A DNA stretch of 64,000 nucleotides from Hydrogenophaga intermedia (GTDB taxonomy: Bacteria; Pseudomonadota; Gammaproteobacteria; Burkholderiales; Burkholderiaceae_C). The stretch is taken from contig NZ_CCAE010000013.1 of the NCBI RefSeq assembly GCF_000723405.1, forward strand, positions 1-64,000, read 5' to 3'. The notes beneath the pieces were generated by a model. The model was not told the DNA's origin. It saw nothing but the letters and a program-made list of their open reading frames with translations, and searched no databases. The translations under genes were made by a program, and so were the position numbers. Each line of letters begins with the position of its first letter. Positions within the stretch are counted from its first letter, which is position 1. Shown here in pieces: positions 1-64,000 of the stretch.

Positions 1-39
1 GAAGACCTTACTCAAGGGGTCAAAGTTGGATGAAAAAAC

Positions 40-927
40 TCAGCTCAGAGGGGTCAGATTTACGTGGAAATCAACACTCTGCTTGCGCCCCGTGCGCATG
101 GCCCCGAAGAGGGCGGCACGTTGCCCTGCGCTCATGCCATGGAATCCCTCTTTCCAGTCCGGAGAACTCACATCCTCAGGCTTCATGCCGCGCGCCAGAA
201 GCGTCAGGCCAAGTTCGGCCGCATCGGTGTGGCGCAAGGTCTCTCGCTTGTTGCCGTACGTGATTTCAGCCAGCAGTTCATCACCACTGGCCGTGACGAC
301 ACAGCACAATTGCAGATGTTCCTGCGCCCGCGCCCCGTGTTCGCGCGCCAGCTTGAGCTCGGGCACTCGCGCCAAGGCCTCGGAGAGACGCTCATCCAGA
401 CGCATCAGGTCGTCGAGCTGCAGCCCTTTGCTTCCGTCGACCGGCAGCAGCTGGGGGCAACCAGGTTCGAACAACGCTTGCTCGTCTTCGAGGGCAACCC
501 ACTCTTGGCCTGGCGGGCAGTGAGTGCGCATCCATTGCTCGCACTCGCGCTGGCGGACAAACTCCGTGTCCTGCTCTAGAACCGGTGTGCTGCCGACGAT
601 CCGAGCGCGCAGATCTTCATCGAAGAGCTCGACGAGGTCCTCGAAATCGAAGACCTCGCGCCAAGAGCTCGAGATGACCACCTCCAGTCGAGGGTGGCGT
701 CGCATCGACTTCTGCAAATGCGGCAAGGCCGTGAACTTCTCGGCGCCTGGGGCACGGCGATGCAGCACGCCATCAACATCCAGGAACAGCGTGACGTCGC
801 CCCTCGGCGAAATTGAAACTGACAATGTCTTGCCCACGTGCGACTCGGTCGTTGATGCGTTCAGAGCGACACAGACTATCGAATCGAGCCTACAAAAACA
901 ATGGTGACCATTTATGGGACGAAGCAA
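40..927 (-). CDS. HAD-like phosphatase-fold protein (HAD_SAK type), island cargo
   Basis: Up to 295 aa. The N-terminal half has HAD motifs: motif I FLDVDGVL (D50, D52 counting from the most upstream ATG), VISSSWR at about 85-90 as motif II, and WVALED (143-148) then PVDG (162-165) as the late acidic motif. This resembles the HAD domain found in Swiss Army Knife RNA-repair proteins. The C-terminal half (about 170-295) is unrecognised. The start is uncertain: the first 30 residues look unlike the family, and a GTG at 835-837 or a TTG further in is as plausible. The last residues run into a GGGGTCAGA-type repeat at the window edge, so the original C-terminus may be altered. Substrate is unknown; a role in nucleic-acid repair or defence is only a guess from the family. 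Confidence 0.6.
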   Translation of the reverse strand: MLRPINGHHCFCRLDSIVCVALNASTTESHVGKTLSVSISPRGDVTLFLDVDGVLHRRAPGAEKFTALPHLQKSMRRHPRLEVVISSSWREVFDFEDLVELFDEDLRARIVGSTPVLEQDTEFVRQRECEQWMRTHCPPGQEWVALEDEQALFEPGCPQLLPVDGSKGLQLDDLMRLDERLSEALARVPELKLAREHGARAQEHLQLCCVVTASGDELLAEITYGNKRETLRHTDAAELGLTLLARGMKPEDVSSPDWKEGFHGMSAGQRAALFGAMRTGRKQSVDFHVNLTPLS

Positions 928-1413
928 GGTGACCGTCTTTGGGAAAGTCGATGGGAGTTGACCCGATCCCGTGGAATAGACTCATTCATTCCTTGCCGAA
1001 ATCTGCATCTGGCCCGGCCATGGGCTTCGCCTTCTGCATCGCCATTCGCCGCTTAGGCCGTGGGCTTCAAGGGTGGGATGGCCGCACGCTTACTCCGGAC
1101 AAGATGAGCAAGATCTGGCGCGTTAAGCCGGTCGGAGGCACTGAGCGCAGAGGCAAACATACACAGATGTGCCACGAAGACTGAATCGAAACACCGGTAC
1201 CTACGAAGTGTGGCTCAAGATGTGGGCGGCAGCGACGACACTCTCGCGCAACTACCCGGTTGGCACGAACATCAGAATCCAGGCGGAGCTGTCAGACCGG
1301 TAGCTCAGACACCGGAGCCGCGCCGGCGGCTGGATCTTGGCTGCGGAATCTTGCCCCAGACGTAGTGCGCAAGCAAGCCCTTCGCATGTCGACCGCCGAC
1401 GTCGGCAGGAGCA
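928..1413. other. Non-coding or decayed gap inside the island
   Basis: 486 bases with only short open frames on both strands. None has a ribosome binding site, family resemblance or coding bias I can support. The segment separates the HAD cargo gene from the end of the recombinase operon, and both neighbours read leftwards. It could hold the promoter of the HAD gene or remnants of earlier cargo. I see no tRNA, clear terminator or inverted repeat. Confidence 0.4.
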
Positions 1414-1812
1414 TCATCGAAGGAGGACTACTCTTCGATCGGCTGCGGTAGCCCTTAGAGTCTTGTTCTTCAGTAGCAGTACCTCGTTGATGCTTGCCAG
1501 CTTCGCGATGCGCTCCTCGGCATCGCTGAGATGTTGTCTGAGCTGCCGGTTTCTCTCAAGGGCTTCCTTCAGTTGGCTCTGTTTGAGATCGCGCTGCTGG
1601 CGGCTTGACTTCGCGAGCTTCGTCCGGATCACCTCCGCAACGGCTGGGTAGTGATTGTGAATCAGCGCCGGCGTCACGCCGGCCTCACGGGCAACCGCTG
1701 AAACGCTCAGCTTCATCGCCTTGGTATGCGAGCGTCCACGCTCGATACGGTAGATGGCCAGGGTCAGTTCCTTCTCGCGCGTCTTGGCGCTCTTGCGCTG
1801 CGTGCTGGTCAT
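1414..1812 (-). CDS. GinD/TnpC-like small DNA-binding protein of the recombination operon
   Basis: 132 aa and strongly basic. Residues about 35-60 (SAVAREAGVTPALIHNHYP) read as a TetR-like helix-turn-helix, and about 70-120 is a charged heptad-rich helix ending in an asparagine/leucine segment, consistent with a coiled coil. Its ATG overlaps the stop of the upstream recombinase (ATGA at 1809-1812). Proteins of this kind close the Tn554 (TnpC) and GInt (GinD) operons, where they are needed for efficient or oriented recombination. Position, size and coupling support that role here. The last codons before the stop are the least certain part. Confidence 0.75.
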   Translation of the reverse strand: MTSTQRKSAKTREKELTLAIYRIERGRSHTKAMKLSVSAVAREAGVTPALIHNHYPAVAEVIRTKLAKSSRQQRDLKQSQLKEALERNRQLRQHLSDAEERIAKLASINEVLLLKNKTLRATAADRRVVLLR

Positions 1813-3719
1813 GCTGGGATGGGCTCCAATGGGTCGAGGCCCAAGGTGGCGAGCACGCTTCGGCAGCGTTCAAGATCGCGCGCGACGCGCTTACGACCTC
1901 CTTCGCCGATGTCCACACAGTCCTCAAGAGCCTTGAGTTGTTTGAAGAGGCCAACATGGATCGGGGCATGGCGACGGCTGATCACAGCGTTGTTGCAGCC
2001 ATCGCCGCACCGGGTCGGATCGATGTCGTTGCCCTCGCAAAGGTTATCGTCTGCAGTGCACCACGCGTGGCCATTGCTGCGGATCGCGGTGCTCGACGCG
2101 ATGGAGCGGATCATATGCGCATGGTCCTTGAATAGCGTGATGTTCTCTTCCCGATCGCGCCAGGCCACGAGATTGGCGCCGTAGCCACCGGCTAGCGGCT
2201 CCGTCTTGCTTAGCCATTCTGCTACAACCCGCTCCTTGATGAGATCGTATTCCTCTTCGATCTCAAGGTAGAGCGCCTGCTCCTGAGATTCGTTAAGACC
2301 ATATCCAAGTGTCATATCGAGCGACCAGTGCTTGAAATGCTCCTTGAGATAACGCAGGTCTCCGAAGCGGCTGCGGGCCGCATAGTTAGCGAACTTGCGT
2401 CGGAACTGATGTGAAGCAAGCCTCCAAGTAGATCCGCATGCCTTCGCGAATCTCTTGAGGTTCACGTTTGTCTGTGTCATCGAAAGAGTCCGAACCTCGT
2501 TCTTCTTGATTGAGGCGACCCCGACGAATATGGCGCCGACATGCTCTTGCGCCTCTGCAATGCGTGGATCGGCCGAGTTGGCAGCTCGGAGCTCTTCGAT
2601 CTGCGCCGCGAGCCGAGCTTGAAGGGGCGCGGCCCATCGATCCATGATCCGAAGCGCTGTCACTGCGACCTCTGGGATCATCCATTCGGTCGCTCCTACG
2701 TCAGTCTTCGTAGAAGTTGATCGCATCCACCAATAGCGCTCTCCGTGATCATCGATCGTGCTGTATGTCGCATTCGATCGAAGGAAGGCAAGCTCATGAT
2801 TGCGGCAACCGCTCAAGCCGGCCACAACGACATAACAGGCCGTCCGAACGTCGATTAGGGCCGTCTCCAGCGCGCCAAACCCCTCTGACCAACCAAGCTT
2901 GCGAAGCACTCGATTCGTTCGGTCCGTAACCCTTCCACCGCGTCCGCGATATTGCGGCTTAGCTATCTCGTCCCTTATGTCGAGAAGTTGCCCAGCGGAT
3001 TCGACGATGCTCCAGGCCTTCTGAAAAAAAACCTCAAAGACCTCGTCGCTCATGAGCGGTGTCGTATTTCCGGTACTGCGGCGCGACTTCTTTTCCCACG
3101 CTATCTGATGCGCCGAAGTATCGGGCCAAGGATGTTGAAGCATGCGGTCGTCCGTAAACTGGCTGAGCTCATAGATCAGCTCGACCGCGGCCAGTCGGTG
3201 GCGAATTGTTGCCCGGGACAACCCGGCACCGGACGTCGAGCTCGACGTTTTTCCCCTTCCGCCTCTTCCTCCCCTAGATTTGCTTTTAGTCAAACATGCT
3301 TGCTTGTACGACGAGCACACTAGGGGGGTGATCCCAGCCAAGTTCCTGACCCCCAAATCAAAGGCGTGTTGCAGGAAATGTGCGAGGTACCTGAAAGCTG
3401 ATACCACGGTTGCCGCTGCGGGAGGTTTGCGCCCCGGGCGACCTCTGCGCTTGAGCCGATACATCGCGGCCTTAACCGTCGCACGGAATGGCTCTGGGAT
3501 TGCTGCGTAGTCCATCGCCGTTTGGTTCTTGGTCGTATTCGTTGGGGATCCCGTAGTCCACCAAACATCGTCGCCATACCTGCTGATGACTACCCAAACT
3601 CCGTCGACCTCCCGCATCGAAACTATCAGCGCATCACGATTCTCGTTGCTTAGCCCTTTGACGGACGTCGGTTGCCCGAGCATTTGCACTCGATGATCCA
3701 AGATCTGAACTGCTGTCAT
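1809..3719 (-). CDS. GinC-like tyrosine recombinase with C-terminal Cys cluster
   Basis: 636 aa, long for the family. The full catalytic set is visible: R306 (GLSGCR), K338 (STSTK), H437-x-x-R440 (SHQFR), H464 and nucleophile Y473 (H-N8-Y spacing as expected). An N-terminal SAM-like core-binding region spans about 70-200. After the catalytic domain comes a tail with four cysteines, C554, C561, C571 and C575, which could bind zinc. The start codon overlaps the stop of the upstream recombinase by ATGA at 3716-3719. Probable role: strand exchange for integration and excision of the island together with the two upstream recombinases. Confidence 0.85.
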   Translation of the reverse strand: MTAVQILDHRVQMLGQPTSVKGLSNENRDALIVSMREVDGVWVVISRYGDDVWWTTGSPTNTTKNQTAMDYAAIPEPFRATVKAAMYRLKRRGRPGRKPPAAATVVSAFRYLAHFLQHAFDLGVRNLAGITPLVCSSYKQACLTKSKSRGGRGGRGKTSSSTSGAGLSRATIRHRLAAVELIYELSQFTDDRMLQHPWPDTSAHQIAWEKKSRRSTGNTTPLMSDEVFEVFFQKAWSIVESAGQLLDIRDEIAKPQYRGRGGRVTDRTNRVLRKLGWSEGFGALETALIDVRTACYVVVAGLSGCRNHELAFLRSNATYSTIDDHGERYWWMRSTSTKTDVGATEWMIPEVAVTALRIMDRWAAPLQARLAAQIEELRAANSADPRIAEAQEHVGAIFVGVASIKKNEVRTLSMTQTNVNLKRFAKACGSTWRLASHQFRRKFANYAARSRFGDLRYLKEHFKHWSLDMTLGYGLNESQEQALYLEIEEEYDLIKERVVAEWLSKTEPLAGGYGANLVAWRDREENITLFKDHAHMIRSIASSTAIRSNGHAWCTADDNLCEGNDIDPTRCGDGCNNAVISRRHAPIHVGLFKQLKALEDCVDIGEGGRKRVARDLERCRSVLATLGLDPLEPIPA

Positions 3720-5398
3720 GACGTTCCTGCAAGGTCAGCGATGATCGTGTCGCCTCGCCAAAAGGGGTGAGGGTCGACTCGCGCGCGCTCCCGCTCTCTG
3801 TCGACTATCGACTCCACGAAGACCCCACGTGCAAGTCCAATTGCGACTACATCTCGTTCGATCAGCCGCACGATATGCGCGAACTGTCGCCTCCAGCGTT
3901 CAGGAGCAATGCGCGCGCGCTCGCGAAGCACGCGCCAGTAGAAGCTGAAGAGGCGATACAGATCGTCGCCAGTGACGACGTAGTTGCGACAGCGCAAGCA
4001 ATTCAGAAAGCTCATGCACACGCTGCCGTTCTTCTTCGGCGCGTAATCACCATGCTTGTTGTCGGAACACCGGCCGACGGGCGTTCGCTCGGTTGCCCCA
4101 AGGGTGTTCGTCAAGAGCTCCTGTACTAGGGCCGATCCCATGAACTTCCAATTTCTTTGGCTATCTTCTCCGGGCTGCAGGTAGTTGGCCATCGTGACGT
4201 TCACGGTGTCGCCTGCAGCAATGGCCGTAGACGCGACGTCACCGTCCAAGATTTCATAGATCCGATTCACAAACGTCTTGCGCAATCGACTAACGTTGAT
4301 ACGCATGGGCTTGCCATCTGCGTCCAGCAGATTGAATCGCTTCACAAGGAGGCGTACTGCACGCGACAAAGTCTCCTCGGTTAAGACACTTACTGCGCCG
4401 GCATGGCCTACCCCTCGCGACCCTGTTCGCATGCGATAGAGCCATACGCGGTCTTCAAACCCCTCAGGAGCTTCGTTCCTCAACCGGTCTGAGAGTTCGA
4501 TAACTCTTCTGACCAACGCAGCTACCGTTGGGCGCACGGTCGGCAGGGATTCGACTACCTGATGTTCCGTCTTGATGGCCGCTTTACTCGTCGAATGCCC
4601 GCGGCGTTTGTAGAGCACAAGGAATAGGGTATCGGCCTTCGGATGTGAGCGCAGGCAATCGGGCTTCATCTCCAAAAGGGGCCACGTGTTCCGACCGGTG
4701 TGGAGGGCGATGATTAGTAGCGCGTAGGCTAGCAACTCAGAGGTGGGCTCGATGTCGTTGGAGAAGATCGGCATCACAGCCTCCTTTACCGCCCTCGAGA
4801 AAGCGGTTCGATCTGCCTTTGACAGAGGGCGCGCCGTCTTGTGATTGTTATGCACGCCAGGAAAAGGATTGCGGGGAAAGGTGGCGTTGTCGCCTGCGTG
4901 AATCTCATGTATCAAGCCGCGATTGCATAGGGCCCTGAGAACGGCTTTGAGCGCGTTATAGGTGCTCTTCTGCGTAGATGTTTCAGTGCCCGCGTCACGC
5001 AGGAACTCCAAGTAGCCATCAATGACCTGGCGGTTGATGTCCGCCAGGGCCAGATCTCGGTCCGTGGCGACCGTGAGAAACGTGAGATAGCGGAAGAACG
5101 TCCTCAAACCCCGGACGCAGTAGGTCTGTACCGTTGCCTCGGTCACCTCGCTGTCCTGATCGTCCAAGAACCGCGCAATTTGCATGTGGCATGCGTAGAC
5201 AACCTGATCGATTCTTGTGCCATACCACTCGCGAAAATCAAACCGATCAGTGCCGATACCGATTGTGGAGAACGTCACCACTGTGTTGGCCGGTGGGATC
5301 TCTCCTGAAGGCACCACGATGATCCCTGACGGGGACCGGAAGTGCTCGACACGGGGGATGCTGAGGTCCGTCTTTATGAAAACTTTGCGCTTGGTCAT
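3716..5398 (-). CDS. GinB-like tyrosine recombinase with a divergent active site
   Basis: 560 aa. An N-terminal core-binding region (about 60-165) precedes a catalytic-like domain. R236 (HTGRNTW), a lysine near 264-265, R373 and Y406 (MANY) can be placed. The H-x-x-R histidine is replaced by serine (S370 in VSRLR), and the histidine nine residues before the tyrosine is aspartate (D397). The tail has C444 and then C461, C467 and C470 (CLRC), again zinc-like, followed by a conserved-looking aromatic stretch. Its start overlaps the upstream recombinase stop (TGATG at 5396-5400). Tyrosine recombinases lacking a histidine can stay active, so the substitutions do not prove inactivity, but they suggest a specialised or partly structural role in the complex. 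Confidence 0.8.
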   Translation of the reverse strand: MTKRKVFIKTDLSIPRVEHFRSPSGIIVVPSGEIPPANTVVTFSTIGIGTDRFDFREWYGTRIDQVVYACHMQIARFLDDQDSEVTEATVQTYCVRGLRTFFRYLTFLTVATDRDLALADINRQVIDGYLEFLRDAGTETSTQKSTYNALKAVLRALCNRGLIHEIHAGDNATFPRNPFPGVHNNHKTARPLSKADRTAFSRAVKEAVMPIFSNDIEPTSELLAYALLIIALHTGRNTWPLLEMKPDCLRSHPKADTLFLVLYKRRGHSTSKAAIKTEHQVVESLPTVRPTVAALVRRVIELSDRLRNEAPEGFEDRVWLYRMRTGSRGVGHAGAVSVLTEETLSRAVRLLVKRFNLLDADGKPMRINVSRLRKTFVNRIYEILDGDVASTAIAAGDTVNVTMANYLQPGEDSQRNWKFMGSALVQELLTNTLGATERTPVGRCSDNKHGDYAPKKNGSVCMSFLNCLRCRNYVVTGDDLYRLFSFYWRVLRERARIAPERWRRQFAHIVRLIERDVVAIGLARGVFVESIVDRERERARVDPHPFWRGDTIIADLAGTS

Positions 5399-6558
5399 CA
5401 GGGTTGGGTCCCGTTCGCCCAGTCGTTGAGTTCGTCGTCGTACGCCAGCACGGCATCATCGGCCAGTTCGTTAACCAGATGAAGATAGATCATGGTTGTG
5501 TTGATCGATGCATGGCCGAGTTGCTTTTGTAGGAAGACCAAGGGCTCGATCCGGTTATCCCCGCGGTGCCTCTGCATCGCCACCAAGGTATGTGTCGCAT
5601 ACGTGTGGCGCAGCATGTGAGGATGCGTCTTGATCTTGGCCCGCTCTCCAACCTTGCGCACCATCGCCTCAATGCCCTGGCCATCAGCCGCCCAAGTCAG
5701 TCCCTCTTGGTTCAAGAACAAAGGCGCCTGCGTTTCACCGGTAAGAGAAGCCCTCTCGCCTCGCCAATGGACGGCATAGTGGTGGAGAGCTTCCATTAGC
5801 CGTCGGCTGACGATAATGGTCCGTTTGACGCTCCCCTTGGTCTTCATGCCGGATCCGTCCTGCGGATCGAGAACTACTCTGACGTTTCGCTCACTGGTGC
5901 TCCTGCGGCGTGGGTCGAAGACGTACGCGAGAGGAAAGGTGGCAAGCTCTTCTCGGCGCAGGCCGCTCTGGAGTGCCATGCGAATGATCATGTGATGGTG
6001 AGGGTTGCTTGCCGCCGCCAGAAGTGATTTGGTCTGGTCCTTGGTCAGGAACTTAGGCAGCGTCTTATGCATTCGGGGCATCACGGATCGCACACTCTTG
6101 GTGCCTCCAGACGCATTCAAGTGCTGCAGGAATCCACCGGGCCGACGGATGCCTCGCCGTTCCTCTATTCGAAACGGAAGCGTGCTGATCCAGCTCTCCC
6201 GCTGCGCGAACTCATAGAACTCGCAGATGTACATAAGGCGCTGCCGGACCGTGTTGCGCGAGAGCTTCGCGACTTCGAAGCAATAGTCACGGTAGGCGGC
6301 GACCAATGTCTTGTCCTCACCGCGGTCGACGTCGTTCCAGCGAAGCTCGTGAGCCTCCAGGAACGAGAAATAGTCGTACAGGGCCCGTCCGGTGGACGGC
6401 CAGGACTTCTGCGAGCCTATGCTTCCCCTGGACAGGTAGTAGCGCAGGAATTCATTGGCCTCCCAGCAACTGCCCATGTCCTCCCAGAGCAAGATTGGGA
6501 AGCCTGGTCTCGGCCGACCTGCCAGCTTGAAGTCTTCCGTCGCATAGATCAGGTGCAT
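5398..6558 (-). CDS. GinA-like tyrosine recombinase, canonical active site
   Basis: 386 aa from the chosen ATG. Catalytic residues are canonical: R201 (SGLRREEL), a lysine near 239-241, H314-x-x-R317 (HMLRHTYATH), H349 (LGHASINTT) and Y358. The core-binding domain spans about 20-125. The start was chosen because its ATG overlaps the stop of the small upstream gene as TGATG (6556-6560); the open frame runs further upstream but that part would lie wholly inside the neighbouring gene. It is the first recombinase in the operon and the one nearest the island border, as in GInts. It is probably the main catalytic subunit for insertion into comM. Confidence 0.85.
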   Translation of the reverse strand: MHLIYATEDFKLAGRPRPGFPILLWEDMGSCWEANEFLRYYLSRGSIGSQKSWPSTGRALYDYFSFLEAHELRWNDVDRGEDKTLVAAYRDYCFEVAKLSRNTVRQRLMYICEFYEFAQRESWISTLPFRIEERRGIRRPGGFLQHLNASGGTKSVRSVMPRMHKTLPKFLTKDQTKSLLAAASNPHHHMIIRMALQSGLRREELATFPLAYVFDPRRRSTSERNVRVVLDPQDGSGMKTKGSVKRTIIVSRRLMEALHHYAVHWRGERASLTGETQAPLFLNQEGLTWAADGQGIEAMVRKVGERAKIKTHPHMLRHTYATHTLVAMQRHRGDNRIEPLVFLQKQLGHASINTTMIYLHLVNELADDAVLAYDDELNDWANGTQP

Positions 6559-6863
6559 CAGAGCCCTTTGCTGCGTAAAAGCTGGGCTGCTTGCTTGAAG
6601 CCGACGCCATGGAGGTGCATCGCGAGGTCGAGTGCACCACCGCCGCCTCGGTTGGCTCTGGTGTCCCAAAACTTCGAACCCGTACAGAGTAGCTCGAACT
6701 CTCGCGACCCGGCGTTGATGTGCCACCTGATTGACACTTGACCCGATCGGGGCACGAAAGAGGCGTCCTGCTTCGCATAGTTCGCGAGGGACGCCAGCAC
6801 GTCGACGCTTGGGAGAGCTCGCCACCTCTCCAGTTCAATGTTATCCACAGACCTCCGACCCAC
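6558..6863 (-). CDS. Small protein resembling the N-terminal domain of mobile-element primases (DUF3991-like)
   Basis: 101 aa with a GTG start preceded by GGGAGGG at about 5 nt. The segment VSIRWHIN...FELLCTGSKFWDTRANRGGGGALDLAMHL resembles the zinc-finger-like N-terminal module of DUF3991/toprim primases from conjugative elements (glycine-rich loop, then ALDL and a helix), but the toprim part is absent. It is the first gene of the recombinase operon and is coupled to the next gene by TGATG, so it is unlikely to be a random remnant. It may be a DNA-binding accessory, or a truncated primase co-opted as leader gene. The family match is from memory of the pattern and is moderate. Confidence 0.6.
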   Translation of the reverse strand: MGRRSVDNIELERWRALPSVDVLASLANYAKQDASFVPRSGQVSIRWHINAGSREFELLCTGSKFWDTRANRGGGGALDLAMHLHGVGFKQAAQLLRSKGL

Positions 6864-6893
6864 AGGTTCCCTCCCTGACCCCTCCCGCTACTC

Positions 6894-6906
6894 GTCTCTA
6901 CGAGAC
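6894..6906. repeat. Short perfect inverted repeat upstream of the recombinase operon
   Basis: GTCTC-TAC-GAGAC lies about 31 bases upstream of the GTG of the first island gene and about 45 bases inside the island border. Two copies of AAAACG also occur at 6913-6918 and 6946-6951, the second touching the comM junction. These could be recombinase arm sites or an operator for the operon, but they are short enough to be chance. Confidence 0.3.
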
Positions 6907-6949
6907 TCCTGGAAAACGGAAAGAATCTAACAGTTCTTAGACCGTAAAA

Positions 6950-7196
6950 CGAATCGGCCGGAGTCCTTGGGCAGGTCGGCCGGCGCCAGGTTCACGGTGA
7001 TGCGCTGGCTGTGGGGAAACTCCAGCCCGCTGTTGACGATGGCCGCGCGCACGCGCTCGCGCGCCTCCTTCACCTCGGTGTCGGCCAGGCCCACCAGCGT
7101 GAAGCTGGGCAGGCCGTTGGCCAGGTGAACTTCCACGCTCACGGGCCGGGCGGCCAGCCCCTGCAGCGCGCGACTGTGCACGTGGGCCAGCGCCAT
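6950..7196 (-). pseudogene. comM: 5' fragment of comM (yifB), split by the island
   Basis: Start ATG at 7194-7196 with GGGAGA upstream. The first about 82 codons match ComM/YifB, the Mg-chelatase-like AAA+ helicase that aids branch migration during natural transformation: VHSRALQGL, VEVHLANGLPSFTLVGL, EVKEARERVRAA and ADLPKDSGRF. In intact homologues GRF is followed by DLPIAL; here the frame turns into unrelated codons and stops at about 6927. The whole catalytic part (Walker motifs, chelatase domain) is missing from the window. The gene is therefore interrupted at a highly conserved protein-coding site by the island to its left. Confidence 0.9.
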
Positions 7197-7322
7197 GCGG
7201 TTTCTCCCTGATTCGGTGCATGGCCGCCGGCGGCGGCCATGGGGCCGGCGATTCTGCGGTGGCGCCGAGTTCGACACCGGTGGGGGTGTCGGCGCCCCGG
7301 ATGGCCCCGATGTGGCGCATAT

Positions 7323-7339
7323 TGCACCTGTTTGGTGCT
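7323..7339 (+). promoter_or_regulatory. NtrC-type binding site upstream of glnK
   Basis: TGCACC-N5-GGTGCT matches 11 of 12 fixed positions of the palindromic NtrC site (TGCACC-N5-GGTGCA). It sits about 80 bp upstream of the -24 element of the sigma-54 promoter at 7418, the distance typical of NtrC enhancers. Confidence 0.75.
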
Positions 7340-7341
7340 GA

Positions 7342-7812
<471 letters not shown>

Positions 7813-7848
7813 CCCGGCCATCCCCAGAACCCCAACCGAGCAATCCAA

Positions 7849-9258
7849 ATGAAGAAATTCCTGGCTTCCCTGTTGCTGGGCCTCGGCCTGGCGATCGGCG
7901 GTGGCGCAGCCATCGCACAGACGACCACCGAAACGCCCCCGGCCGCCACCGCGCCCGCCGCCGCCATGCCAGCGGCTGACGCGCCTGCCGCCGCTGCGCC
8001 GGCTGCCGCTGAAGAAGCGCCGAAGGAAACCGTCGACAAGGGCGACGTCGCCTGGATGATGGTGTCCACCATCCTCGTGCTGCTGATGGTCGTGCCCGGC
8101 CTGGCGCTGTTCTACGGCGGCTTGGTGCGCAGCAAGAACATGCTGTCCGTGCTGATGCAGGTGATGGTGGTGTTCTCCCTGATCGGCGTGCTGTGGGCCA
8201 TCTACGGCTACAGCCTGGCCTTCGGCGGTGAGGGCCTGATCATCGGCAACCTCGACAAGCTGTTCCTGATGGGCGTGACGGCCGATTCGCTGGCCGCCAC
8301 CTTCACGCCCGGCGTGATGATCCCCGAGTACATCTTCATCGCCTTCCAGTGCACCTTCGCGGGCATCACCTGCGCGCTGATCGTGGGCTCCTTCGCCGAG
8401 CGCATCAAGTTCGGCTCGGTGCTGCTGTTCTGCGCCCTGTGGTTCACCTTCAGCTACCTGCCGATCGCCCACATGGTCTGGGGCGCGGGCGGCTACCTGT
8501 TCGACAAGGGCGCGCTGGACTTCGCCGGTGGCACCGTGGTGCACATCAACGCCGGCATGGCCGGTCTGGTGGGCGCTTACGTGCTGGGCAAGCGCATCGG
8601 CTATGGCAAGGAAGCCCTGACCCCGCACAGCCTGACGCTGACGATGGTGGGTGCCTCGCTGCTGTGGGTGGGCTGGTTCGGCTTCAATGCCGGTTCCAAC
8701 CTGGAAGCCAACGGTGGTGCGGGCCTGGCCTTCATCAACACCCTGTTCGCCACCGCCGCCGCCGTGCTGGCCTGGTGCATCGGTGAAGCACTGAGCAAGG
8801 GCAAGGCCTCCATGCTGGGCGCCGCCTCGGGCGCTGTGGCCGGCCTGGTGGCCATTACCCCGGCCTGCGGCACGGTGGGCCCCATGGGCTCCATCATCAT
8901 TGGCCTGGTCGCCGGCTTCCTCTGCCTGTGGGGCGTCAACGGCCTCAAGAAGATGCTGGGTGCGGACGACTCGCTCGACGTGTTCGGCGTGCACGGCGTG
9001 GGCGGCATCGTCGGCGCGCTGCTGACCGGTGTGTTCTCTGCCGGCACGCTCGGCGGTGTCAAGGGCGACGACTACTCCATCGGCAGCCAGCTGGTGATCC
9101 AGGCCGAGGGCGTGCTCATCACGGTCGTCTGGTCCGCCGTCGTGGCCTTCATCTGCTACAAGATCGTGGACATGGTCATGGGCCTGCGCGTGAGCGAAGA
9201 AGCCGAGCGCGAAGGCCTGGACATCACCTCGCACGGCGAGACGGCGTACCACCGCTGA
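7849..9258 (+). CDS. amtB: Ammonium transporter AmtB with N-terminal signal and Ala/Pro-rich lead
   Basis: 469 aa. A signal peptide (1-23, AIAQ cleavage) and an Ala/Pro-rich linker (24-60) precede eleven predicted membrane segments of the Amt/Rh fold. The pore twin histidines are H232 (VVHINAG) and H382 (FGVHGVGG), and the SFAERIKFGS and GWFGFNAGS signatures are intact. It forms an inner-membrane trimer moving ammonium/ammonia and is gated by GlnK, encoded immediately upstream. An intrinsic terminator follows directly. A second, shorter Amt gene lies at 35694-36956. Confidence 0.95.
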   Translation: MKKFLASLLLGLGLAIGGGAAIAQTTTETPPAATAPAAAMPAADAPAAAAPAAAEEAPKETVDKGDVAWMMVSTILVLLMVVPGLALFYGGLVRSKNMLSVLMQVMVVFSLIGVLWAIYGYSLAFGGEGLIIGNLDKLFLMGVTADSLAATFTPGVMIPEYIFIAFQCTFAGITCALIVGSFAERIKFGSVLLFCALWFTFSYLPIAHMVWGAGGYLFDKGALDFAGGTVVHINAGMAGLVGAYVLGKRIGYGKEALTPHSLTLTMVGASLLWVGWFGFNAGSNLEANGGAGLAFINTLFATAAAVLAWCIGEALSKGKASMLGAASGAVAGLVAITPACGTVGPMGSIIIGLVAGFLCLWGVNGLKKMLGADDSLDVFGVHGVGGIVGALLTGVFSAGTLGGVKGDDYSIGSQLVIQAEGVLITVVWSAVVAFICYKIVDMVMGLRVSEEAEREGLDITSHGETAYHR

Positions 9259-9268
9259 TCCCCGTTCC

Positions 9269-9300
9269 CACCGGCTGGCGACCGCCTTCGCCAGCCGGTG
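9269..9300 (+). repeat. Perfect 13-bp hairpin after amtB
   Basis: Arms 9269-9281 and 9288-9300 are perfect complements around a 6-base loop. No U-tract follows, so it may protect the glnK-amtB mRNA 3' end or assist the terminator just downstream. Confidence 0.6.
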
Positions 9301-9308
9301 AGTGCACC

Positions 9309-9341
9309 GCCCGCGGCGCTTCGCGCGCCGCGGGCTTTTTT
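9309..9341 (+). terminator. Intrinsic terminator of the glnK-amtB operon
   Basis: An 11-bp GC-rich stem (9309-9319 pairing with 9325-9335) closes a 5-base loop and is followed by six T at 9336-9341. Confidence 0.9.
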
Positions 9342-9419
9342 GTGTGCGTTTACTCCCGGGGGCAGGGCGGGCGCGCGGGTCCTAGCATCGCCGCCCGAAC
9401 CAGCAACAGGAGAGGGAGC

Positions 9420-9662
9420 ATGGGGTTGAACATCGTTCGTGGCCTTGTCGTGGCGGTGGTCTTGCTGAACGCAAACGCTGCCTTGGCCGCCAAGGCGGCC
9501 AAGGCCGAGGGGTCGCCCCCCTCGGGGCGGCGTTTGCCCAGCAAGGTGACCTTCCACAAGTCGCCGTCCGAAGAGAGCCGGGCCGAACGCGCGCAGCGGC
9601 TCAAACGCGAATGCAAGGGCCGGCCCGATGCCGGAGCCTGCCTGGGGTTCGCCACGCGCTGA
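9420..9662 (+). CDS. Small secreted protein of unknown function
   Basis: 80 aa. AGGAGAGGGAG lies just upstream of the ATG. Residues 1-23 form a signal peptide (hydrophobic LVVAVVLLNANAALAA core). The mature part is basic and ends in RLKRECKGRPDAGACLGFATR, with two cysteines (C65, C74) likely to form a disulfide. Many Burkholderiales genomes have short exported proteins with this ECKG...NAGACLG-type ending, with no known role. It stands alone between the amtB terminator and glcE. Confidence 0.7.
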   Translation: MGLNIVRGLVVAVVLLNANAALAAKAAKAEGSPPSGRRLPSKVTFHKSPSEESRAERAQRLKRECKGRPDAGACLGFATR

Positions 9663-9743
9663 GCCGGGGGCGCTGGCGGCTTTGCAGCCGCGCGTGCAAA
9701 AAATTCAAGGCCCGCGCGGTGAGCGGCCGCTACTATCGCCGCC

Positions 9744-10901
9744 ATGCCCGCGCCCCACGTTGCGTCGTCCGCAGAGCCGGCTTTCGTTCCGGCCAGTGAC
9801 CACCCCGCTGAACTCATCGACCGGGTGCGCGCCGCCGCGGCCGCGCGCACGCCGCTGCGCCTGGTGGGTGGCGGCACCAAGGCGTTCGTGCACGCGCCCG
9901 TGGCGGGCGCGCCGCTCGACCTGCGCGCCCACAGCGGCATCCTGAACCACGAGCCCAGCGAACTCGTGGTCACCGTTCGAGCCGGCACGCCGCTGGCCGA
10001 GTTGGAGGCCGCCTTGGCGGAACATGGCCAGTGCCTGCCCTTCGAGCCGCCGCGTTTCGGCGCGGGTGGCACGGTGGGTGGCGCCGTGGCCAGTGGCCTG
10101 GCCGGGCCTGCGCGCGCCAGCGTGGGCGGCGCGCGCGACTACGTGCTCGGCGCGCGCCTTGTCAACGGGCGCGGCGAGCTTCTCACTTTCGGCGGACAGG
10201 TCATGAAGAACGTCGCCGGCTACGACGTGAGCCGCGCGCTCGCGGGCAGTTGGGGTGCCTTGGGCCTCATCACCGAACTCAGCCTCAAGGTGCTGCCCGT
10301 GGCGCCAGCCGAGGCCACGCTGGTGTTCGAGGTCGATCAGTTCAACGCGCTGGAGCGCCTGCACCGCTGGGGTGGGCAGCCCTTGCCCATCAACGCGAGT
10401 CGCTGGCTGCGCGACACCGGTGCGGGCAAGGAGCGCCTGTTTCTGCGCCTGCGCGGCGCCGCCGCGGCGGTGGAGGCCGCGTGCGAGCGCCTGCTCGCCG
10501 AGGCATCGGGCGCGCGACTGAACGACGCCCAGGCCGCCACCGACTGGACCGCCTGCCGCGACCAGCGCCTGCCCTTCTTCACCGACGCGCCTTCGCCGGA
10601 CCACGGCCTGTGGCGCGTGTCCGTGCCGCAGACCGCCGCACCGCTGCTGGCCGAGTGGCCGCAGCTCATCGAATGGCAGGGCGCCCAGCGCTGGCTGTGG
10701 GCGCCCGTGGTGGCGGTCGAGGCGATCCGCACCGCTGCGCGTGGCGCTGGCGGTCACGCGCAACTCTTTCGCGCACCGGCCTCGGGCGATGCGGGCGAGC
10801 CGCGCGCGGACGTGCCCAGCCCCGCGCTGCGCGCCGTGATGCGCCGCCTGCGCGAGGCCTTCGACCCGCACGGCGTTTTCCAGGCCCCGGCCCTGTTCTG
10901 A
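9744..10901 (+). CDS. glcE: Glycolate oxidase FAD-binding subunit GlcE
   Basis: 385 aa. The N-terminal PCMH-type FAD-binding domain (about 20-200) shows LRLVGGGTK, the GGTVGGAVASGLAGP loop and ARLVNGRGELLTFGGQVMKNVAGYD, typical of GlcE. The C-terminal half is the short cap domain ending in AFDPHGVFQ. GlcE works with GlcD (flavin catalytic subunit) and the Fe-S protein GlcF to oxidise glycolate to glyoxylate at the membrane. The start of glcF follows 1 bp after its stop, so the two are co-translated. No glcD precedes it, which is unusual; a short unrelated gene sits there. Confidence 0.9.
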   Translation: MPAPHVASSAEPAFVPASDHPAELIDRVRAAAAARTPLRLVGGGTKAFVHAPVAGAPLDLRAHSGILNHEPSELVVTVRAGTPLAELEAALAEHGQCLPFEPPRFGAGGTVGGAVASGLAGPARASVGGARDYVLGARLVNGRGELLTFGGQVMKNVAGYDVSRALAGSWGALGLITELSLKVLPVAPAEATLVFEVDQFNALERLHRWGGQPLPINASRWLRDTGAGKERLFLRLRGAAAAVEAACERLLAEASGARLNDAQAATDWTACRDQRLPFFTDAPSPDHGLWRVSVPQTAAPLLAEWPQLIEWQGAQRWLWAPVVAVEAIRTAARGAGGHAQLFRAPASGDAGEPRADVPSPALRAVMRRLREAFDPHGVFQAPALF

Positions 10902-10902
10902 C

Positions 10903-12135
10903 ATGCAGACCCAGCTCGCCCCCGAGTTCCAGGGCACCGCGCACGGCCGCGAGGCCGAGGCCATCCTGCGCAAGTGCGTGCACTGCGGCTTCTGCACCGC
11001 CACCTGCCCCACCTACCAGTTGCTGGGCGATGAGCTCGACGGCCCGCGCGGACGCATCTACCTCATCAAGCAGGTGCTGGAAGGCGCCACGCCCACGCGC
11101 AAGACGCAACAGCACCTGGACCGCTGCCTCACCTGCCGCAACTGCGAGAGCACCTGTCCCAGCGGCGTGCAGTACGGACACCTCGTCGACATCGGCCGCG
11201 CCGTTGTCGAAGAGAAGGTGCCGCGCCCCACGGGCGAGCGCGCCGTGCGCTGGCTGCTCAAGGAAGGTCTCACCTCGCCGCTGTTCGGCCCCGCCATGAA
11301 GCTCGGCCAGGCGGTGCGCGGCCTGCTGCCCGCGGCCCTCAAGGCCAAAGTGCCTGCGCCGCAGTCGGCGGGCGAATGGCCCACGCGCTCGCACCCGCGC
11401 AAGGTGCTCATGCTCGCGGGCTGCGTGCAGCCGGCCATGGCGCCCAACATCAACACAGCCACCGCGCGCGTGCTCGACGTGGCCGGCATCCAGGCGATCG
11501 TGGCCCCCGAGGCCGGCTGCTGCGGCGCGGTGAAGTTCCACCTCAACGACCACGGTGGCGGCCTCGCGCAAATGCGCGCCAACATCGACGCCTGGTGGCC
11601 CTTCGTGGAACAGGGCGCCGAGGCCATCGTGATGAACGCCTCGGGCTGCGGCGTGATGGTGAAAGACTACGGCCACGCGCTGCGCGACGACTCCGATTAC
11701 GCCGACAAGGCCGCGCGCATCGCCGCGCTCACGCGCGACCTGTCGGAACTGCTGCCCGAGTTGGTGCCCGCGCTGAAACCGAAACTCGCGCACCTGCCCG
11801 ACGCGCAGCGCGTGGTGGCCTACCACCCGCCCTGCACGCAGCAGCACGGCCAACAACTGCGCGGCGGCGTGGAGCGCGGGTTGGGCGAGCTCGGCTTCAC
11901 CGTGCAACTGGCACGCAACGAGGCGCACCTGTGCTGCGGCTCGGCCGGCACCTACTCGGTGCTCGAGCCCGAGATTGCCTACGAGCTGCGCGACCGCAAG
12001 CTCGGCTATCTCGGCGAACTCAAGCCCGCCGTCATTGCCAGCGCCAACATCGGTTGCATCACGCACCTGCAGAGCGGCACCGGCACGCCCGTGCGGCACT
12101 GGGTCGAACTGCTCGACGACGCGCTGCGCACCTGA
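10903..12135 (+). CDS. glcF: Glycolate oxidase iron-sulfur subunit GlcF
   Basis: 410 aa, normal length. Two ferredoxin-type 4Fe-4S motifs: C25-x2-C28-x2-C31-x3-C35 and C75-x2-C78-x2-C81-x3-C85. Two CCG (cysteine-rich) domains follow, with GCCGAVKFHLND and HLCCGSAGTYSVLE as the CCG signatures. It passes electrons from the flavin subunits to the quinone pool at the inner membrane. It is placed directly after glcE, and the lrgA-like gene begins 6 bp later, suggesting a four-gene transcript. Confidence 0.92.
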   Translation: MQTQLAPEFQGTAHGREAEAILRKCVHCGFCTATCPTYQLLGDELDGPRGRIYLIKQVLEGATPTRKTQQHLDRCLTCRNCESTCPSGVQYGHLVDIGRAVVEEKVPRPTGERAVRWLLKEGLTSPLFGPAMKLGQAVRGLLPAALKAKVPAPQSAGEWPTRSHPRKVLMLAGCVQPAMAPNINTATARVLDVAGIQAIVAPEAGCCGAVKFHLNDHGGGLAQMRANIDAWWPFVEQGAEAIVMNASGCGVMVKDYGHALRDDSDYADKAARIAALTRDLSELLPELVPALKPKLAHLPDAQRVVAYHPPCTQQHGQQLRGGVERGLGELGFTVQLARNEAHLCCGSAGTYSVLEPEIAYELRDRKLGYLGELKPAVIASANIGCITHLQSGTGTPVRHWVELLDDALRT

Positions 12136-12141
12136 GCCCGC

Positions 12142-12504
12142 ATGATCCCCGCGCTGGCCACCCTGCTCGTGTTCCAGTTGCTGGGCGAGGTGATCGTGCT
12201 CGCCACGGACGCGCCGGTGCCCGGGCCGGTGGTGGGCCTGGCCCTGCTGCTGGCCACGCTGGCGCTGCGCCCGGCCTGGCTCGACGCCATCAAGCCCACC
12301 GCGCAGGGCCTGCTGCAGCACCTCTCGCTGCTGTTCGTGCCAGCCGGCGTGGGCGTCATGCAGCACCTGCAGCGCCTGGGCGACGAGGCCCTGGCCATCG
12401 GCGTGGCGCTGGTGGTGAGCACGCTCGTGGGCCTGGCGGTGTCGGCCTGGACGATGGTCTGGTTGATGCGTCGTCAGGCGCGCCGCGAAGGCGGGTCGCC
12501 ATGA
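12142..12504 (+). CDS. CidA/LrgA family membrane protein
   Basis: 120 aa with four predicted membrane segments. The PVPGPVVGLALLL and LLFVPAGVGVMQHL segments are the CidA/LrgA (UPF0299) signatures. The family was named for holin-like control of autolysis, and plant and bacterial LrgAB-type pairs (PLGG1) export glycolate. Position straight after glcEF makes a glycolate/glycerate transport role attractive. Its stop overlaps the next ATG (ATGA at 12501-12504), the usual LrgA-LrgB coupling. Confidence 0.85.
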   Translation: MIPALATLLVFQLLGEVIVLATDAPVPGPVVGLALLLATLALRPAWLDAIKPTAQGLLQHLSLLFVPAGVGVMQHLQRLGDEALAIGVALVVSTLVGLAVSAWTMVWLMRRQARREGGSP

Positions 12505-13241
12505 ACGCCGAGACACCGCGCCGCCTGATCGACATCTGGGTCTACCTCGCGGCCACGCCGCTGCTGGGCCTCACGCTCACGCTGATCGTCTACCACGCGG
12601 CCTTCGTGCTGTACCGGCGCAGCGGTTTTCACCCGCTGGCCAACCCGGTGCCGCCCACCGTGCTGTTGCTGGCCACGCTGCTGTGGGCCACCGGCACGCC
12701 TTATGCCACCTACTTCGAGGGCGCGCAGTTCGTGCACTTCCTGCTGGGCCCCGTCACCGTGGCACTGGCGGTGCCGCTGTTCGAACAGTTGCACCGCCTG
12801 CGCCGCCTGGCGCTGCCACTGCTCGCCGCGCTGGTGGCCGGCGCCTTGGCGGCCGCAGCCACCGCCATCGTGGTGGCCTGGGCGCTGGGGGCCTCCGCCG
12901 CCACCATGGCCTCGCTCGCGCCCAAGTCTGTCACCATGCCGGTGGCCATGGGCATCAGCGAAAAGATCGGTGGCCTGCCCTCGCTCACGGCCGTGCTCGT
13001 CATGGCCACGGGCGTGCTCGGCGCGGTGGGCGGGCGCTTCCTGTTCGACGCGCTGCGCATCCACGAGCCCGCGGTGCGCGGCTTCGCGCTGGGCACCATC
13101 GCGCACGGCATCGGCACCGCGCGGGCGTTTCAGGAGAGTGAAGAAGCGGGGGCCTTCGCGGGACTGGCGATGGGGTTGAGCGCCTTGCTCAATGCCTTGG
13201 TGCTGCCCTCGCTGGCGGGGGCGATGCTGGGCTGGCTGTAA
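12501..13241 (+). CDS. LrgB family membrane protein
   Basis: 246 aa with 6-8 hydrophobic segments. The APKSVTMPVAMGISEKIGG motif and the FALGTIAHGIGTARA motif are diagnostic for LrgB/CidB (YohK). It is translationally coupled to the LrgA-like gene. In plant plastids the fused LrgA-LrgB protein PLGG1 carries glycolate and glycerate, so with glcEF upstream a glycolate carrier is the most economical reading. A murein-hydrolase control role is the alternative. It is convergent with the next minus-strand gene, with 16 bp between them. Confidence 0.88.
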   Translation: MNAETPRRLIDIWVYLAATPLLGLTLTLIVYHAAFVLYRRSGFHPLANPVPPTVLLLATLLWATGTPYATYFEGAQFVHFLLGPVTVALAVPLFEQLHRLRRLALPLLAALVAGALAAAATAIVVAWALGASAATMASLAPKSVTMPVAMGISEKIGGLPSLTAVLVMATGVLGAVGGRFLFDALRIHEPAVRGFALGTIAHGIGTARAFQESEEAGAFAGLAMGLSALLNALVLPSLAGAMLGWL

Positions 13242-13257
13242 GGCTTCAGTTGCTGCA

Positions 13258-13680
13258 TCAAGGGCGTTCCACGCCCGTCAAAACCCTGCGGTACAGCTCG
13301 TTGGCGATGCCCGCGTAGTGCTGCAACTGCGCGGCCAGTTCGCCTTCATGGAAGGGCTCATGCCGCTCGTTCAGGCGCACGCGCAGCACCAGGTGCCGAC
13401 TATCGCGCTCCAGGCCGATCACCTCGCCCAGGCTGGCGTCCAGACTCAGGTTGATGGCCAGTACTTCTTCCATTAACGCCTGGGGGTTCGCGGCGGAACC
13501 CATCGCGCCGAGGTCGACGTAGCAGTAGATGCCTTCCGGGTCCTCGTCGTCGTTGTGAAAAACGCCGAGCTTCACACCGTCGATGCGTGTGTCCCTCGAT
13601 TCAAAGAGTGCGTCGATGTCCTTGTAGTCAAGCAGGCGTGAGGCGCCTCGACACAGCTCGCGGAATTGGCCTGGGGTCAT
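13258..13680 (-). CDS. CesT-like (type III secretion chaperone) protein
   Basis: 140 aa from the ATG at 13678-13680. It is small and acidic, with the alpha-beta-beta-beta-alpha-beta-beta-alpha pattern of CesT/Tir chaperones: MTPGQFRELCRGASRLL helix, GVKLGVFHND and GIYCYVDLG strands, PQALMEEVLAINLSL helix, RHLVLRVRL strand, and a C-terminal helix AAQLQHYAGIANELYRRVL. CesT-type dimers bind the N-terminus of one effector and keep it ready for the type III export gate. No secretion apparatus gene is in the window. The divergent neighbour starting at 13920 is the natural candidate client. Confidence 0.65.
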   Translation of the reverse strand: MTPGQFRELCRGASRLLDYKDIDALFESRDTRIDGVKLGVFHNDDEDPEGIYCYVDLGAMGSAANPQALMEEVLAINLSLDASLGEVIGLERDSRHLVLRVRLNERHEPFHEGELAAQLQHYAGIANELYRRVLTGVERP

Positions 13681-13701
13681 GGGAGGGTATCCGTTGGATA
13701 C

Positions 13702-13739
13702 CGCGTGGGCTACGCGGTACGGCGTGGGTAACGCGGTGA
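13702..13739. repeat. Two tandem imperfect 19-bp repeats in a divergent promoter region
   Basis: GCGTGGGCTACGCGGTAC (13703-13720) is followed 19 bases on by GCGTGGGTAACGCGGTGA (13722-13739). The first copy also holds inverted arms CCGCGT...ACGCGG. It lies 22-60 bp upstream of the CesT-like gene and between two divergent genes, so it may be an operator. Confidence 0.4.
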
Positions 13740-13919
13740 TGGTCTTGGTTCTCAGCCCAGGCACTGCGCCACCTCGACCTTCGGGATGCCCGGGAACGGT
13801 GAGTGGGGGCCGGTGACTCAGCACAGCTTGCCGCCGCCCTCCGCTCGTGTTCATCGAGTTGCCGTGGCGCCTTCCAGGCACTTCCCCTCACACCCCATTG
13901 GACGAAAGGAATCCCCGCC

Positions 13920-14702
13920 GTGATCAAGAACATCGACACCCGGTACACCAAAGCCCTCAGAAAAGAATCGTGGATCAAAGGGGCGCTGCGCGACGCGGGG
14001 GATGTCGCGCACAACGTCGTGTGCGTGGGCCTCGGCAATGCGTTGGTGGTGGCGCCGGCGAGACTGGTGCATGACACCTTTCACCTCGACGGCGACCACA
14101 TGAAGTGGATCAGGCCCTTGCATCGCCAACGAATGGACGCACGCAAGAAGATTCCCCACTTGGCGATGGAGCGCCACTACGCGGATCAGGTGGCACAGGA
14201 GAAGAGAGAGGCGGCTTACGCGGACCGGCAAATCGAGGAGAGCAGGAAACCTCTCAAACAAAAAAGGGTTGAGGCGGAGGCTCGGGTGTTCGATCGCATC
14301 GCTTCGGCATGGAGCAGCGGCGAAACGCAGCCCTCCGCCGTTCTGAACCAGTGCGCCATGGCCGGTCTGCAGGAGCTGCTGGATGCCGGCACCATCACAC
14401 AGGACGAATTCAACGCAGTCCAGGTGAACGGTCAACCTGGCATCTTCCCTGCAGTGGGGGGTAGGCGGCAGCAGGGGGAGATGCATCTGCCGGGCTACTA
14501 CGAGACCGACAACCGGGACAAGCTCGACGTATGCAAGGCGGCCGTTGCGAGGCAGTGCATCGCCAGTCATCTAGTCACCGAAAAGATGCTCGATGACGCC
14601 AACTACCCGAAGGATGAGCGGGGCGCGTATCTTTTTCCGGATGCTGGCCAAGAGCAATTCGAGAGTTCAAGCACCCGCTCATCCAGTGGTGTGGAGATCT
14701 GA
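13920..14702 (+). CDS. Unknown 260-aa protein, possible secreted effector partner of the CesT-like protein
   Basis: GTG start with AAAGGA 9 nt upstream. I recognise no family. Residues 20-55 contain a mildly hydrophobic stretch (GDVAHNVVCVGLGNALVVAPARLV) that could be one membrane or chaperone-binding segment. About 80-125 is a long charged helix (coiled-coil-like), and the C-terminus is Ser-rich. It has no Sec signal peptide. The region is less GC-rich than its neighbours. Divergent pairing with a CesT-type chaperone gene across 239 bp suggests a type III effector or regulator; this is inference from context only. Confidence 0.6.
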   Translation: MIKNIDTRYTKALRKESWIKGALRDAGDVAHNVVCVGLGNALVVAPARLVHDTFHLDGDHMKWIRPLHRQRMDARKKIPHLAMERHYADQVAQEKREAAYADRQIEESRKPLKQKRVEAEARVFDRIASAWSSGETQPSAVLNQCAMAGLQELLDAGTITQDEFNAVQVNGQPGIFPAVGGRRQQGEMHLPGYYETDNRDKLDVCKAAVARQCIASHLVTEKMLDDANYPKDERGAYLFPDAGQEQFESSSTRSSSGVEI

Positions 14703-14761
14703 CCGCGGACCGTGTGCGGGGGCAGTGCATGCCGGCCCCGCAGCCGCACGGCGCAGGTGAC

Positions 14762-15247
14762 TCACCCCGCCAGCGCCGCCTCGATGTCCCCCGCCAGCTT
14801 CGCCGGCGCGTCCTGCGGCGCGTAGCGCTTGATCACCTGCCCGTCCTTGCCGACCAGGAACTTGGTGAAGTTCCACTTGATGGCTTTGCTGCCCAGCAGG
14901 CCCGGGGCTTCGGCCGTGAGCCAGCGGTACAGCGGGTGGGCCTCGGCGCCGTTGACGTCGATCTTGGCCATCATCGGGAAGCTCACGCCGTAATTGAGCT
15001 GGCAGAAACCGGCAATCTCCTCGTTGCTGCCCGGGTCCTGCGATCCGAACTGGTTGCAGGGGAAACCCAGCACCGCGAGGCCGCGCGGGCCATAGGTCTT
15101 GTGCAGCTCTTCCAGCCCCGCGAACTGGGGCGTGAAGCCGCAGGCGCTGGCGGTGTTGACGATGAGCATCACCTGGCCCCTGTAGTGGCTCAGGGGCGCG
15201 GGCTGACCGTTGATGGTCTGGGCTTCGAAGTCGTAGACGCTGGACAT
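14762..15247 (-). CDS. Glutathione peroxidase-like thiol peroxidase
   Basis: 161 aa, standard length. Catalytic C36 in NTASACGFTPQ (cysteine instead of selenocysteine), FPCNQFGSQ with Q70, and W125-N126 in KWNFTKFLV complete the tetrad. C82 (FCQLNYG) is the likely resolving cysteine, which suggests thioredoxin rather than glutathione as reductant, as for most bacterial members (BtuE/Gpo type). It reduces H2O2 and organic peroxides in the cytoplasm. It stands alone and is divergent from the next gene. Confidence 0.93.
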   Translation of the reverse strand: MSSVYDFEAQTINGQPAPLSHYRGQVMLIVNTASACGFTPQFAGLEELHKTYGPRGLAVLGFPCNQFGSQDPGSNEEIAGFCQLNYGVSFPMMAKIDVNGAEAHPLYRWLTAEAPGLLGSKAIKWNFTKFLVGKDGQVIKRYAPQDAPAKLAGDIEAALAG

Positions 15248-15420
15248 GACGTGGGCTCCTGAACGGGTTCCTGGGTGGGCGCGCAGTGTCTGGCGCGCGA
15301 CAGAATCTTCACATGGCGGCACGAGCGGCGCCGCATTCCCCACCCAAAACCCCGGTGGCACGCCATACTGCGCCGGCCCCCAAAGGGTTTCAAAACGTGT
15401 CGTGGGGCGTGGAGCGGGTA

Positions 15421-16701
15421 ATGGAGGCTGCCTACACCGTGGCGCTCGTGGGGTTCTCCCAGAGCGAAAGCGCCACCTTCGAATCGTTCTTCCGGCTCGC
15501 CGCGCGGCGGCCACCGGCCTATCGGGTGCAAGAGGAGGTGCTCGACGCGCAGTTGTTGCTCGTCAACGCCGATAACGCGCAGGCCGTGGCCTTGGTGCGC
15601 AACGCCACCTTGCCCGGGCGGGTGCTGTTGATCGGCGCGCACGACGCCGACACCGGCTGGCCGGTGGAGCGCAAGCCGGTGCGCCTGGTCTCCTTGCTGG
15701 GTTCGCTGGACGCCCTCGTGGGCCTGCGCACGGCGCGCGCGGCGGCGGCCATGGCGGCACCGCTGTCGCCGGGTGTTGCGGACACCGAGCCCTTCAAGGC
15801 CTCTCAACTGCACGGCCTGCAGGCCAGCATGCGCCTGGCCAGCGGCAAGCCGCAGCCGATCGCGCCCCTGCCGCCCTCGGCCCGCGCGCGGCGCCGTTCT
15901 CCCGAAACCGAGTTCCCGCCCACGCGGCCCATGACGCGCGAAGAGGCGCTGGCCATGATCGCGCGCGCGGCGGGCATGGCGGTCGAGTCGGGCGCGCCGG
16001 CAGACGCGGGGCAGGGCGTTGCCCTGTCCGCGGCGGCGGGGGCCGTCGGCAACTGGCCCGCGCCCCTGCCATCCGCCGCGCCGGCTCCGGCCCGGCCGCC
16101 CGAAGCGCCCGCGCCAGCCCAGGCAGCCCCCGCCACGGCCCGCGCCGGTACGGTCAGCATCCCCCTGCGCGGCGCCACCGACTTCGCCGACCTCGAGGAC
16201 CTGCTCAACGTCGCGCCGCCGGCGCCGCGCGCGCGCAACTCCCGCCTGCCCTCCCGCCTGCGCCAGGGCGACGCGTCCGTGCCCGAGGTGGCGCGTGGCG
16301 ACGCCTTGCTGGTCGGGCAGAGCCTGGTGGAGGGCCGCATCCTGCTCAAGCGCTTCCGCAAGTACGAGTTGTCGATGGACTGGTGCCGCGAGCCCGCGCA
16401 GGTGCAGGCCATGCTCAAGGCGCACCCGTACCGCCTGGTCGTCATCGACCGCCTGAGTGGCGAGCCCGACGCTTTCCAGGTGTGCCGCTGGGCCAAGCAG
16501 GCCAAGGGCCCCAAGGGTGCGGCCACGGTGATCCTGTTCGCGCCCAGCGCGGGCAGCATGGAGCGCATGAAGGCCGGCCTGGCCGGCGCTGACGCCTATC
16601 TCTCGCGCTCGGTGAGCGAGGCCGACCTGTACAAGGTGCTCGCGCAGCACCGGCTGGTGAGCCTCAACGGCTTCGCGCCGACCAACGTCGGCAGTTTCTG
16701 A
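15421..16701 (+). CDS. Protein with two degenerate receiver-like domains and an Ala/Pro linker
   Basis: About 426 aa from the chosen ATG (upstream extension possible). Residues 1-105 and about 310-420 both look like response-regulator folds. In the C-terminal one VVID keeps a possible phospho-acceptor aspartate, but the acidic pair at strand 1 is missing (LLVGQS) and the conserved lysine region reads YLSRSV instead of YLTKPV. A low-complexity Ala/Pro/Arg segment (about 120-290) joins them. A pseudo-receiver scaffold with protein-protein function is likely; no partner kinase is adjacent. Found in relatives as an uncharacterised response regulator, by my recollection. Confidence 0.6.
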   Translation: MEAAYTVALVGFSQSESATFESFFRLAARRPPAYRVQEEVLDAQLLLVNADNAQAVALVRNATLPGRVLLIGAHDADTGWPVERKPVRLVSLLGSLDALVGLRTARAAAAMAAPLSPGVADTEPFKASQLHGLQASMRLASGKPQPIAPLPPSARARRRSPETEFPPTRPMTREEALAMIARAAGMAVESGAPADAGQGVALSAAAGAVGNWPAPLPSAAPAPARPPEAPAPAQAAPATARAGTVSIPLRGATDFADLEDLLNVAPPAPRARNSRLPSRLRQGDASVPEVARGDALLVGQSLVEGRILLKRFRKYELSMDWCREPAQVQAMLKAHPYRLVVIDRLSGEPDAFQVCRWAKQAKGPKGAATVILFAPSAGSMERMKAGLAGADAYLSRSVSEADLYKVLAQHRLVSLNGFAPTNVGSF

Positions 16702-16710
16702 GCGCGGCGC

Positions 16711-17982
16711 TCAGCCGTGCAAGTCGTCGCGGCGGGCGATCTCGAGCAAGCGTTCGATCTCGTGCCCGTGCACGCGCTGGTTGCGCTTGTGCCACCAGCC
16801 GATGAGGGCCATGGTGCCGGCCACCAGCAGGCCGAAGGCCGTGATGGCCGCGAAGGCCGACAGCCCCGCGCCGGTGGACGCCGTGTAGAGCGCGCCCAGG
16901 CCCAGGATGCAGGCCTGCTCATTGAAGTTCTGCACCGCGATGGAGCGGCCCGCGCCCATGAGGTTGTGGCCCCGGTGCTGCAGCAGCGCGTTCATGGGCA
17001 CCACCAGGAAGCCGCCCAGGCCGCCCAGCAGCACCAGGAAGGGCGCGGCCAGCCAGACGTTGTCGATGAAGTTCATCAGCACCACCAGCAGGCCCATGGC
17101 GACGCCCAGGGGGATGACCTTGGTGGCCTGGTCGAGCCGCATGCGCATGGAAGCCACGACCGCCCCCTCGGCCGTGCCCAGCGCCACCACGCCCACCAGC
17201 GCCGACGCCTTAGAGGTGCTGTAACCCAGCGCCACCGCGGCCCAGGCCAGCACGATGTAGCGCAGGTTGCCACTGACACCCCAGAACAGCGTGGTGGTGG
17301 ACAGCGAGATCTGGCCCAGGTGGTCGCGCCAGAGGCGCATGTTGCAGGTCCAGAAGTCGGGCAGCAGCACCAGCGGGTTGCGTGGCATGGGGCGCGGCGT
17401 CACGCCGGTGAGCGGGATGCGCAGGTTGAACACCGCGGCGATCACGTAGAGGCCTACCAGCATGGCGATGGCGGCGTCGGGGCCGTGGTGGATGCCGGGA
17501 ATGCGCAGCTCGACGAGCCAGGCCGACATCGTGGGCCCCACGAGCTGGCCGCCCAGCAGCACGCCCAGGATGATGGAGGCGATGGTGAGGCCCTCGATCC
17601 AGCCATTGGCCTTGACCAGTTGCGAGGGCGGCAGCAGCTCGGTGAGGATGCCGTACTTGGCCGGCGAGTACGACGCCGCGCCCAGGCCCACCAGGGTGTA
17701 GGCCAGCAGTGGGTGCACGCCCACCAACATCAGCAGGCAGCCCACCACCTTGATGGCGTTGCTGATGAACATGACCTGGCCCTTGGGACGCGCGTCGGCA
17801 AAAGCGCCCACGAAGGGCGCCAGCAGCACGTAGAACAGCGCGAACATGGGCACCAGCGCCGCGCTTTGCCATTCGTGCGCGTTGCGCTGGCGCAGCAGTT
17901 CGATGGCGGCGACGAACAGCGCGTTGTCAGCCAGCGAGCTGAAGAACTGCGCCGTCATGATGGTGTAGAAGCCGCGCTTCAT
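16711..17982 (-). CDS. lplT: Lysophospholipid transporter LplT
   Basis: 423 aa MFS protein with about twelve membrane segments. The start [23 protein letters not shown] and the loop [18 protein letters not shown] are characteristic of LplT. It flips lyso-phosphatidylethanolamine inward across the inner membrane for re-acylation. In enterics the acyltransferase/ligase Aas is adjacent; here no Aas is next to it. It is divergent from alr, with 189 bp between the start codons. Confidence 0.9.
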
Positions 17983-18171
17983 GGCGATGAATCGGTGTGC
18001 TTGGCTGCCAGGATGAAGCGCCCCACGGACGGAAGCCTCACTCGTTTGTGCGACAGTTCGGGGCTTGTCTCCAGTGAGGTGGCGCGGGTTATAGCACGCG
18101 CGTGCGGCAGCGCCACCGGTACGCCACCCCGTTGCTCGGTCCGGGCAGCGCCGCTTGACAATTCTCACGCC

Positions 18172-19284
18172 ATGCCCCGCCCCATCCTGGCCACCGTGCA
18201 CACCGGCGCCCTGCGCCACAACCTCGACATCGCGCGTGAGCGCGCGCCTGACGCCCGCGTGTGGGCCGTCGTCAAGGCCAATGCCTATGGTCACGGCATC
18301 GAGCGCGCATACGAGGGCCTGCGCGGCGCTGACGGCTTCGCGCTGCTCGACTTCGACGAGGCCGAGCGCCTGCGCGCGCTCGACTGGCGCGGCCCCATCC
18401 TGCTGCTGGAAGGCGCCTTCGAGGCGCGCGACCTGGAGTTGTGCTCGCGCCTGAACCTGTGGCACACGGTGCACTGCACCGAGCAGATCGACTGGCTGGC
18501 TGCGCACAAGACGCAGCAGCCCCACAAGGTGTTTCTCAAGCTCAACAGCGGCATGAACCGCCTGGGCTTCACGCCCACGGCCTACCGTGCGGCCTGGGCG
18601 CGGCTCAATGCGCTGCCGCAGGTCGAGGAGATCGGCCACATGACGCATTTCAGCGACGCCGATGGCCCGCGCGGTATCGCGCACCAGGTGGCGCTGTTCG
18701 AGCAAGCCACCGACGATCTGCCCGGTGAGCGCACGCTGGCCAACAGCGCGGCCATCCTGCGCCACGCGCGCGGGGCCCTGCGCGGGGCGGGCTCGCTCGC
18801 GGCCGACTGGGTGCGCGAGGGCATCGCGCTCTATGGCAGCGCGCCCGATTTCCCCGAACACAGCGCCGCACACTGGGGCCTGCTACCCACCATGACGCTG
18901 TCCACGCGCGTGATCGGTGTGCAGCAACTGCAGACTGGCGACACCGTGGGCTATGGCTCCACGTTCACCGCCAGCGAGGCGATGCGCATCGGCGTCATCG
19001 CCTGCGGCTACGCCGACGGCTACCCGCGCCACGCCCCCAGCGGCACGCCGGTGCTGGTGGATGGCGTGCGCACGCGCACCCTGGGCCGCGTAAGCATGGA
19101 CATGATCACCGTGGACCTCACGCCGGTGCCCAGCGCCGGCATCGGCAGCGAGGTGGTGCTGTGGGGCCGCGCTGGCAACGGCGCCCAGTTGCCGGTGGAC
19201 GAGGTCGCTCACGCGGCCGGCACCATCGCCTACGAATCGCTGTGCGCGGTGGCGCCGCGCGTGCGCTTCGAGGTGGGTGAATGA
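18172..19284 (+). CDS. alr: Alanine racemase
   Basis: 370 aa. PLP lysine K35 in [10 protein letters not shown], the second catalytic base Y261 in VGYGSTF, and the GYADGYPR and [10 protein letters not shown] motifs are intact. It converts L-alanine to D-alanine for peptidoglycan. The start was set at MPRPI, where homology begins; no good Shine-Dalgarno is visible, so translation may rely on an unstructured leader. Length suits Alr/DadX. No dadA is adjacent, which favours the biosynthetic Alr. Confidence 0.95.
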
Positions 19285-19308
19285 CGGCGCCCAACGACTG
19301 AAGTTCGC

Positions 19309-20130
19309 ATGAACCGGCGCCGCGCACCCCACCCGTTGCTGCGCCCCTTCGTGCGCGAGGTCTGGAGTTGCGCGGCCGAACCCGTGGGCGAGTCGCAGGC
19401 GCGCATCGAGCGCCTGCTGCCCAGCGGCTTCATGCACCTGGTGCTGCGGCTCGACGAGTCGCCCGTGCGCCTGCTGCGCTCACCCGACGACGCGCAGGGC
19501 GATGCCCTGGCGAACGCCGTGCTCGCGGGCGCGCGCACCGCGCCCTACCTCAAGCGCCTGCACGCGCGCTCGGCCAGCGTGGGGGCCACGCTGTTGCCGG
19601 GCGCTGCGCAGTGGCTGTTCGGGCTGGACGCGGACGCCATCGCCGGCCGCCACGTGCCGCTGGAGGCCCTGCTGGGGGCCGAGGCCCGGCATCTGCGAGC
19701 GCGGCTGGTGGAGGCCGCGACCGTGGACGCGCGACTCGCTCTGTTCGAGGCCTGGCTGCTCGCGCGTCGCCCGCCGGTGCCGGGGCAGGCCAGTGCGCTG
19801 GCGCGGCTGCTGGGGCAATCGCCCTCGGTGGGTGCGGCCGTGCGCGCCAGCGGCTTGAGCCACCGCCGCTTCGAACTGCAATTCCGTCAGGCCTCCGGAC
19901 TCAACCCGAAGGCCTGGCTGCGCGTGCGCCGCTTCCAGGCGGCGGTGAAGGCGCTCGCGGCCCGCGAAGCCCTCCCACCCGCCGAGCTGGCGAACACGCT
20001 GGGCTACAGCGACCAGTCGCACTTCATCCGTGAGTTCCGCGCCATGGCCGGCCTCACGCCCGGGCGCTTTCGCGCGCTCGCGCCCGACGAGCCCAATCAC
20101 CTGCCGCTGGTACCGCCCAGCCGGGGCTGA
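19309..20130 (+). CDS. AraC-family transcriptional regulator
   Basis: 273 aa. The N-terminal half (about 1-150) resembles the DUF6597-type sensor seen in AraC regulators (HPLLRPFVREVWSC...LLPSGFMHLVLRL). The C-terminal double HTH includes SVGAAVRASGLSHRRFELQFRQASGLNPKAWLRVRRFQAA and ELANTLGYSDQSHFIREFRAMAGLTPGRFR, the standard AraC signature. It probably controls the VOC and DJ-1 genes that follow on the same strand. The ligand is unknown. Confidence 0.88.
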   Translation: MNRRRAPHPLLRPFVREVWSCAAEPVGESQARIERLLPSGFMHLVLRLDESPVRLLRSPDDAQGDALANAVLAGARTAPYLKRLHARSASVGATLLPGAAQWLFGLDADAIAGRHVPLEALLGAEARHLRARLVEAATVDARLALFEAWLLARRPPVPGQASALARLLGQSPSVGAAVRASGLSHRRFELQFRQASGLNPKAWLRVRRFQAAVKALAAREALPPAELANTLGYSDQSHFIREFRAMAGLTPGRFRALAPDEPNHLPLVPPSRG

Positions 20131-20213
20131 GCCGGTGGCGCGAACAATTTCTTCTATACGCCACGCGCCGCAGCCGGCACAGTGCGCCTCATCGTTTCAC
20201 CGGGAGTTGCCCC

Positions 20214-20651
20214 ATGCGCATCGACGAAGCCTACGCCTACCTCTGCGTGCACGACACCAACGCCGCCATCGACTTCTACGGCAAAGCCTTCGGCGCCACC
20301 GAGAAATTTCGCCTGGTCGAACCCTCCGGCCGCATCGGCCACGCCGAACTCGCCTTCGGACCCCACACCGTGATGCTGTGCGACGAATTCCCCGAGGTCG
20401 GCATCCGCAGTGCCAGCAGCCTGGGGGCCACGCCGGTCACCATCCACCTGCACGTGGACGATGCCGACGCCATGCTCGCCCAGGCCGTGGCCGCCGGCGC
20501 CACGCTGGAGCGAGAGGCCAGCGACGCCTTCTACGGCGAGCGCAGTGGTGTGGTGCGTTGCCCCTTCGGCCACCGCTGGCTGCTCGGGCACTCCATAGAG
20601 GACGTGACGCCCGAGGAGATGCAGCGGCGCTACACGGCGCTGTTCGACTGA
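20214..20651 (+). CDS. VOC-family (glyoxalase/PhnB-like) protein
   Basis: 145 aa, one beta-alpha-beta-beta-beta pair typical of vicinal oxygen chelate proteins: AYLCVHDTNAAIDFYGKAFGA, IGHAELAFG, TIHLHVDDADAMLAQAVAAGA and CPFGHRWLLG. It is closest to the PhnB/glyoxalase-like group with no assigned reaction. It lies between an AraC regulator and a DJ-1 family protein, so an inducible role in detoxifying small carbonyls is possible but unproven. Confidence 0.85.
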   Translation: MRIDEAYAYLCVHDTNAAIDFYGKAFGATEKFRLVEPSGRIGHAELAFGPHTVMLCDEFPEVGIRSASSLGATPVTIHLHVDDADAMLAQAVAAGATLEREASDAFYGERSGVVRCPFGHRWLLGHSIEDVTPEEMQRRYTALFD

Positions 20652-20743
20652 GTGCGCGTGGCCCCTGGCGCGGCGCCGCCAGCGGCCCCTTCGCGCGCGC
20701 CGTGGCGCCCTAGCATGGCCTGCCCCCCACGGACATCGCCGCC

Positions 20744-21376
20744 ATGCACATCGCCATCCTCACCTTCGACGGCTTCAACGAACTCGACTCCCTGATCGCG
20801 CTCGGCATCCTCAATCGCATCAAGCGGCCCGATTGGCGCGTCTCCATCGCCTGCCCGGCGCCGCGCGTGCGCTCCATGAACGGCGTGGTGATGGAGGCCC
20901 AGGCGGACCTGCGGGCGGTCAGCGCTGCCGACGCGGTGATCGTCGGCAGCGGCATCAAGACCCGCGAGGTGGTGGCCGATGCCGAACTGATGGCGCAACT
21001 GCAACTCGACCCGTCGCGCCAGTTGCTGGGGGCGCAATGCTCGGGCACCCTGGTGCTGGCGAAGCTGGGCCTGCTGGGCGACGTGCCCGCCTGCACCGAC
21101 CTCACGACGAAACCCTGGGTCGAGGAGGCTGGCGTGCGCGTGCTGGAACAGCCTTTCGTGGCGCACGGCAACGTGGCCACGGCGGGTGGCTGCCTGGCCT
21201 CCCAGTACCTCGCGGCCTGGCTCATCGCACGCCTGGTGGACGAGGAGGCCGCGCGCGGCGCCCTGCACTACGTGGCGCCGGTGGGCGAGAAAGAGCCGTA
21301 CGTGGAACGCGCAATGGCCAACATCGCGCCGTTCCTCGGTGAAACTGCGCTCACCGCCCCGGCGAGCATTCCTTGA
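20744..21376 (+). CDS. DJ-1/PfpI family protein
   Basis: 210 aa. The nucleophile-elbow cysteine is C99 in GAQCSGTLVLAKLGLLG, and an upstream acidic residue (E13 in FDGFNELDS) could partner it. The fold matches class I glutamine-amidotransferase-like DJ-1/ThiJ/PfpI proteins, which include glyoxalase III, isonitrile hydratase and deglycase-type enzymes. Linked to the VOC gene and AraC regulator. Its last 26 bases overlap the 3' end of the convergent GT39 gene. Confidence 0.88.
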   Translation: MHIAILTFDGFNELDSLIALGILNRIKRPDWRVSIACPAPRVRSMNGVVMEAQADLRAVSAADAVIVGSGIKTREVVADAELMAQLQLDPSRQLLGAQCSGTLVLAKLGLLGDVPACTDLTTKPWVEEAGVRVLEQPFVAHGNVATAGGCLASQYLAAWLIARLVDEEAARGALHYVAPVGEKEPYVERAMANIAPFLGETALTAPASIP

Positions 21377-22892
21377 AGCCGTAGCGCTCGCAGAACGGGT
21401 TGCCCAGCACGGGCAGCCAGCGCGGGATGTCGTGGAAATCGCGCGCCACGGCCGCGAGCACGTTTTCGCGGTAGGGCGCGAAGCGGAAGCCCTCGCCATC
21501 GACGAACCAGAACTGCGCGCCATCCACCACGAAGGCCTGCTTGCTCACGCGCTCGAAGTAGGGTGCGTACACAGAGAGGTCCGGCTCGTCGTACTGGAAC
21601 ACGCGGACCGGCTGGCCGTCGTAGCGGCGGAAGTCGACGATCTGGTCGTCCTGCCGCGCGTGGTGGCGGCCGGGGCCGAACACCGGCACGTACTGCCCGT
21701 GGCGGAAGGCCAGCATGGCCGCCGGGTTGTAGGCGTGCGCCATGAGCGTGCCGTTGGCGGGCAGGCCCTGGCGCAACGCGGCCACCACGCCGGGGTTGTC
21801 GCGCAGGAACACGATGCGGTCGGCCCACTTGGTTGTGGCCCACCACGACACGGGGCTCAGCACCACCGCCAGCACCACCACCAGGTGCGGCAGCGACAGC
21901 GCGACCGTGTAGCCCAGCAGCCGGCGCAGGGGGCGCACGTCGCAGCGCAGGCCGGCCCACACGGCGAACACCGGCACGAAGCCCAGCACCCAGTGCAGGC
22001 CGATGGTGCGGCGCGTGGCCAGCAGCGCGAACACCACGAAGGGGAAAATCAACAGCACCGCGAGCGTGGTGCGCGTGGTCGCGCGCACGCCTTCGGGCAC
22101 CCGCGAGCGCGCGGCGCGCCACAGCCACCACGGCGTCACCAGGTACAGCGCCATGCCCACGTAGGTGAGGAAGGTCTCGATGGACCATTCCGATGCCTCG
22201 TTGCGGTTGAAGACGTTGAACATCACGTGGCTCCAGCCGTGCGTGGCGTTCAGGTAGAGGTTGGCGGCGATGGCCGGCAAGGCGGCCACGAAGACCAGCA
22301 GCGGCGCCCACCATCGCTCGCGTCGCCAGCCCCAGGCGTGGGCCGCGTAGGCGAAGCCCAGCAGCGCCGCGAAATATTTGCCGAAGAAGGCCGCGCCCAG
22401 CAAGGCGCCGCTGAACAGGTACCAGCCCGTGCCGCGTTCGCTGGTGTCCGCTCGAACATAGGCCCAGAACGACAGCGCCATGAACAGGATCAGCGGCGTG
22501 TCGGTGGTCACCAGCACGAACAGCCAGCTCCACGGCAGCGCCAGGTACACCGCCCCGGCGAGCCAGGCCTGGGCCTCGCGTTCTTCGGGCAGCAGGCGGC
22601 GCAGCAGGTCCACCACCAGCAGGGCGATGGCGCTGGTCACCAGCAGCGTGACGCTGCGCAGCACCAGGGGCACGTCGCCGCCGATGGTGCGCAGCAGCGC
22701 GATCAGCCAACCCACCAGTGGCGGGTGGTCCGAGTAGTGCAAGGCCGGGTGCGCGCCCCATTGGTAGAAAAAGGCCTCGTCGCCGGTGAAGGGGAACACC
22801 GCGGCCAGGAACAGCTTGAGCAGCAGCGTCAGGCCAAAGGCCAGCCAGAAGACGCGGCGTGCGGCCGCGAGGGAGTTGCTGTCGGCTTTCAC
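21351..22892 (-). CDS. ArnT-like GT39 glycosyltransferase (polyprenyl-phosphate sugar donor)
   Basis: 513 aa from a GTG that overlaps the upstream stop (GTGA). About 11 hydrophobic segments follow an N-terminal loop with the GT39 signature: FPFTGDEAFFYQWG (D-E pair near residue 35) and HYSDHPPLVGW. A periplasmic C-terminal part (about 370-513) follows. Such GT-C enzymes take sugar from a polyprenyl phosphate on the periplasmic side and add it to lipid A, glycans or proteins. Upstream UbiA-HAD and SMR-like genes probably make and flip that donor. The acceptor is unknown. Confidence 0.88.
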   Translation of the reverse strand: MKADSNSLAAARRVFWLAFGLTLLLKLFLAAVFPFTGDEAFFYQWGAHPALHYSDHPPLVGWLIALLRTIGGDVPLVLRSVTLLVTSAIALLVVDLLRRLLPEEREAQAWLAGAVYLALPWSWLFVLVTTDTPLILFMALSFWAYVRADTSERGTGWYLFSGALLGAAFFGKYFAALLGFAYAAHAWGWRRERWWAPLLVFVAALPAIAANLYLNATHGWSHVMFNVFNRNEASEWSIETFLTYVGMALYLVTPWWLWRAARSRVPEGVRATTRTTLAVLLIFPFVVFALLATRRTIGLHWVLGFVPVFAVWAGLRCDVRPLRRLLGYTVALSLPHLVVVLAVVLSPVSWWATTKWADRIVFLRDNPGVVAALRQGLPANGTLMAHAYNPAAMLAFRHGQYVPVFGPGRHHARQDDQIVDFRRYDGQPVRVFQYDEPDLSVYAPYFERVSKQAFVVDGAQFWFVDGEGFRFAPYRENVLAAVARDFHDIPRWLPVLGNPFCERYGFKECSPGR

Positions 22893-23251
22893 AGGCGGGT
22901 TTCCAGGGCCAGCAGGCTCACGCCGACCACGATCAAGGTGCAGCCCGCCACGCGCAGCCACGAGAACGGCTCGCCCAACCACAGCACGCCCAGCAGCATG
23001 GTGACGACAAAGCCCAGGCTCACCAGCGGGTAGGCCAGGGACACGTCCAGCCGCGACAGCACCCACAGCCACAGCACCGCGCTGGCGCCGTAGAGCATCA
23101 GGCCCAGCCAGACCATGGGGCTGGTGAAGGCGTGCGCGTAGGTGCCGGCCACATCGGCGCCGCCGGGGCCCAGGCCGCGCTTCATGGCGAGCTGGGCCGC
23201 CGAGGACATGAGCACGCAAACCAGCGCGAGCAGCAGGGCAAGGGTTTTCAT
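22889..23251 (-). CDS. SMR/EamA-type small membrane carrier (ArnE/EmrE-like)
   Basis: 120 aa with four predicted helices. SSAAQLAMKRG near the N-terminus and SLAYPLVSLGFVVTMLLGVLWLGEPFSW are typical of the small multidrug-resistance/ArnE-ArnF group. ArnE/F are thought to flip undecaprenyl-phosphate-aminoarabinose. Because both its ends overlap neighbours (ATGA upstream, GTGA downstream) and those neighbours are a prenyl-sugar synthase and a GT39, a lipid-linked sugar flippase is a better guess than drug efflux. Confidence 0.85.
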   Translation of the reverse strand: MKTLALLLALVCVLMSSAAQLAMKRGLGPGGADVAGTYAHAFTSPMVWLGLMLYGASAVLWLWVLSRLDVSLAYPLVSLGFVVTMLLGVLWLGEPFSWLRVAGCTLIVVGVSLLALETRL

Positions 23252-24714
23252 AGATGGGGTTGCCAGCCGATGGTGGCGGCCACGCCGATGCCGCCCATGA
23301 TGAGCAGCGTGGCCCAACTGAAGGGGTCCTTCAATGCGAAGGCCAGTGGGTCTTCGCCGTAGAGCTCGCGCCGGCCGGTCTTGAACCAGATGCGCATCAC
23401 CCACAGCAACAGCACCGGCGCGGCGGCCCACAGCCAGTCGGGTTGGCCGTAGAGCGCGCGGCTGTTGGGCGAGTCGATGTAGAGCGTGAGCACCAGCACC
23501 GACATGAAGCCGCTGGTCATGCCCATGGTGCGCAGGGTGGCCAGGTCGCGCGGCTGGTAACCGCGGCCGGGCGCGGGCGCGTGGTGGGCTTCCACCGCTT
23601 CTTCCAGCTCGGCGCAGCGCTTCACCAGCGCCAGGCTCAGGAACAGGAAGATGGAGATGGCCAGCAGCCAGTTGGACAGGTCGACGTGCCCCGCCAACGC
23701 GCCAGCACCAATGCGCAGCGTGTACAGCGTGGCCAGCAGCAGTACGTCGAACAGCGGGATGCGCTTCCAGCGCAGCGAGTAGCCCAGCGTGAGCGCGGTG
23801 TAGAGCAGCAGCGCGGCAGTGAATGCGCCGCCTACCCAGACGGCCAGCGCGAAGGCGGTGAGGATCATGCCCATGCCGATGGCCACGGCGGACGCGATGC
23901 CCATGGTGCCCGCCGCCAGCGGCCGCAGGCGCTTGAGGCGGTGCGCGCGGTCGTTGGGCAGGTCCAGCAGGTCGTTGACGAGGTAGGTGGCCGAGGCGCA
24001 GAGCCCGAAGGCGACGAAGGCCACGAACAGCGTGAACCACAGCGAGGGGATGGTGGTGTGCGCGGCCAGCAGTGGAACGAACAGCAGGCCGTTCTTGGAC
24101 CACTGCTTGAGGCGAATCGCGCGCAGCACGGTCTTGAGGGTCAGTGGCTGGTGCTCGAACACCTGCGCGGGCGCGTGGGTGGCCTGCAGGCGCCGCAGCA
24201 CGCCGGCTGGTGCGTTCACCGCCACAGCCTGTGCGCTGCCGGCCCACACGTCCAGGTCGTCCGCGCTGTTGCCGGCGTAGGCCCAGCGCTCGTGGCCGAG
24301 GGCGCGCGCGTGCGCGGCGATGGCCTCGCGCTTGTTGGCGCGGCTCAGGTTGGGGCCACCGTCCTCGGTGGCCAGCACGGCGCTGAACACGCCCAGGTGG
24401 TCGGCCACGCGCCGCGCGATGCGCGCGTCGGCTGCGGTGGCCAGCACCAGCGTGCGGCCGCGGGCGTGTTCGCTGCGCAGGAAGCCGATGAAGTCGGCGC
24501 GCCAGGGCAACTGCTCGGGCTCCGGCAGCACGGCGTCGGCCAGCGCGCGCTTGAAGCCGGCCTTGCCGCGCGGCAGCCAGCCCACCATGCGCAGCAGGTT
24601 CATGGGGTGGCGGCGCGCGAATAGCACGACGGACTCGTGCAGGGTGTCGCTCGGCGTGAGCGAGCCGTCGAGGTCCACGTAGAGCGGACAGTCGTCCAGG
24701 GGCGGGTTGTTCAT
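23248..24714 (-). CDS. HAD phosphatase - UbiA prenyltransferase fusion (DPPR-synthase-like)
   Basis: 488 aa. Residues 1-200 are a HAD domain: YVDLDGSLTPSDTL (D14, D16), TAADARIARRVADHL and YAGNSADDLDVW. Residues about 205-485 are a UbiA-type membrane prenyltransferase with the Asp-rich motif NDLLDLPNDRAHRLKRLRPLA and the second motif SLRWKRIPLFDV. UbiA members close to mycobacterial DPPR synthase and Azorhizobium NoeC join phosphoribose to a polyprenyl phosphate, and a HAD phosphatase would remove the 5-phosphate. The fusion would do both steps. No DprE1/DprE2-type epimerase genes are adjacent, so the sugar may stay ribose or be epimerised elsewhere. Confidence 0.88.
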   Translation of the reverse strand: MNNPPLDDCPLYVDLDGSLTPSDTLHESVVLFARRHPMNLLRMVGWLPRGKAGFKRALADAVLPEPEQLPWRADFIGFLRSEHARGRTLVLATAADARIARRVADHLGVFSAVLATEDGGPNLSRANKREAIAAHARALGHERWAYAGNSADDLDVWAGSAQAVAVNAPAGVLRRLQATHAPAQVFEHQPLTLKTVLRAIRLKQWSKNGLLFVPLLAAHTTIPSLWFTLFVAFVAFGLCASATYLVNDLLDLPNDRAHRLKRLRPLAAGTMGIASAVAIGMGMILTAFALAVWVGGAFTAALLLYTALTLGYSLRWKRIPLFDVLLLATLYTLRIGAGALAGHVDLSNWLLAISIFLFLSLALVKRCAELEEAVEAHHAPAPGRGYQPRDLATLRTMGMTSGFMSVLVLTLYIDSPNSRALYGQPDWLWAAAPVLLLWVMRIWFKTGRRELYGEDPLAFALKDPFSWATLLIMGGIGVAATIGWQPHL

Positions 24715-24765
24715 CGGGCCTGTGCTGCGGGTCTCGGGCGATTCTAGGGGCCGCCCGTGACAGCA

Positions 24766-25425
24766 TCAGGTGGAGAACAGCCAGGCCCAGCCGCGCTGCA
24801 CCAGGTCGATCGCGAGCTGGCCGAAGGCCACGGTGTAGGCGATCGCGGCGGCGCCCGTCACGGTGGACACGGCCAGGGCCAGGCCGTCGCGGAACAACCA
24901 ACCCAGGCCCAGCAGCACCAGGCTGGCGCTGGGCAACACGTTGCCGAAGGGCAGGGGCAGGAAGATGATGAAGGCCATCACCGCAATCCACAGGCCCCAC
25001 CAGCCGCGCGTGCGATCGTGCCGCCAGGCCTGCCAGCGCGGGCTCAGCCAGCGGTCGGCCAGGGCGTAGAGCCAGGCCAGGCCATGCAGGCTGCGGCGCG
25101 ACCAGAGTTCGTTCAGGGTGAAGCCGCCCAGGGCACCGGGCAGGGCCACGCGCTCGTGGCCGCGTGCCCAGTACCAGCCGAGCGCCACGATGAAGAAGCT
25201 GACGAACCAGCCCGCCCCGCCCACCGGGATGAGGGTAAACAGCGAAAGCACCATCACCAGCACCGGCAGCGAGGCCTCGCCGTGAAGGTTCAACAACTCG
25301 GTCAGGGTGAGCCGCAGCGGCGCGGTTTCATCCGGATCGTGCGAGCCGCCCAGGCCGTGCGCGCGCCACAGCCGTTCCTGGCGGATGGCGGCGCGGCGCA
25401 GACGTCGGGCGAGGCTGTGGTCCAT
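24766..25425 (-). CDS. ExoD-like membrane protein
   Basis: 219 aa with four to five hydrophobic segments. The LTLTELLNLHGEASLPVLVMVLSLFTLIPV start and the IAVMAFIIFLPLPFGNVLPSASLVLLGLGWLFRDGLALA segment fit the ExoD family (named for exopolysaccharide synthesis and alkali sensitivity in rhizobia; biochemical role unknown). It lies between cysA and the prenyl-sugar cassette on the same strand, but 51 bp from the latter, so co-transcription is possible. Confidence 0.8.
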   Translation of the reverse strand: MDHSLARRLRRAAIRQERLWRAHGLGGSHDPDETAPLRLTLTELLNLHGEASLPVLVMVLSLFTLIPVGGAGWFVSFFIVALGWYWARGHERVALPGALGGFTLNELWSRRSLHGLAWLYALADRWLSPRWQAWRHDRTRGWWGLWIAVMAFIIFLPLPFGNVLPSASLVLLGLGWLFRDGLALAVSTVTGAAAIAYTVAFGQLAIDLVQRGWAWLFST

Positions 25426-25506
25426 GGGGCGCGGTGATGCTGGTGCCCCTGGATGACCGTTTGACGACAGCGGGGTTCCCGCGCCGCGCCAGCCGGGCGT
25501 ACGGAC

Positions 25507-26511
25507 TCAGGCCAGGGCCGGGTCCGCGGCGACCAGGGTGGCACGCGGCGAGACCAGCACCGTGTCCCCCTCGCGCAGTCCCAGGGACTGGAACTGCGCC
25601 GTGCCCAGGCGGGCCTCGATCAGGTCGTGTCCGCCCGAGGTGCACTCCAGTTCGAGCCGCACCACCGGGTCGAGCACCAGCGCGCGGCGCAGCGTGGCCA
25701 CCACGGCGCCCGTGGTGTCGGCGCCGGGCAGCAGGCGCTGCACCTCCAGCTCGTGGGGGCGCAGCGGGCGCGTGCCGTCGCCCACGAGTGGCACACCGCC
25801 CAGGAAGCGCGCCACGAAGGGTGTGGCCGGGTGTTCCCACACCTCGCGCGGCGAACCCACCTGTTCGATCTTGCCGTGGTTCATCAGCACCACGCGGTCG
25901 GCCACTTCCAGGGCCTCTTCCTGGTCGTGCGTGACGAAGATGCTGGTGACGTGCAGCTCGTCGTGCAGGCGGCGCAGCCAGCGGCGCAACTCCTTGCGCA
26001 CCTGCGCGTCGAGCGCGCCGAAGGGCTCGTCGAGCAGCAGCACCTTGGGCTCCACCGCCAGCGCGCGCGCCAGGGCAATGCGCTGGCGCTGGCCGCCCGA
26101 GAGTTGCGCGGGGTAGCGCTCGGCCAGCCAGTCGAGCTGCACCAGCTTGAGCAGCTCGTGCACCTTGGCCTGGATCTGCTTCTCGCTCGGACGTTCGCCG
26201 CGCGGCTTCACGCGCAGGCCGAAGGCCACGTTGTCGGCCACCGTCATGTGGCGGAACAGCGCGTAGTGCTGGAACACGAAGCCCACGTTGCGCTCGCGCA
26301 CGTGCACGTGCGTGCTGTCCTCGCCGCTGATCACGATCTGGCCGGCGTCGGCCGTTTCCAGGCCCGCGATGATGCGCAGCAGCGTGGTCTTGCCGCAGCC
26401 CGAGGGGCCCAGCAGGGCCAGCAGTTCGCCGCTTTCGATGTCGAGCTGGATGTTGTCCAGCGCGTGGAAGGTGCCGAAGTGCTTGGAGATGTTCTGGACG
26501 TTGATGCTCAT
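25507..26511 (-). CDS. cysA: Sulfate/thiosulfate ABC transporter ATP-binding protein CysA
   Basis: 334 aa. Walker [10 protein letters not shown] (about 36-44), Q-loop [14 protein letters not shown], signature LSGGQRQR, Walker [13 protein letters not shown] and the switch histidine in VTHDQEEA are all present. A C-terminal TOBE-like domain (about 240-330) is typical for CysA and may bind regulatory ligand. It energises uptake with CysT, CysW and Sbp. The gene overlaps cysW by 4 bp (ATGA) and is the last of the operon sbp-cysT-cysW-cysA. Confidence 0.95.
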
Positions 26512-27398
26512 GCTTTTGCTCCTGCGGCGACGGCGGTGTCATGGCGCGGCCGCTCGGGCGGCAGTTCGGCCAGGGCCTTGAGTTCGCGCTCCATGCGCCA
26601 TTCGGCGACCGTCTTGATGACGAGGGTGACGAGTGCCAGCAGCGCCAGCAGCGAAGCCACGGCGAAGGCCGCGACCGACTGGTACTCGTTGTAGAGGACC
26701 TCCACGTGCAGCGGCATGGTGTTGGTCTGGCCGCGGATGTGGCCCGAGACCACCGAGACCGCGCCGAACTCGCCCATGGCGCGCGCGTTGCACAGGATCA
26801 CGCCGTAGATCAGGCCCCACTTGATGTTGGGCAGCGTCACGTGCCAGAAGGTCTGCCAGCCGGTCGCGCCCAGCACCTGCGCGGCCTGCTCCTCCTCGTT
26901 GCCCTGCGCCTGCATCAGCGGAATGAGTTCACGCGCGATGAAAGGGAAGGTGACGAAGACGGTGGCCAGGATGATGCCGGGCACGGCGAAGACGATCTTG
27001 ATGTCGTGCTCGGCCAGCCAGGGGCCCAGCCAGCCCTGCGCGCCGAACACCAGCACGTAGATCAGGCCCGCCACCACCGGTGACACCGAGAACGGCAGGT
27101 CGATCAGCGTGGTGAGGAAGGCCTTGCCACGGAATTCGAACTTGGCCACCGCCCAGGCCGCGGCCACGCCGAACACCAGGTTCAGCGGCACGGCCACGGC
27201 GGCGGTGATCAGCGTCAGGCGGATGGCGGCCCAGGCATCGGGCTCCTTCAGCGCCTCCCAGTAGGCTTCCCAGCCCTTGCGCAGCGCCTCGGTGAACACC
27301 GCGGCCAGCGGCAACACCAGGAACAGCGCCATGAAGACCAGGGCGATGGCGATGAGCGTGCGGCGCACCCAGGGCGCCTCGGTTCGTACAACGCTCAT
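26508..27398 (-). CDS. cysW: Sulfate ABC transporter permease CysW
   Basis: 296 aa with six membrane segments. The cytoplasmic EAA-type loop is [31 protein letters not shown], and the [13 protein letters not shown] segment is typical of CysW. It pairs with CysT to form the inner-membrane channel. Start and stop overlap both neighbours by 4 bp. Confidence 0.95.
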
Positions 27399-28270
27399 GC
27401 CATGGCTCCGCCGCTGCGCTGGCGCTGCCAGGCCTGCAGGCCGTTGATGACCAGCAGCAGGATGAAGGAGATGAGCAGCATGACGGTGGCCACGGCGGTG
27501 GCGCCCGCGTAGTCGTACTGCTCCAGCTTGGAGATGATGATCAGCGGCGTGATCTCCGACACCATGGGCATATTGCCGGCGATGAAGATCACCGAGCCGT
27601 ACTCACCCACGGCGCGAGCGAAGGCCATGGCGAAACCCGTGAGCAGCGCCGGCGCGATGCTCGGGAAGATCACGCGCCAGAAGATCTGCCAGCGCGTGGC
27701 ACCCAGGCTGCTGGCGGCTTCTTCCAGTTCCTTCTCGGTGTCTTCCAGCACCGGCTGCACCGTGCGCACCACGAAGGGCAGGCCAATGAAGATGAGCGCG
27801 ATGACCACGCCGTTGGGGTTGAAGGCGAGCTGGATGCCCAGCGGCGCGAAGTACTGGCCGACCCAGCCGTTGTCGGCCAGAAGCGCGGTGAGCGAGATGC
27901 CGGCCACGGCCGTTGGCAGCGCGAAGGGCAGGTCCACCAACGCATCGACGATCTTCTTGCCCGGAAAGCTGTAGCGCACCAGCACCCAGGCCACCAGCAA
28001 GCCGAACACCACGTTCACCAGCGCCGCGATCAGCGAGGCGCCAAAGGTCAGGCGGTAAGAGGCCAGCACACGCGGCGAGGCCACGGCCTCCCAGAACTGC
28101 GGCCAGGTCAGCGACAGCGTCTTGAAGACCAGTGCCGACAACGGGATCAGCACGATCAGGCTCAGGTAGAGCAACGTGTAGCCCAGGGTGATGTTGAAGC
28201 CCGGCAGCACCCGGCGCGCGGGGCGCCGCGCGCCGGGTGCTGCCGCGAGGGGCAGCGAGGCGGCGGTCAT
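27395..28270 (-). CDS. cysT: Sulfate ABC transporter permease CysT (CysU)
   Basis: 291 aa with six membrane segments after a basic N-terminus. [19 protein letters not shown] and the EAA loop [30 protein letters not shown] identify CysT. It lies 3 bp after sbp and overlaps cysW by ATGA, so the transporter is made as one operon. Confidence 0.95.
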
Positions 28271-28273
28271 GGC

Positions 28274-29269
28274 TCAGCGGACCGTGTAGAGCTGGTCGAA
28301 CTTGCCGCCGTCGTTGAAGTGGGTCTTCTGCGCCTCGGCGAAGGAGCCGAAGTACTGCTCGACGGTGAACAGCTTGACGGGTTTGAACACGTCGGCGTGC
28401 TTCTTGAGCACCGCCTCGGAACGCGGGCGGATGTTGTGCTTCGCCGCGATCTCCTGGCCCTGTTCGGTGTAGAGGAAATCGAGGTAGGCCTTGGCGTCGG
28501 CGGCCGTGCCCTTCTTGTTCACCGTGCGCTCGACGATGGCCACCGGGTTCTCGGCCACGATGCTCGCGCTCGGGTGGATGGCGTCGACCTTGCCGGTGCC
28601 GAACTCGCGGTCCACCGACACCACCTCGGATTCGAAGGTGATCAGCACGTCGCCCACGTTGCGCTGCAGGAAAGTGCCGGTGGCGTCACGCCCGCCGCGC
28701 GCCAGCACCGGCACGTTGGCGTAGAGCTTCTTCACGAACTCGGCGGCCTGTGCGTCGGTGCCGCCCTTGGCGCGCACCTGGCCCCAGGCCGCCAGGTAGG
28801 CGTAGCGGCCGTTGCCGCCGGTCTTGGGGTTGACCACCACCACCTGCACGCCGGGCTTGATCAGGTCGTCCCAGTCCTTGATGTTCTTGGGGTTGCCGTT
28901 GCGCACCAGGAACAGCATGGTGGACGTGGTGGGCGCGGCATTGTTCGGGAATTTCTGGCGCCAGTCCTTGGCGACCACGCCCTTGTCGGCGAGGAAGTCG
29001 ACGTCGGTGGTGGTGTTCATGGTGACCACGTCGGCCTCCAGGCCGTCGGCCACGGCGCGCGCCTGGGCGCTGGAGCCCGCGTGCGACTGGTTCACCACCA
29101 CGGTCTTGCCGGCCTTCTTCTGCTGCTCCACGAAGGCGGTGTTGATGTCCTTGTAGAACTCGCGCGCCACGTCATACGAGACGTTGAGCAGTGTGGTGCT
29201 CTGGGCCGAGGCCAGGGTGCTGAGGGCCAGCCCGAGGGCGGCGACGGTGGTGCGCAGTGCGGTGTTCAT
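28274..29269 (-). CDS. sbp: Sulfate-binding periplasmic protein Sbp (copy 1)
   Basis: 331 aa with a signal peptide (1-22, ALA/SAQS). The mature protein shows [60 protein letters not shown] and NPKTGGNGRYAYLAAWG, all hallmarks of Sbp/CysP. It captures sulfate or thiosulfate and delivers it to CysTWA, whose genes follow immediately. The upstream region has an A/T-rich motif shared with the second sbp. Confidence 0.93.
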   Translation of the reverse strand: MNTALRTTVAALGLALSTLASAQSTTLLNVSYDVAREFYKDINTAFVEQQKKAGKTVVVNQSHAGSSAQARAVADGLEADVVTMNTTTDVDFLADKGVVAKDWRQKFPNNAAPTTSTMLFLVRNGNPKNIKDWDDLIKPGVQVVVVNPKTGGNGRYAYLAAWGQVRAKGGTDAQAAEFVKKLYANVPVLARGGRDATGTFLQRNVGDVLITFESEVVSVDREFGTGKVDAIHPSASIVAENPVAIVERTVNKKGTAADAKAYLDFLYTEQGQEIAAKHNIRPRSEAVLKKHADVFKPVKLFTVEQYFGSFAEAQKTHFNDGGKFDQLYTVR

Positions 29270-29330
29270 GGTCGAAAACTCTTGGTGTCCAGGGGCAGGA
29301 CGGGCATTCTGGAAGTGCCCTTCACAAAAG

Positions 29331-29352
29331 CAAACGACAGTTTTCTTGTTTC
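29331..29352 (-). promoter_or_regulatory. A/T-rich motif in the sbp copy 1 promoter region (possible CysB/Cbl site)
   Basis: Read on the minus strand, AAACAAGAAAACTGTCGTTT resembles the motif upstream of the second sbp (30881-30904): both have AAACAA, an A-run, then CGTT. It is 60-80 bases before the start codon in otherwise GC-rich DNA. CysB-family sites are poorly conserved, so assignment is tentative. Confidence 0.35.
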
Positions 29353-29403
29353 TTCATGCCGGGACGGCATAAGAAACGGCGGCCACCGGCCGCCGGTCGA
29401 CGC

Positions 29404-29697
29404 TCAGGCGATGGCTTCGATGATGCGGATGTCGCGCTCGGCGCCGTCGCCCAGGGCCTGCAGCGCCTCCTGATAGGCGGGGCTGTCGTGTGCCGCAATG
29501 GCTTGGTCCACGCTGTCGAACTCGATCAGCACGGCGCGCTGCTGCACGGCCGCCTCGTACACCTGCGCGGGCATGCCGCGCGCCAGAAAGCGCGCGCCAA
29601 ACGCCTGCAGGGCCGGCCCCGCCAGTTGGGCATAGGCCGCCAGAGCGGCAGGGTCGCTGATCGATCGGTAGGTGGCCATCCAGTAAGCCTTGGGCAT
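29404..29697 (-). CDS. DUF1330 protein (dimeric alpha/beta-barrel fold)
   Basis: 97 aa. MPKAYWMATYRSISDPAALAAYAQLAGPAL, FLARG and RAVLIEFDSVDQAIAAHDSPAYQEALQALGDGAERDIRIIEA fit the DUF1330 family of small ferredoxin-like proteins related to EthD-type monooxygenase folds. Function is unknown. It sits between the two sbp genes on the same strand, with 68 bp from the upstream sbp stop, and may be co-transcribed with it. Confidence 0.85.
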   Translation of the reverse strand: MPKAYWMATYRSISDPAALAAYAQLAGPALQAFGARFLARGMPAQVYEAAVQQRAVLIEFDSVDQAIAAHDSPAYQEALQALGDGAERDIRIIEAIA

Positions 29698-29765
29698 GGG
29701 GGGATCTCCTCGTTGGTTGATGTGGGCCTTCAACGGCGCGAGGATTGTCGCTCCCCTGCGAAGAC

Positions 29766-30782
29766 CTACTTGCGGGTGTAGATCTGGTCGAAGCTGCCGC
29801 CGTCGGCGAAGTGCACCTTGGCCGCCTGGTCCCAGCCGCCGAACGCGGCGTCGATGGTGAACAGGTTGAGCTTGGGCAACTGCTTGGCGTACTTGGCCTG
29901 GGCCTTCTCGGAGCGAGGACGATAGAAGTGCTTGCCGATGATGTCCTGCGCCTCCTCGGTGTAGAGGAACTCCAGGTAGGCCTGGGCCACGGCGCGCGTG
30001 CCTTTCTTGTCCACGTTCTTGTCGACCACGGTCACGGCCGGCTCGGCCAGGATGGACAGGGAGGGGTAGACGAAGTCCACCTTGTTGCCGAACTCCTTCT
30101 CCAGCAGGTAGGCCTCGTTTTCCCAGCTGATGAACACGTCGCCCTGGTTGCGCTGCGCGAAGGTGACGGATGAGCCGCGCGCGCCGGTGTCCAGCACGGG
30201 CACGTTGGCGTAAAGCTTGGCCACGAATTCCTTGGCTTTCTCGTCGCCGCCGTACTTGCGCTTGGCGAACTCCCAGGCGGCCAGGTAGTTCCAGCGCGCG
30301 CCGCCCGAGGTCTTGGGGTTGGGCGTGATGACCTTGACGTCGGGGCGGATCAGGTCGTCCCAGTCCTTGATGTTCCTGGGGTTCCCGGCGCGAACCACCA
30401 GCACGATGGTGGAGGTGTAGGGCGAGCTGTTCTGCGGCAGGCGCTTCTGCCAGTCCTTGGGCACCCACTGGCCGTTGGTGTGCAGGGCGTCGGTGTCGCC
30501 GGCCAGGGCCAGGGTGGCCACGTCGGCGTCCAGGCCGTCGATGATGGAACGCGCCTGGCGGCCCGAGCCGCCGTGCGACTGCTTGATGGTCACGTCCTGA
30601 CCGGTCTTGGCCTTCCAGTGTTTGGCAAAGGCGGCGTTGTACTCGACGTAGAGCTCGCGCGTGGGGTCGTAGCTGACGTTGAGCAGGGTCACGGGCGCGG
30701 GCGCCTGGGCCTGGGCGGCGCCCAGCGTGAGGGTGAGGGCGGCGGCGCCCAGGGAGGTCAGCAGGTGGCGGCGGGTGTTCAT
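29766..30782 (-). CDS. sbp: Sulfate-binding periplasmic protein (copy 2)
   Basis: 338 aa from the ATG preceded by AAGGAA. Signal peptide about 1-25 with a twin-arginine-like start ([25 protein letters not shown]). Mature motifs parallel copy 1: [55 protein letters not shown] and [17 protein letters not shown]. It has no permease of its own and presumably feeds the same CysTWA channel. Differences from copy 1 are spread over the whole protein, so this is an old duplication or separate acquisition, perhaps with a different anion preference. Confidence 0.93.
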
Positions 30783-30880
30783 GGTTGGTTCCTTGTGCGG
30801 TCGGGTGAAGGGCGGCGCTGGTGTCAGCGACAAGGGTCAGCGACAAGGCCGCGATGTTCACGAGAAGCCGGCGAACAAGG

Positions 30881-30904
30881 AACGAATACGTTTTTGGTTG
30901 TTTA
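30881..30904 (-). promoter_or_regulatory. A/T-rich motif upstream of sbp copy 2 (possible CysB/Cbl site)
   Basis: On the minus strand it reads AAACAACCAAAAACGTATTCGTT, preceded by ATA. The resemblance to the element at 29331-29352 upstream of sbp copy 1, and its A/T richness against the background, suggest a shared regulator of sulfate uptake. Confidence 0.35.
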
Positions 30905-30949
30905 TGACGAAAACATCTATGGACGCCGCCTCGGTTGCTATATGAAAAC

Positions 30950-31900
30950 TCATGGCCGCAGCGGAAAACCCTCCGCCAGCGCCTCGCGCAACCACGCCAC
31001 GAACACCGACACCGCGCGCGGCACATGGCTGGCGTACGGCCGGATGGCGTAGAGGTGGTCGCTGAAGGTGCCAACCGCTTGCCAGTCCGGCAGCACCTCC
31101 ACCAGCTTGCCGGCGCGCAGCGCGGCCTGCGCACTGAAGTCCGGCAACAGCGCAATGCCCAGGCCGGCGAGGGCCGCCTCGCGCAGGGCCTCGCTGTTGT
31201 TGGCGCCGAACGGCCCGGCCACCGCCACAGTGATGCGTGGGGCGCTGGTCTTGCGGCGCCCTTCGGCGGGCAGGAAGTGCCAGGCCGGCGTGTCCTGCGC
31301 GCGCGGGTAGTGCAGGCAGTCGTGGCCCGTCAGGTCCTGCGGCGCGGCTGGGGTGCCCCAGCGGCGCAAGTAGGCGCGGCTGGCCACCAGCACCGAGCGC
31401 GTGCGGCACAGCGTCCAGGCCACGTGCGTGTCGGGCGGCGCGGCGGTGTGGCGGATGGCGAGGTCGAAGCCTTCGGTGGCCAGCGAGCTCAGGCGGTCGG
31501 ACAGGTCGAGCTCGATGCGGATGCCGGGGTGCTCGCGCAGGAACTCGGCGATGCGCGGCACGAGTTGCTGCCGTGCGAAGGCCACGGGTGCCGTCACACG
31601 TACCAGGCCCGCGGGCACCTCGGCCAGATCGCGCACGCTGGCGAAGCCTTGCGCGATGCGCTCGAAGGGCTCGCGCAGGCCATCGACCAGGCGCTGGCCG
31701 GCCTCGGTCAGGCGCACGCTGCGCGTGGTGCGCTGCACCAAAGGCACGCCGGCCGCGCGTTCAAGTTCGCTGATGTGCTGGCTCATGGCGGCCTTGCTCA
31801 CGCCCAGGCGCTGCGCCGCCGCCGTGTAGCTGCCGTGCTGCGCCAGCACGGTGAGCCAATGCAGGTGCGACCAGAGATGTTCGACTTTTTCCAGACTCAT
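30950..31900 (-). CDS. LysR-family regulator of the adjacent mmsA/GMC operon
   Basis: About 316 aa from the ATG at 31898-31900; two further in-frame ATGs lie up to 36 bp upstream. The N-terminal winged HTH is HWLTVLAQHGSYTAAAQRLGVSKAAMSQHISELERAAGVPLVQRTTRSVRLTEAG. The effector-binding domain (about 90-300) belongs to the CrgA-like group. It is divergent from the aldehyde-dehydrogenase gene, with two inverted repeats between them, the usual layout for a LysR activator. 3-Hydroxypropionate-responsive LysR regulators control homologous genes in pseudomonads. An internal start after the palindrome at 31907 is preferred. Confidence 0.85.
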   Translation of the reverse strand: MSLEKVEHLWSHLHWLTVLAQHGSYTAAAQRLGVSKAAMSQHISELERAAGVPLVQRTTRSVRLTEAGQRLVDGLREPFERIAQGFASVRDLAEVPAGLVRVTAPVAFARQQLVPRIAEFLREHPGIRIELDLSDRLSSLATEGFDLAIRHTAAPPDTHVAWTLCRTRSVLVASRAYLRRWGTPAAPQDLTGHDCLHYPRAQDTPAWHFLPAEGRRKTSAPRITVAVAGPFGANNSEALREAALAGLGIALLPDFSAQAALRAGKLVEVLPDWQAVGTFSDHLYAIRPYASHVPRAVSVFVAWLREALAEGFPLRP

Positions 31901-31906
31901 GGCTAC

Positions 31907-31928
31907 ATTGTTCACCATGGCAAACAAT
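31907..31928. promoter_or_regulatory. Inverted repeat ATTGTT-N10-AACAAT
   Basis: It lies immediately upstream of the preferred LysR start. A LysR autoregulatory site is plausible. If the regulator starts at the most upstream ATG the repeat would be coding, so it also bears on start choice. Confidence 0.4.
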
Positions 31929-31945
31929 GCGTTCAAGTCTGTAGC

Positions 31946-31972
31946 CTAGGCAGAACGGGGCCCACTGCCTAG
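31946..31972. promoter_or_regulatory. Probable LysR operator CTAGGCAG-N11-CTGCCTAG
   Basis: A perfect 8-bp inverted repeat with an 11-bp centre is centred about 62 bp upstream of the mmsA start, the usual distance for a LysR recognition site (T-N11-A class). It sits in the divergent regulator/operon gap. Confidence 0.6.
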
Positions 31973-32020
31973 AGTGGCGGACCGCCTCTCGATTGGCTTT
32001 TGACCGCAGGGACCGCCGCC

Positions 32021-33538
<1,518 letters not shown>

Positions 33539-33540
33539 GC

Positions 33541-33640
33541 TCCCCCCTGCGCGCCTTCGGCGCTTCCCCCCGGAGGGGGGACGCAGCCTGAGGACCGGCA
33601 AAGCCGGATCCTCGGCCGCCTCGGCGTCCTCTCCGGTAGC
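33541..33640. repeat. GC-rich intergenic palindromic repeat
   Basis: Contains CCCCCCTGCGCGCCTTCGGCGC, a CCCCCC/GGGGGG palindrome and a second hairpin GGACCGGC-AAA-GCCGGATCC. Similar C-tract/G-tract elements lie at 37985-38070 and 40044-40145. This type is common between genes in Burkholderiales and may act as mRNA 3'-end or REP-like sequence. Confidence 0.6.
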
Positions 33641-33664
33641 ACAACAAGGATCGCGAGACAAGGC

Positions 33665-35323
33665 ATGAGCGACACCACCTTCGACTTCATCGTCATCGGT
33701 GCCGGCACGGCCGGTTGCCTGCTGGCCAACCGCCTGAGCGCCGACCCGACGAAGCGCGTGCTGCTGGTGGAGGCCGGCCGCAAGGACGACTACCACTGGA
33801 TCCACATCCCGGTGGGCTACCTCTACTGCATCGGCAACCCGCGCACCGACTGGCTCTACCAGACCGAGCCCGACCCCGGCCTCAATGGCAGGCGCCTGCG
33901 CTACCCGCGCGGCAAGACCCTGGGCGGCTGCTCCAGCATCAACGGCATGATCTACATGCGCGGCCAGCGGCGCGACTACGAGCACTGGGCCGAGGCCACC
34001 GGCGACGACGCCTGGCGTTGGGACGCCTGCCTGCCCGACTTCACCGCGCACGAGGACCACTACCGCCTGGACGCCGCGCACGACCCGGCGTTCGCCGCGC
34101 TGCACGGCAACGGCCGCCGTGGCAGCACCGGCGAATGGCGCGTGGAGAAGCAGCGCCTGCGCTGGGACATCCTCGATGCTTTCGCGGCCGCTGCGCAGCA
34201 GGCCGGTGTACCTGCCACGCCCGACTTCAACACCGGCGACAACGAGGGCGTGGGCTATTTCGAGGTGAACCAGAAGGCGGGCTGGCGCTGGAACGCGTCC
34301 AAGGCCTTTCTGCGCCCGGTGCAGCGACGACCCAACCTCACGGTGTGGACCGAGACGCTGACCGAGCGCCTGCGGTTCGAACGCGATGCCAGCGGCGCGC
34401 CGCGCTGCACCGGCGCCGAGCTGCGCCGCGGCGGTGAGCGCCTCACCGTGAACGCCACGGGGGAGGTGGTGCTCAGTGCGGGCAGCATCGGCTCGCCCGC
34501 GATTCTGCAGCGCTCGGGCGTGGGCCCCGCCGGGCTGCTGCGCCAACACGGCATCGACGTGCAACACGAACTGAAGGGTGTGGGCGAGAACCTGCAGGAC
34601 CACCTGCAGATCCGCGCCGTCTACAAGGTGCAGGGTGCGCCCACGCTCAACGTGCTGGCCAGTTCCTTGTGGGGCAAGGCCCGCATCGGCCTGGAGTACG
34701 CGCTGTCGCGCAGCGGGCCCATGAGCATGTCGCCCAGCCAGCTCGGCGCCTTCACGCGCAGCTCGCCCGACCAGCCGCACGCGAACCTGGAGTACCACGT
34801 GCAACCGCTGAGCCTGGACGCCTTCGGCGAACCCTTGCACGCCTTCCCCGCCTTCACCGCGAGCGTGTGCAACCTCAACCCCACCAGCCGCGGCCACGTG
34901 CGCATCACCGGCGCCGACCCCGAGGCCGCGCCCGCCATCGCGCCGCTGTACCTGGCCACCGATGAAGACCGCCGCGTGGCCGCCGACAGCCTGCGCGTGA
35001 CGCGTCGCATCGTGGCGCAGCCTGCGCTGGCGCCCTTCAAGCCCGAGGAGTTCAAGCCCGGCCCGCAGTACCAGAGCGACGAGGAGCTTGCCCGCCTGGC
35101 CGGTGACATCGCCAGCACCATCTTCCACCCCGTGGGCACCACGAAGATGGGTCGCGCGGACGACGACATGGCCGTGGTGGACAGCCACCTGCGCGTGATC
35201 GGCGTGAAAGGCCTGCGCGTGGTGGACGCGGGCGTCATGCCCACCATCACCAGTGGCAACACCAACAGCCCCACGTTGATGATCGCGGAGAAGGCGGCGC
35301 GCTGGATCCGCGCGCACGCCTGA
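33665..35323 (+). CDS. GMC-family alcohol dehydrogenase, probable 3-hydroxypropionate dehydrogenase
   Basis: 552 aa. The FAD-binding GAGTAG motif is at about 12-17, the GMC signature 1 region is YPRGKTLGGCSSINGMIYMRG, signature 2 is VVLSAGSIGSPAILQRSGVGP, and the catalytic HPVGTTKMG and NTNSPTLMIAEKAA segments lie near the C-terminus. GMC enzymes oxidise alcohols such as choline. Downstream of mmsA and under a divergent LysR it matches HpdH of pseudomonads, which oxidises 3-hydroxypropionate to malonate semialdehyde. No betB (betaine aldehyde dehydrogenase) is present, arguing against choline. Confidence 0.88.
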   Translation: MSDTTFDFIVIGAGTAGCLLANRLSADPTKRVLLVEAGRKDDYHWIHIPVGYLYCIGNPRTDWLYQTEPDPGLNGRRLRYPRGKTLGGCSSINGMIYMRGQRRDYEHWAEATGDDAWRWDACLPDFTAHEDHYRLDAAHDPAFAALHGNGRRGSTGEWRVEKQRLRWDILDAFAAAAQQAGVPATPDFNTGDNEGVGYFEVNQKAGWRWNASKAFLRPVQRRPNLTVWTETLTERLRFERDASGAPRCTGAELRRGGERLTVNATGEVVLSAGSIGSPAILQRSGVGPAGLLRQHGIDVQHELKGVGENLQDHLQIRAVYKVQGAPTLNVLASSLWGKARIGLEYALSRSGPMSMSPSQLGAFTRSSPDQPHANLEYHVQPLSLDAFGEPLHAFPAFTASVCNLNPTSRGHVRITGADPEAAPAIAPLYLATDEDRRVAADSLRVTRRIVAQPALAPFKPEEFKPGPQYQSDEELARLAGDIASTIFHPVGTTKMGRADDDMAVVDSHLRVIGVKGLRVVDAGVMPTITSGNTNSPTLMIAEKAARWIRAHA

Positions 35324-35338
35324 GGCCCTCGTCCAGCC

Positions 35339-35671
35339 TCAGCGCAGACCGCCGACGTACTTGTGTTCCTCGCTCGGGGGCGGTGCCGACGCGGGAGGCG
35401 CTGCCGCACGCAGCGCCTCGGCCGCCACGTCCAGCATGGTCTTGCGCGGCGCGGCCCCCATGTTGACGATGGCCGCTTCCAGCTTGTCTGCCCAGGGCAG
35501 CAGGTCCACGTGCCCGTCGGCGGCGGCCTTTTCGCGCGTGAAGCGCACGATGGCGCGCGCGTACTCCACGTTGGTCGCGAGCCACTCGGTGTCGGTGACG
35601 CGCCCGGTCCTGCGCCGCAGCAGCACGTGCAGGTGCGCCGCGATGGCGAACAGCTCACTGGTGTTGCTCAT
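35339..35671 (-). CDS. Conserved hypothetical protein
   Basis: 110 aa. Largely helical: SNTSELFAIAAHLHVLLRRRTGRVTDTEWLATNVEYARAIVRFTREKA, then a short region and a Pro/Ala-rich tail ending EEHKYVGGLR. No signal peptide or membrane segment and no family I recognise beyond related Comamonadaceae. It follows amtB2 by 22 bp on the same strand, so it may be co-transcribed with the ammonium transporter. Confidence 0.7.
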   Translation of the reverse strand: MSNTSELFAIAAHLHVLLRRRTGRVTDTEWLATNVEYARAIVRFTREKAAADGHVDLLPWADKLEAAIVNMGAAPRKTMLDVAAEALRAAAPPASAPPPSEEHKYVGGLR

Positions 35672-35693
35672 GCTCCTGCCCGCTCCCAGCCGC

Positions 35694-36956
35694 TCAGCCG
35701 CCCAGGCGCTCGTTGTGCAGGGACGCGTCCAGCCCCTGGCGCTCGTCGTCCGCGCGCACCCGCAAGCCCGCGAAGCGCGAGACGATGAAGAGCACCACCG
35801 TGGTCATCACCAGGCTGTAGGCCAGGACTGCCACACAGGCAATCAGCTGGGTGAGCAGGCTGCCCTCCAGCCCCGAGATCGCCGGGTCGGCCAGCACGCC
35901 GGTGAGCAAAGCGCCCACCAGGCCGCCCACGCCGTGCACGCCGAAGACATCGAGCGAGTCGTCGGCGCGCAGCAGGCGTTTGAGGCCGGTGGCACCCCAG
36001 TAGCAGGCGAAGCCAGCCACCACACCGATGAGCAGGGCCGAGCGCGGGCCCACGAAGCCGGCGGCCGGAGTGATGGCCACCAGGCCCGCCACCACGCCCG
36101 AGCACAGCCCCAGCAGCGTCGCGCGCTTGCGGGCCCACCACTCGGCCGCCATCCAGGCCAGCGCGCCGGCGGCGGCGGCGATGTGCGTGACCGCGATGGC
36201 CAGCCCCGCGCGGCCATCGGCCGCCAGGGCGGAGCCGCCGTTGAAGCCGAACCAGCCCACCCACAGCAGGCCGGTGCCGGCCATGGTGAGGCCCAGGTTG
36301 AAGGGCAGGAAGGGCTCGCGCCCGTACCCCTGGCGTGGGCCCAGCGCGTAGGCGCAGACCAGGGCGGCGGCGCCGGCGTTGATGTGCACCACCGCGCCGC
36401 CCGCGAAATCGAGCGCACCGAGTTGCGCCAGCCAGCCGCCGGGCTCCCACACCCAGTGCGCAATGGGCGCGTAGACCAGCAGCAGCCACAGGCCGGCGAA
36501 GGCGAGCAGGGCGCCGAACTTCATGCGCTCCACCAGGGCGCCCACCACCAGGGCGCAGGTGATGACCGCAAAACTGAGCTGGAACATGGCGAACACCGAC
36601 TCGGGCAAGTGCGGCGCGATGTGGCTCACGGCCACCTGACCGCTTTGGCCCAGGTGGTCGAGCCCCGCGAAGCCGGCACGCGAGAGCCCCCCGATGAATC
36701 CCCCGAACGAGCCTCCAGGTGTGAAGGCCAGTGAGTAAGCGATCGCAAACCAGAGGACGCTGACCAGGGCGGCGATGCCCATCACGCTGGCCATGGTGTT
36801 GATGACGTTGAAGCGGCGCACCATGCCGCCGTAGAACAGGCCAATGCCCGGCAGGGTCATGAGCAGCACCAGGGCGGTGCTCACCATCACCCAGGCGGTG
36901 TCGGCGGCGGAAAGGCTGTCCAGCGCCGCCAGGGCGGGGCCGCTGATGTCTGGCAT
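35694..36956 (-). CDS. amtB: Second ammonium transporter (Amt family)
   Basis: 420 aa with GGGGGA before the ATG. It lacks the cleavable signal and Ala/Pro linker of the copy at 7849. Eleven membrane segments; twin histidines H191 (VVHINAG) and H341 (FGVHGVGG) are kept, as is VERMKFGAL. It has no adjacent glnK. A sigma-54 promoter (36990-37005) and a perfect NtrC palindrome (37036-37052) lie upstream, so it should also be induced by nitrogen limitation. GlnK from the other locus could regulate it. Confidence 0.93.
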   Translation of the reverse strand: MPDISGPALAALDSLSAADTAWVMVSTALVLLMTLPGIGLFYGGMVRRFNVINTMASVMGIAALVSVLWFAIAYSLAFTPGGSFGGFIGGLSRAGFAGLDHLGQSGQVAVSHIAPHLPESVFAMFQLSFAVITCALVVGALVERMKFGALLAFAGLWLLLVYAPIAHWVWEPGGWLAQLGALDFAGGAVVHINAGAAALVCAYALGPRQGYGREPFLPFNLGLTMAGTGLLWVGWFGFNGGSALAADGRAGLAIAVTHIAAAAGALAWMAAEWWARKRATLLGLCSGVVAGLVAITPAAGFVGPRSALLIGVVAGFACYWGATGLKRLLRADDSLDVFGVHGVGGLVGALLTGVLADPAISGLEGSLLTQLIACVAVLAYSLVMTTVVLFIVSRFAGLRVRADDERQGLDASLHNERLGG

Positions 36957-36989
36957 ACGAATCCCCCAACGTGGTTGTGCGCGGCGTGG

Positions 36990-37005
36990 TGCATTTCCTG
37001 TGCCA
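36990..37005 (-). promoter_or_regulatory. Sigma-54 promoter of the second amt gene
   Basis: On the minus strand TGGCACAGGAAATGCA has GG-N10-GC spacing and matches the -24 TGGCAC and -12 TGCA elements. Predicted transcription start is near 36978, about 22 bases before the ATG. Confidence 0.82.
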
Positions 37006-37035
37006 GGACCGGCCCGGTGCAAGGGAAACCCCGGA

Positions 37036-37052
37036 TGCACCCAGGCGGTGCA
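37036..37052 (-). promoter_or_regulatory. Perfect NtrC-type palindrome upstream of the second amt gene
   Basis: TGCACC-N5-GGTGCA matches the NtrC consensus exactly and lies about 31 bp upstream of the -24 element. An additional half site GGTGCA is at 37016-37021. Confidence 0.8.
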
Positions 37053-37167
37053 AGCCGCTACAGTCCCTGTATTGCCTGGTGCTCGGTAGGGTATTCAGGA
37101 CGTTGGAGACCGAGGAGACAATCCCGTACCGGCATCGCCGGACACGCCGCACCGGCACCCCCGACAG

Positions 37168-37199
37168 AGCCGACCCAAAAGGTCGGCTCTTTCTTTTTT
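37168..37199 (+). terminator. Intrinsic terminator with no gene in front of it
   Basis: An 8-bp stem (AGCCGACC at 37168-37175 pairing with 37181-37188), 5-base loop and a T-rich tract to 37199. It lies 27 bp before the TauE-like start and points the same way. The nearest upstream plus-strand gene ends at 35323. It must end a small RNA or act as an attenuator in the TauE leader. Confidence 0.8.
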
Positions 37200-37225
37200 G
37201 GGGCGCGGCGACAATCGCGGCCGTT

Positions 37226-37984
37226 ATGGACTTGCTGCTTGTCTCGCTGGCCTCGCTGCTGGCCGGTTTCGTGGACTCGATCGTGGGCGGGGGCGGGCTG
37301 ATCCTCGTGCCCGCGATGTTCGCGGTCTTCCCCAATACCCACCCGGCCACGCTGTTCGGCATCAACAAGGGGGCGGCCGTGCTGGGCACGGCGGCGGCCA
37401 CGGTGCAGTACGCGCGGCGGGTGGACATGCCCTGGCGTTCGTTGCTGCCGGCGGCGGGCGCGGCCTTCATCGGGGCGATGGCGGGGGCCTGGACGGTCAC
37501 GGTGATCTCGCCCGACTTCCTGCGCCGCGCGTTGCCCTTCGTGCTGGGCGCCGTGCTGGCCTATACGTTGATGCGCAAGGACCTGGGCCACGCGCACGAC
37601 CCGGCCTTCGCCGGTCGGCGGCTGACGGCGGCGGCCAGCCTGATGGGTGCGGTCATCGGCTTCTATGACGGCTTCTTCGGCCCGGGCACGGGCAGCTTCT
37701 TCGTCTTCCTGTTCGTGCGCTGGCTGGGCTTCGACTTCCTGCACGCCAGCGCCAGCGCCAAGCTGCTGAATACGGCCTCCAACCTGGCGGCGCTGCTGCT
37801 GTTCGCGCTCAAGGGCCACGTGTGGTGGCACTATGCGCTGGTGATGGCGCTGGCCAACGTGGTGGGCAGCCTGGCCGGCACGCGTCTGGCGCTCAAGCAC
37901 GGCAGCGGCTTCGTGCGCTGGGTGTTCATCGTGGTGGTCGGGGCCCTCATACTGAAGACCACGTACGACGCCTGGCTGAAATGA
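37226..37984 (+). CDS. TauE/SafE-family membrane protein (anion exporter)
   Basis: 252 aa with 7-8 predicted membrane segments. The GFVDSIVGGGGLILVPAMFAVFPNTHPATLFGINKGAAVLGT start and the second repeat GFYDGFFGPGTGSFFVFLFVRWLGFDFLHASASAKLLNTASNLAAL are the two internal TauE/SafE repeats. Members move sulfite, sulfoacetate or other anions out of the cell; the substrate here is unknown. It is preceded by an isolated terminator that may regulate it. Confidence 0.85.
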   Translation: MDLLLVSLASLLAGFVDSIVGGGGLILVPAMFAVFPNTHPATLFGINKGAAVLGTAAATVQYARRVDMPWRSLLPAAGAAFIGAMAGAWTVTVISPDFLRRALPFVLGAVLAYTLMRKDLGHAHDPAFAGRRLTAAASLMGAVIGFYDGFFGPGTGSFFVFLFVRWLGFDFLHASASAKLLNTASNLAALLLFALKGHVWWHYALVMALANVVGSLAGTRLALKHGSGFVRWVFIVVVGALILKTTYDAWLK

Positions 37985-38072
37985 AGCCCCCACGCTCCGC
38001 CGCTGCGCGGGTCGCTGCCCCCCCGAGGGGGCTGATCCGCCTTGGGGCGGCCCGGCGGCGGATCGGGCCGGC
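37985..38072. repeat. GC-rich intergenic palindromic repeat
   Basis: Includes CCCCCCCGAGGGGG and the inverted pair GATCCGCC...GGCGGATC. It fills the gap between the convergent TauE-like and mrdA genes and resembles the elements at 33541 and 40044. It may serve as the transcription end for both genes. Confidence 0.6.
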
Positions 38073-40040
38073 TTACTGCGGTGCCACCAGGGGCGCGGGT
38101 GGCCACGGCACTTCGCTGACCTGGCGCGGCGTGCCCTGCGGCGGGCCGCCGCCGCCCGACTGCACGGACGCGATGTCCTGCTCACTGGGGTACTGGCCCA
38201 GCAGGAGGTAGTCGAACACCCGGCGCGCGATGGGGGCGGCCGCGGCGGCGCCAAAACCGGCGTTTTCCACGATCACCGCCAGGGCCACGCGCGGCGCGTC
38301 GGCCGGGGCGAAGGCCAGGTAGAGCGAGTGGTCGCGCTGGTGCTCTTCCAGCTTGCGGGCGTCGTAGCGCTCGCGCTGGCCGATGGTGACGGCCTGCGCC
38401 GTGCCCGTCTTGCCGCCGCTGGTGTAGCCGGCGCCCGAGAACACGCGCGCCGAGGTGCCCTCGGTGGTGACGGCCTGCATGGCGCTGAGCACGGCGCGCA
38501 CGTGCTCGGGCTTGAAGTTCAGGTTCTCGGTGGGGGGCGCGGGCAGGGGGTCGACCTGCCCCGTGAGCGGGTTGCGCCGCGCCAGCGACAGGTGCGGCGC
38601 GTGCTTGACGCCGCCATTGGCCAGCGTGGCCATGGCGTTGGCCATCTGCAGCATGGTGAAGTTGTTGTAGCCCTGGCCGATGCCCAGCGAGATGGTTTCG
38701 CCGGCGTACCAGCGCTGCTGGTCGGGCCGCTTGTAGGTGTTGCGCTTCCACTCCTGGCTGGGCAGCACGCCACGCACCTCGCCCTTGAGGTCGATGCCGG
38801 TGATCTGGCCGATGCCCAGGGGCTTCATGAAGTCGTGAATGGCGTCCACGCCCATCTCGTTGGCCAGCGAGTAGTAGTAGACGTTGCTCGACTTGATGAT
38901 GCTGCGGCGCAGGTCCACCGCGCCCAGCCCGCCGTCGCCGTGGCTGCGGAAGCGGTGGTTGCCCAGCATCCAGTAGCCGGGGTCGTTGATGACCGTTTCG
39001 GCCTTGCGCGCGCCGGTTTCCAGCGCGGCCATGGCCATGAAGGGCTTGTAGGTGGATCCCGGTGGGTAGGTGCCGCGCAGGGCGCGGTTGAGCAGCGGCT
39101 TGTCGAGCGACTCGTTGAGGGCGCGCCAGTTCTCCACGTCAATGCCCTCGACGAAGAGGTTGGGGTCGAAGGTGGGCTTGGAGACGAAGGCCAGCACCTC
39201 GCCGTTGCGCGGGTCGATGGCCACCAGCGCGCCGCGCCGATCGCCATACAGCGCCTCCACCAGGTGCTGCAGCTTGACGTCGATGGTGAGCACGACGGTG
39301 TCGCCCGGCGTGGGCGGCGTGGCCGCGAGCGAGCGCACCGCGCGTCCGCCGGCCGAGGTTTCCACGCGCTCGAAGCCGGTGGCGCCGTGCAGCAACTGCT
39401 CATGCTGCTGCTCGGCCCCCAGCTTGCCGATGTACTCGGTGCCGCGGTAATTGGCCTGCTCTTCCTCGGGCCAGTCGGCGATGAGCTCCTTTTCGCGCTG
39501 ATTGATGCGGCCGATGTAGCCGATCACGTGGCTGGCCGTTTCGCCGTTGGGGTAGTGGCGCAGCAGGCGCGCGCGCACCTCGACGCCGGGAAAGCGGAAG
39601 CGCTGAGCGGTGAAGCGGGCCACCTCCTCGTCGCTCAGGCGGGTGCGGATGGGCAGCGAGTCGAAGCGGTGCGACTCCTCGAGCAGTTTGCGAAAGCGGC
39701 GTTCGTCGCGTGGGCCGATGTCGACCAGCTCGCGCAGGCCGCTGATGGTGTCGTCCAGGTCCTCGATCAGCGAGGGCGTGAGTTCCAGTGTGTAGGCCGA
39801 GTAGTTGCTGGCCAGCACGCGGCCGTCGCGGTCGACGATCTGGCCGCGGTTGGGCACCACCGGCAGCACCGCCGTGCGGTTGCTCTCGGCCTGGGCCATG
39901 TACTCCTCGTGCTTGTGCACCTGCAGCCAGACCATGCGTGAGACGATGAGCCCGAAGGCGAACAGCACCGCCAGCGCCATCACGATGACGCGCTTGCGAA
40001 ACTGCCAGATGTCCGCGTCGACGTTTCGCAACTCAGTCAT
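38073..40040 (-). CDS. mrdA: Penicillin-binding protein 2 (MrdA), elongation transpeptidase
   Basis: 655 aa. One N-terminal membrane segment (about 15-37), a pedestal/dimerisation domain with NRGQIVDRDGRVLASN, and a transpeptidase domain: nucleophile S329-x-x-K332 in GSTYKP, S384-S-N386, and K543-T-G545. It cross-links peptidoglycan for the elongasome together with MreBCD and RodA. A Gly/Pro-rich C-terminal tail is lineage-specific. It is the last gene of mreB-mreC-mreD-mrdA; rodA, which often follows, is not here. Confidence 0.95.
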   Translation of the reverse strand: MTELRNVDADIWQFRKRVIVMALAVLFAFGLIVSRMVWLQVHKHEEYMAQAESNRTAVLPVVPNRGQIVDRDGRVLASNYSAYTLELTPSLIEDLDDTISGLRELVDIGPRDERRFRKLLEESHRFDSLPIRTRLSDEEVARFTAQRFRFPGVEVRARLLRHYPNGETASHVIGYIGRINQREKELIADWPEEEQANYRGTEYIGKLGAEQQHEQLLHGATGFERVETSAGGRAVRSLAATPPTPGDTVVLTIDVKLQHLVEALYGDRRGALVAIDPRNGEVLAFVSKPTFDPNLFVEGIDVENWRALNESLDKPLLNRALRGTYPPGSTYKPFMAMAALETGARKAETVINDPGYWMLGNHRFRSHGDGGLGAVDLRRSIIKSSNVYYYSLANEMGVDAIHDFMKPLGIGQITGIDLKGEVRGVLPSQEWKRNTYKRPDQQRWYAGETISLGIGQGYNNFTMLQMANAMATLANGGVKHAPHLSLARRNPLTGQVDPLPAPPTENLNFKPEHVRAVLSAMQAVTTEGTSARVFSGAGYTSGGKTGTAQAVTIGQRERYDARKLEEHQRDHSLYLAFAPADAPRVALAVIVENAGFGAAAAAPIARRVFDYLLLGQYPSEQDIASVQSGGGGPPQGTPRQVSEVPWPPAPLVAPQ

Positions 40041-40043
40041 GGC

Positions 40044-40145
40044 TCGATTCCACGGGTCAAACCCAGGGGCACCACGGAACCGGCTTTGCCGGGCCGTGGG
40101 TGCCGCCCCCTTGAGGGGGTCGCGCAGAGCGCGGCGGGGGTGTCC
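40044..40145. repeat. GC-rich intergenic repeat inside the mre operon
   Basis: Has ACCGGCTTTGCCGGGC (hairpin) and CCCCCTTGAGGGGG, the same C/G-tract palindrome type seen at 33541 and 37985. It separates mreD from mrdA and could modulate mRNA stability within the operon. Confidence 0.55.
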
Positions 40146-40147
40146 AT

Positions 40148-40678
40148 CTATATCGGTCGGTTGTCGTCCGGATCGGGGGCGCGGCGCTGCGGGGCCAGCA
40201 GCATCACCGTCACCACGGGCCACAGCATGGCCTCGATCAATGGCGAAAGGAAGTAGGGCCAGCCCGGGAAGCTGCCGCCGCCGAGCAGGCGCACCACCAT
40301 GCCCAGCAGATGCGCCACCACGAACAACGGCAGCACCTGAAGCGACTGCTGCAGCACCGGGAACCACAGCAGGCGCCGGTGCATGGCCACGGCGCCGAAG
40401 GCCATGACGGTGTAGGCCAGCGCGTGCTGGCCGAGCAGGGAGCCCTGGTGCACGTCCATGGCCAGGCCGAAGAAGAAGGCCGTGCCCACACCGATGCGCA
40501 GCGGCTGATGCACGCACCAGAACACCAGCGTGAGGGCGAGCAGGTCGGGCACCCAGGCGGCGCGGCCGAACAGGCCCATGTTCATCAGCATGTTCAGCGC
40601 CAGCGCGACAAGCAGGCTGAACCAGATGAAGACGGTGTTGGCGGGCAGCAGCAGCTGCTGGCCGGGGCGCATGATCAT
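40148..40678 (-). CDS. mreD: Rod shape-determining protein MreD
   Basis: 176 aa integral membrane protein with about five helices. LLPANTVFIWFSLLVALALNML, the VPDLLALTLVFWCVHQPLRIGVGTAFFFGLAMDVHQGSLLGQHAL segment and FPGWPYFLSPLIEAMLWPVV are typical of MreD. It links MreC and the inner-membrane synthases. The ATG overlaps the mreC stop (40675-40678). Confidence 0.93.
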   Translation of the reverse strand: MIMRPGQQLLLPANTVFIWFSLLVALALNMLMNMGLFGRAAWVPDLLALTLVFWCVHQPLRIGVGTAFFFGLAMDVHQGSLLGQHALAYTVMAFGAVAMHRRLLWFPVLQQSLQVLPLFVVAHLLGMVVRLLGGGSFPGWPYFLSPLIEAMLWPVVTVMLLAPQRRAPDPDDNRPI

Positions 40679-41610
40679 GGCGTTCTCCCCTTGCCTCCGA
40701 CCTTGCCCGCTGCGGGCGCGGGCGCAGGTGCGGCGGTGGGTGGTTCGGGCGGCGGGGCGCCTGCGGGCTCCAGCACCAGCACGTGCAGCGCGCCGTCCAT
40801 GCGGGCCAGGGGTTCGGCGCGAATGCGCATGAAGGACGAGCCGCTCTGGCGTTCCACCACCGTCACCCGCGCCACCGGCAGGCCCGGCGGATAGACCGCG
40901 TCCACGCCGCTGGTGGTGAGCAGGTCGCCTTCGCGGATGTCGGTCTCGGCCAGGGTGTAGCGCAGCGCCAGGCCGTCGCCGTCGCTGGCGGGTTCGCCAT
41001 AGGCCACGCTGCGCACGCCGGAGCGCACGTCAAGCACGGGAATGGCCTGGTCGCGGTCCACCAGCAGGCTGACCTCGGCGATCAGCGGGTACACGCGCGT
41101 GACCTGGCCCAGTACGCCCGATTCGTCGATCACCGGCGCGCCGGCCTGCACACCGTGTGTCTGGCCGCGGTCGATGACCACGCGACGGGAGTACGGGTCG
41201 GCGGCGTCGTAGACGACCTGGGCGCCGATGGCCTGCGAGGTGGTGCGCTCGCGCATCGACAGCAGCTGGCGCAGGCGCTGGTTCTCGTCGAGCAGTTGCT
41301 CCACCTGCAGGCTGCGCACCGCCTGGTCGGCCAGGCGCCGCGCGGCGTCGGCTTCGTTCTGTTGTGCGGTGTGCAGCGAGCTGACGTAACCGCCGGCGGC
41401 GCCCACCAGCAACACCGGTTGCAGCACGGCCCATTGCACCGGGTACAGCACCGTGGCCAGCGCTGCGCGCACGGGTTGCGTCACCCGAAAGCGCAGGTCG
41501 GCCACCATGAGGAACAGCGCGATGGCGCTGAACACCACGAGCTTGGACAGGGCCGAGGGGCCCTGCTTGAAGAACGGCGGTGGGGTGCGGTCCAGCGTGC
41601 CCAGTGGCAT
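40675..41610 (-). CDS. mreC: Rod shape-determining protein MreC
   Basis: 311 aa. A short cytoplasmic start, one membrane helix (about 24-42), a coiled-coil (about 75-115, QQNEADAARRLADQAVRSLQVEQLLDENQRLRQLLSM) and two periplasmic beta domains (GAQVVYDAADPYSRRVVIDRGQTHGVQAGAPV; GDLLTTSGVDAVYPPGLPVARV). The C-terminus is Pro/Ala-rich. It activates PBP2-RodA in the elongasome. 27 bp separate it from mreB. Confidence 0.95.
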   Translation of the reverse strand: MPLGTLDRTPPPFFKQGPSALSKLVVFSAIALFLMVADLRFRVTQPVRAALATVLYPVQWAVLQPVLLVGAAGGYVSSLHTAQQNEADAARRLADQAVRSLQVEQLLDENQRLRQLLSMRERTTSQAIGAQVVYDAADPYSRRVVIDRGQTHGVQAGAPVIDESGVLGQVTRVYPLIAEVSLLVDRDQAIPVLDVRSGVRSVAYGEPASDGDGLALRYTLAETDIREGDLLTTSGVDAVYPPGLPVARVTVVERQSGSSFMRIRAEPLARMDGALHVLVLEPAGAPPPEPPTAAPAPAPAAGKVGGKGRTP

Positions 41611-41637
41611 GGTGGCTCGCCGCGCGGAACGCGGCCC

Positions 41638-44761
<3,124 letters not shown>

Positions 44762-44762
44762 C

Positions 44763-46247
44763 ATGAGCAAGCCAACCGCCTCTCTGCTGGTGCAAGGCTA
44801 CGAAGTCGTCATCGGCTTCGAGACGCACACCCAGCTCGCTACCCAATCCAAGATCTTCAGCCGCGCGGCCACCGCTTTTGGTGCCGAGCCCAACACCCAG
44901 GCTTGCGCGGTGGACCTCGCGCTGCCCGGCACCCTGCCCGTGATGAACCGCGAGGCCGTGGCCTGCGCCATCCGCCTGGGCCTGGCCGTGGGCGCGCACA
45001 TCGCCGAGAAGAGCGTCTTCGCGCGCAAGAACTACTTCTACCCCGACCTGCCCAAGGGCTACCAGATCAGCCAGTACGAGATCCCGGTGGTGCAGGGCGG
45101 CTCGGTGAGTTTCTTCCTTGGCGACGAAAAGAAGACCGTGCGCCTCGTGCGCGCGCACCTCGAAGAAGACGCGGGCAAGAGCCTGCACGAGGACTTCATC
45201 GGCCAGAGCGGCATCGACCTCAACCGCGCGGGCACGCCGTTGCTGGAGATCGTGACCGAACCCGACATCCGCTCCAGCGCCGAGGCCGTGGCCTACGCCA
45301 AGGAGCTGCACAAGATCGTCACCTGGATCGGCATCTGCGACGGAAACATGCAGGAAGGCTCCTTCCGCTGCGACGCCAACGTCTCGGTGCGCAAGCCGGG
45401 CGCGCCGCTCGGCACGCGGCGCGAGATCAAGAACCTGAACTCCTTCAAGTTCATGCAGCAGGCCATCGACTACGAGGTGCGCTGGCAGATCGAGCAGATC
45501 GAGGATGGTCACGCCATCCAGCAGGCCACGGTGCTGTTCGACCCCGACACCGGCGAGACGCGTGCCATGCGCACCAAGGAAGACGCGGCCGACTACCGCT
45601 ACTTCCCCGACCCGGACCTGCCGCCGCTGGTGGTGGCGCGTGAGTGGGTGGAAGAGGTGAAGGCGGCCATGCCCGAGCTGCCGCGCGCCATGGCCGAGCG
45701 CTTCGTGCAGCAGTACAGCCTTCCCGAGTACGACGCCACCACGCTCACGCAGAGCCCGGCCATGGCGGCTTACTTCGAGGCCACAGCCCAGGCCAGTGGC
45801 CAGGCCAAGATGGCCAGCAACTGGGTGATGGGCGAGGTCTCGCGCCGGCTCAACAACGAGGAGCGCGACGTTGCCGAAGTGCCGGTGAATGCGGGGCAAC
45901 TGGCCGCGCTGCTCACGCGCATCGCCGATGGCACGGTGTCCAACAACGCCGCCAGGCAGGTGATGGACGCACTGTGGAGCGGCGAAGGCCTGGACGGGCA
46001 GGTGATGGATGCGCGCGTCCAGGTCGACACCGTCATCGAGGCCAAGGGCCTGAAGCAGGTCAGCGACAGCGGCGCCATCGAGAAAATCATCGACGAGGTG
46101 ATGGCCGCCAACGCCGACATGGTGGCCCAGTTCCGCGCCGGTAAGGACAAGGCCTTCAACGCCCTGGTGGGCCAGGCCATGAAGGCCAGCAAGGGCAAGG
46201 CCAACCCGCAACAGGTGAACGACCTGCTGCGCAAGAAACTGGGTTGA
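44763..46247 (+). CDS. gatB: Asp/Glu-tRNA amidotransferase subunit B (GatB)
   Basis: 494 aa. The GatB/E catalytic core shows [66 protein letters not shown] and [12 protein letters not shown], followed by the helical tail domain (YqeY-like, about 350-494) ending [14 protein letters not shown]. It phosphorylates and transamidates mischarged tRNA. It is the last gene of gatCAB and is convergent with the next gene (12-bp gap). Confidence 0.97.
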
Positions 46248-46259
46248 GCCCGGGGTGGC

Positions 46260-46949
46260 TCAGCGACTCTGGGCGGCCGTGTTGGCCCAGAGCTGCTTGA
46301 GCTTGGCCAGTTCTTCGTCGAAGCGCGCGTTCACGCGCTGCTTCTCCTGGGTCTGGTCGGCCAGAAAGCGCTTCTGCACGTCCATCTGCTTGTCGTTGTC
46401 CTCGACCTTGCGGCGCAACCACAGCGGGGCCTTGGTGAGGTCGCCCTGATAGAACTCCAGTTCCTGCGCGATGCCTTTGCGCTGCTCGACCAGCGCCGCC
46501 TCGCGTTTGTGCACCGCCGCAATCACGTCGTCGATCTGCGCCAGCGCGTCCTGGCGCTCCTTGTCGTGCACCGCCTGGTTCGGGTAGCGGATCAGCAGCG
46601 CGCGCTCGCGCCGGCGTTCTTCCTGGATTCGGGCCTGCTCTTCCTGCTCGGCGCGCCGCTTGGCCTCCACCTTCTCGCGCTCTTCGCGGGTGTAGCTGGG
46701 CGGAATCACCTCCCGCACGGTGCCGGTGCGGCCCAGGCGCTGCTGCTCGCGGTCGAGGCAGTCGACGATGGGGCGGTCGGAGGTGATGCGTCGGCCCTTG
46801 CTGTCGGTGCAGGTGTAGATGGACTGGGCGTTGCCGCCACCTTTCTGGGCCTGTGCCTGGGCGTTCAGCGCCGGTGCCAGCATCAGCACCGCAGCGCAGG
46901 CCAGCCCGAGGTGGCGAGGCGTGTGGATCGGCGGTGGTGGATGCTTCAT
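46260..46949 (-). CDS. DUF4124-domain exported coiled-coil protein
   Basis: 229 aa with a signal peptide (about 1-33, LACAAVLMLAPALNAQAQA). A short DUF4124 module follows (IYTCTDSKGRRITSDRPIVDC, about 44-64), with two cysteines probably disulfide-bonded. The remaining 75-225 is highly charged helix (REEREKVEAKRRAEQEEQ...), likely coiled coil. DUF4124 proteins are periplasmic or cell-envelope proteins of unknown function. It is 26 bp downstream of pyrE on the same strand. Confidence 0.8.
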   Translation of the reverse strand: MKHPPPPIHTPRHLGLACAAVLMLAPALNAQAQAQKGGGNAQSIYTCTDSKGRRITSDRPIVDCLDREQQRLGRTGTVREVIPPSYTREEREKVEAKRRAEQEEQARIQEERRRERALLIRYPNQAVHDKERQDALAQIDDVIAAVHKREAALVEQRKGIAQELEFYQGDLTKAPLWLRRKVEDNDKQMDVQKRFLADQTQEKQRVNARFDEELAKLKQLWANTAAQSR

Positions 46950-46975
46950 GGCGGATGGGACGGATTTCGTGCGGC

Positions 46976-47674
46976 TCAGTTCACGCCGTAGCGCGAGCGG
47001 TAGGCCAGCACGCGCTCGCGGTGCGCCGCGACGTCGTTGCCGGCCTGGGCGGACAGATACTGCAGCAAATCATCGAGCCTCGCAATCGAGCAGACCTGCA
47101 GACCCAGCTGCTGCTGCACGTACTGCACCGCACTGTGATCCACGTCGCGGATCGTGCCGTCCGGGCCGACTTCGGTGGCCTTTTCCTGCCGGTCCAGCGC
47201 AATGGCCACGGCGCTTGGCGTGGCACCGGCTGCGCGGATCAGCGCGATTGACTCGCGCGCGGCGGTGCCTGCGCTCATCACGTCGTCGACGATCAGCACC
47301 CGCCCCTTGAGCGGCGCCCCCACCAAGGTGCCGCCCTCGCCGTGGTCCTTGGCTTCCTTGCGGTTGTAGGCGAAGGGCACGTTGCGGCCCAGTCGGGCGA
47401 GTTCGATGGCCACGGCCGCGCCCAGCGGAATGCCCTTGTAGGCCGGGCCGAAGATCATGTCGAAGGCGGTGCCGCTCTCGAGCAGCGCGCGTGCATAGAA
47501 TTCCGCCAGCCGGCCGAGCTTGGTGCCGTCATCGAACAGGCCCGCGTTGAAGAAGTAGGGGGAGAGGCGACCGGCCTTGGTCTTGAACTCGCCGAACTTC
47601 AGCGCGCCGGCCTCGACGCAGAACTTCACGAATGCCTGGGCCAGCGGCTCGCTCGCCGCGCCTGCCATCACCAT
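46976..47674 (-). CDS. pyrE: Orotate phosphoribosyltransferase
   Basis: 232 aa. The PRPP-binding motif is VLIVDDVMSAGTA, with FKTKAGRLSPYFFNAG and FGPAYKGIPLGAAVAIELA in the substrate region and the flexible loop NRKEAKDHGEGG. It makes OMP from orotate in pyrimidine synthesis. The ATG at 47672-47674 was chosen over one two codons in because AGGAAA sits about 8 nt upstream. It is divergent from xthA with only 13 bp between the start codons, so each promoter must lie within the other gene. Confidence 0.95.
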   Translation of the reverse strand: MVMAGAASEPLAQAFVKFCVEAGALKFGEFKTKAGRLSPYFFNAGLFDDGTKLGRLAEFYARALLESGTAFDMIFGPAYKGIPLGAAVAIELARLGRNVPFAYNRKEAKDHGEGGTLVGAPLKGRVLIVDDVMSAGTAARESIALIRAAGATPSAVAIALDRQEKATEVGPDGTIRDVDHSAVQYVQQQLGLQVCSIARLDDLLQYLSAQAGNDVAAHRERVLAYRSRYGVN

Positions 47675-47687
47675 AGGGGATTTCCTC

Positions 47688-48482
47688 GTGTTCAATCTGA
47701 CCAGCCTCAACCTCAACGGCATCCGCTCGGCGACCACCAAAGGCCTCGAGGCCTGGCTGGCGAAAAGTGCGCCGGATTGTATTTGCATGCAGGAAGTGAA
47801 GGCCCAGGCGGCCGACGTGGCCGGTCGCTTCGAAGAACTGGCCGGGATGCGCGGGCACTTCCATTTCGCGCAAAAAAAGGGCTACGCGGGTACAGCCGTG
47901 TTCTCGCGCCACGAGCCCAGCGCGGTCGTCACGGGCTTCGGCACGCACGAGTTCGACGACGAGGGCCGCTACACAGAGCTGCGCTTCGACACGCCCAAGC
48001 GCAAGCTGTCCATCATCAGCGTGTACTTCCCCAGTGGCTCGTCGGGGCCGGAGCGGCAGGAGTCCAAGTACCGGTTCCTGGAGGTCTTCTTCCCGCACCT
48101 GCTGACGCTCAAGTCCCAGCGCGAATTCATCCTCTGCGGCGACGTGAACATCGCGCACACCCAGAACGACCTGAAGAACTGGCGCAGCAACCAGAAGAAC
48201 AGCGGCTTCCTGCCCGAGGAGCGCGCGTGGATGACCCGCCTGTTCGGCGAGGACGTCGGGTTGATCGACGTCTACCGCAAGCTCCAGCCCGACACCACCG
48301 ACGCCTGCTACACGTGGTGGAGCAACCGGGGTCAGGCGTACGCGAACAACGTGGGGTGGCGGCTCGACTACCACCTGGCCACGCCGGCCATCGCCGCGCT
48401 GGCGCGCACCGAATCGATCTTCAAGGAGCAGCGCTTCTCCGATCACGCGCCGATCACGATCGGCTATGACTTCAAGCTCTGA
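47688..48482 (+). CDS. xthA: Exodeoxyribonuclease III family AP endonuclease
   Basis: 264 aa from a GTG with AGGGGA upstream. Catalytic residues of the ExoIII/APE fold are visible: N in LNLNGIRSA, E in CMQEVKAQ, D-x-N in LCGDVNIAHTQNDLKN, a D in NVGWRLDYHLAT, and the final D-H in FSDHAPI. It cleaves at abasic sites in base-excision repair and trims 3' blocks. The next gene starts 4 bp after its stop. The GTG start and the 13-bp gap to pyrE are unusual but both ribosome sites fit in that gap. Confidence 0.93.
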   Translation: MFNLTSLNLNGIRSATTKGLEAWLAKSAPDCICMQEVKAQAADVAGRFEELAGMRGHFHFAQKKGYAGTAVFSRHEPSAVVTGFGTHEFDDEGRYTELRFDTPKRKLSIISVYFPSGSSGPERQESKYRFLEVFFPHLLTLKSQREFILCGDVNIAHTQNDLKNWRSNQKNSGFLPEERAWMTRLFGEDVGLIDVYRKLQPDTTDACYTWWSNRGQAYANNVGWRLDYHLATPAIAALARTESIFKEQRFSDHAPITIGYDFKL

Positions 48483-48486
48483 GACG

Positions 48487-49128
48487 ATGCTGCGCTACCG
48501 CACCGTTCCTGTCACCGCTTTCGCCCAGAACTGCTCCATCGTCTGGTGCGACGAGACGATGGAGGCCGCGGTCATCGACCCGGGTGGCGACCTGGAGCGC
48601 CTGCTTGGCGAGGTGAAGGCATTGGGGGTGAGCCTCAAGGCCATCTGGCTCACGCATGCGCACATCGACCACGCCGGCGCCACGGCCGAACTCGCGCGGC
48701 GGCTGTCGCTGCCTATCACCGGCCCGCATGAAGGCGACAAGTTCTGGATCGACGCCCTGCCCCAGCAAGGCGCGATGTTCGGCTTCCCACCCGCCGAGAC
48801 CTTCACGCCGACTCGCTGGCTGCACGACGGCGACACGGTGCGCATCGGCCATTGCGAGCTCGCGGTGCGCCACTGCCCAGGCCACACGCCGGGGCACGTC
48901 GTGTTTCATTCGAAGGAGGCGCAGAGGGCCTTCGTGGGCGATGTGTTGTTCGTGGGCAGCATCGGCCGCACGGATTTTCCGGGCGGTAACCACGCCGAAT
49001 TGCTGGCGAGCATTCGCGAGCGGCTGTGGCCGATGGGGGACGAGACGGTGTTCATCCCCGGGCACGGACCCGAGGGAAGTATTGGACTGGAGCGGCGGAC
49101 GAATCCGTTCGTGGGCGAGCGGGCCTGA
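48487..49128 (+). CDS. YcbL-type metallo-beta-lactamase-fold hydrolase
   Basis: 213 aa. The metal motif is H57-x-H59-x-D61-H62 (THAHIDHAG), with further ligands in CPGHTPGHVVFH, FVGDVLFVGSIGRTD and IPGHGPEG. The compact size and motifs place it in the glyoxalase II-like YcbL group, which hydrolyses lactoylglutathione-type thioesters in some species. It has no C-terminal HAGH domain. It lies in tandem with xthA, 4 bp apart. Confidence 0.88.
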   Translation: MLRYRTVPVTAFAQNCSIVWCDETMEAAVIDPGGDLERLLGEVKALGVSLKAIWLTHAHIDHAGATAELARRLSLPITGPHEGDKFWIDALPQQGAMFGFPPAETFTPTRWLHDGDTVRIGHCELAVRHCPGHTPGHVVFHSKEAQRAFVGDVLFVGSIGRTDFPGGNHAELLASIRERLWPMGDETVFIPGHGPEGSIGLERRTNPFVGERA

Positions 49129-49131
49129 GCC

Positions 49132-49989
49132 TCAACCCTTGCGCGCCTGCTCGTACAACCCCTGTACCTTCGGCACATTGGCCTCCAACTGCCGAATGCG
49201 ATCCGGCCCCGTCGGGTGGGTGGACAGAAACCCCGGCGCCGCGCCGCCGCCGGCCGCGGCCATCTTCTGCCACAGCGTGACCGCCGCGCGCGGCTGGTAG
49301 GCCGAACGCGCCGCGAGTTCCAGGCCCACCAGGTCGGCCTCGGTCTCGTCGTCGCGGCTGTACTTCAGGCTCAGGAGTTGCGTGCCCAGGTTGGCCGCCA
49401 CGTCGCCCAGCTGGCCCAGGCCCAGGAGCTGCGCCGCGATCGACAGGCCCATGCTCGTGGCGTTGGTCTTGGCCACGCGGGCACGCGCGTGTTCGCGCAG
49501 GGCGTGTGCCATCTCGTGGCCCATGATCATCGCGGCCTCGTCGTCGCTGAGCTTGAGCTTCTCGAGGATGCCGGTGTAGAAGGCGATCTTGCCGCCCGGC
49601 ATGCAGAAGGCGTTGATCTGCTCGCTGCGGATGAGGTTGACCTCCCACTGCCAGCCCGTGGCGCGCTTGTTCCAGGGCGTGGCGTGCGGGATCAGGCGGC
49701 GCGCCATGTTGCGCAGGCGCTGGACCTGCGGGTCGCCGCTGGCCACCAACGCACCCTTGGCCTTGGCCTCGGCCATCATCTGGTCGTATTGCTGGTTGGC
49801 CGCCTTTTCCAGCTCTTCGGCCGGCACGAGGTTGCGCAGCGCCGATCCCGACCCCACGTCGACTTGCGCGAGCGCGGGAACGGCGGCTGCTGCTCCCGCA
49901 GCGAGCACGAAAGCACGGCGCGCCGACCACACGTGCTCGGGGCGTGTCGGGGCGGGGTCACGGGTTTTGAGGTCGCAGAGGAAGCACAT
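49132..49989 (-). CDS. M48-family periplasmic metalloprotease (LoiP/YggG-like)
   Basis: 285 aa. Zinc motif H158-E159-x-x-H162 (MGHEMAHALREH) with the distal glutamate in DDETEADLVGLELA. The N-terminus has ARRAFVLAAGAAAAVPALA, a twin-arginine-like signal, after an unusual Cys-rich lead (MCFLCDLKTRD). GGKIAFYTGIL and STHPTGPDRIRQLE are family motifs. Such proteases degrade or process envelope proteins. The start is supported by its position 58 bp from the divergent ampG-like gene. Confidence 0.88.
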   Translation of the reverse strand: MCFLCDLKTRDPAPTRPEHVWSARRAFVLAAGAAAAVPALAQVDVGSGSALRNLVPAEELEKAANQQYDQMMAEAKAKGALVASGDPQVQRLRNMARRLIPHATPWNKRATGWQWEVNLIRSEQINAFCMPGGKIAFYTGILEKLKLSDDEAAMIMGHEMAHALREHARARVAKTNATSMGLSIAAQLLGLGQLGDVAANLGTQLLSLKYSRDDETEADLVGLELAARSAYQPRAAVTLWQKMAAAGGGAAPGFLSTHPTGPDRIRQLEANVPKVQGLYEQARKG

Positions 49990-50047
49990 GGACGAATAAT
50001 AGGCAAAGCCGCGCGCCCTTGCGTGACGGCGTTCCACCTTCCATCGC

Positions 50048-51439
50048 ATGCCGCCCGACGCCACCAAGCCCACGCCCGCCGCCGATCAACGCCTGTCGTG
50101 GGCGCAGACGCTGCGCGTCTACCTCGAGCCGGCCAGCCTGCGCATGTTCGCGCTGGGTTTCTCGGCCGGCCTGCCGCTGTTGCTGGTGCTGGGCACGCTG
50201 AGCTTTCGCCTGCGCGAAGCCGGCATCGACCGCACCACCATCGGCTACCTCAGTTGGGTGGGCCTGGCCTACGGCTTCAAGTGGTGCTGGGCGCCGCTGG
50301 TGGACCGGTTGCCGATTCCGCTGCTCACGCGCGCCATGGGCCGCCGGCGCAGTTGGCTGCTGCTGTCGCAGCTGGGCATCGTGGCCGGGCTGGTGGGCAT
50401 GGCGCTGGTCGATCCGCGCGCCGGGCTGGACGCGGTGGTCTGGTGCGCCCTGGTGGTGGCTTTCGCCTCGGCCACGCAGGACATCGCGCTGGACGCCTTC
50501 CGCATCGAATCGGCCGATACGCAGCGCCAGGGTGCGCTGGCCGCCACCTACCAGACGGGCTATCGCCTGGCCATGATCTGGGCCGGTGCGGGCGTGCTGT
50601 GGCTGGCCGCGCGCGCCGAGGTGGTGGGCGGTGGCTACCAGCAGGCCGCCTGGAGCACGGCCTACCTCGCAATGGCCGCGAGCATGGCGGTGGGCGTGCT
50701 CACGGTGCTGTTCTCGCGCGAGCCCGCGCGCGTGGAACTGCCGCCCGCCCGCAACTTCCAGGAATGGCTGCGCACCGCGCTGGTGGAGCCTTTCGCCGAT
50801 TTCCTGCGCCGCTACGGCAAGCACGCGGTGCTGGTGCTGGCGCTCATCGGCGTCTACCGCATCAGCGACGTGGTGATGGGCATCATGGCCAATCCGTTCT
50901 ACGTGGACATGGGCTACACCAAGGACCAGGTGGCCGCGGTCAGCAAGGTCTACGGCGTGATCATGACGCTGCTCGGCGCCTTCATCGGCGGCGCGCTGTC
51001 CATGCGCCTGGGCGTGATGCGCGTGCTGATGCTGGGCGCGGTGCTCTCGGCCGGCAGCAACCTGCTGTTCGCCTGGCTGGCGGGCCACACGGCCAGCCTG
51101 CCGGCGCTGATGATGGTCATCTCGGCCGACAACCTGAGCGCGGGCGTGGCGTCGGCGGCGTTTATCGCCTTTCTCTCCGGGCTCACGAACGTGAGCTACT
51201 CGGCCACGCAGTACGCGCTGTTCAGCTCGATGATGCTGCTGGCGCCCAAGTGGGTAGCGGGCTATTCGGGCGCCTTCGTCGACAGCTACGGCTACACGCC
51301 GTTCTTCGTCGGCACCGCCCTGCTGGGCGTGCCGGTGTTGTTGCTGATCTGGCTGGCCACGCGCTGGCTGCCCGTGCCGTCCTCCGCCGTGCCAGCCACT
51401 AGCGCTGGCTCACCAGCCAGGCCCGGATCGCCGGCTTGA
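50048..51439 (+). CDS. ampG: AmpG-like muropeptide MFS permease
   Basis: 463 aa with about 12-14 membrane segments. FALGFSAGLPLLLVLGTLSFRLREAGIDRTTIGYLSWVGLAYGFKWCWAPLVDR and ATQDIALDAFRIE match AmpG, which imports anhydro-muropeptides for cell-wall recycling and beta-lactamase induction signalling. It has a longer N-terminus than E. coli AmpG. No ampC or ampR is adjacent. Its last 41 bp overlap the 3' end of the convergent ligase gene. Confidence 0.88.
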   Translation: MPPDATKPTPAADQRLSWAQTLRVYLEPASLRMFALGFSAGLPLLLVLGTLSFRLREAGIDRTTIGYLSWVGLAYGFKWCWAPLVDRLPIPLLTRAMGRRRSWLLLSQLGIVAGLVGMALVDPRAGLDAVVWCALVVAFASATQDIALDAFRIESADTQRQGALAATYQTGYRLAMIWAGAGVLWLAARAEVVGGGYQQAAWSTAYLAMAASMAVGVLTVLFSREPARVELPPARNFQEWLRTALVEPFADFLRRYGKHAVLVLALIGVYRISDVVMGIMANPFYVDMGYTKDQVAAVSKVYGVIMTLLGAFIGGALSMRLGVMRVLMLGAVLSAGSNLLFAWLAGHTASLPALMMVISADNLSAGVASAAFIAFLSGLTNVSYSATQYALFSSMMLLAPKWVAGYSGAFVDSYGYTPFFVGTALLGVPVLLLIWLATRWLPVPSSAVPATSAGSPARPGSPA

Positions 51440-52928
51440 CCACCTTGCCCAGCGCGGTGCGCGGCAGGGCGTCCACGCGGTGCCAGTGGCGCGGCCACTT
51501 GTAGCGCGCCAGGCGGCCCTCCAGGGCGGCGGACACGCCTCCCTGCCAGTCCTCGGGAGCGTTGTCGCGCAGCACCACCACGGCCACGCAGGCCTCGCCC
51601 CAGCGCTCGTCGGGGCGACCCACCACCGCGCACTCGGCCACCCAGGGGTGCTCGGCCAGCAGTTGCTCGATCTCGGCTGGGTAAATGTTCTCGCCGCCGG
51701 AGATGATCATGTCCTTGGCGCGGCCCACCACCACGTGGCTGCCGTCGCTGTCCTGACGCGCCAGGTCGCCGCTGTGGAAGAAGCCCTCGGCGTCGAGCGC
51801 GGCGATGTCCGGCCAGTACAGGCCCACCACGTTGGGGCCGCGCACGCAGATCTCGCCCACGCGGCCACGCGCCACAGGCTCGCCGTCGGGGCCGGCGAGG
51901 CGAACCTCGACGCCCGGCGCGGGCCAGCCGCAAGAGCCCACGTGCTCCATGGCCTCGGCCGGGCCCAGGGCAATGGAGAACGGCCCGGTTTCCGTGCTGC
52001 CATAAACGTTGCACACCGGGATGCCGCGCGCATGGCAGGCACGTAGCAGATCGGCCGGCAGCAGGCTGGAGCCGGCCCAGATCGCGCGCAGGCAGCTCAG
52101 GTCGGCCCGCGCCCAGCGCGGGTGCTGCAGCAGGGCCTGCAGGGTAGCGGGCACCTGCAGCGTGAGCGTGGGGCGCGACTCGGCCAGGGCGTCGAACACA
52201 GCGGCCGGGTCGAAACGGCGGTGCAACAACACCGTGGCGCCGCGCGAGAGCGCCGGCAGGGTCTGGATGCACAGCCCACCCACATGGAACAGCGGCAACA
52301 CCGTGAGCACCGTGTCCTGCTCGGTGATCTCCTGCACCTGCGCGGCGATGGCCATGTTGGCCAGCAGGTTGGCCTGGGTGTGCACGGCGCCCTTGGGCTG
52401 GCCGGTGGTGCCTGAGGTATAGACCAGCAGCACCGGGTCGTCAGGGCCGCCCGAGTTGTCTGCGAAACCTTCCGGAGGCTCGGTGGGCAGCTCGTCGCCA
52501 GTGTCCAGCGCGTCCACGGGCAGGGCCGCGATCCCGTGCGCGGCAGCCAACGCGCGCGCCGGCTCGGCGAAGGCCTCGTCGTGCACCAACAGCACCGGCG
52601 CGCTGTCGTTGAGCACGCTGGCCCACTCGGCGGGGGCCAGTCGGTGGTTCAAGGGCACCAGCATGGCGCCACGGTGCGCCAGCGCGAACAACAGTGCGAT
52701 CTGCGCGGGGTGGTTGAAGCCCAGCCAGGCCACGCGCAGCCCGCGCTCCACAGGCAGGGTCTGCGCCAGGGCCCGGGCGCGCAGAGCCAGCGTGGCGTAG
52801 TCCAGTGACCGCCAGCGTGGGTCCTCGCCGTCCCAGCGCAGGGCGGTGTGGCGGGGGTGGACCTGGGCGTGCTGGGCAAGCAGTGCGCCCAGGGTGTCAG
52901 CGGCGGGCGTCGGCATGGACAGGGGCAT
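51399..52928 (-). CDS. Acyl-CoA ligase of the ANL (AMP-forming) family
   Basis: 509 aa. The P-loop motif is VYTSGTTGQPKGAVHT, A5 is NVYGSTETGP, A7 is FFHSGDLARQDSDG, and A8 is VVVGRAKDMIISGGENIYPAEIE. The catalytic A10 lysine lies in RTALGKVVK. The enzyme adenylates a carboxylic acid and joins it to CoA. The substrate is not evident; long-chain or malonyl-like and o-succinylbenzoate-type acids are all possible. It is alone on this strand with no fatty-acid genes adjacent. Confidence 0.9.
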   Translation of the reverse strand: MPLSMPTPAADTLGALLAQHAQVHPRHTALRWDGEDPRWRSLDYATLALRARALAQTLPVERGLRVAWLGFNHPAQIALLFALAHRGAMLVPLNHRLAPAEWASVLNDSAPVLLVHDEAFAEPARALAAAHGIAALPVDALDTGDELPTEPPEGFADNSGGPDDPVLLVYTSGTTGQPKGAVHTQANLLANMAIAAQVQEITEQDTVLTVLPLFHVGGLCIQTLPALSRGATVLLHRRFDPAAVFDALAESRPTLTLQVPATLQALLQHPRWARADLSCLRAIWAGSSLLPADLLRACHARGIPVCNVYGSTETGPFSIALGPAEAMEHVGSCGWPAPGVEVRLAGPDGEPVARGRVGEICVRGPNVVGLYWPDIAALDAEGFFHSGDLARQDSDGSHVVVGRAKDMIISGGENIYPAEIEQLLAEHPWVAECAVVGRPDERWGEACVAVVVLRDNAPEDWQGGVSAALEGRLARYKWPRHWHRVDALPRTALGKVVKPAIRAWLVSQR

Positions 52929-53064
52929 GGCGGAGTCGGCGAAGGTCAGCGGGCAGCGGACATGAAGGGCACCATCATTTACCTTACTTTACGTGGGGCG
53001 CAAGACCGGTTCATCCCTGGGGTGCAGCATCGGCCGCCTCGGCCCCGCCGCTACACTGAATCGC

Positions 53065-53784
53065 ATGACGACCGCCCACCTGCTGATGATCGAGGACGAC
53101 GCTCGCCTGGCCCAGATGGTGCAGGAGTATCTGGGGCAGTCGGGCTTCGAGGTGACCCATGCCGGCGACGGCGAAAGCGGTCTGGAACAACTGCCGCTGG
53201 TGCAGCCCGAACTGGTCATCCTGGACCTGATGCTGCCGGGCATCGACGGCCTCGAGGTGTGCCGCCGCATTCGCTCGCTCAGCACGTCGCAGGCCCGCGT
53301 GCCGGTGCTCATGCTCACCGCCAAGGGAGACCCGATGGACCGCATCATCGGCCTGGAACTCGGCGCCGACGATTACCTGCCCAAACCCTTCGAGCCGCGC
53401 GAGCTGCTGGCCCGCGTGCGCGCCGTGCTGCGCCGCCGGGCCGAGGGTGGTGGCAATGGCGGCAGCCGCGCCACGCCGGTCATGCGCTTCGGCTCGCTGG
53501 AGATCGACCGCGACGCGCGCACCGTCACCGTGGCCGACCACCCGGCCGAACTCACCTCGTACCAGTTCGACCTGCTCGTGGCCATGGCCGAGCGCGCGGG
53601 CCGCGTGCTCACGCGCGACCAGATCATGGAGGCCGTGCGCGGCCGCGAGCTGGAGGCCTTCGACCGCTCGATCGACGTGCACATCGGGCGCATTCGCGGC
53701 GCCATCGAGGCGGACAGCAAGAATCCCAAGCGCATCCTCACGGTGCGCGGCGTGGGCTACGTGTTCGCGAAACAGCAGGAATGA
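53065..53784 (+). CDS. OmpR-family response regulator
   Basis: 239 aa. Receiver: acidic pair E10-D11-D12, phospho-acceptor D54 (VILDLMLPG), a threonine in LTAK and a lysine in YLPKPFEP. The winged-helix output domain spans about 135-235 (LTSYQFDLLVAMAERAGRVLTRDQIMEAVRG, DRSIDVHIGRIRGAIE, RGVGYVF). It pairs with the kinase that overlaps its stop. Sequence suggests an RstA/CpxR-like system, but the signal is not evident. Confidence 0.95.
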   Translation: MTTAHLLMIEDDARLAQMVQEYLGQSGFEVTHAGDGESGLEQLPLVQPELVILDLMLPGIDGLEVCRRIRSLSTSQARVPVLMLTAKGDPMDRIIGLELGADDYLPKPFEPRELLARVRAVLRRRAEGGGNGGSRATPVMRFGSLEIDRDARTVTVADHPAELTSYQFDLLVAMAERAGRVLTRDQIMEAVRGRELEAFDRSIDVHIGRIRGAIEADSKNPKRILTVRGVGYVFAKQQE

Positions 53785-55025
53785 GTCTGTCACTTTTTGG
53801 TCAGCGCCTGTACCTGCGCATCTGGCTCGCGGTGGTGGCCGCCGTGACCGTGCTCACCCTGGTGGTGGGCTGGTTGTGGCAGCAGGCCCTGGAGCGGGAC
53901 CGCGAGGAACGCGAAGCGCGCGTGATGCGCACCATCATCGTGGAGAACACGGCCGGCGACGTGCTGGGCGACGCGCCCGCGCGGGCCGAGCGCATTCCCG
54001 GCGAAGGCTGGCGCTTCGAGGTGATCATGAAGGACAGCAGCAAGCTCTACGTGATGCTGCCGTTCTCCAACCGTGGGGCGCCCACCAACCCGGGCAGCCG
54101 TGCGCCGGCCTGGCTGCTCACGCCCGCCGGTTTCGCGTGGTTGCTGGGCCTGGTGGCGCTGGCGGTGGCACTGGGGGCCTACCCCATCGTGCGCCGCCTC
54201 ACCAAGCGACTGGAGACGTTGCAGAAGGGCGTGGAGCGCTGGGGCGCCGGCGATCTGTCGACCCGCCTGTCGGTGCACGGGCAGGACGAGGTGGCCTTCC
54301 TGGCCGAGCGCTTCAACGTCGCGGCCGAGCGGGTGCAGACGTTGCTGCAGTCGCACAAGCGGCTGCTGGCCAATGCCTCGCATGAGTTGCGCTCGCCTCT
54401 GGCGCGCATCCGCATGGGGCTGGCCTTGGTGGGCAACGACCCGGCGCACCAGGCGCAACGCACCGAGATTGCGCGCAATATCGACGAACTCGACCAGCTC
54501 ATCGACGAGATCCTGCTGGCCAGCCGGCTCGACCTGAGCGACCCGTCCGACCCGGCCGCGCTGGGCCCGGAGGAAGAAGTGGACCTGCTGGGCCTGGCCG
54601 CCGAGGAGTGCGCGCGCGCCGAGGCCGAACTGGAGGTGGCGCCGCAAGCCGGCGCGGTGGTGGTGCACGGTCACGCCAGGCTGCTGCGCCGGGTGCTGCG
54701 CAACCTGCTGGAGAACGCGCGCCGCTATGGGCGCGGGACGGGCAAGGCCGACGCCGAGGTGCGGCTGAGCCTGTCCGTGCAGGGCAGCGGTCACGCACGC
54801 CGGGTCGTGGTGTCGGTGGACGACCACGGCCCGGGTGTGCCAGCCGAACTGCGCGAGCGCATCTTCGAGCCGTTCTACCGGTTGCCGGGCGCCAGCGAGC
54901 GCGAGGGCGGCGTCGGGCTGGGCCTGTCGCTGGTGCGCACGATCGTGGAGCGCCACCAGGGCACGGTGCGCTGCGAAGATCGTCCAGGTGGGGGTGCGCG
55001 GTTCGTGGTCACGCTGCCGGGCTGA
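53781..55025 (+). CDS. Sensor histidine kinase partner of the OmpR-type regulator
   Basis: 414 aa. Two membrane helices (about 10-35 and 115-138) flank a short periplasmic sensor (about 36-114). HAMP follows, then the H-box with H201 in NASHELRSPLARIRMGL, the N-box NLLENARRYG, and the G1/F/G2 boxes VDDHGPGVP, FEPFYR and GVGLGLSLV. The small sensor (about 80 residues) resembles RstB/CpxA-type kinases. ATG overlaps the regulator stop by 4 bp. A terminator is 186 bp downstream. Confidence 0.95.
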   Translation: MSLSLFGQRLYLRIWLAVVAAVTVLTLVVGWLWQQALERDREEREARVMRTIIVENTAGDVLGDAPARAERIPGEGWRFEVIMKDSSKLYVMLPFSNRGAPTNPGSRAPAWLLTPAGFAWLLGLVALAVALGAYPIVRRLTKRLETLQKGVERWGAGDLSTRLSVHGQDEVAFLAERFNVAAERVQTLLQSHKRLLANASHELRSPLARIRMGLALVGNDPAHQAQRTEIARNIDELDQLIDEILLASRLDLSDPSDPAALGPEEEVDLLGLAAEECARAEAELEVAPQAGAVVVHGHARLLRRVLRNLLENARRYGRGTGKADAEVRLSLSVQGSGHARRVVVSVDDHGPGVPAELRERIFEPFYRLPGASEREGGVGLGLSLVRTIVERHQGTVRCEDRPGGGARFVVTLPG

Positions 55026-55128
55026 GGGCCAAGGCGGCCGAACTTCCCCCAGATTGGGGATGTCGGCCGGCAGCGAGGCCCGACACAATCACCGGGTTGC
55101 TGTCACGACACCGTTTCAGAGCCAACCA

Positions 55129-55145
55129 TATGCACATGGTGCATA
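55129..55145. repeat. 17-bp perfect palindrome TATGCAC-ATG-GTGCATA
   Basis: Arms of 7 bp around ATG in the gap between the kinase gene and the bidirectional terminator. Palindromes like this are usual operator sites, but no obvious start of a gene follows. A small RNA promoter is possible. Confidence 0.45.
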
Positions 55146-55214
55146 GCTGAACCAGGCCCGAGACACCCGAATTGATCAGGTCTCCCAACGACGTCCTCTC
55201 GAGGACTTGCAAAA

Positions 55215-55238
55215 GCCACCGAAAGGTGGCTTTTTTTT
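55215..55238. terminator. Bidirectional intrinsic terminator
   Basis: GCCACC (55215-55220) pairs with GGTGGC (55225-55230) round GAAA, with eight T after it (55231-55238) and four A before it. It ends the polysaccharide cluster on the minus strand (wbpM stop is 8 bases away) and any plus-strand transcript from the kinase operon or an intervening small RNA. Confidence 0.88.
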
Positions 55239-55246
55239 CGTCCCTG

Positions 55247-57220
55247 TCAGGCTTGGGCGGCCGGGACCGGATCCTGCGGGCCACTGTGCAGCCAGTCAAC
55301 CACCTCGCCGGAGGGCTGGTAGCCGTGCACGGCGTGCTGCAGCAACGCGCGGATGGCGTTGACGTCGTTGGCCCGCATGGCGGCTTCCAGTTGTTCCAGC
55401 AAGCCCAGCAGCGTGTCAGGCGCCAGCCGCACCTCCTGCGCGCGCAGGATGCGCGGGTGTCGGGTGGGCAGGGGGTTGTCGCCGATCAGCAGCTCTTCGT
55501 AGAGCTTTTCACCGGGGCGCAGGCCGGTGATCTGGATCTCGATGTCGCCCCAGGGCTGTTGCTCGTTCTTCAGCTGCAGGCCCGAGAGCTCGATCATGCG
55601 CTGCGCCAGGTCCATGATGCGCACCGGCTCGCCCATGTCGAGCACGAAGACGTCACCGCCCTCGGCCATGGCGCCGGCCTGGATGACGAGCTGCGCTGCT
55701 TCGGGGATGGTCATGAAGAAGCGCGTGATGTCCGGGTGCGTGACCGTCACCGGGCCGCCTGCGGCGATCTGATGGCGAAACAGCGGCACGACCGAGCCGC
55801 TGGAGCCCAGCACGTTGCCGAAGCGCACCATGCTGAACGTGGTGGTGCCCTGCCGCGCCTCGGCCAGGGCCTGCAGCACCAGTTCGGCCAGGCGCTTGCT
55901 GGCGCCCATGATGTTGGTTGGGCGCACGGCCTTGTCGGTGCTGATGAGCACCATATGCCGCACTCCGGCATCGAGCGCGGCGCGGGCCGTGACCCAGGTG
56001 CCCCACACGTTGTTGCGCAGCCCTTGCACGGCGTTGTGCTCCACCAGCGGCACGTGCTTGTAGGCCGCGGCGTGGTACAGCGCGTGGGGTTGCCACGCTT
56101 GGAGGATCTGGCGCATGCGCTCCTCGTCCTGGACGGAGGCGAGCAGAGGCACGATCTCAATGCCATCGGTATCGAGTTGACGCGACAGCTCCTGGTGGAT
56201 GGCGTAGAGCGCGTACTCACTCTGCTCGATGAGCAGCAAAGTGTGAGGCTGGAGGGCTGCGATCTGGCGGCACAGTTCGCTGCCGATGCTGCCGCCCGCG
56301 CCCGTCACGGCCACCACGCGGTCGCGGATGAGTTTGTCCAGCAGTGCAAGGTCCGGCGTCACGGCCTCGCGGCCGAGCAGGTCCTCGATGTCGAGTTCGC
56401 GCAGGTCGCTCAGGTTGACGCGGCCCGAGGCGAGGTCCGACATGCCCGGCAGCGTGCGCACGTGCAGCGGCAGGTGGCGCAGAGATTCGAGGATCTCGCG
56501 GCGGCGCTTCTGCGATGCAGAAGGCAGGGCCAGCAGCACGTCGGTGGCGCCGATGGCAGGCACCAGGTCGTGCAGGCCTGTGGGGGGGTAGACGTTGCGT
56601 CCGTCCAGGCTGTTGCCTTGCAGCGCGGGGTCGTCGTCGATGAAGCCGAGCAGGCGGTGCTCGCCGCTGCGCGCCAGGGCGGCGGCGAGCTGGCGGCCGG
56701 CGGAACCCGCGCCGTAGATCAGCACGCCGGGCAGTTCCTTGCGCGCGAGCAGCTTGCGGTAGAGGCCGCCGAGCCACGCCCGCACAAACAAGCGGCTCAG
56801 GCCGACGAAGATGAACAGCAGCAGCGGCTGGATCACGCCCACGGACCGCGGTACGCCGGGCACGCTGATGGCGGTGAACACCGTGGCGTAGAACAAGCCG
56901 TACAAGGCCATGGCCTGGCCCAGGCTGAGCATGGCGTTCCAGCCCGCGTAGCGGAAGATGGCGCGGTACAGGCCGAACCTGGCGAAGAGGGGTATGGCGA
57001 TGGGCACCGAGCCGATGACGGCCCAGAGGTAGGGCATTTCCAGGCGCAACCAGACCTCGAGCCGCAGATACAACGCTACCCAGACGGCGAGCACGCACAG
57101 GGTGACGTCCACCGACACGGCGAGCGCGCGCTTCACCGGGCGGGGGATGTGCAGAAGGGCGTTAGCGAGGCCGTCGTCGGTGCCGAGCGGGGTGGCCTCG
57201 AGCTGGGGAGGAGGATTCAT
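55247..57220 (-). CDS. wbpM: WbpM-like membrane UDP-GlcNAc 4,6-dehydratase
   Basis: 657 aa. About four N-terminal membrane segments (30-150), then a Rossmann regulatory domain (LIYGAGSAGRQLA) and the SDR dehydratase domain (VTGAGGSIGSELCRQI at about 300; STDKAVRPTNIMGASKR with M-x3-K instead of Y-x3-K, as in WbpM). It makes UDP-4-keto-6-deoxy-GlcNAc, the precursor of QuiNAc, FucNAc or bacillosamine. It overlaps the PglD-like gene by 4 bp and is last of the cluster. Confidence 0.92.
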   Translation of the reverse strand: MNPPPQLEATPLGTDDGLANALLHIPRPVKRALAVSVDVTLCVLAVWVALYLRLEVWLRLEMPYLWAVIGSVPIAIPLFARFGLYRAIFRYAGWNAMLSLGQAMALYGLFYATVFTAISVPGVPRSVGVIQPLLLFIFVGLSRLFVRAWLGGLYRKLLARKELPGVLIYGAGSAGRQLAAALARSGEHRLLGFIDDDPALQGNSLDGRNVYPPTGLHDLVPAIGATDVLLALPSASQKRRREILESLRHLPLHVRTLPGMSDLASGRVNLSDLRELDIEDLLGREAVTPDLALLDKLIRDRVVAVTGAGGSIGSELCRQIAALQPHTLLLIEQSEYALYAIHQELSRQLDTDGIEIVPLLASVQDEERMRQILQAWQPHALYHAAAYKHVPLVEHNAVQGLRNNVWGTWVTARAALDAGVRHMVLISTDKAVRPTNIMGASKRLAELVLQALAEARQGTTTFSMVRFGNVLGSSGSVVPLFRHQIAAGGPVTVTHPDITRFFMTIPEAAQLVIQAGAMAEGGDVFVLDMGEPVRIMDLAQRMIELSGLQLKNEQQPWGDIEIQITGLRPGEKLYEELLIGDNPLPTRHPRILRAQEVRLAPDTLLGLLEQLEAAMRANDVNAIRALLQHAVHGYQPSGEVVDWLHSGPQDPVPAAQA

Positions 57221-57798
57221 GCGCGCCCCTCACCAGGGCCCAGGATCTCATCGTCGGATAGGCGCACTCCATACCCCACGGCGGAACCGGCCTGCAACCA
57301 CGCGCGCGCACCGATGCAGGTACCGCCGGCCATGGTGGTGTTGGTGCCGAGGTGGCCGTAGGCGCCCACCTGCGCGTGGTGGTCAACCACCGCGCCCACG
57401 TTGGCGATGGCGCCATCGCCCAGCACGGCTTCGGTGCCGATGGCCGCCAGGGCCATCACGGCGCTGCCCGGGCCCAGTACGGCAGTGGGCGACACGAAGG
57501 CGCGTGGATGGACCAGCGTGATAAGTGTCAATCCGGCGGCGCGGACCCGCTCGGACAAGGCCTGGCGCGCGCGGTTGTTGCCGATCGCGACGTGAGCCGC
57601 CTGCACGCCACGCGCAGGAAGTTCATTGAGGAGGGTGCTCGAACCCCAGACAGGAACGCCCATGATGTCGGTACCGGGGGACTGCTGATCGTCCAGGAAA
57701 GCGACCACCTGATGGGTACCGCTCAGCCGAACGAGTTCGAGCACGCTGCGGCCGTGGCCGCCAGCCCCCACGATGACCAGCGGTATTGGCTGGCTCAT
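57217..57798 (-). CDS. PglD-like sugar O/N-acetyltransferase (left-handed beta helix)
   Basis: 193 aa. An N-terminal Rossmann-like part (IVGAGGHGRSVLELVRLSGTH, DDQQSPGTDIMGVPV) is followed by hexapeptide repeats (about 95-180). The catalytic base H140 or H141 lies in VVDHHAQVG, as in PglD/NeuD proteins. It N-acetylates a UDP-4-amino sugar using acetyl-CoA, but no aminotransferase (PglE type) is next to it, so the true acceptor is unclear. It overlaps wbpM by 4 bp. Confidence 0.88.
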   Translation of the reverse strand: MSQPIPLVIVGAGGHGRSVLELVRLSGTHQVVAFLDDQQSPGTDIMGVPVWGSSTLLNELPARGVQAAHVAIGNNRARQALSERVRAAGLTLITLVHPRAFVSPTAVLGPGSAVMALAAIGTEAVLGDGAIANVGAVVDHHAQVGAYGHLGTNTTMAGGTCIGARAWLQAGSAVGYGVRLSDDEILGPGEGRA

Positions 57799-57831
57799 TC
57801 GATCATGTCTCCCCGGGAAATTCTGTTGAGG

Positions 57832-58392
57832 TCAGTGCTGCACGCCTTCGCGCCGCAGCACCTTCATGGCCGTGAGCCAGAGGATGCGCAGGTCAAAGGC
57901 CAGGCTGCGGCGCTGAAGATACTCGATATCGAGCGCCACCTTTTGCGGAATCGGCAGTTCGTCGCGGCCATTGATTTGTGCCCAACCGGTAAGGCCTGGC
58001 ACCAGGGCGTCCACGCCGGCCTGGGTTCGCAGTGCAATGAGGTCGTCCTGGTTGAACAGTGCCGGACGGGGGCCGACGAAGCTCATGTCGCCCTTGAGGA
58101 TGCTCCAGAGTTGCGGCAGCTCGTCCAGGCTGCTCTTGCGCAGGAAGGGGCCAATGGGCGTGAGCCAGCGTTTCGGGTCGTCCAGCAGGTGGGTGGCCAC
58201 GGCCGGCGTGTCCACGCGCATGCTGCGGAATTTGGGCATCTTGAAGATGCGGTTGTGGCGTCCGACACGGTCGCTCCAGTACAGCGCGGGGCCGGGGGAG
58301 GTGAGGCGCACCGCCAGCGCCACCAGCAGCACGGGCACGATCAGCACGAGGCCCGCCAACAGGGCGAGCAGCAGGTCGAACAGGCGCTTCAT
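57832..58392 (-). CDS. Initiating sugar-1-phosphate transferase (PglC-like)
   Basis: 186 aa, the minimal monotopic PGT: N-terminal re-entrant helix (MKRLFDLLLALLAGLVLIVPVLLVALAVRL with SPGP), KFRSM, and SLDELPQLWSILKGDMSFVGPRP with the catalytic D-E pair. It transfers sugar phosphate from UDP-sugar to undecaprenyl phosphate, probably di-N-acetyl-bacillosamine- or QuiNAc-type given the neighbours. It overlaps the reductase gene by ATGA. Confidence 0.92.
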   Translation of the reverse strand: MKRLFDLLLALLAGLVLIVPVLLVALAVRLTSPGPALYWSDRVGRHNRIFKMPKFRSMRVDTPAVATHLLDDPKRWLTPIGPFLRKSSLDELPQLWSILKGDMSFVGPRPALFNQDDLIALRTQAGVDALVPGLTGWAQINGRDELPIPQKVALDIEYLQRRSLAFDLRILWLTAMKVLRREGVQH

Positions 58393-59336
58393 CGGAGGTC
58401 CAGTCCGCCCACGGCGCGCCGCAGGCCTTCGTCCACGCCGACCGGCGGTGTCCAGCCCAGAGTGACGCGTGTGTGCGTGATGTCCACCTGCAGGTTGCCG
58501 AGCAGCCGTTGGGCGATGGACGCTTTGCCGACGACGGTAGCCGCCATTTGCAGCAGCGACGGCGGACAGGGCAGCAGGCGGGCCGGTCGATTCAAGGCCT
58601 GGCCCATGCGGCGCAGGAGGTCTGCCGTCGAGAGATCTTCGCCGTCGCTGATCAGGAAGGTCTGCCCGGCGGCGGCTTGGTGCTCGACGCAGGTGAGCAG
58701 CAAGTCCGCCAGGTTGTCCAGGCCGACCAGGCTGCGGCGGTTGCCGGTAACCGACCCCAAGGGCAAGGGCCAGCCGCGCGCCACGGCCAGCATCAGGCTG
58801 CGGAAGTTGGCCTTCACGCCGGGGCCATGGACCAGCGGCGGGCGCACGACCACCATTTCCAGGCCGGTGTCGCTGGCGATGCGGCGCAGGCCCTGTTCGG
58901 CTTCGGCCTTCGACACGCCGTACGCGTCCTGCGGCGCGGGCGCGTCACTGGCGGTGTACGCGCGCCGCGCGCCGGTGCCTTCGCCGTTGACCTTGATCGA
59001 ACTGACGAAAACGAAGCGCTGGACACCCGCCGCGGCCGCTTGCCGCGCCAGGTTCAAGGTGCCTTCCACATTGACGCGGCGGAACTCGCTCAGTGGGTCC
59101 GCGGACGATTCGTTCATCACGTGCACGCGGGCGGCGGCGTGCACGACAGCGCGGCAGCCCCGCAGGGCCTCGGTCCAATCCGTGCGCCCGTCCAGGTCTC
59201 CAACGGTGACCGCGTGGGCGTCGTTGCTGCCGGGCGTGCGCACCGCGCCGCGCACCGGCCGTCCGGCGGCCAATGCGTGACGACACACGGCCGAACCCAC
59301 GAAGCCATTGGCGCCGGTGACCAGCAGGGCGCTCAT
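58389..59336 (-). CDS. NAD-dependent epimerase/reductase (WbpV-like)
   Basis: 315 aa extended SDR: TGANGFVG (N-terminal), AARVHVMNE, VFVSSIKVNGE and YGVSKAEAE (Y-x3-K). The pattern is close to WbpV/WreQ, which reduce UDP-4-keto-QuiNAc made by WbpM to UDP-D-QuiNAc. Adjacent PglC-like transferase and WbpM fit that pathway. It overlaps both neighbours by 4 bp. Confidence 0.88.
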   Translation of the reverse strand: MSALLVTGANGFVGSAVCRHALAAGRPVRGAVRTPGSNDAHAVTVGDLDGRTDWTEALRGCRAVVHAAARVHVMNESSADPLSEFRRVNVEGTLNLARQAAAAGVQRFVFVSSIKVNGEGTGARRAYTASDAPAPQDAYGVSKAEAEQGLRRIASDTGLEMVVVRPPLVHGPGVKANFRSLMLAVARGWPLPLGSVTGNRRSLVGLDNLADLLLTCVEHQAAAGQTFLISDGEDLSTADLLRRMGQALNRPARLLPCPPSLLQMAATVVGKASIAQRLLGNLQVDITHTRVTLGWTPPVGVDEGLRRAVGGLDLR

Positions 59337-60571
59337 GTTGTTTTGCCTGCCCGAAGCTGCACGGCCTCGGCCATGAGTTGCTCCAGTCGATCCATCAGCG
59401 TGTCGCGATCGAACTCCTGCGCAGCGTAGACGCGACCGCGTTGGCCCATGGCCCGGCGCGTCTCGGGCGTCATGGCGGCCATGGCGAGCACGGCATTGGC
59501 CAGCCCGGCGGCGTCGCCCGCCTCGCTCACCAGACCGGCCTGGGCCGCGCGAATGACCTGCGCACCCTCGCCGTCGAGCATGCCCAGCAAGGGGATGCCG
59601 GACTGAAGGTAAGACTGCACCTTGCCGGGAATGGTGAGGCTGAACACGGGATCCTTCTTCAGGGAAACGAGCAGGGCGTCGGCTTGGGCGTAGAACGAGG
59701 GCATGCGCTCGACCGGGTGGCGGCCGAGCAGCAGGACGCGCTCTTGCAGGCCCCGGCGACGCACTTCTTCCTGCAGCCAGTCCGACTTGCGTCCATCGCC
59801 CACGATCAGCCAACGAATGGCGGGATTGTCCTTGAGCCGGGTGGCCGCTTCCAGCACCGCGGGCAAGTCCTGCGCCTCGCCGATGTTGCCGGCGAACAGC
59901 ACGTTGAACACGCCGGGTTTCGGCAGCACCTCCGGTGCAGGGGTCGCATCCGACGCGGCGAACACTTGCTCCGACCAACTGGGGAAGTAGCGGATCTTGC
60001 TGTTGTCCTTGCAGTACTTCGCGATGCTGGCCTTGAATCCTTGCGACTGGCCAAGCACCAGGGTGCAGCGGTTGTAGATGAAGGACACCAGGCGTCCTAC
60101 CCCCCCGAGCAAGCGCGGTGAGCGCACCACCCCGATGGCGGCCAGTGTCTCGGGCCACAGGTCGAGCACCCAGAACACGACGGGCGCGCGCTTGAGGCGG
60201 CCCATCAGGATCGCGGGCAGCCCGACGGTGATCGGGGAAGGCTCGAACACGAAGATGGCGTCGAATGCCTCGCCGCGCAGCCGCCACGGGCCGGCCAGGC
60301 TGGCGCCGACGACGTAGCTGAGGTAGTTCAGCATCAACCGCAGGGAACCCTGGGCGCGCGCCAGCATGGGCGCGCGCACGATTCGTGCGCCGTGGTAGCT
60401 GCTGAACTGCTCCGGCTGCTCACGGTAGGCGGGGAACACGGTCCCTGCCGGGTAGTTCGGCTTGCCGGTGAGCACGGTGACGGCGTGGCCGCGCGCCGTC
60501 CATTCCTGCACGAGGTCGTTGATACGGAAGTTCTCGGGCCAAAAGTATTGGCTGACTACCAGGATTCGCAA
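59333..60571 (-). CDS. GT4 glycosyltransferase (WbuB-like)
   Basis: 412 aa. MRILVVSQYFWPENFRINDLVQEW, KPNYPAGTVFP, VLFAGNIGEAQ and SFYAQADALLVSLKKDPVFSLTIPGKVQSYLQSGIPLL are typical of WbuB/WbjE, which adds L-FucNAc to a lipid-linked sugar. It follows the UDP-L-FucNAc synthesis genes by 12 bp. Start is at the normal family N-terminus. Confidence 0.9.
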   Translation of the reverse strand: MRILVVSQYFWPENFRINDLVQEWTARGHAVTVLTGKPNYPAGTVFPAYREQPEQFSSYHGARIVRAPMLARAQGSLRLMLNYLSYVVGASLAGPWRLRGEAFDAIFVFEPSPITVGLPAILMGRLKRAPVVFWVLDLWPETLAAIGVVRSPRLLGGVGRLVSFIYNRCTLVLGQSQGFKASIAKYCKDNSKIRYFPSWSEQVFAASDATPAPEVLPKPGVFNVLFAGNIGEAQDLPAVLEAATRLKDNPAIRWLIVGDGRKSDWLQEEVRRRGLQERVLLLGRHPVERMPSFYAQADALLVSLKKDPVFSLTIPGKVQSYLQSGIPLLGMLDGEGAQVIRAAQAGLVSEAGDAAGLANAVLAMAAMTPETRRAMGQRGRVYAAQEFDRDTLMDRLEQLMAEAVQLRAGKTT

Positions 60572-60583
60572 GGCAGGCCCGGA

Positions 60584-61714
60584 TCAGTATTTCTTCCAGA
60601 TCACGCGGTTCACGTAGTCCGTGTAGCTGTGGACGATGCGAACGACCTTGTCCGACACGTTGGGCATGCTGTAGTCGGCCACCTGGCGCAGCAGGCGCCG
60701 CTCGCCCCGCGATTGCGACGCCAGGATCGCCAGACCCTGCAGCACCCGCTCGGCATCGAGTCCCACCATCATCACCGCGGCCTCCTCCATGCCCTCGGGG
60801 CGCTCATGCGCCTCGCGCAGGTTGAGTGCGGGGAAATTGAGGATAGACGATTCCTCGTTGATGGTGCCGCTGTCGGACAGCACGGCCCGCGCCTTGATCT
60901 GCAGTTGGTTGTAGTCGGTAAAGCCCAGCGGCTTGAGCAAACGCACCAACGGGTGGAAAGCGATCTGCTGGCTGTCAACGCGCTTTTGCGTACGCGGATG
61001 CGTCGACACGATCACTGGCAGCCCGTGTTGTTCGGCGACCTGGTTCAGCACGTTCGCCAGCCTGGCGAAGTGGGCGTCCGAGTCGATGTTTTCCTCGCGG
61101 TGCGCGCTGACGACGAAGAAACGGTGTTCTTCGAGGCCCAGCGTGCCGAGCACTTGAGAGGCGTCGATGCGTGGCCGGTAGTGCGCGAGCACCTCCGCCA
61201 TCGGGCTGCCCGTCTTGATCACCATGTCCGGCGGCAGGCCCTCGCGCAGCAGGTACTCGCGCGCGATGCTGCTGTAGGTGAGGTTGATGTCCGCCGTGTG
61301 GTCCACGATGCGGCGGTTGATCTCCTCGGGCACACGCATGTCGAAGCAGCGGTTGCCAGCCTCCATGTGGAAGATGGGAATCTTGCGGCGCTTGGCCGGA
61401 ATGACCGAGAGACAGCTGTTCGTATCACCCAGCACCAGCAGCGCCTCGGGTCTTTCCTGCAGCAGCACGCTGTCCATGGACGCGATGATCTTGCCAATGG
61501 TTTCGGCCGCGCTTCCGCCCGCCGCTTCGAGGAAGTGGTCGGGTTTGCGAATGCTCAGGTCGTCAAAGAAGATCTGGTTGAGCTCGTAGTCGTAGTTCTG
61601 CCCGGTGTGGACGATCACGTGTTCGCAGTGCTCGTCCAGGCGCGCCATCACGCGCGAGAGCCGGATGATCTCGGGCCGCGTGCCCACGACCGTCATGATC
61701 TTCAGTTTCTTCAA
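60584..61714 (-). CDS. wbjD: UDP-N-acetyl-L-fucosamine synthase (WbjD/FnlC, 2-epimerase)
   Basis: 376 aa from a TTG with AAGGAGG 4 nt upstream, giving the MKKLKIMTVVGTRPEIIRLS N-terminus of the family. HTGQNYDYELNQIFF, GDTNSCL, HMEAGNRCFDMRVPEE, VSAHREENID and DSGTINEES are WecB-type epimerase motifs. It converts the UDP-L-PneNAc product of WbjC to UDP-L-FucNAc. It lies 10 bp after wbjC. Confidence 0.93.
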   Translation of the reverse strand: MKKLKIMTVVGTRPEIIRLSRVMARLDEHCEHVIVHTGQNYDYELNQIFFDDLSIRKPDHFLEAAGGSAAETIGKIIASMDSVLLQERPEALLVLGDTNSCLSVIPAKRRKIPIFHMEAGNRCFDMRVPEEINRRIVDHTADINLTYSSIAREYLLREGLPPDMVIKTGSPMAEVLAHYRPRIDASQVLGTLGLEEHRFFVVSAHREENIDSDAHFARLANVLNQVAEQHGLPVIVSTHPRTQKRVDSQQIAFHPLVRLLKPLGFTDYNQLQIKARAVLSDSGTINEESSILNFPALNLREAHERPEGMEEAAVMMVGLDAERVLQGLAILASQSRGERRLLRQVADYSMPNVSDKVVRIVHSYTDYVNRVIWKKY

Positions 61715-61724
61715 GGAACCTCCT

Positions 61725-62855
61725 TCAGACGGGGCAGGCATAGGTGTCGGGCCGCTCGCGGTCAAAGATCTCGTTGGCCCACAGCATGACCACCATCTCC
61801 TGCGCGCCGGTATTGGTGATGTCGTGCGTCCAGCCTGGCACGGTCTCCACCACCTGCGGTTGCTCGGCGTGGGTGTGCAACTCGTGCGTCTCGCCGGTGA
61901 GCATGTGACGGAAGCGGAAGCAGGCTTGCCCCTGGATCACCAGGAACTTCTCCGTCTTGGTGTGGTGGTAGTGCCCGCCGCGCGTGATGCCGGGGTGCGC
62001 CGTGAAGAAGGAGAACTGGCCGCAGTCGGGCGTCTTGAGCATCTCGACGAACACGCCGCGCGCGTCGCCGTGTCGCGTGAGCCCGTACGCGAAGTCTTGC
62101 GGTGGCAGGTAGCTGAGGTAGGTGGAATACAACGCCCGCGTGAGGCCCGTCCCCACACGGTCGGTCACCAGCGTGTCGCGGCCGGCTCGAAAGCCCTCGA
62201 TCTGGCGCGCGACATCGCCCACGGTGGTGCTGTACTGCGGCGTGAGTGTGGACAGGCCTTGCGCGTCCCCCGAGGCGAGGGCGCCATCCATGATCTGCAG
62301 AAAGCGCGCGATGACGTCGTCTACGTAGACCAGCGTGAGCGGCGCGGCCGGGTCATGGATGGTGATGGGCAGGCCGTGCGCGATGTTGTGGCAGAACGTG
62401 GCCACCGCCGAGTTGTAGTTCGGCTTGCACCACTTGCCGAAGACGTTGGGCAGACGGAACACGTGCACCGGCACGCCGTTCGCCTGTTGCAGGTCGAACA
62501 GGGCCTGCTCCGCCTCGCGCTTGCTGCGGCCGTAGGGGTTGTCGTTGGCGGCCTGGGTGGACGAGGTGTAGATGACGGCTGGCGCCGACAGGCCCCGCGC
62601 TGCGCGGGCCTGCAAGGCCGCGCACAGTGCGCGCGTGAGGTCGGCGTTGCCGGTGGTGAACTCCTGCGGATCCTGCGGGCGGTTGATGCCGGCGAGGTGG
62701 AACACAGTGTGCACGCCGTCCAGCAAGGCCGGCAGGTCCTCCAGGGCGTTCTCACGCGTGAAGGACAGGACTTCCACGTCTCGCCGCTCGGCCAGGTGCA
62801 GCGCCAGGTTCTTGCCGATGAAGCCCTGGGCGCCGGTGATCAGGACCTTTTTCAT
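61725..62855 (-). CDS. wbjC: UDP-sugar 3-epimerase/4-reductase with C-terminal cupin (WbjC/FnlB)
   Basis: 376 aa. N-terminal SDR: ITGAQGFIGKNL, HLAGINRPQ, YTSSTQAANDNPYGRSKREAE (Y-x3-K). C-terminal cupin (about 255-376, HPGITRGGHYHHTKTEKFLVIQGQACFRF). It takes the WbjB product to UDP-L-6-deoxy-talose or pneumosamine forms, the second step of UDP-L-FucNAc synthesis. It follows wbjB by 7 bp. Confidence 0.93.
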   Translation of the reverse strand: MKKVLITGAQGFIGKNLALHLAERRDVEVLSFTRENALEDLPALLDGVHTVFHLAGINRPQDPQEFTTGNADLTRALCAALQARAARGLSAPAVIYTSSTQAANDNPYGRSKREAEQALFDLQQANGVPVHVFRLPNVFGKWCKPNYNSAVATFCHNIAHGLPITIHDPAAPLTLVYVDDVIARFLQIMDGALASGDAQGLSTLTPQYSTTVGDVARQIEGFRAGRDTLVTDRVGTGLTRALYSTYLSYLPPQDFAYGLTRHGDARGVFVEMLKTPDCGQFSFFTAHPGITRGGHYHHTKTEKFLVIQGQACFRFRHMLTGETHELHTHAEQPQVVETVPGWTHDITNTGAQEMVVMLWANEIFDRERPDTYACPV

Positions 62856-62862
62856 GACCGCC

Positions 62863-63906
62863 TCATTCCTCGGCCACTGCGGCCTCGCCGCGCGCGATGC
62901 GCTGCATGAAGTCCAGCTTGAGCAGCAGGGCCTTCATGCCAGCCACGTCAAGCCGCTCGGTGTTGTGCGAGTGGTATTCGTCCGCGTGCAGGGCCTGCGT
63001 AAGGCGCTCCTCGCCCTGGTCCACGAACTTGGCGTAGTTCAGGTCGCGCCCATCAGGGGGCACGCGGTAGTAGCGGCCCAGGTCCTGCGCGCAGGCCATT
63101 TCTTCCCGGCTGAGCAACGCTTCGTATAGCTTCTCGCCGTGGCGGCTGCCCATTACGTGCACCGGGTGATCGGGCTGGCCCAGCAACTCCAGCAGCGCGC
63201 GCGTGAGCACCTCGACCGTGGCCGCGGGCGCCTTCTGCACGAAGATGTCGCCGTTGTGGCCGTGCTCGAAGGCGTACAGCACCAGGTCCACCGCGTCCGC
63301 CAGCGTCATCATGAAGCGCGTCATGGCCGGGTCGGTCACGGTGATGGGCGCGCCACCGCGCACCTGGTCGACGAACAGCGGGATGACCGAGCCGCGCGAG
63401 GCCATTACGTTGCCGTAGCGCGTACCGCAGATCACCGTGCCTGTGCCTTCCAGGTTGCGGCTGGCGGCCACCATCACCTTCTCCATCATGGCCTTGCTGA
63501 TGCCCATGGCGTTGATCGGGTAGACCGCCTTGTCGGTGCTCAAGCAGATCACCCGCTGCACACCGGCGGCCACGGCTGCGCCCAGCACGTTCTCGGTACC
63601 CATCACGTTGGTCAGCACCGCCTGCATGGGGTGGAACTCGCAGGAGGGAACCTGCTTGAGTGCGGCGGCGTGGAACACGAAGTCGACGCCGCGCATCGCC
63701 TGGTCCAGGCCGTTGCGTTCGCGCACGTCGCCAATGTAGAAGCGCAGCTTCGGGTGGGCGTAGCGCTTGCGCTGGTCGTCTTGCTTCTTCTCGTCGCGGC
63801 TGAAGATGCGGATCTCGCCGATGTCCGAGTCGAGAAAGCGCTTGAGCACCGCGTTGCCGAAGGAGCCGGTGCCGCCGGTGATCAGGAGGGTCTTGTCTTT
63901 GAACAT
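62863..63906 (-). CDS. wbjB: UDP-GlcNAc 4,6-dehydratase/5-epimerase (WbjB/FnlA)
   Basis: 347 aa cytosolic SDR: ITGGTGSFGNAVLKRFL, FSRDEKKQDDQRKRY, FHAAALKQVPSCEFHPMQAVLTNVMGTENV, STDKAVYPINAMGISKAMMEK (M-x3-K type). It is smaller than WbpM because it lacks the membrane part. The first step of UDP-L-FucNAc synthesis from UDP-GlcNAc. It heads the wbjBCD group in this window, though another gene precedes it. Confidence 0.94.
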   Translation of the reverse strand: MFKDKTLLITGGTGSFGNAVLKRFLDSDIGEIRIFSRDEKKQDDQRKRYAHPKLRFYIGDVRERNGLDQAMRGVDFVFHAAALKQVPSCEFHPMQAVLTNVMGTENVLGAAVAAGVQRVICLSTDKAVYPINAMGISKAMMEKVMVAASRNLEGTGTVICGTRYGNVMASRGSVIPLFVDQVRGGAPITVTDPAMTRFMMTLADAVDLVLYAFEHGHNGDIFVQKAPAATVEVLTRALLELLGQPDHPVHVMGSRHGEKLYEALLSREEMACAQDLGRYYRVPPDGRDLNYAKFVDQGEERLTQALHADEYHSHNTERLDVAGMKALLLKLDFMQRIARGEAAVAEE

Positions 63907-63926
63907 GCTCTGGAGCTTGTGGTGCC

Positions 63927-64000
63927 TTATCGGGGCAGTGCCGTTGCGAACAGCGCGTCCTTCTGCTGAGGGGTGGGGTAGTTGATCAGCACGGCGCGGT
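63927..64000 (-). CDS. C-terminal end of an unidentified gene (partial)
   Basis: Only the last 23 codons are inside the window: ...RAVLINYPTPQQKDALFATALPR and a TAA stop, 20 bp before the wbjB start. Reading direction and spacing place it in the polysaccharide cluster. The segment is too short to name. Confidence 0.5.
   Translation of the reverse strand, partial: RAVLINYPTPQQKDALFATALPR

Follow-up and report, generated by a model that had tools for sequence, protein, structure and literature searches.

What does a gene for a small, primase-like protein do at the head of a recombinase operon? The question is raised by the left end of the window, the 64,000-base stretch of DNA analysed here, which opens contig C13 in an assembly of Hydrogenophaga intermedia (5.29 Mb, 124 contigs). 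Five overlapping genes on the minus strand (6863 to 1414) belong to a site-specific mobile element that is integrated in comM, and mark its left end.

The recombinase operon and its target

The operon begins with orf101 (6558..6863; 101 aa), which starts with GTG, is preceded by GGGAGGG, and encodes a protein with a predicted likeness to the DnaG zinc-binding domain but without zinc ligands. The ATG of recombinase 1 (5398..6558; 386 aa; PF00589) overlaps the stop codon of orf101 as TGATG; a longer, 475-aa reading frame from 6825 was rejected in favor of this start. Its catalytic set R-HxxR-H-Y is complete (boxes LQSGLRREE, HPHMLRHT, and LGHASINTTMIY). Recombinase 2 (3716..5398; 560 aa), which again overlaps its predecessor via TGATG, has a catalytically degenerate tyrosine-recombinase fold that points to a Tfp/GinC-like role: the histidine of box II is replaced (VSRLRKT), and the arginine of box I is another residue in 13 of the 22 loci aligned. 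The large recombinase 3 (1809..3719; 636 aa) follows with a 4-nt ATGA overlap and retains R/HxxR/H/Y (GCRNHE, SHQFRR, KHW, and Y). The last gene (1414..1812; 132 aa), also joined by an ATGA overlap, encodes a small protein with a helix-turn-helix (HTH) and a coiled coil in the position of TnpC, GinD, and Srap; its best Pfam match, TetR_N, lies below the cut-off, and homologs close the operons of other trio loci. The initial annotation of this DNA was thus right in describing five coupled genes, each overlapping the next. Among phages, tblastn detected only one distant relative of recombinase 2.

The interruption of comM by a recombinase-trio island, also proposed in that annotation, is borne out by the rest of the assembly. 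The 5′ part of the gene (6950..7196, minus strand, with the boundary set by us; ChlI domain PF13541, E 9.6e-22; NF007365, E 5.6e-30) is split after approximately codon 82, at window position 6950. The 3′ part, which had been expected beyond the left edge of the window, lies on contig C22, beyond the far end of the element: this contig carries the sole match to Mg_chelatase_C (PF13335) in the 5.29-Mb assembly, and the remainder of comM continues there in frame up to that end. In 18 of the 19 relatives' loci scanned, comM is continuous across the insertion point; in the 19th (L077), the search motif for this point was not found. The element spans two contig ends with an unassembled middle and occupies at least 6.9 kb on C13; C22 adds up to 5 kb if the whole contig end belongs to it. 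Further copies of window positions 1–77 are found within C37 and at, or close to, the ends of four contigs (C90, C91, C64, C19); they probably represent a repeated insertion sequence that broke the assembly within the element. The minus-strand gene for a protein with a HAD domain of the Swiss Army Knife RNA repair type (40..927; PF18143, E 6.7e-23) is probable cargo; a DNA copy of window positions 344–1059 with 88% identity is present at C11:99383–100102. As a repeated target, comM was encountered in one further case among the loci scanned, a Rhizobacter MAG in which another orf101 element splits the gene some 15 codons upstream of the insertion point seen here (L116:7719–8279); no recognizable recombinase genes follow its orf101.

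Junctions were compared by eye, with spacer boundaries drawn by us. The empty site in the 18 relatives reads GGCCG-N-TTCG-ACCTGCC with small variations, whereas attL reads GGCC-GATTCG-TTTTACGGTCTAAGAACTGTTAG and attR reads AATTAACAGTTAGCAAGGCTATAGAA-CCCCGG-ACCTGCCGATCG. The left terminal motif (6920..6949, minus strand; TTTTACGGTCTAAGAACTGTTAG...) recurs imperfectly and in inverted orientation at the right end on C22, which reads inward as TTCTATAGCCTTGCTAACTGTTAA.... The attL spacer GATTCG (6955–6950) fits the GNTTYG of most relatives, although N is C, G, or T and never A among them (one relative has GCTACG), so that the A in its second place is found in no relative. The attR spacer CCCCGG does not fit and is foreign to the target site. 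In the strand-biased circularizing integrative elements (SEs) first found in Vibrio, the attB spacer is described at attL and a foreign 6-bp spacer at attR (PMC10214605, in the part available), and the spacer difference observed here fits such an exchange. An AT-rich far end had likewise been anticipated, and GC content is indeed 32% over the last 50 bp, 35% over 100 bp, and 48% over 200 bp, against 75% in comM.

The orf101 protein and its hairpin site

Among the Foldseek PDB matches listed, the predicted fold of the orf101 protein best matches the DnaG zinc-binding domain (PF01807; 2au3, 1d0q) with a modest Z, so that the term primase-like, as used in the initial annotation, holds at the level of a predicted fold. 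The zinc-binding domain of DnaG reads the template of the primase. By eye, the two share a GGGG-hydrophobic helix region; unlike the DnaG domain, orf101 encodes a stand-alone protein of about 100 aa without conserved cysteine ligands (no cysteine in the invariant or nearly invariant columns of alignments A1 and A4). Searches with phmmer and a PDB profile search returned nothing useful, and plasmid records list the gene mostly as hypothetical or leave it unannotated.

Upstream of orf101, the window carries the hairpin GTCTC-GTA-GAGAC followed by GAGTAGC (6887..6906, minus strand; GAGTAGC at 6893–6887). The typical site, often located upstream of orf101, consists of a perfect hairpin with a stem of 5–8 bp and a short loop, directly followed by GAGTAGC. 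Between positions −400 and +140 of the reading frame, GAGTAGC occurs on the coding strand of 92 of 100 orf101 ORFs (a set that omits L063, a copy of the window, and counts the split orf101 of L114 twice) but on the opposite strand of only 1 of 100; in control windows from the same loci, it occurs in 184 of 5782. Two of the eight ORFs scored as lacking a site (L039, L092) have one just outside the stretch used, which leaves L117, L121, L127, L133, L150, and L158. The distance to the start codon ranges from 23 nt in the window to about 200 nt in L177.

A perfect stem of at least 5 bp lies directly 5′ of GAGTAGC at 54 of 85 unique sites, and no such stem is present at 29; 200 letter shuffles averaged 0.46 and never exceeded 3, against the 54 observed. 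Among these 54, stem pairs 2 to 5 comprise 3, 4, 4, and 4 Watson-Crick types, respectively; the hairpin stem ahead of orf101 varies in sequence yet pairs. These counts were made without stem selection, with stem-selected sites used for display only, and MAFFT alignment A3, which is almost gapless and places unequal stems out of register, was excluded from the pair counts. A scan for such sites, covering the window and all loci numbered L035 or higher, yielded 108, of which 97 lie beside orf101 on its strand. The other 11 include the inverted and extra direct copies of plasmid-type loci described below and the opposite-strand-only sites in L121 and L158; some of the remainder look like chance occurrences. 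No coding-strand GAGTAGC was found ahead of gene 1 in the 20 trios without orf101 that were checked. A gamma-mobile-trio (GMT) locus without orf101 carries GAGTAGCCGGCAAAGG near the start of GmtY but opposite to its strand (L187:1441, minus strand), which is either a chance occurrence or a lone site.

Two readings of this pairing differ in the nucleic acid that is bound. We tentatively favor, at slightly less than an even chance, that orf101 and the hairpin initiate synthesis of the second strand once the trio element has formed a single-stranded intermediate. The main rival, which we consider rather unlikely, is an RNA leader, where the orf101 protein or a host factor would bind hairpin-GAGTAGC in the mRNA and set operon expression by autoregulation. 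A leader would account for the position of the site on the coding strand before the start codon in nearly all recombinase loci and for the coupling of the operon genes, and an invariant GAGTAGC beside a variable but pairing stem is typical of structured leaders. However, the best fold match of orf101, albeit with a modest Z, is to a domain with which a primase reads DNA. Rfam lends the leader no support, although this argument is weak: at E-value thresholds, neither window positions 6500–7100 nor the six loci searched yielded a match for the site (weak listings fell below gathering scores), and at gathering thresholds the site was unmatched in six sources, the matches found being other RNAs.

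Distribution of orf101 in islands and plasmids

The notion that the fifth gene is an extra stands insofar as it is present ahead of the trio, but it is not a local oddity, because orf101 is the first gene of a recombinase operon in 71 of the best 80 of 276 loci (including L133, which is cut by a contig end), mostly from Burkholderiales. These 80 were ranked by similarity to the protein of the window, and the sample therefore leans to its type. Among these best 80 of 276, orf101 is directly followed by a relative of recombinase 1 (profile E < 1e-10) in 57 loci, by GmtY in 9, and by other recombinase operons in 4 (L094, L119, L130, and, after a gap, L122); 9 belong to none of these classes, among them L134, with a trio nearby on the opposite strand. 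At 90% identity, the 100 ORFs collapse into 66 groups (39 of the recombinase 1 type, 8 GMT, 4 other recombinase, 15 none).

In the reverse direction, starting from recombinase 2 matches in plasmids (18 of 164 matching records examined), orf101 is present in 7 of 11 distinct Burkholderiales operons (L048, L052, L053, L061, L062, L189, L194), of which L048 and L052 had been obtained through orf101 but are also in the recombinase 2 list (H67 and H36). Three operons (L190, L191, L192) have neither orf101 nor the site, and L193, from plasmid pBMUL01 of Burkholderia multivorans, has only a GAGTAGC remnant ahead of recombinase 1 and no recognizable orf101 (L193:1950–2210). The gene is also absent from seven gammaproteobacterial plasmid operons (L054–L060), from five operons of other orders in the same GTDB class (L171, a close relative, and the distant L172–L175), from five GMT loci (L184–L188; four of the same class and one of another), and from an operon of the same genus with a damaged 5′ end (L045). 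Recombinase 2 operons themselves were detected by profile in 3 of 399 genomes sampled from the order and 6 of 398 from the phylum, with the window's own included in both and up to three candidates scored per genome. Given this patchy distribution across trio loci, the module looks like an accessory that is common in Burkholderiales and has joined several recombinase families.

Such patchiness could also mean that orf101 is a passenger, a captured fragment of a plasmid replicon that is kept through linkage and has no role in the element. Several trios, including the published GInt and SE, lack the module, but its place ahead of recombinases in at least three operon families, the conservation of its site, and its linkage to recombinases in 51 of the 66 clusters at 90% identity make mere passage very unlikely.

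The genes at the left end of several elements, upstream of the site, often resemble DNA-repair genes (umuD/umuC, SRAP-type, Y-family polymerase; from annotations in L048 and L062, by eye from translations in L052, L053, L099, L108, and L110). In Polaromonas sp. P1-6, umuD and a gene for a Y-family polymerase flank a small element with a fragmented third recombinase gene (L048:8992–14334). Near the right end of L010, positions 11863–14955 contain genes for a regulator of the MerR type (PF13411, E 1.7e-05) and for a protein similar to dCTP deaminase (PF22769, E 8.9e-30).

A different context is found in 14 plasmid-type loci (L038, L040–L042, L050, L051, L154, L156, L157, L160, L176–L179). Here, orf101 stands alone after rep genes (PF03090/PriCT_1) in L041, L051, and L156 and after an annotated replication protein, itself behind par genes, in L178 and L179; a hypothetical gene takes the place of the replication protein in L176, and in the other loci the gene ahead of orf101 is assigned by its rep position only. 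The site is extended by GCAAG and by a second hairpin, which contains GTTATCCAC and has what we take to be a DnaA box nearby. Three of the 14 loci (L051, L156, L157) have a second, inverted site behind orf101, and extra direct copies occur in L038, L156, and L157. On a plasmid of Nitrosomonas stercoris (L038:4728–5480, and L182), two direct copies of the site and second hairpin, 718 bp apart, flank orf101.

Inverted pairs in some plasmids and a single orientation in islands fit a strand-initiation device, although 3 of 14 is a small count. For an RNA leader, by contrast, the inverted or extra copies that have no orf101 behind them are difficult to explain. The plasmid loci also bear on a third alternative, in which orf101 would serve recombination as an accessory or directionality factor and bind the hairpin, near attL, in double-stranded form. 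The site indeed lies 43–62 bp from the left end of the element in the window (6906–6887 versus 6949), and orf101 is coupled to recombinase 1; since this role leaves unexplained both the primase-like fold and the occurrence of the same protein and site beside plasmid rep genes without trios, we regard it as quite unlikely.

The IncP-6 plasmids pCOL-1 and p10265-KPC carry a disrupted orf1 beside repA, and in the gap between the two genes of pCOL-1 a unit with TTTGAGTA at its end is repeated 12 times in tandem, according to the part of the source available (PMC4785139). Judging from its position, orf1 may be the orf101 gene, in which case orf101 would be dispensable in these plasmids.

Possible function and relation to known elements

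The DnaG-like domain, the conserved hairpin, the rep-gene neighbors in plasmids, and the position ahead of trios in islands are together best explained by a strand-synthesis device. In the putative sequence of events, recombinases 1 and 3, aided by the degenerate recombinase 2 and the small protein, would cut and join one strand, yielding a single-strand bridge or circle as modeled for SEs. The orf101 protein would then bind hairpin-GAGTAGC on the exposed coding strand, as the DnaG zinc-binding domain does with its template, and recruit the host primase or replisome; the resulting second strand would give a double-stranded circle that re-integrates. In the SE model, the single-strand bridge requires replication, and circles were seen mainly in nicked double-stranded form; the main text of that paper never uses the term primase (PMC10214605, in the part available). 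SEs and pGInt0 function without an orf101 gene, which counts against the proposed mechanism. The broader proposal, that the element is of a copy-out type with its own second-strand origin, where a stand-alone DnaG-like reader and hairpin-GAGTAGC convert the single-stranded intermediate into a double-stranded circle by a module shared with plasmid replicons and several trio families, is a possibility that we rate as short of even.

Recombinase-trio elements are known; what appears to be new is the fifth gene at the head of their operons, paired with its own hairpin site. Among the papers listed by literature searches, no title or abstract opening mentions such a gene, although an unnamed protein is not searchable by name and the gene may nevertheless have appeared in print. 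The pairing suggests that trio elements may bring their own start site for copying the circular form. That an element of this kind can carry replication genes has a precedent in the primase-helicase of SCCmec (PMC7581432, in the part available), and the available accounts of SE, GInt, and Tn554-type elements leave open how they move, including the single-stranded intermediate, copy-out, and the maker of the second strand. A priming-type module on a recombinase operon would make the second-strand step testable and would link these elements to plasmid replication; it would also define a family of small proteins together with a DNA or RNA site without a match in Rfam at the thresholds used.

Among plasmid systems, the arrangement recalls ssiA and ssiB of RSF1010, hairpin start sites, one per strand, that lie next to replication genes and act with a plasmid primase. 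The likeness concerns hairpin sites beside replication genes; unlike the RSF1010 primase, orf101 has no catalytic domain. GMT operons (GmtY/GmtZ/GmtX, NCBIfam) resemble the Hydrogenophaga element in that orf101 precedes them in 9 of the best 80 of 276 loci, but their recombinase families differ, and the five GMT loci without orf101 came from phylum-wide genomes (four over the NCBIfam cut-off). RIT elements, with three catalytic recombinases of 315–410 aa and 34-bp inverted ends, fit less well in view of the 386, 560, and 636 aa found here and the degenerate second protein; so does Tn554, with two recombinases and TnpC but no middle gene, given that three recombinase-type genes are present.

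The element was initially annotated as GInt-type with the order ginABCD. In common with GInts, as far as they are described in the available part of PMC5385486, it has three recombinase-type genes and a small protein at one end, an AT-rich opposite end, and a conserved gene as insertion site. The proposed order, however, is not supported: GinA and GinB are catalytic and GinC, the third, is degenerate (PMC10214605, PMC5385486, in the parts available), whereas here the degenerate recombinase is second and the third retains R...HxxR...H...Y. Further differences are orf101 ahead of the trio and comM as the target. With regard to the 10–17-nt imperfect direct repeats at attL and attR of GInts, the two junctions here show only short hybrid similarity by eye and different 6-bp spacers.

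The gene order matches SE better than GInt. The available part of PMC10214605 gives the SE order as intA-tfp-intB-srap, which corresponds to the ordinary, degenerate, and large recombinases and the small protein found here (386/560/636/132 aa); a coupled operon, imperfectly inverted ends, and a 6-bp spacer that differs between attL and attR are further likenesses. Unlike SEs, the Hydrogenophaga element carries orf101 and the hairpin in addition, and its host is betaproteobacterial (NCBI classification, inferred from the genus), whereas Tfp and Srap homologs are reported from Gammaproteobacteria only (PMC10214605, in the part available). For direct comparison, the SE operon was not recognized in positions 1–50000 of pAQU1. 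With the degenerate gene second and a large catalytic gene third, the element is therefore not filed as a GInt but called a GInt/SE-like recombinase-trio element.
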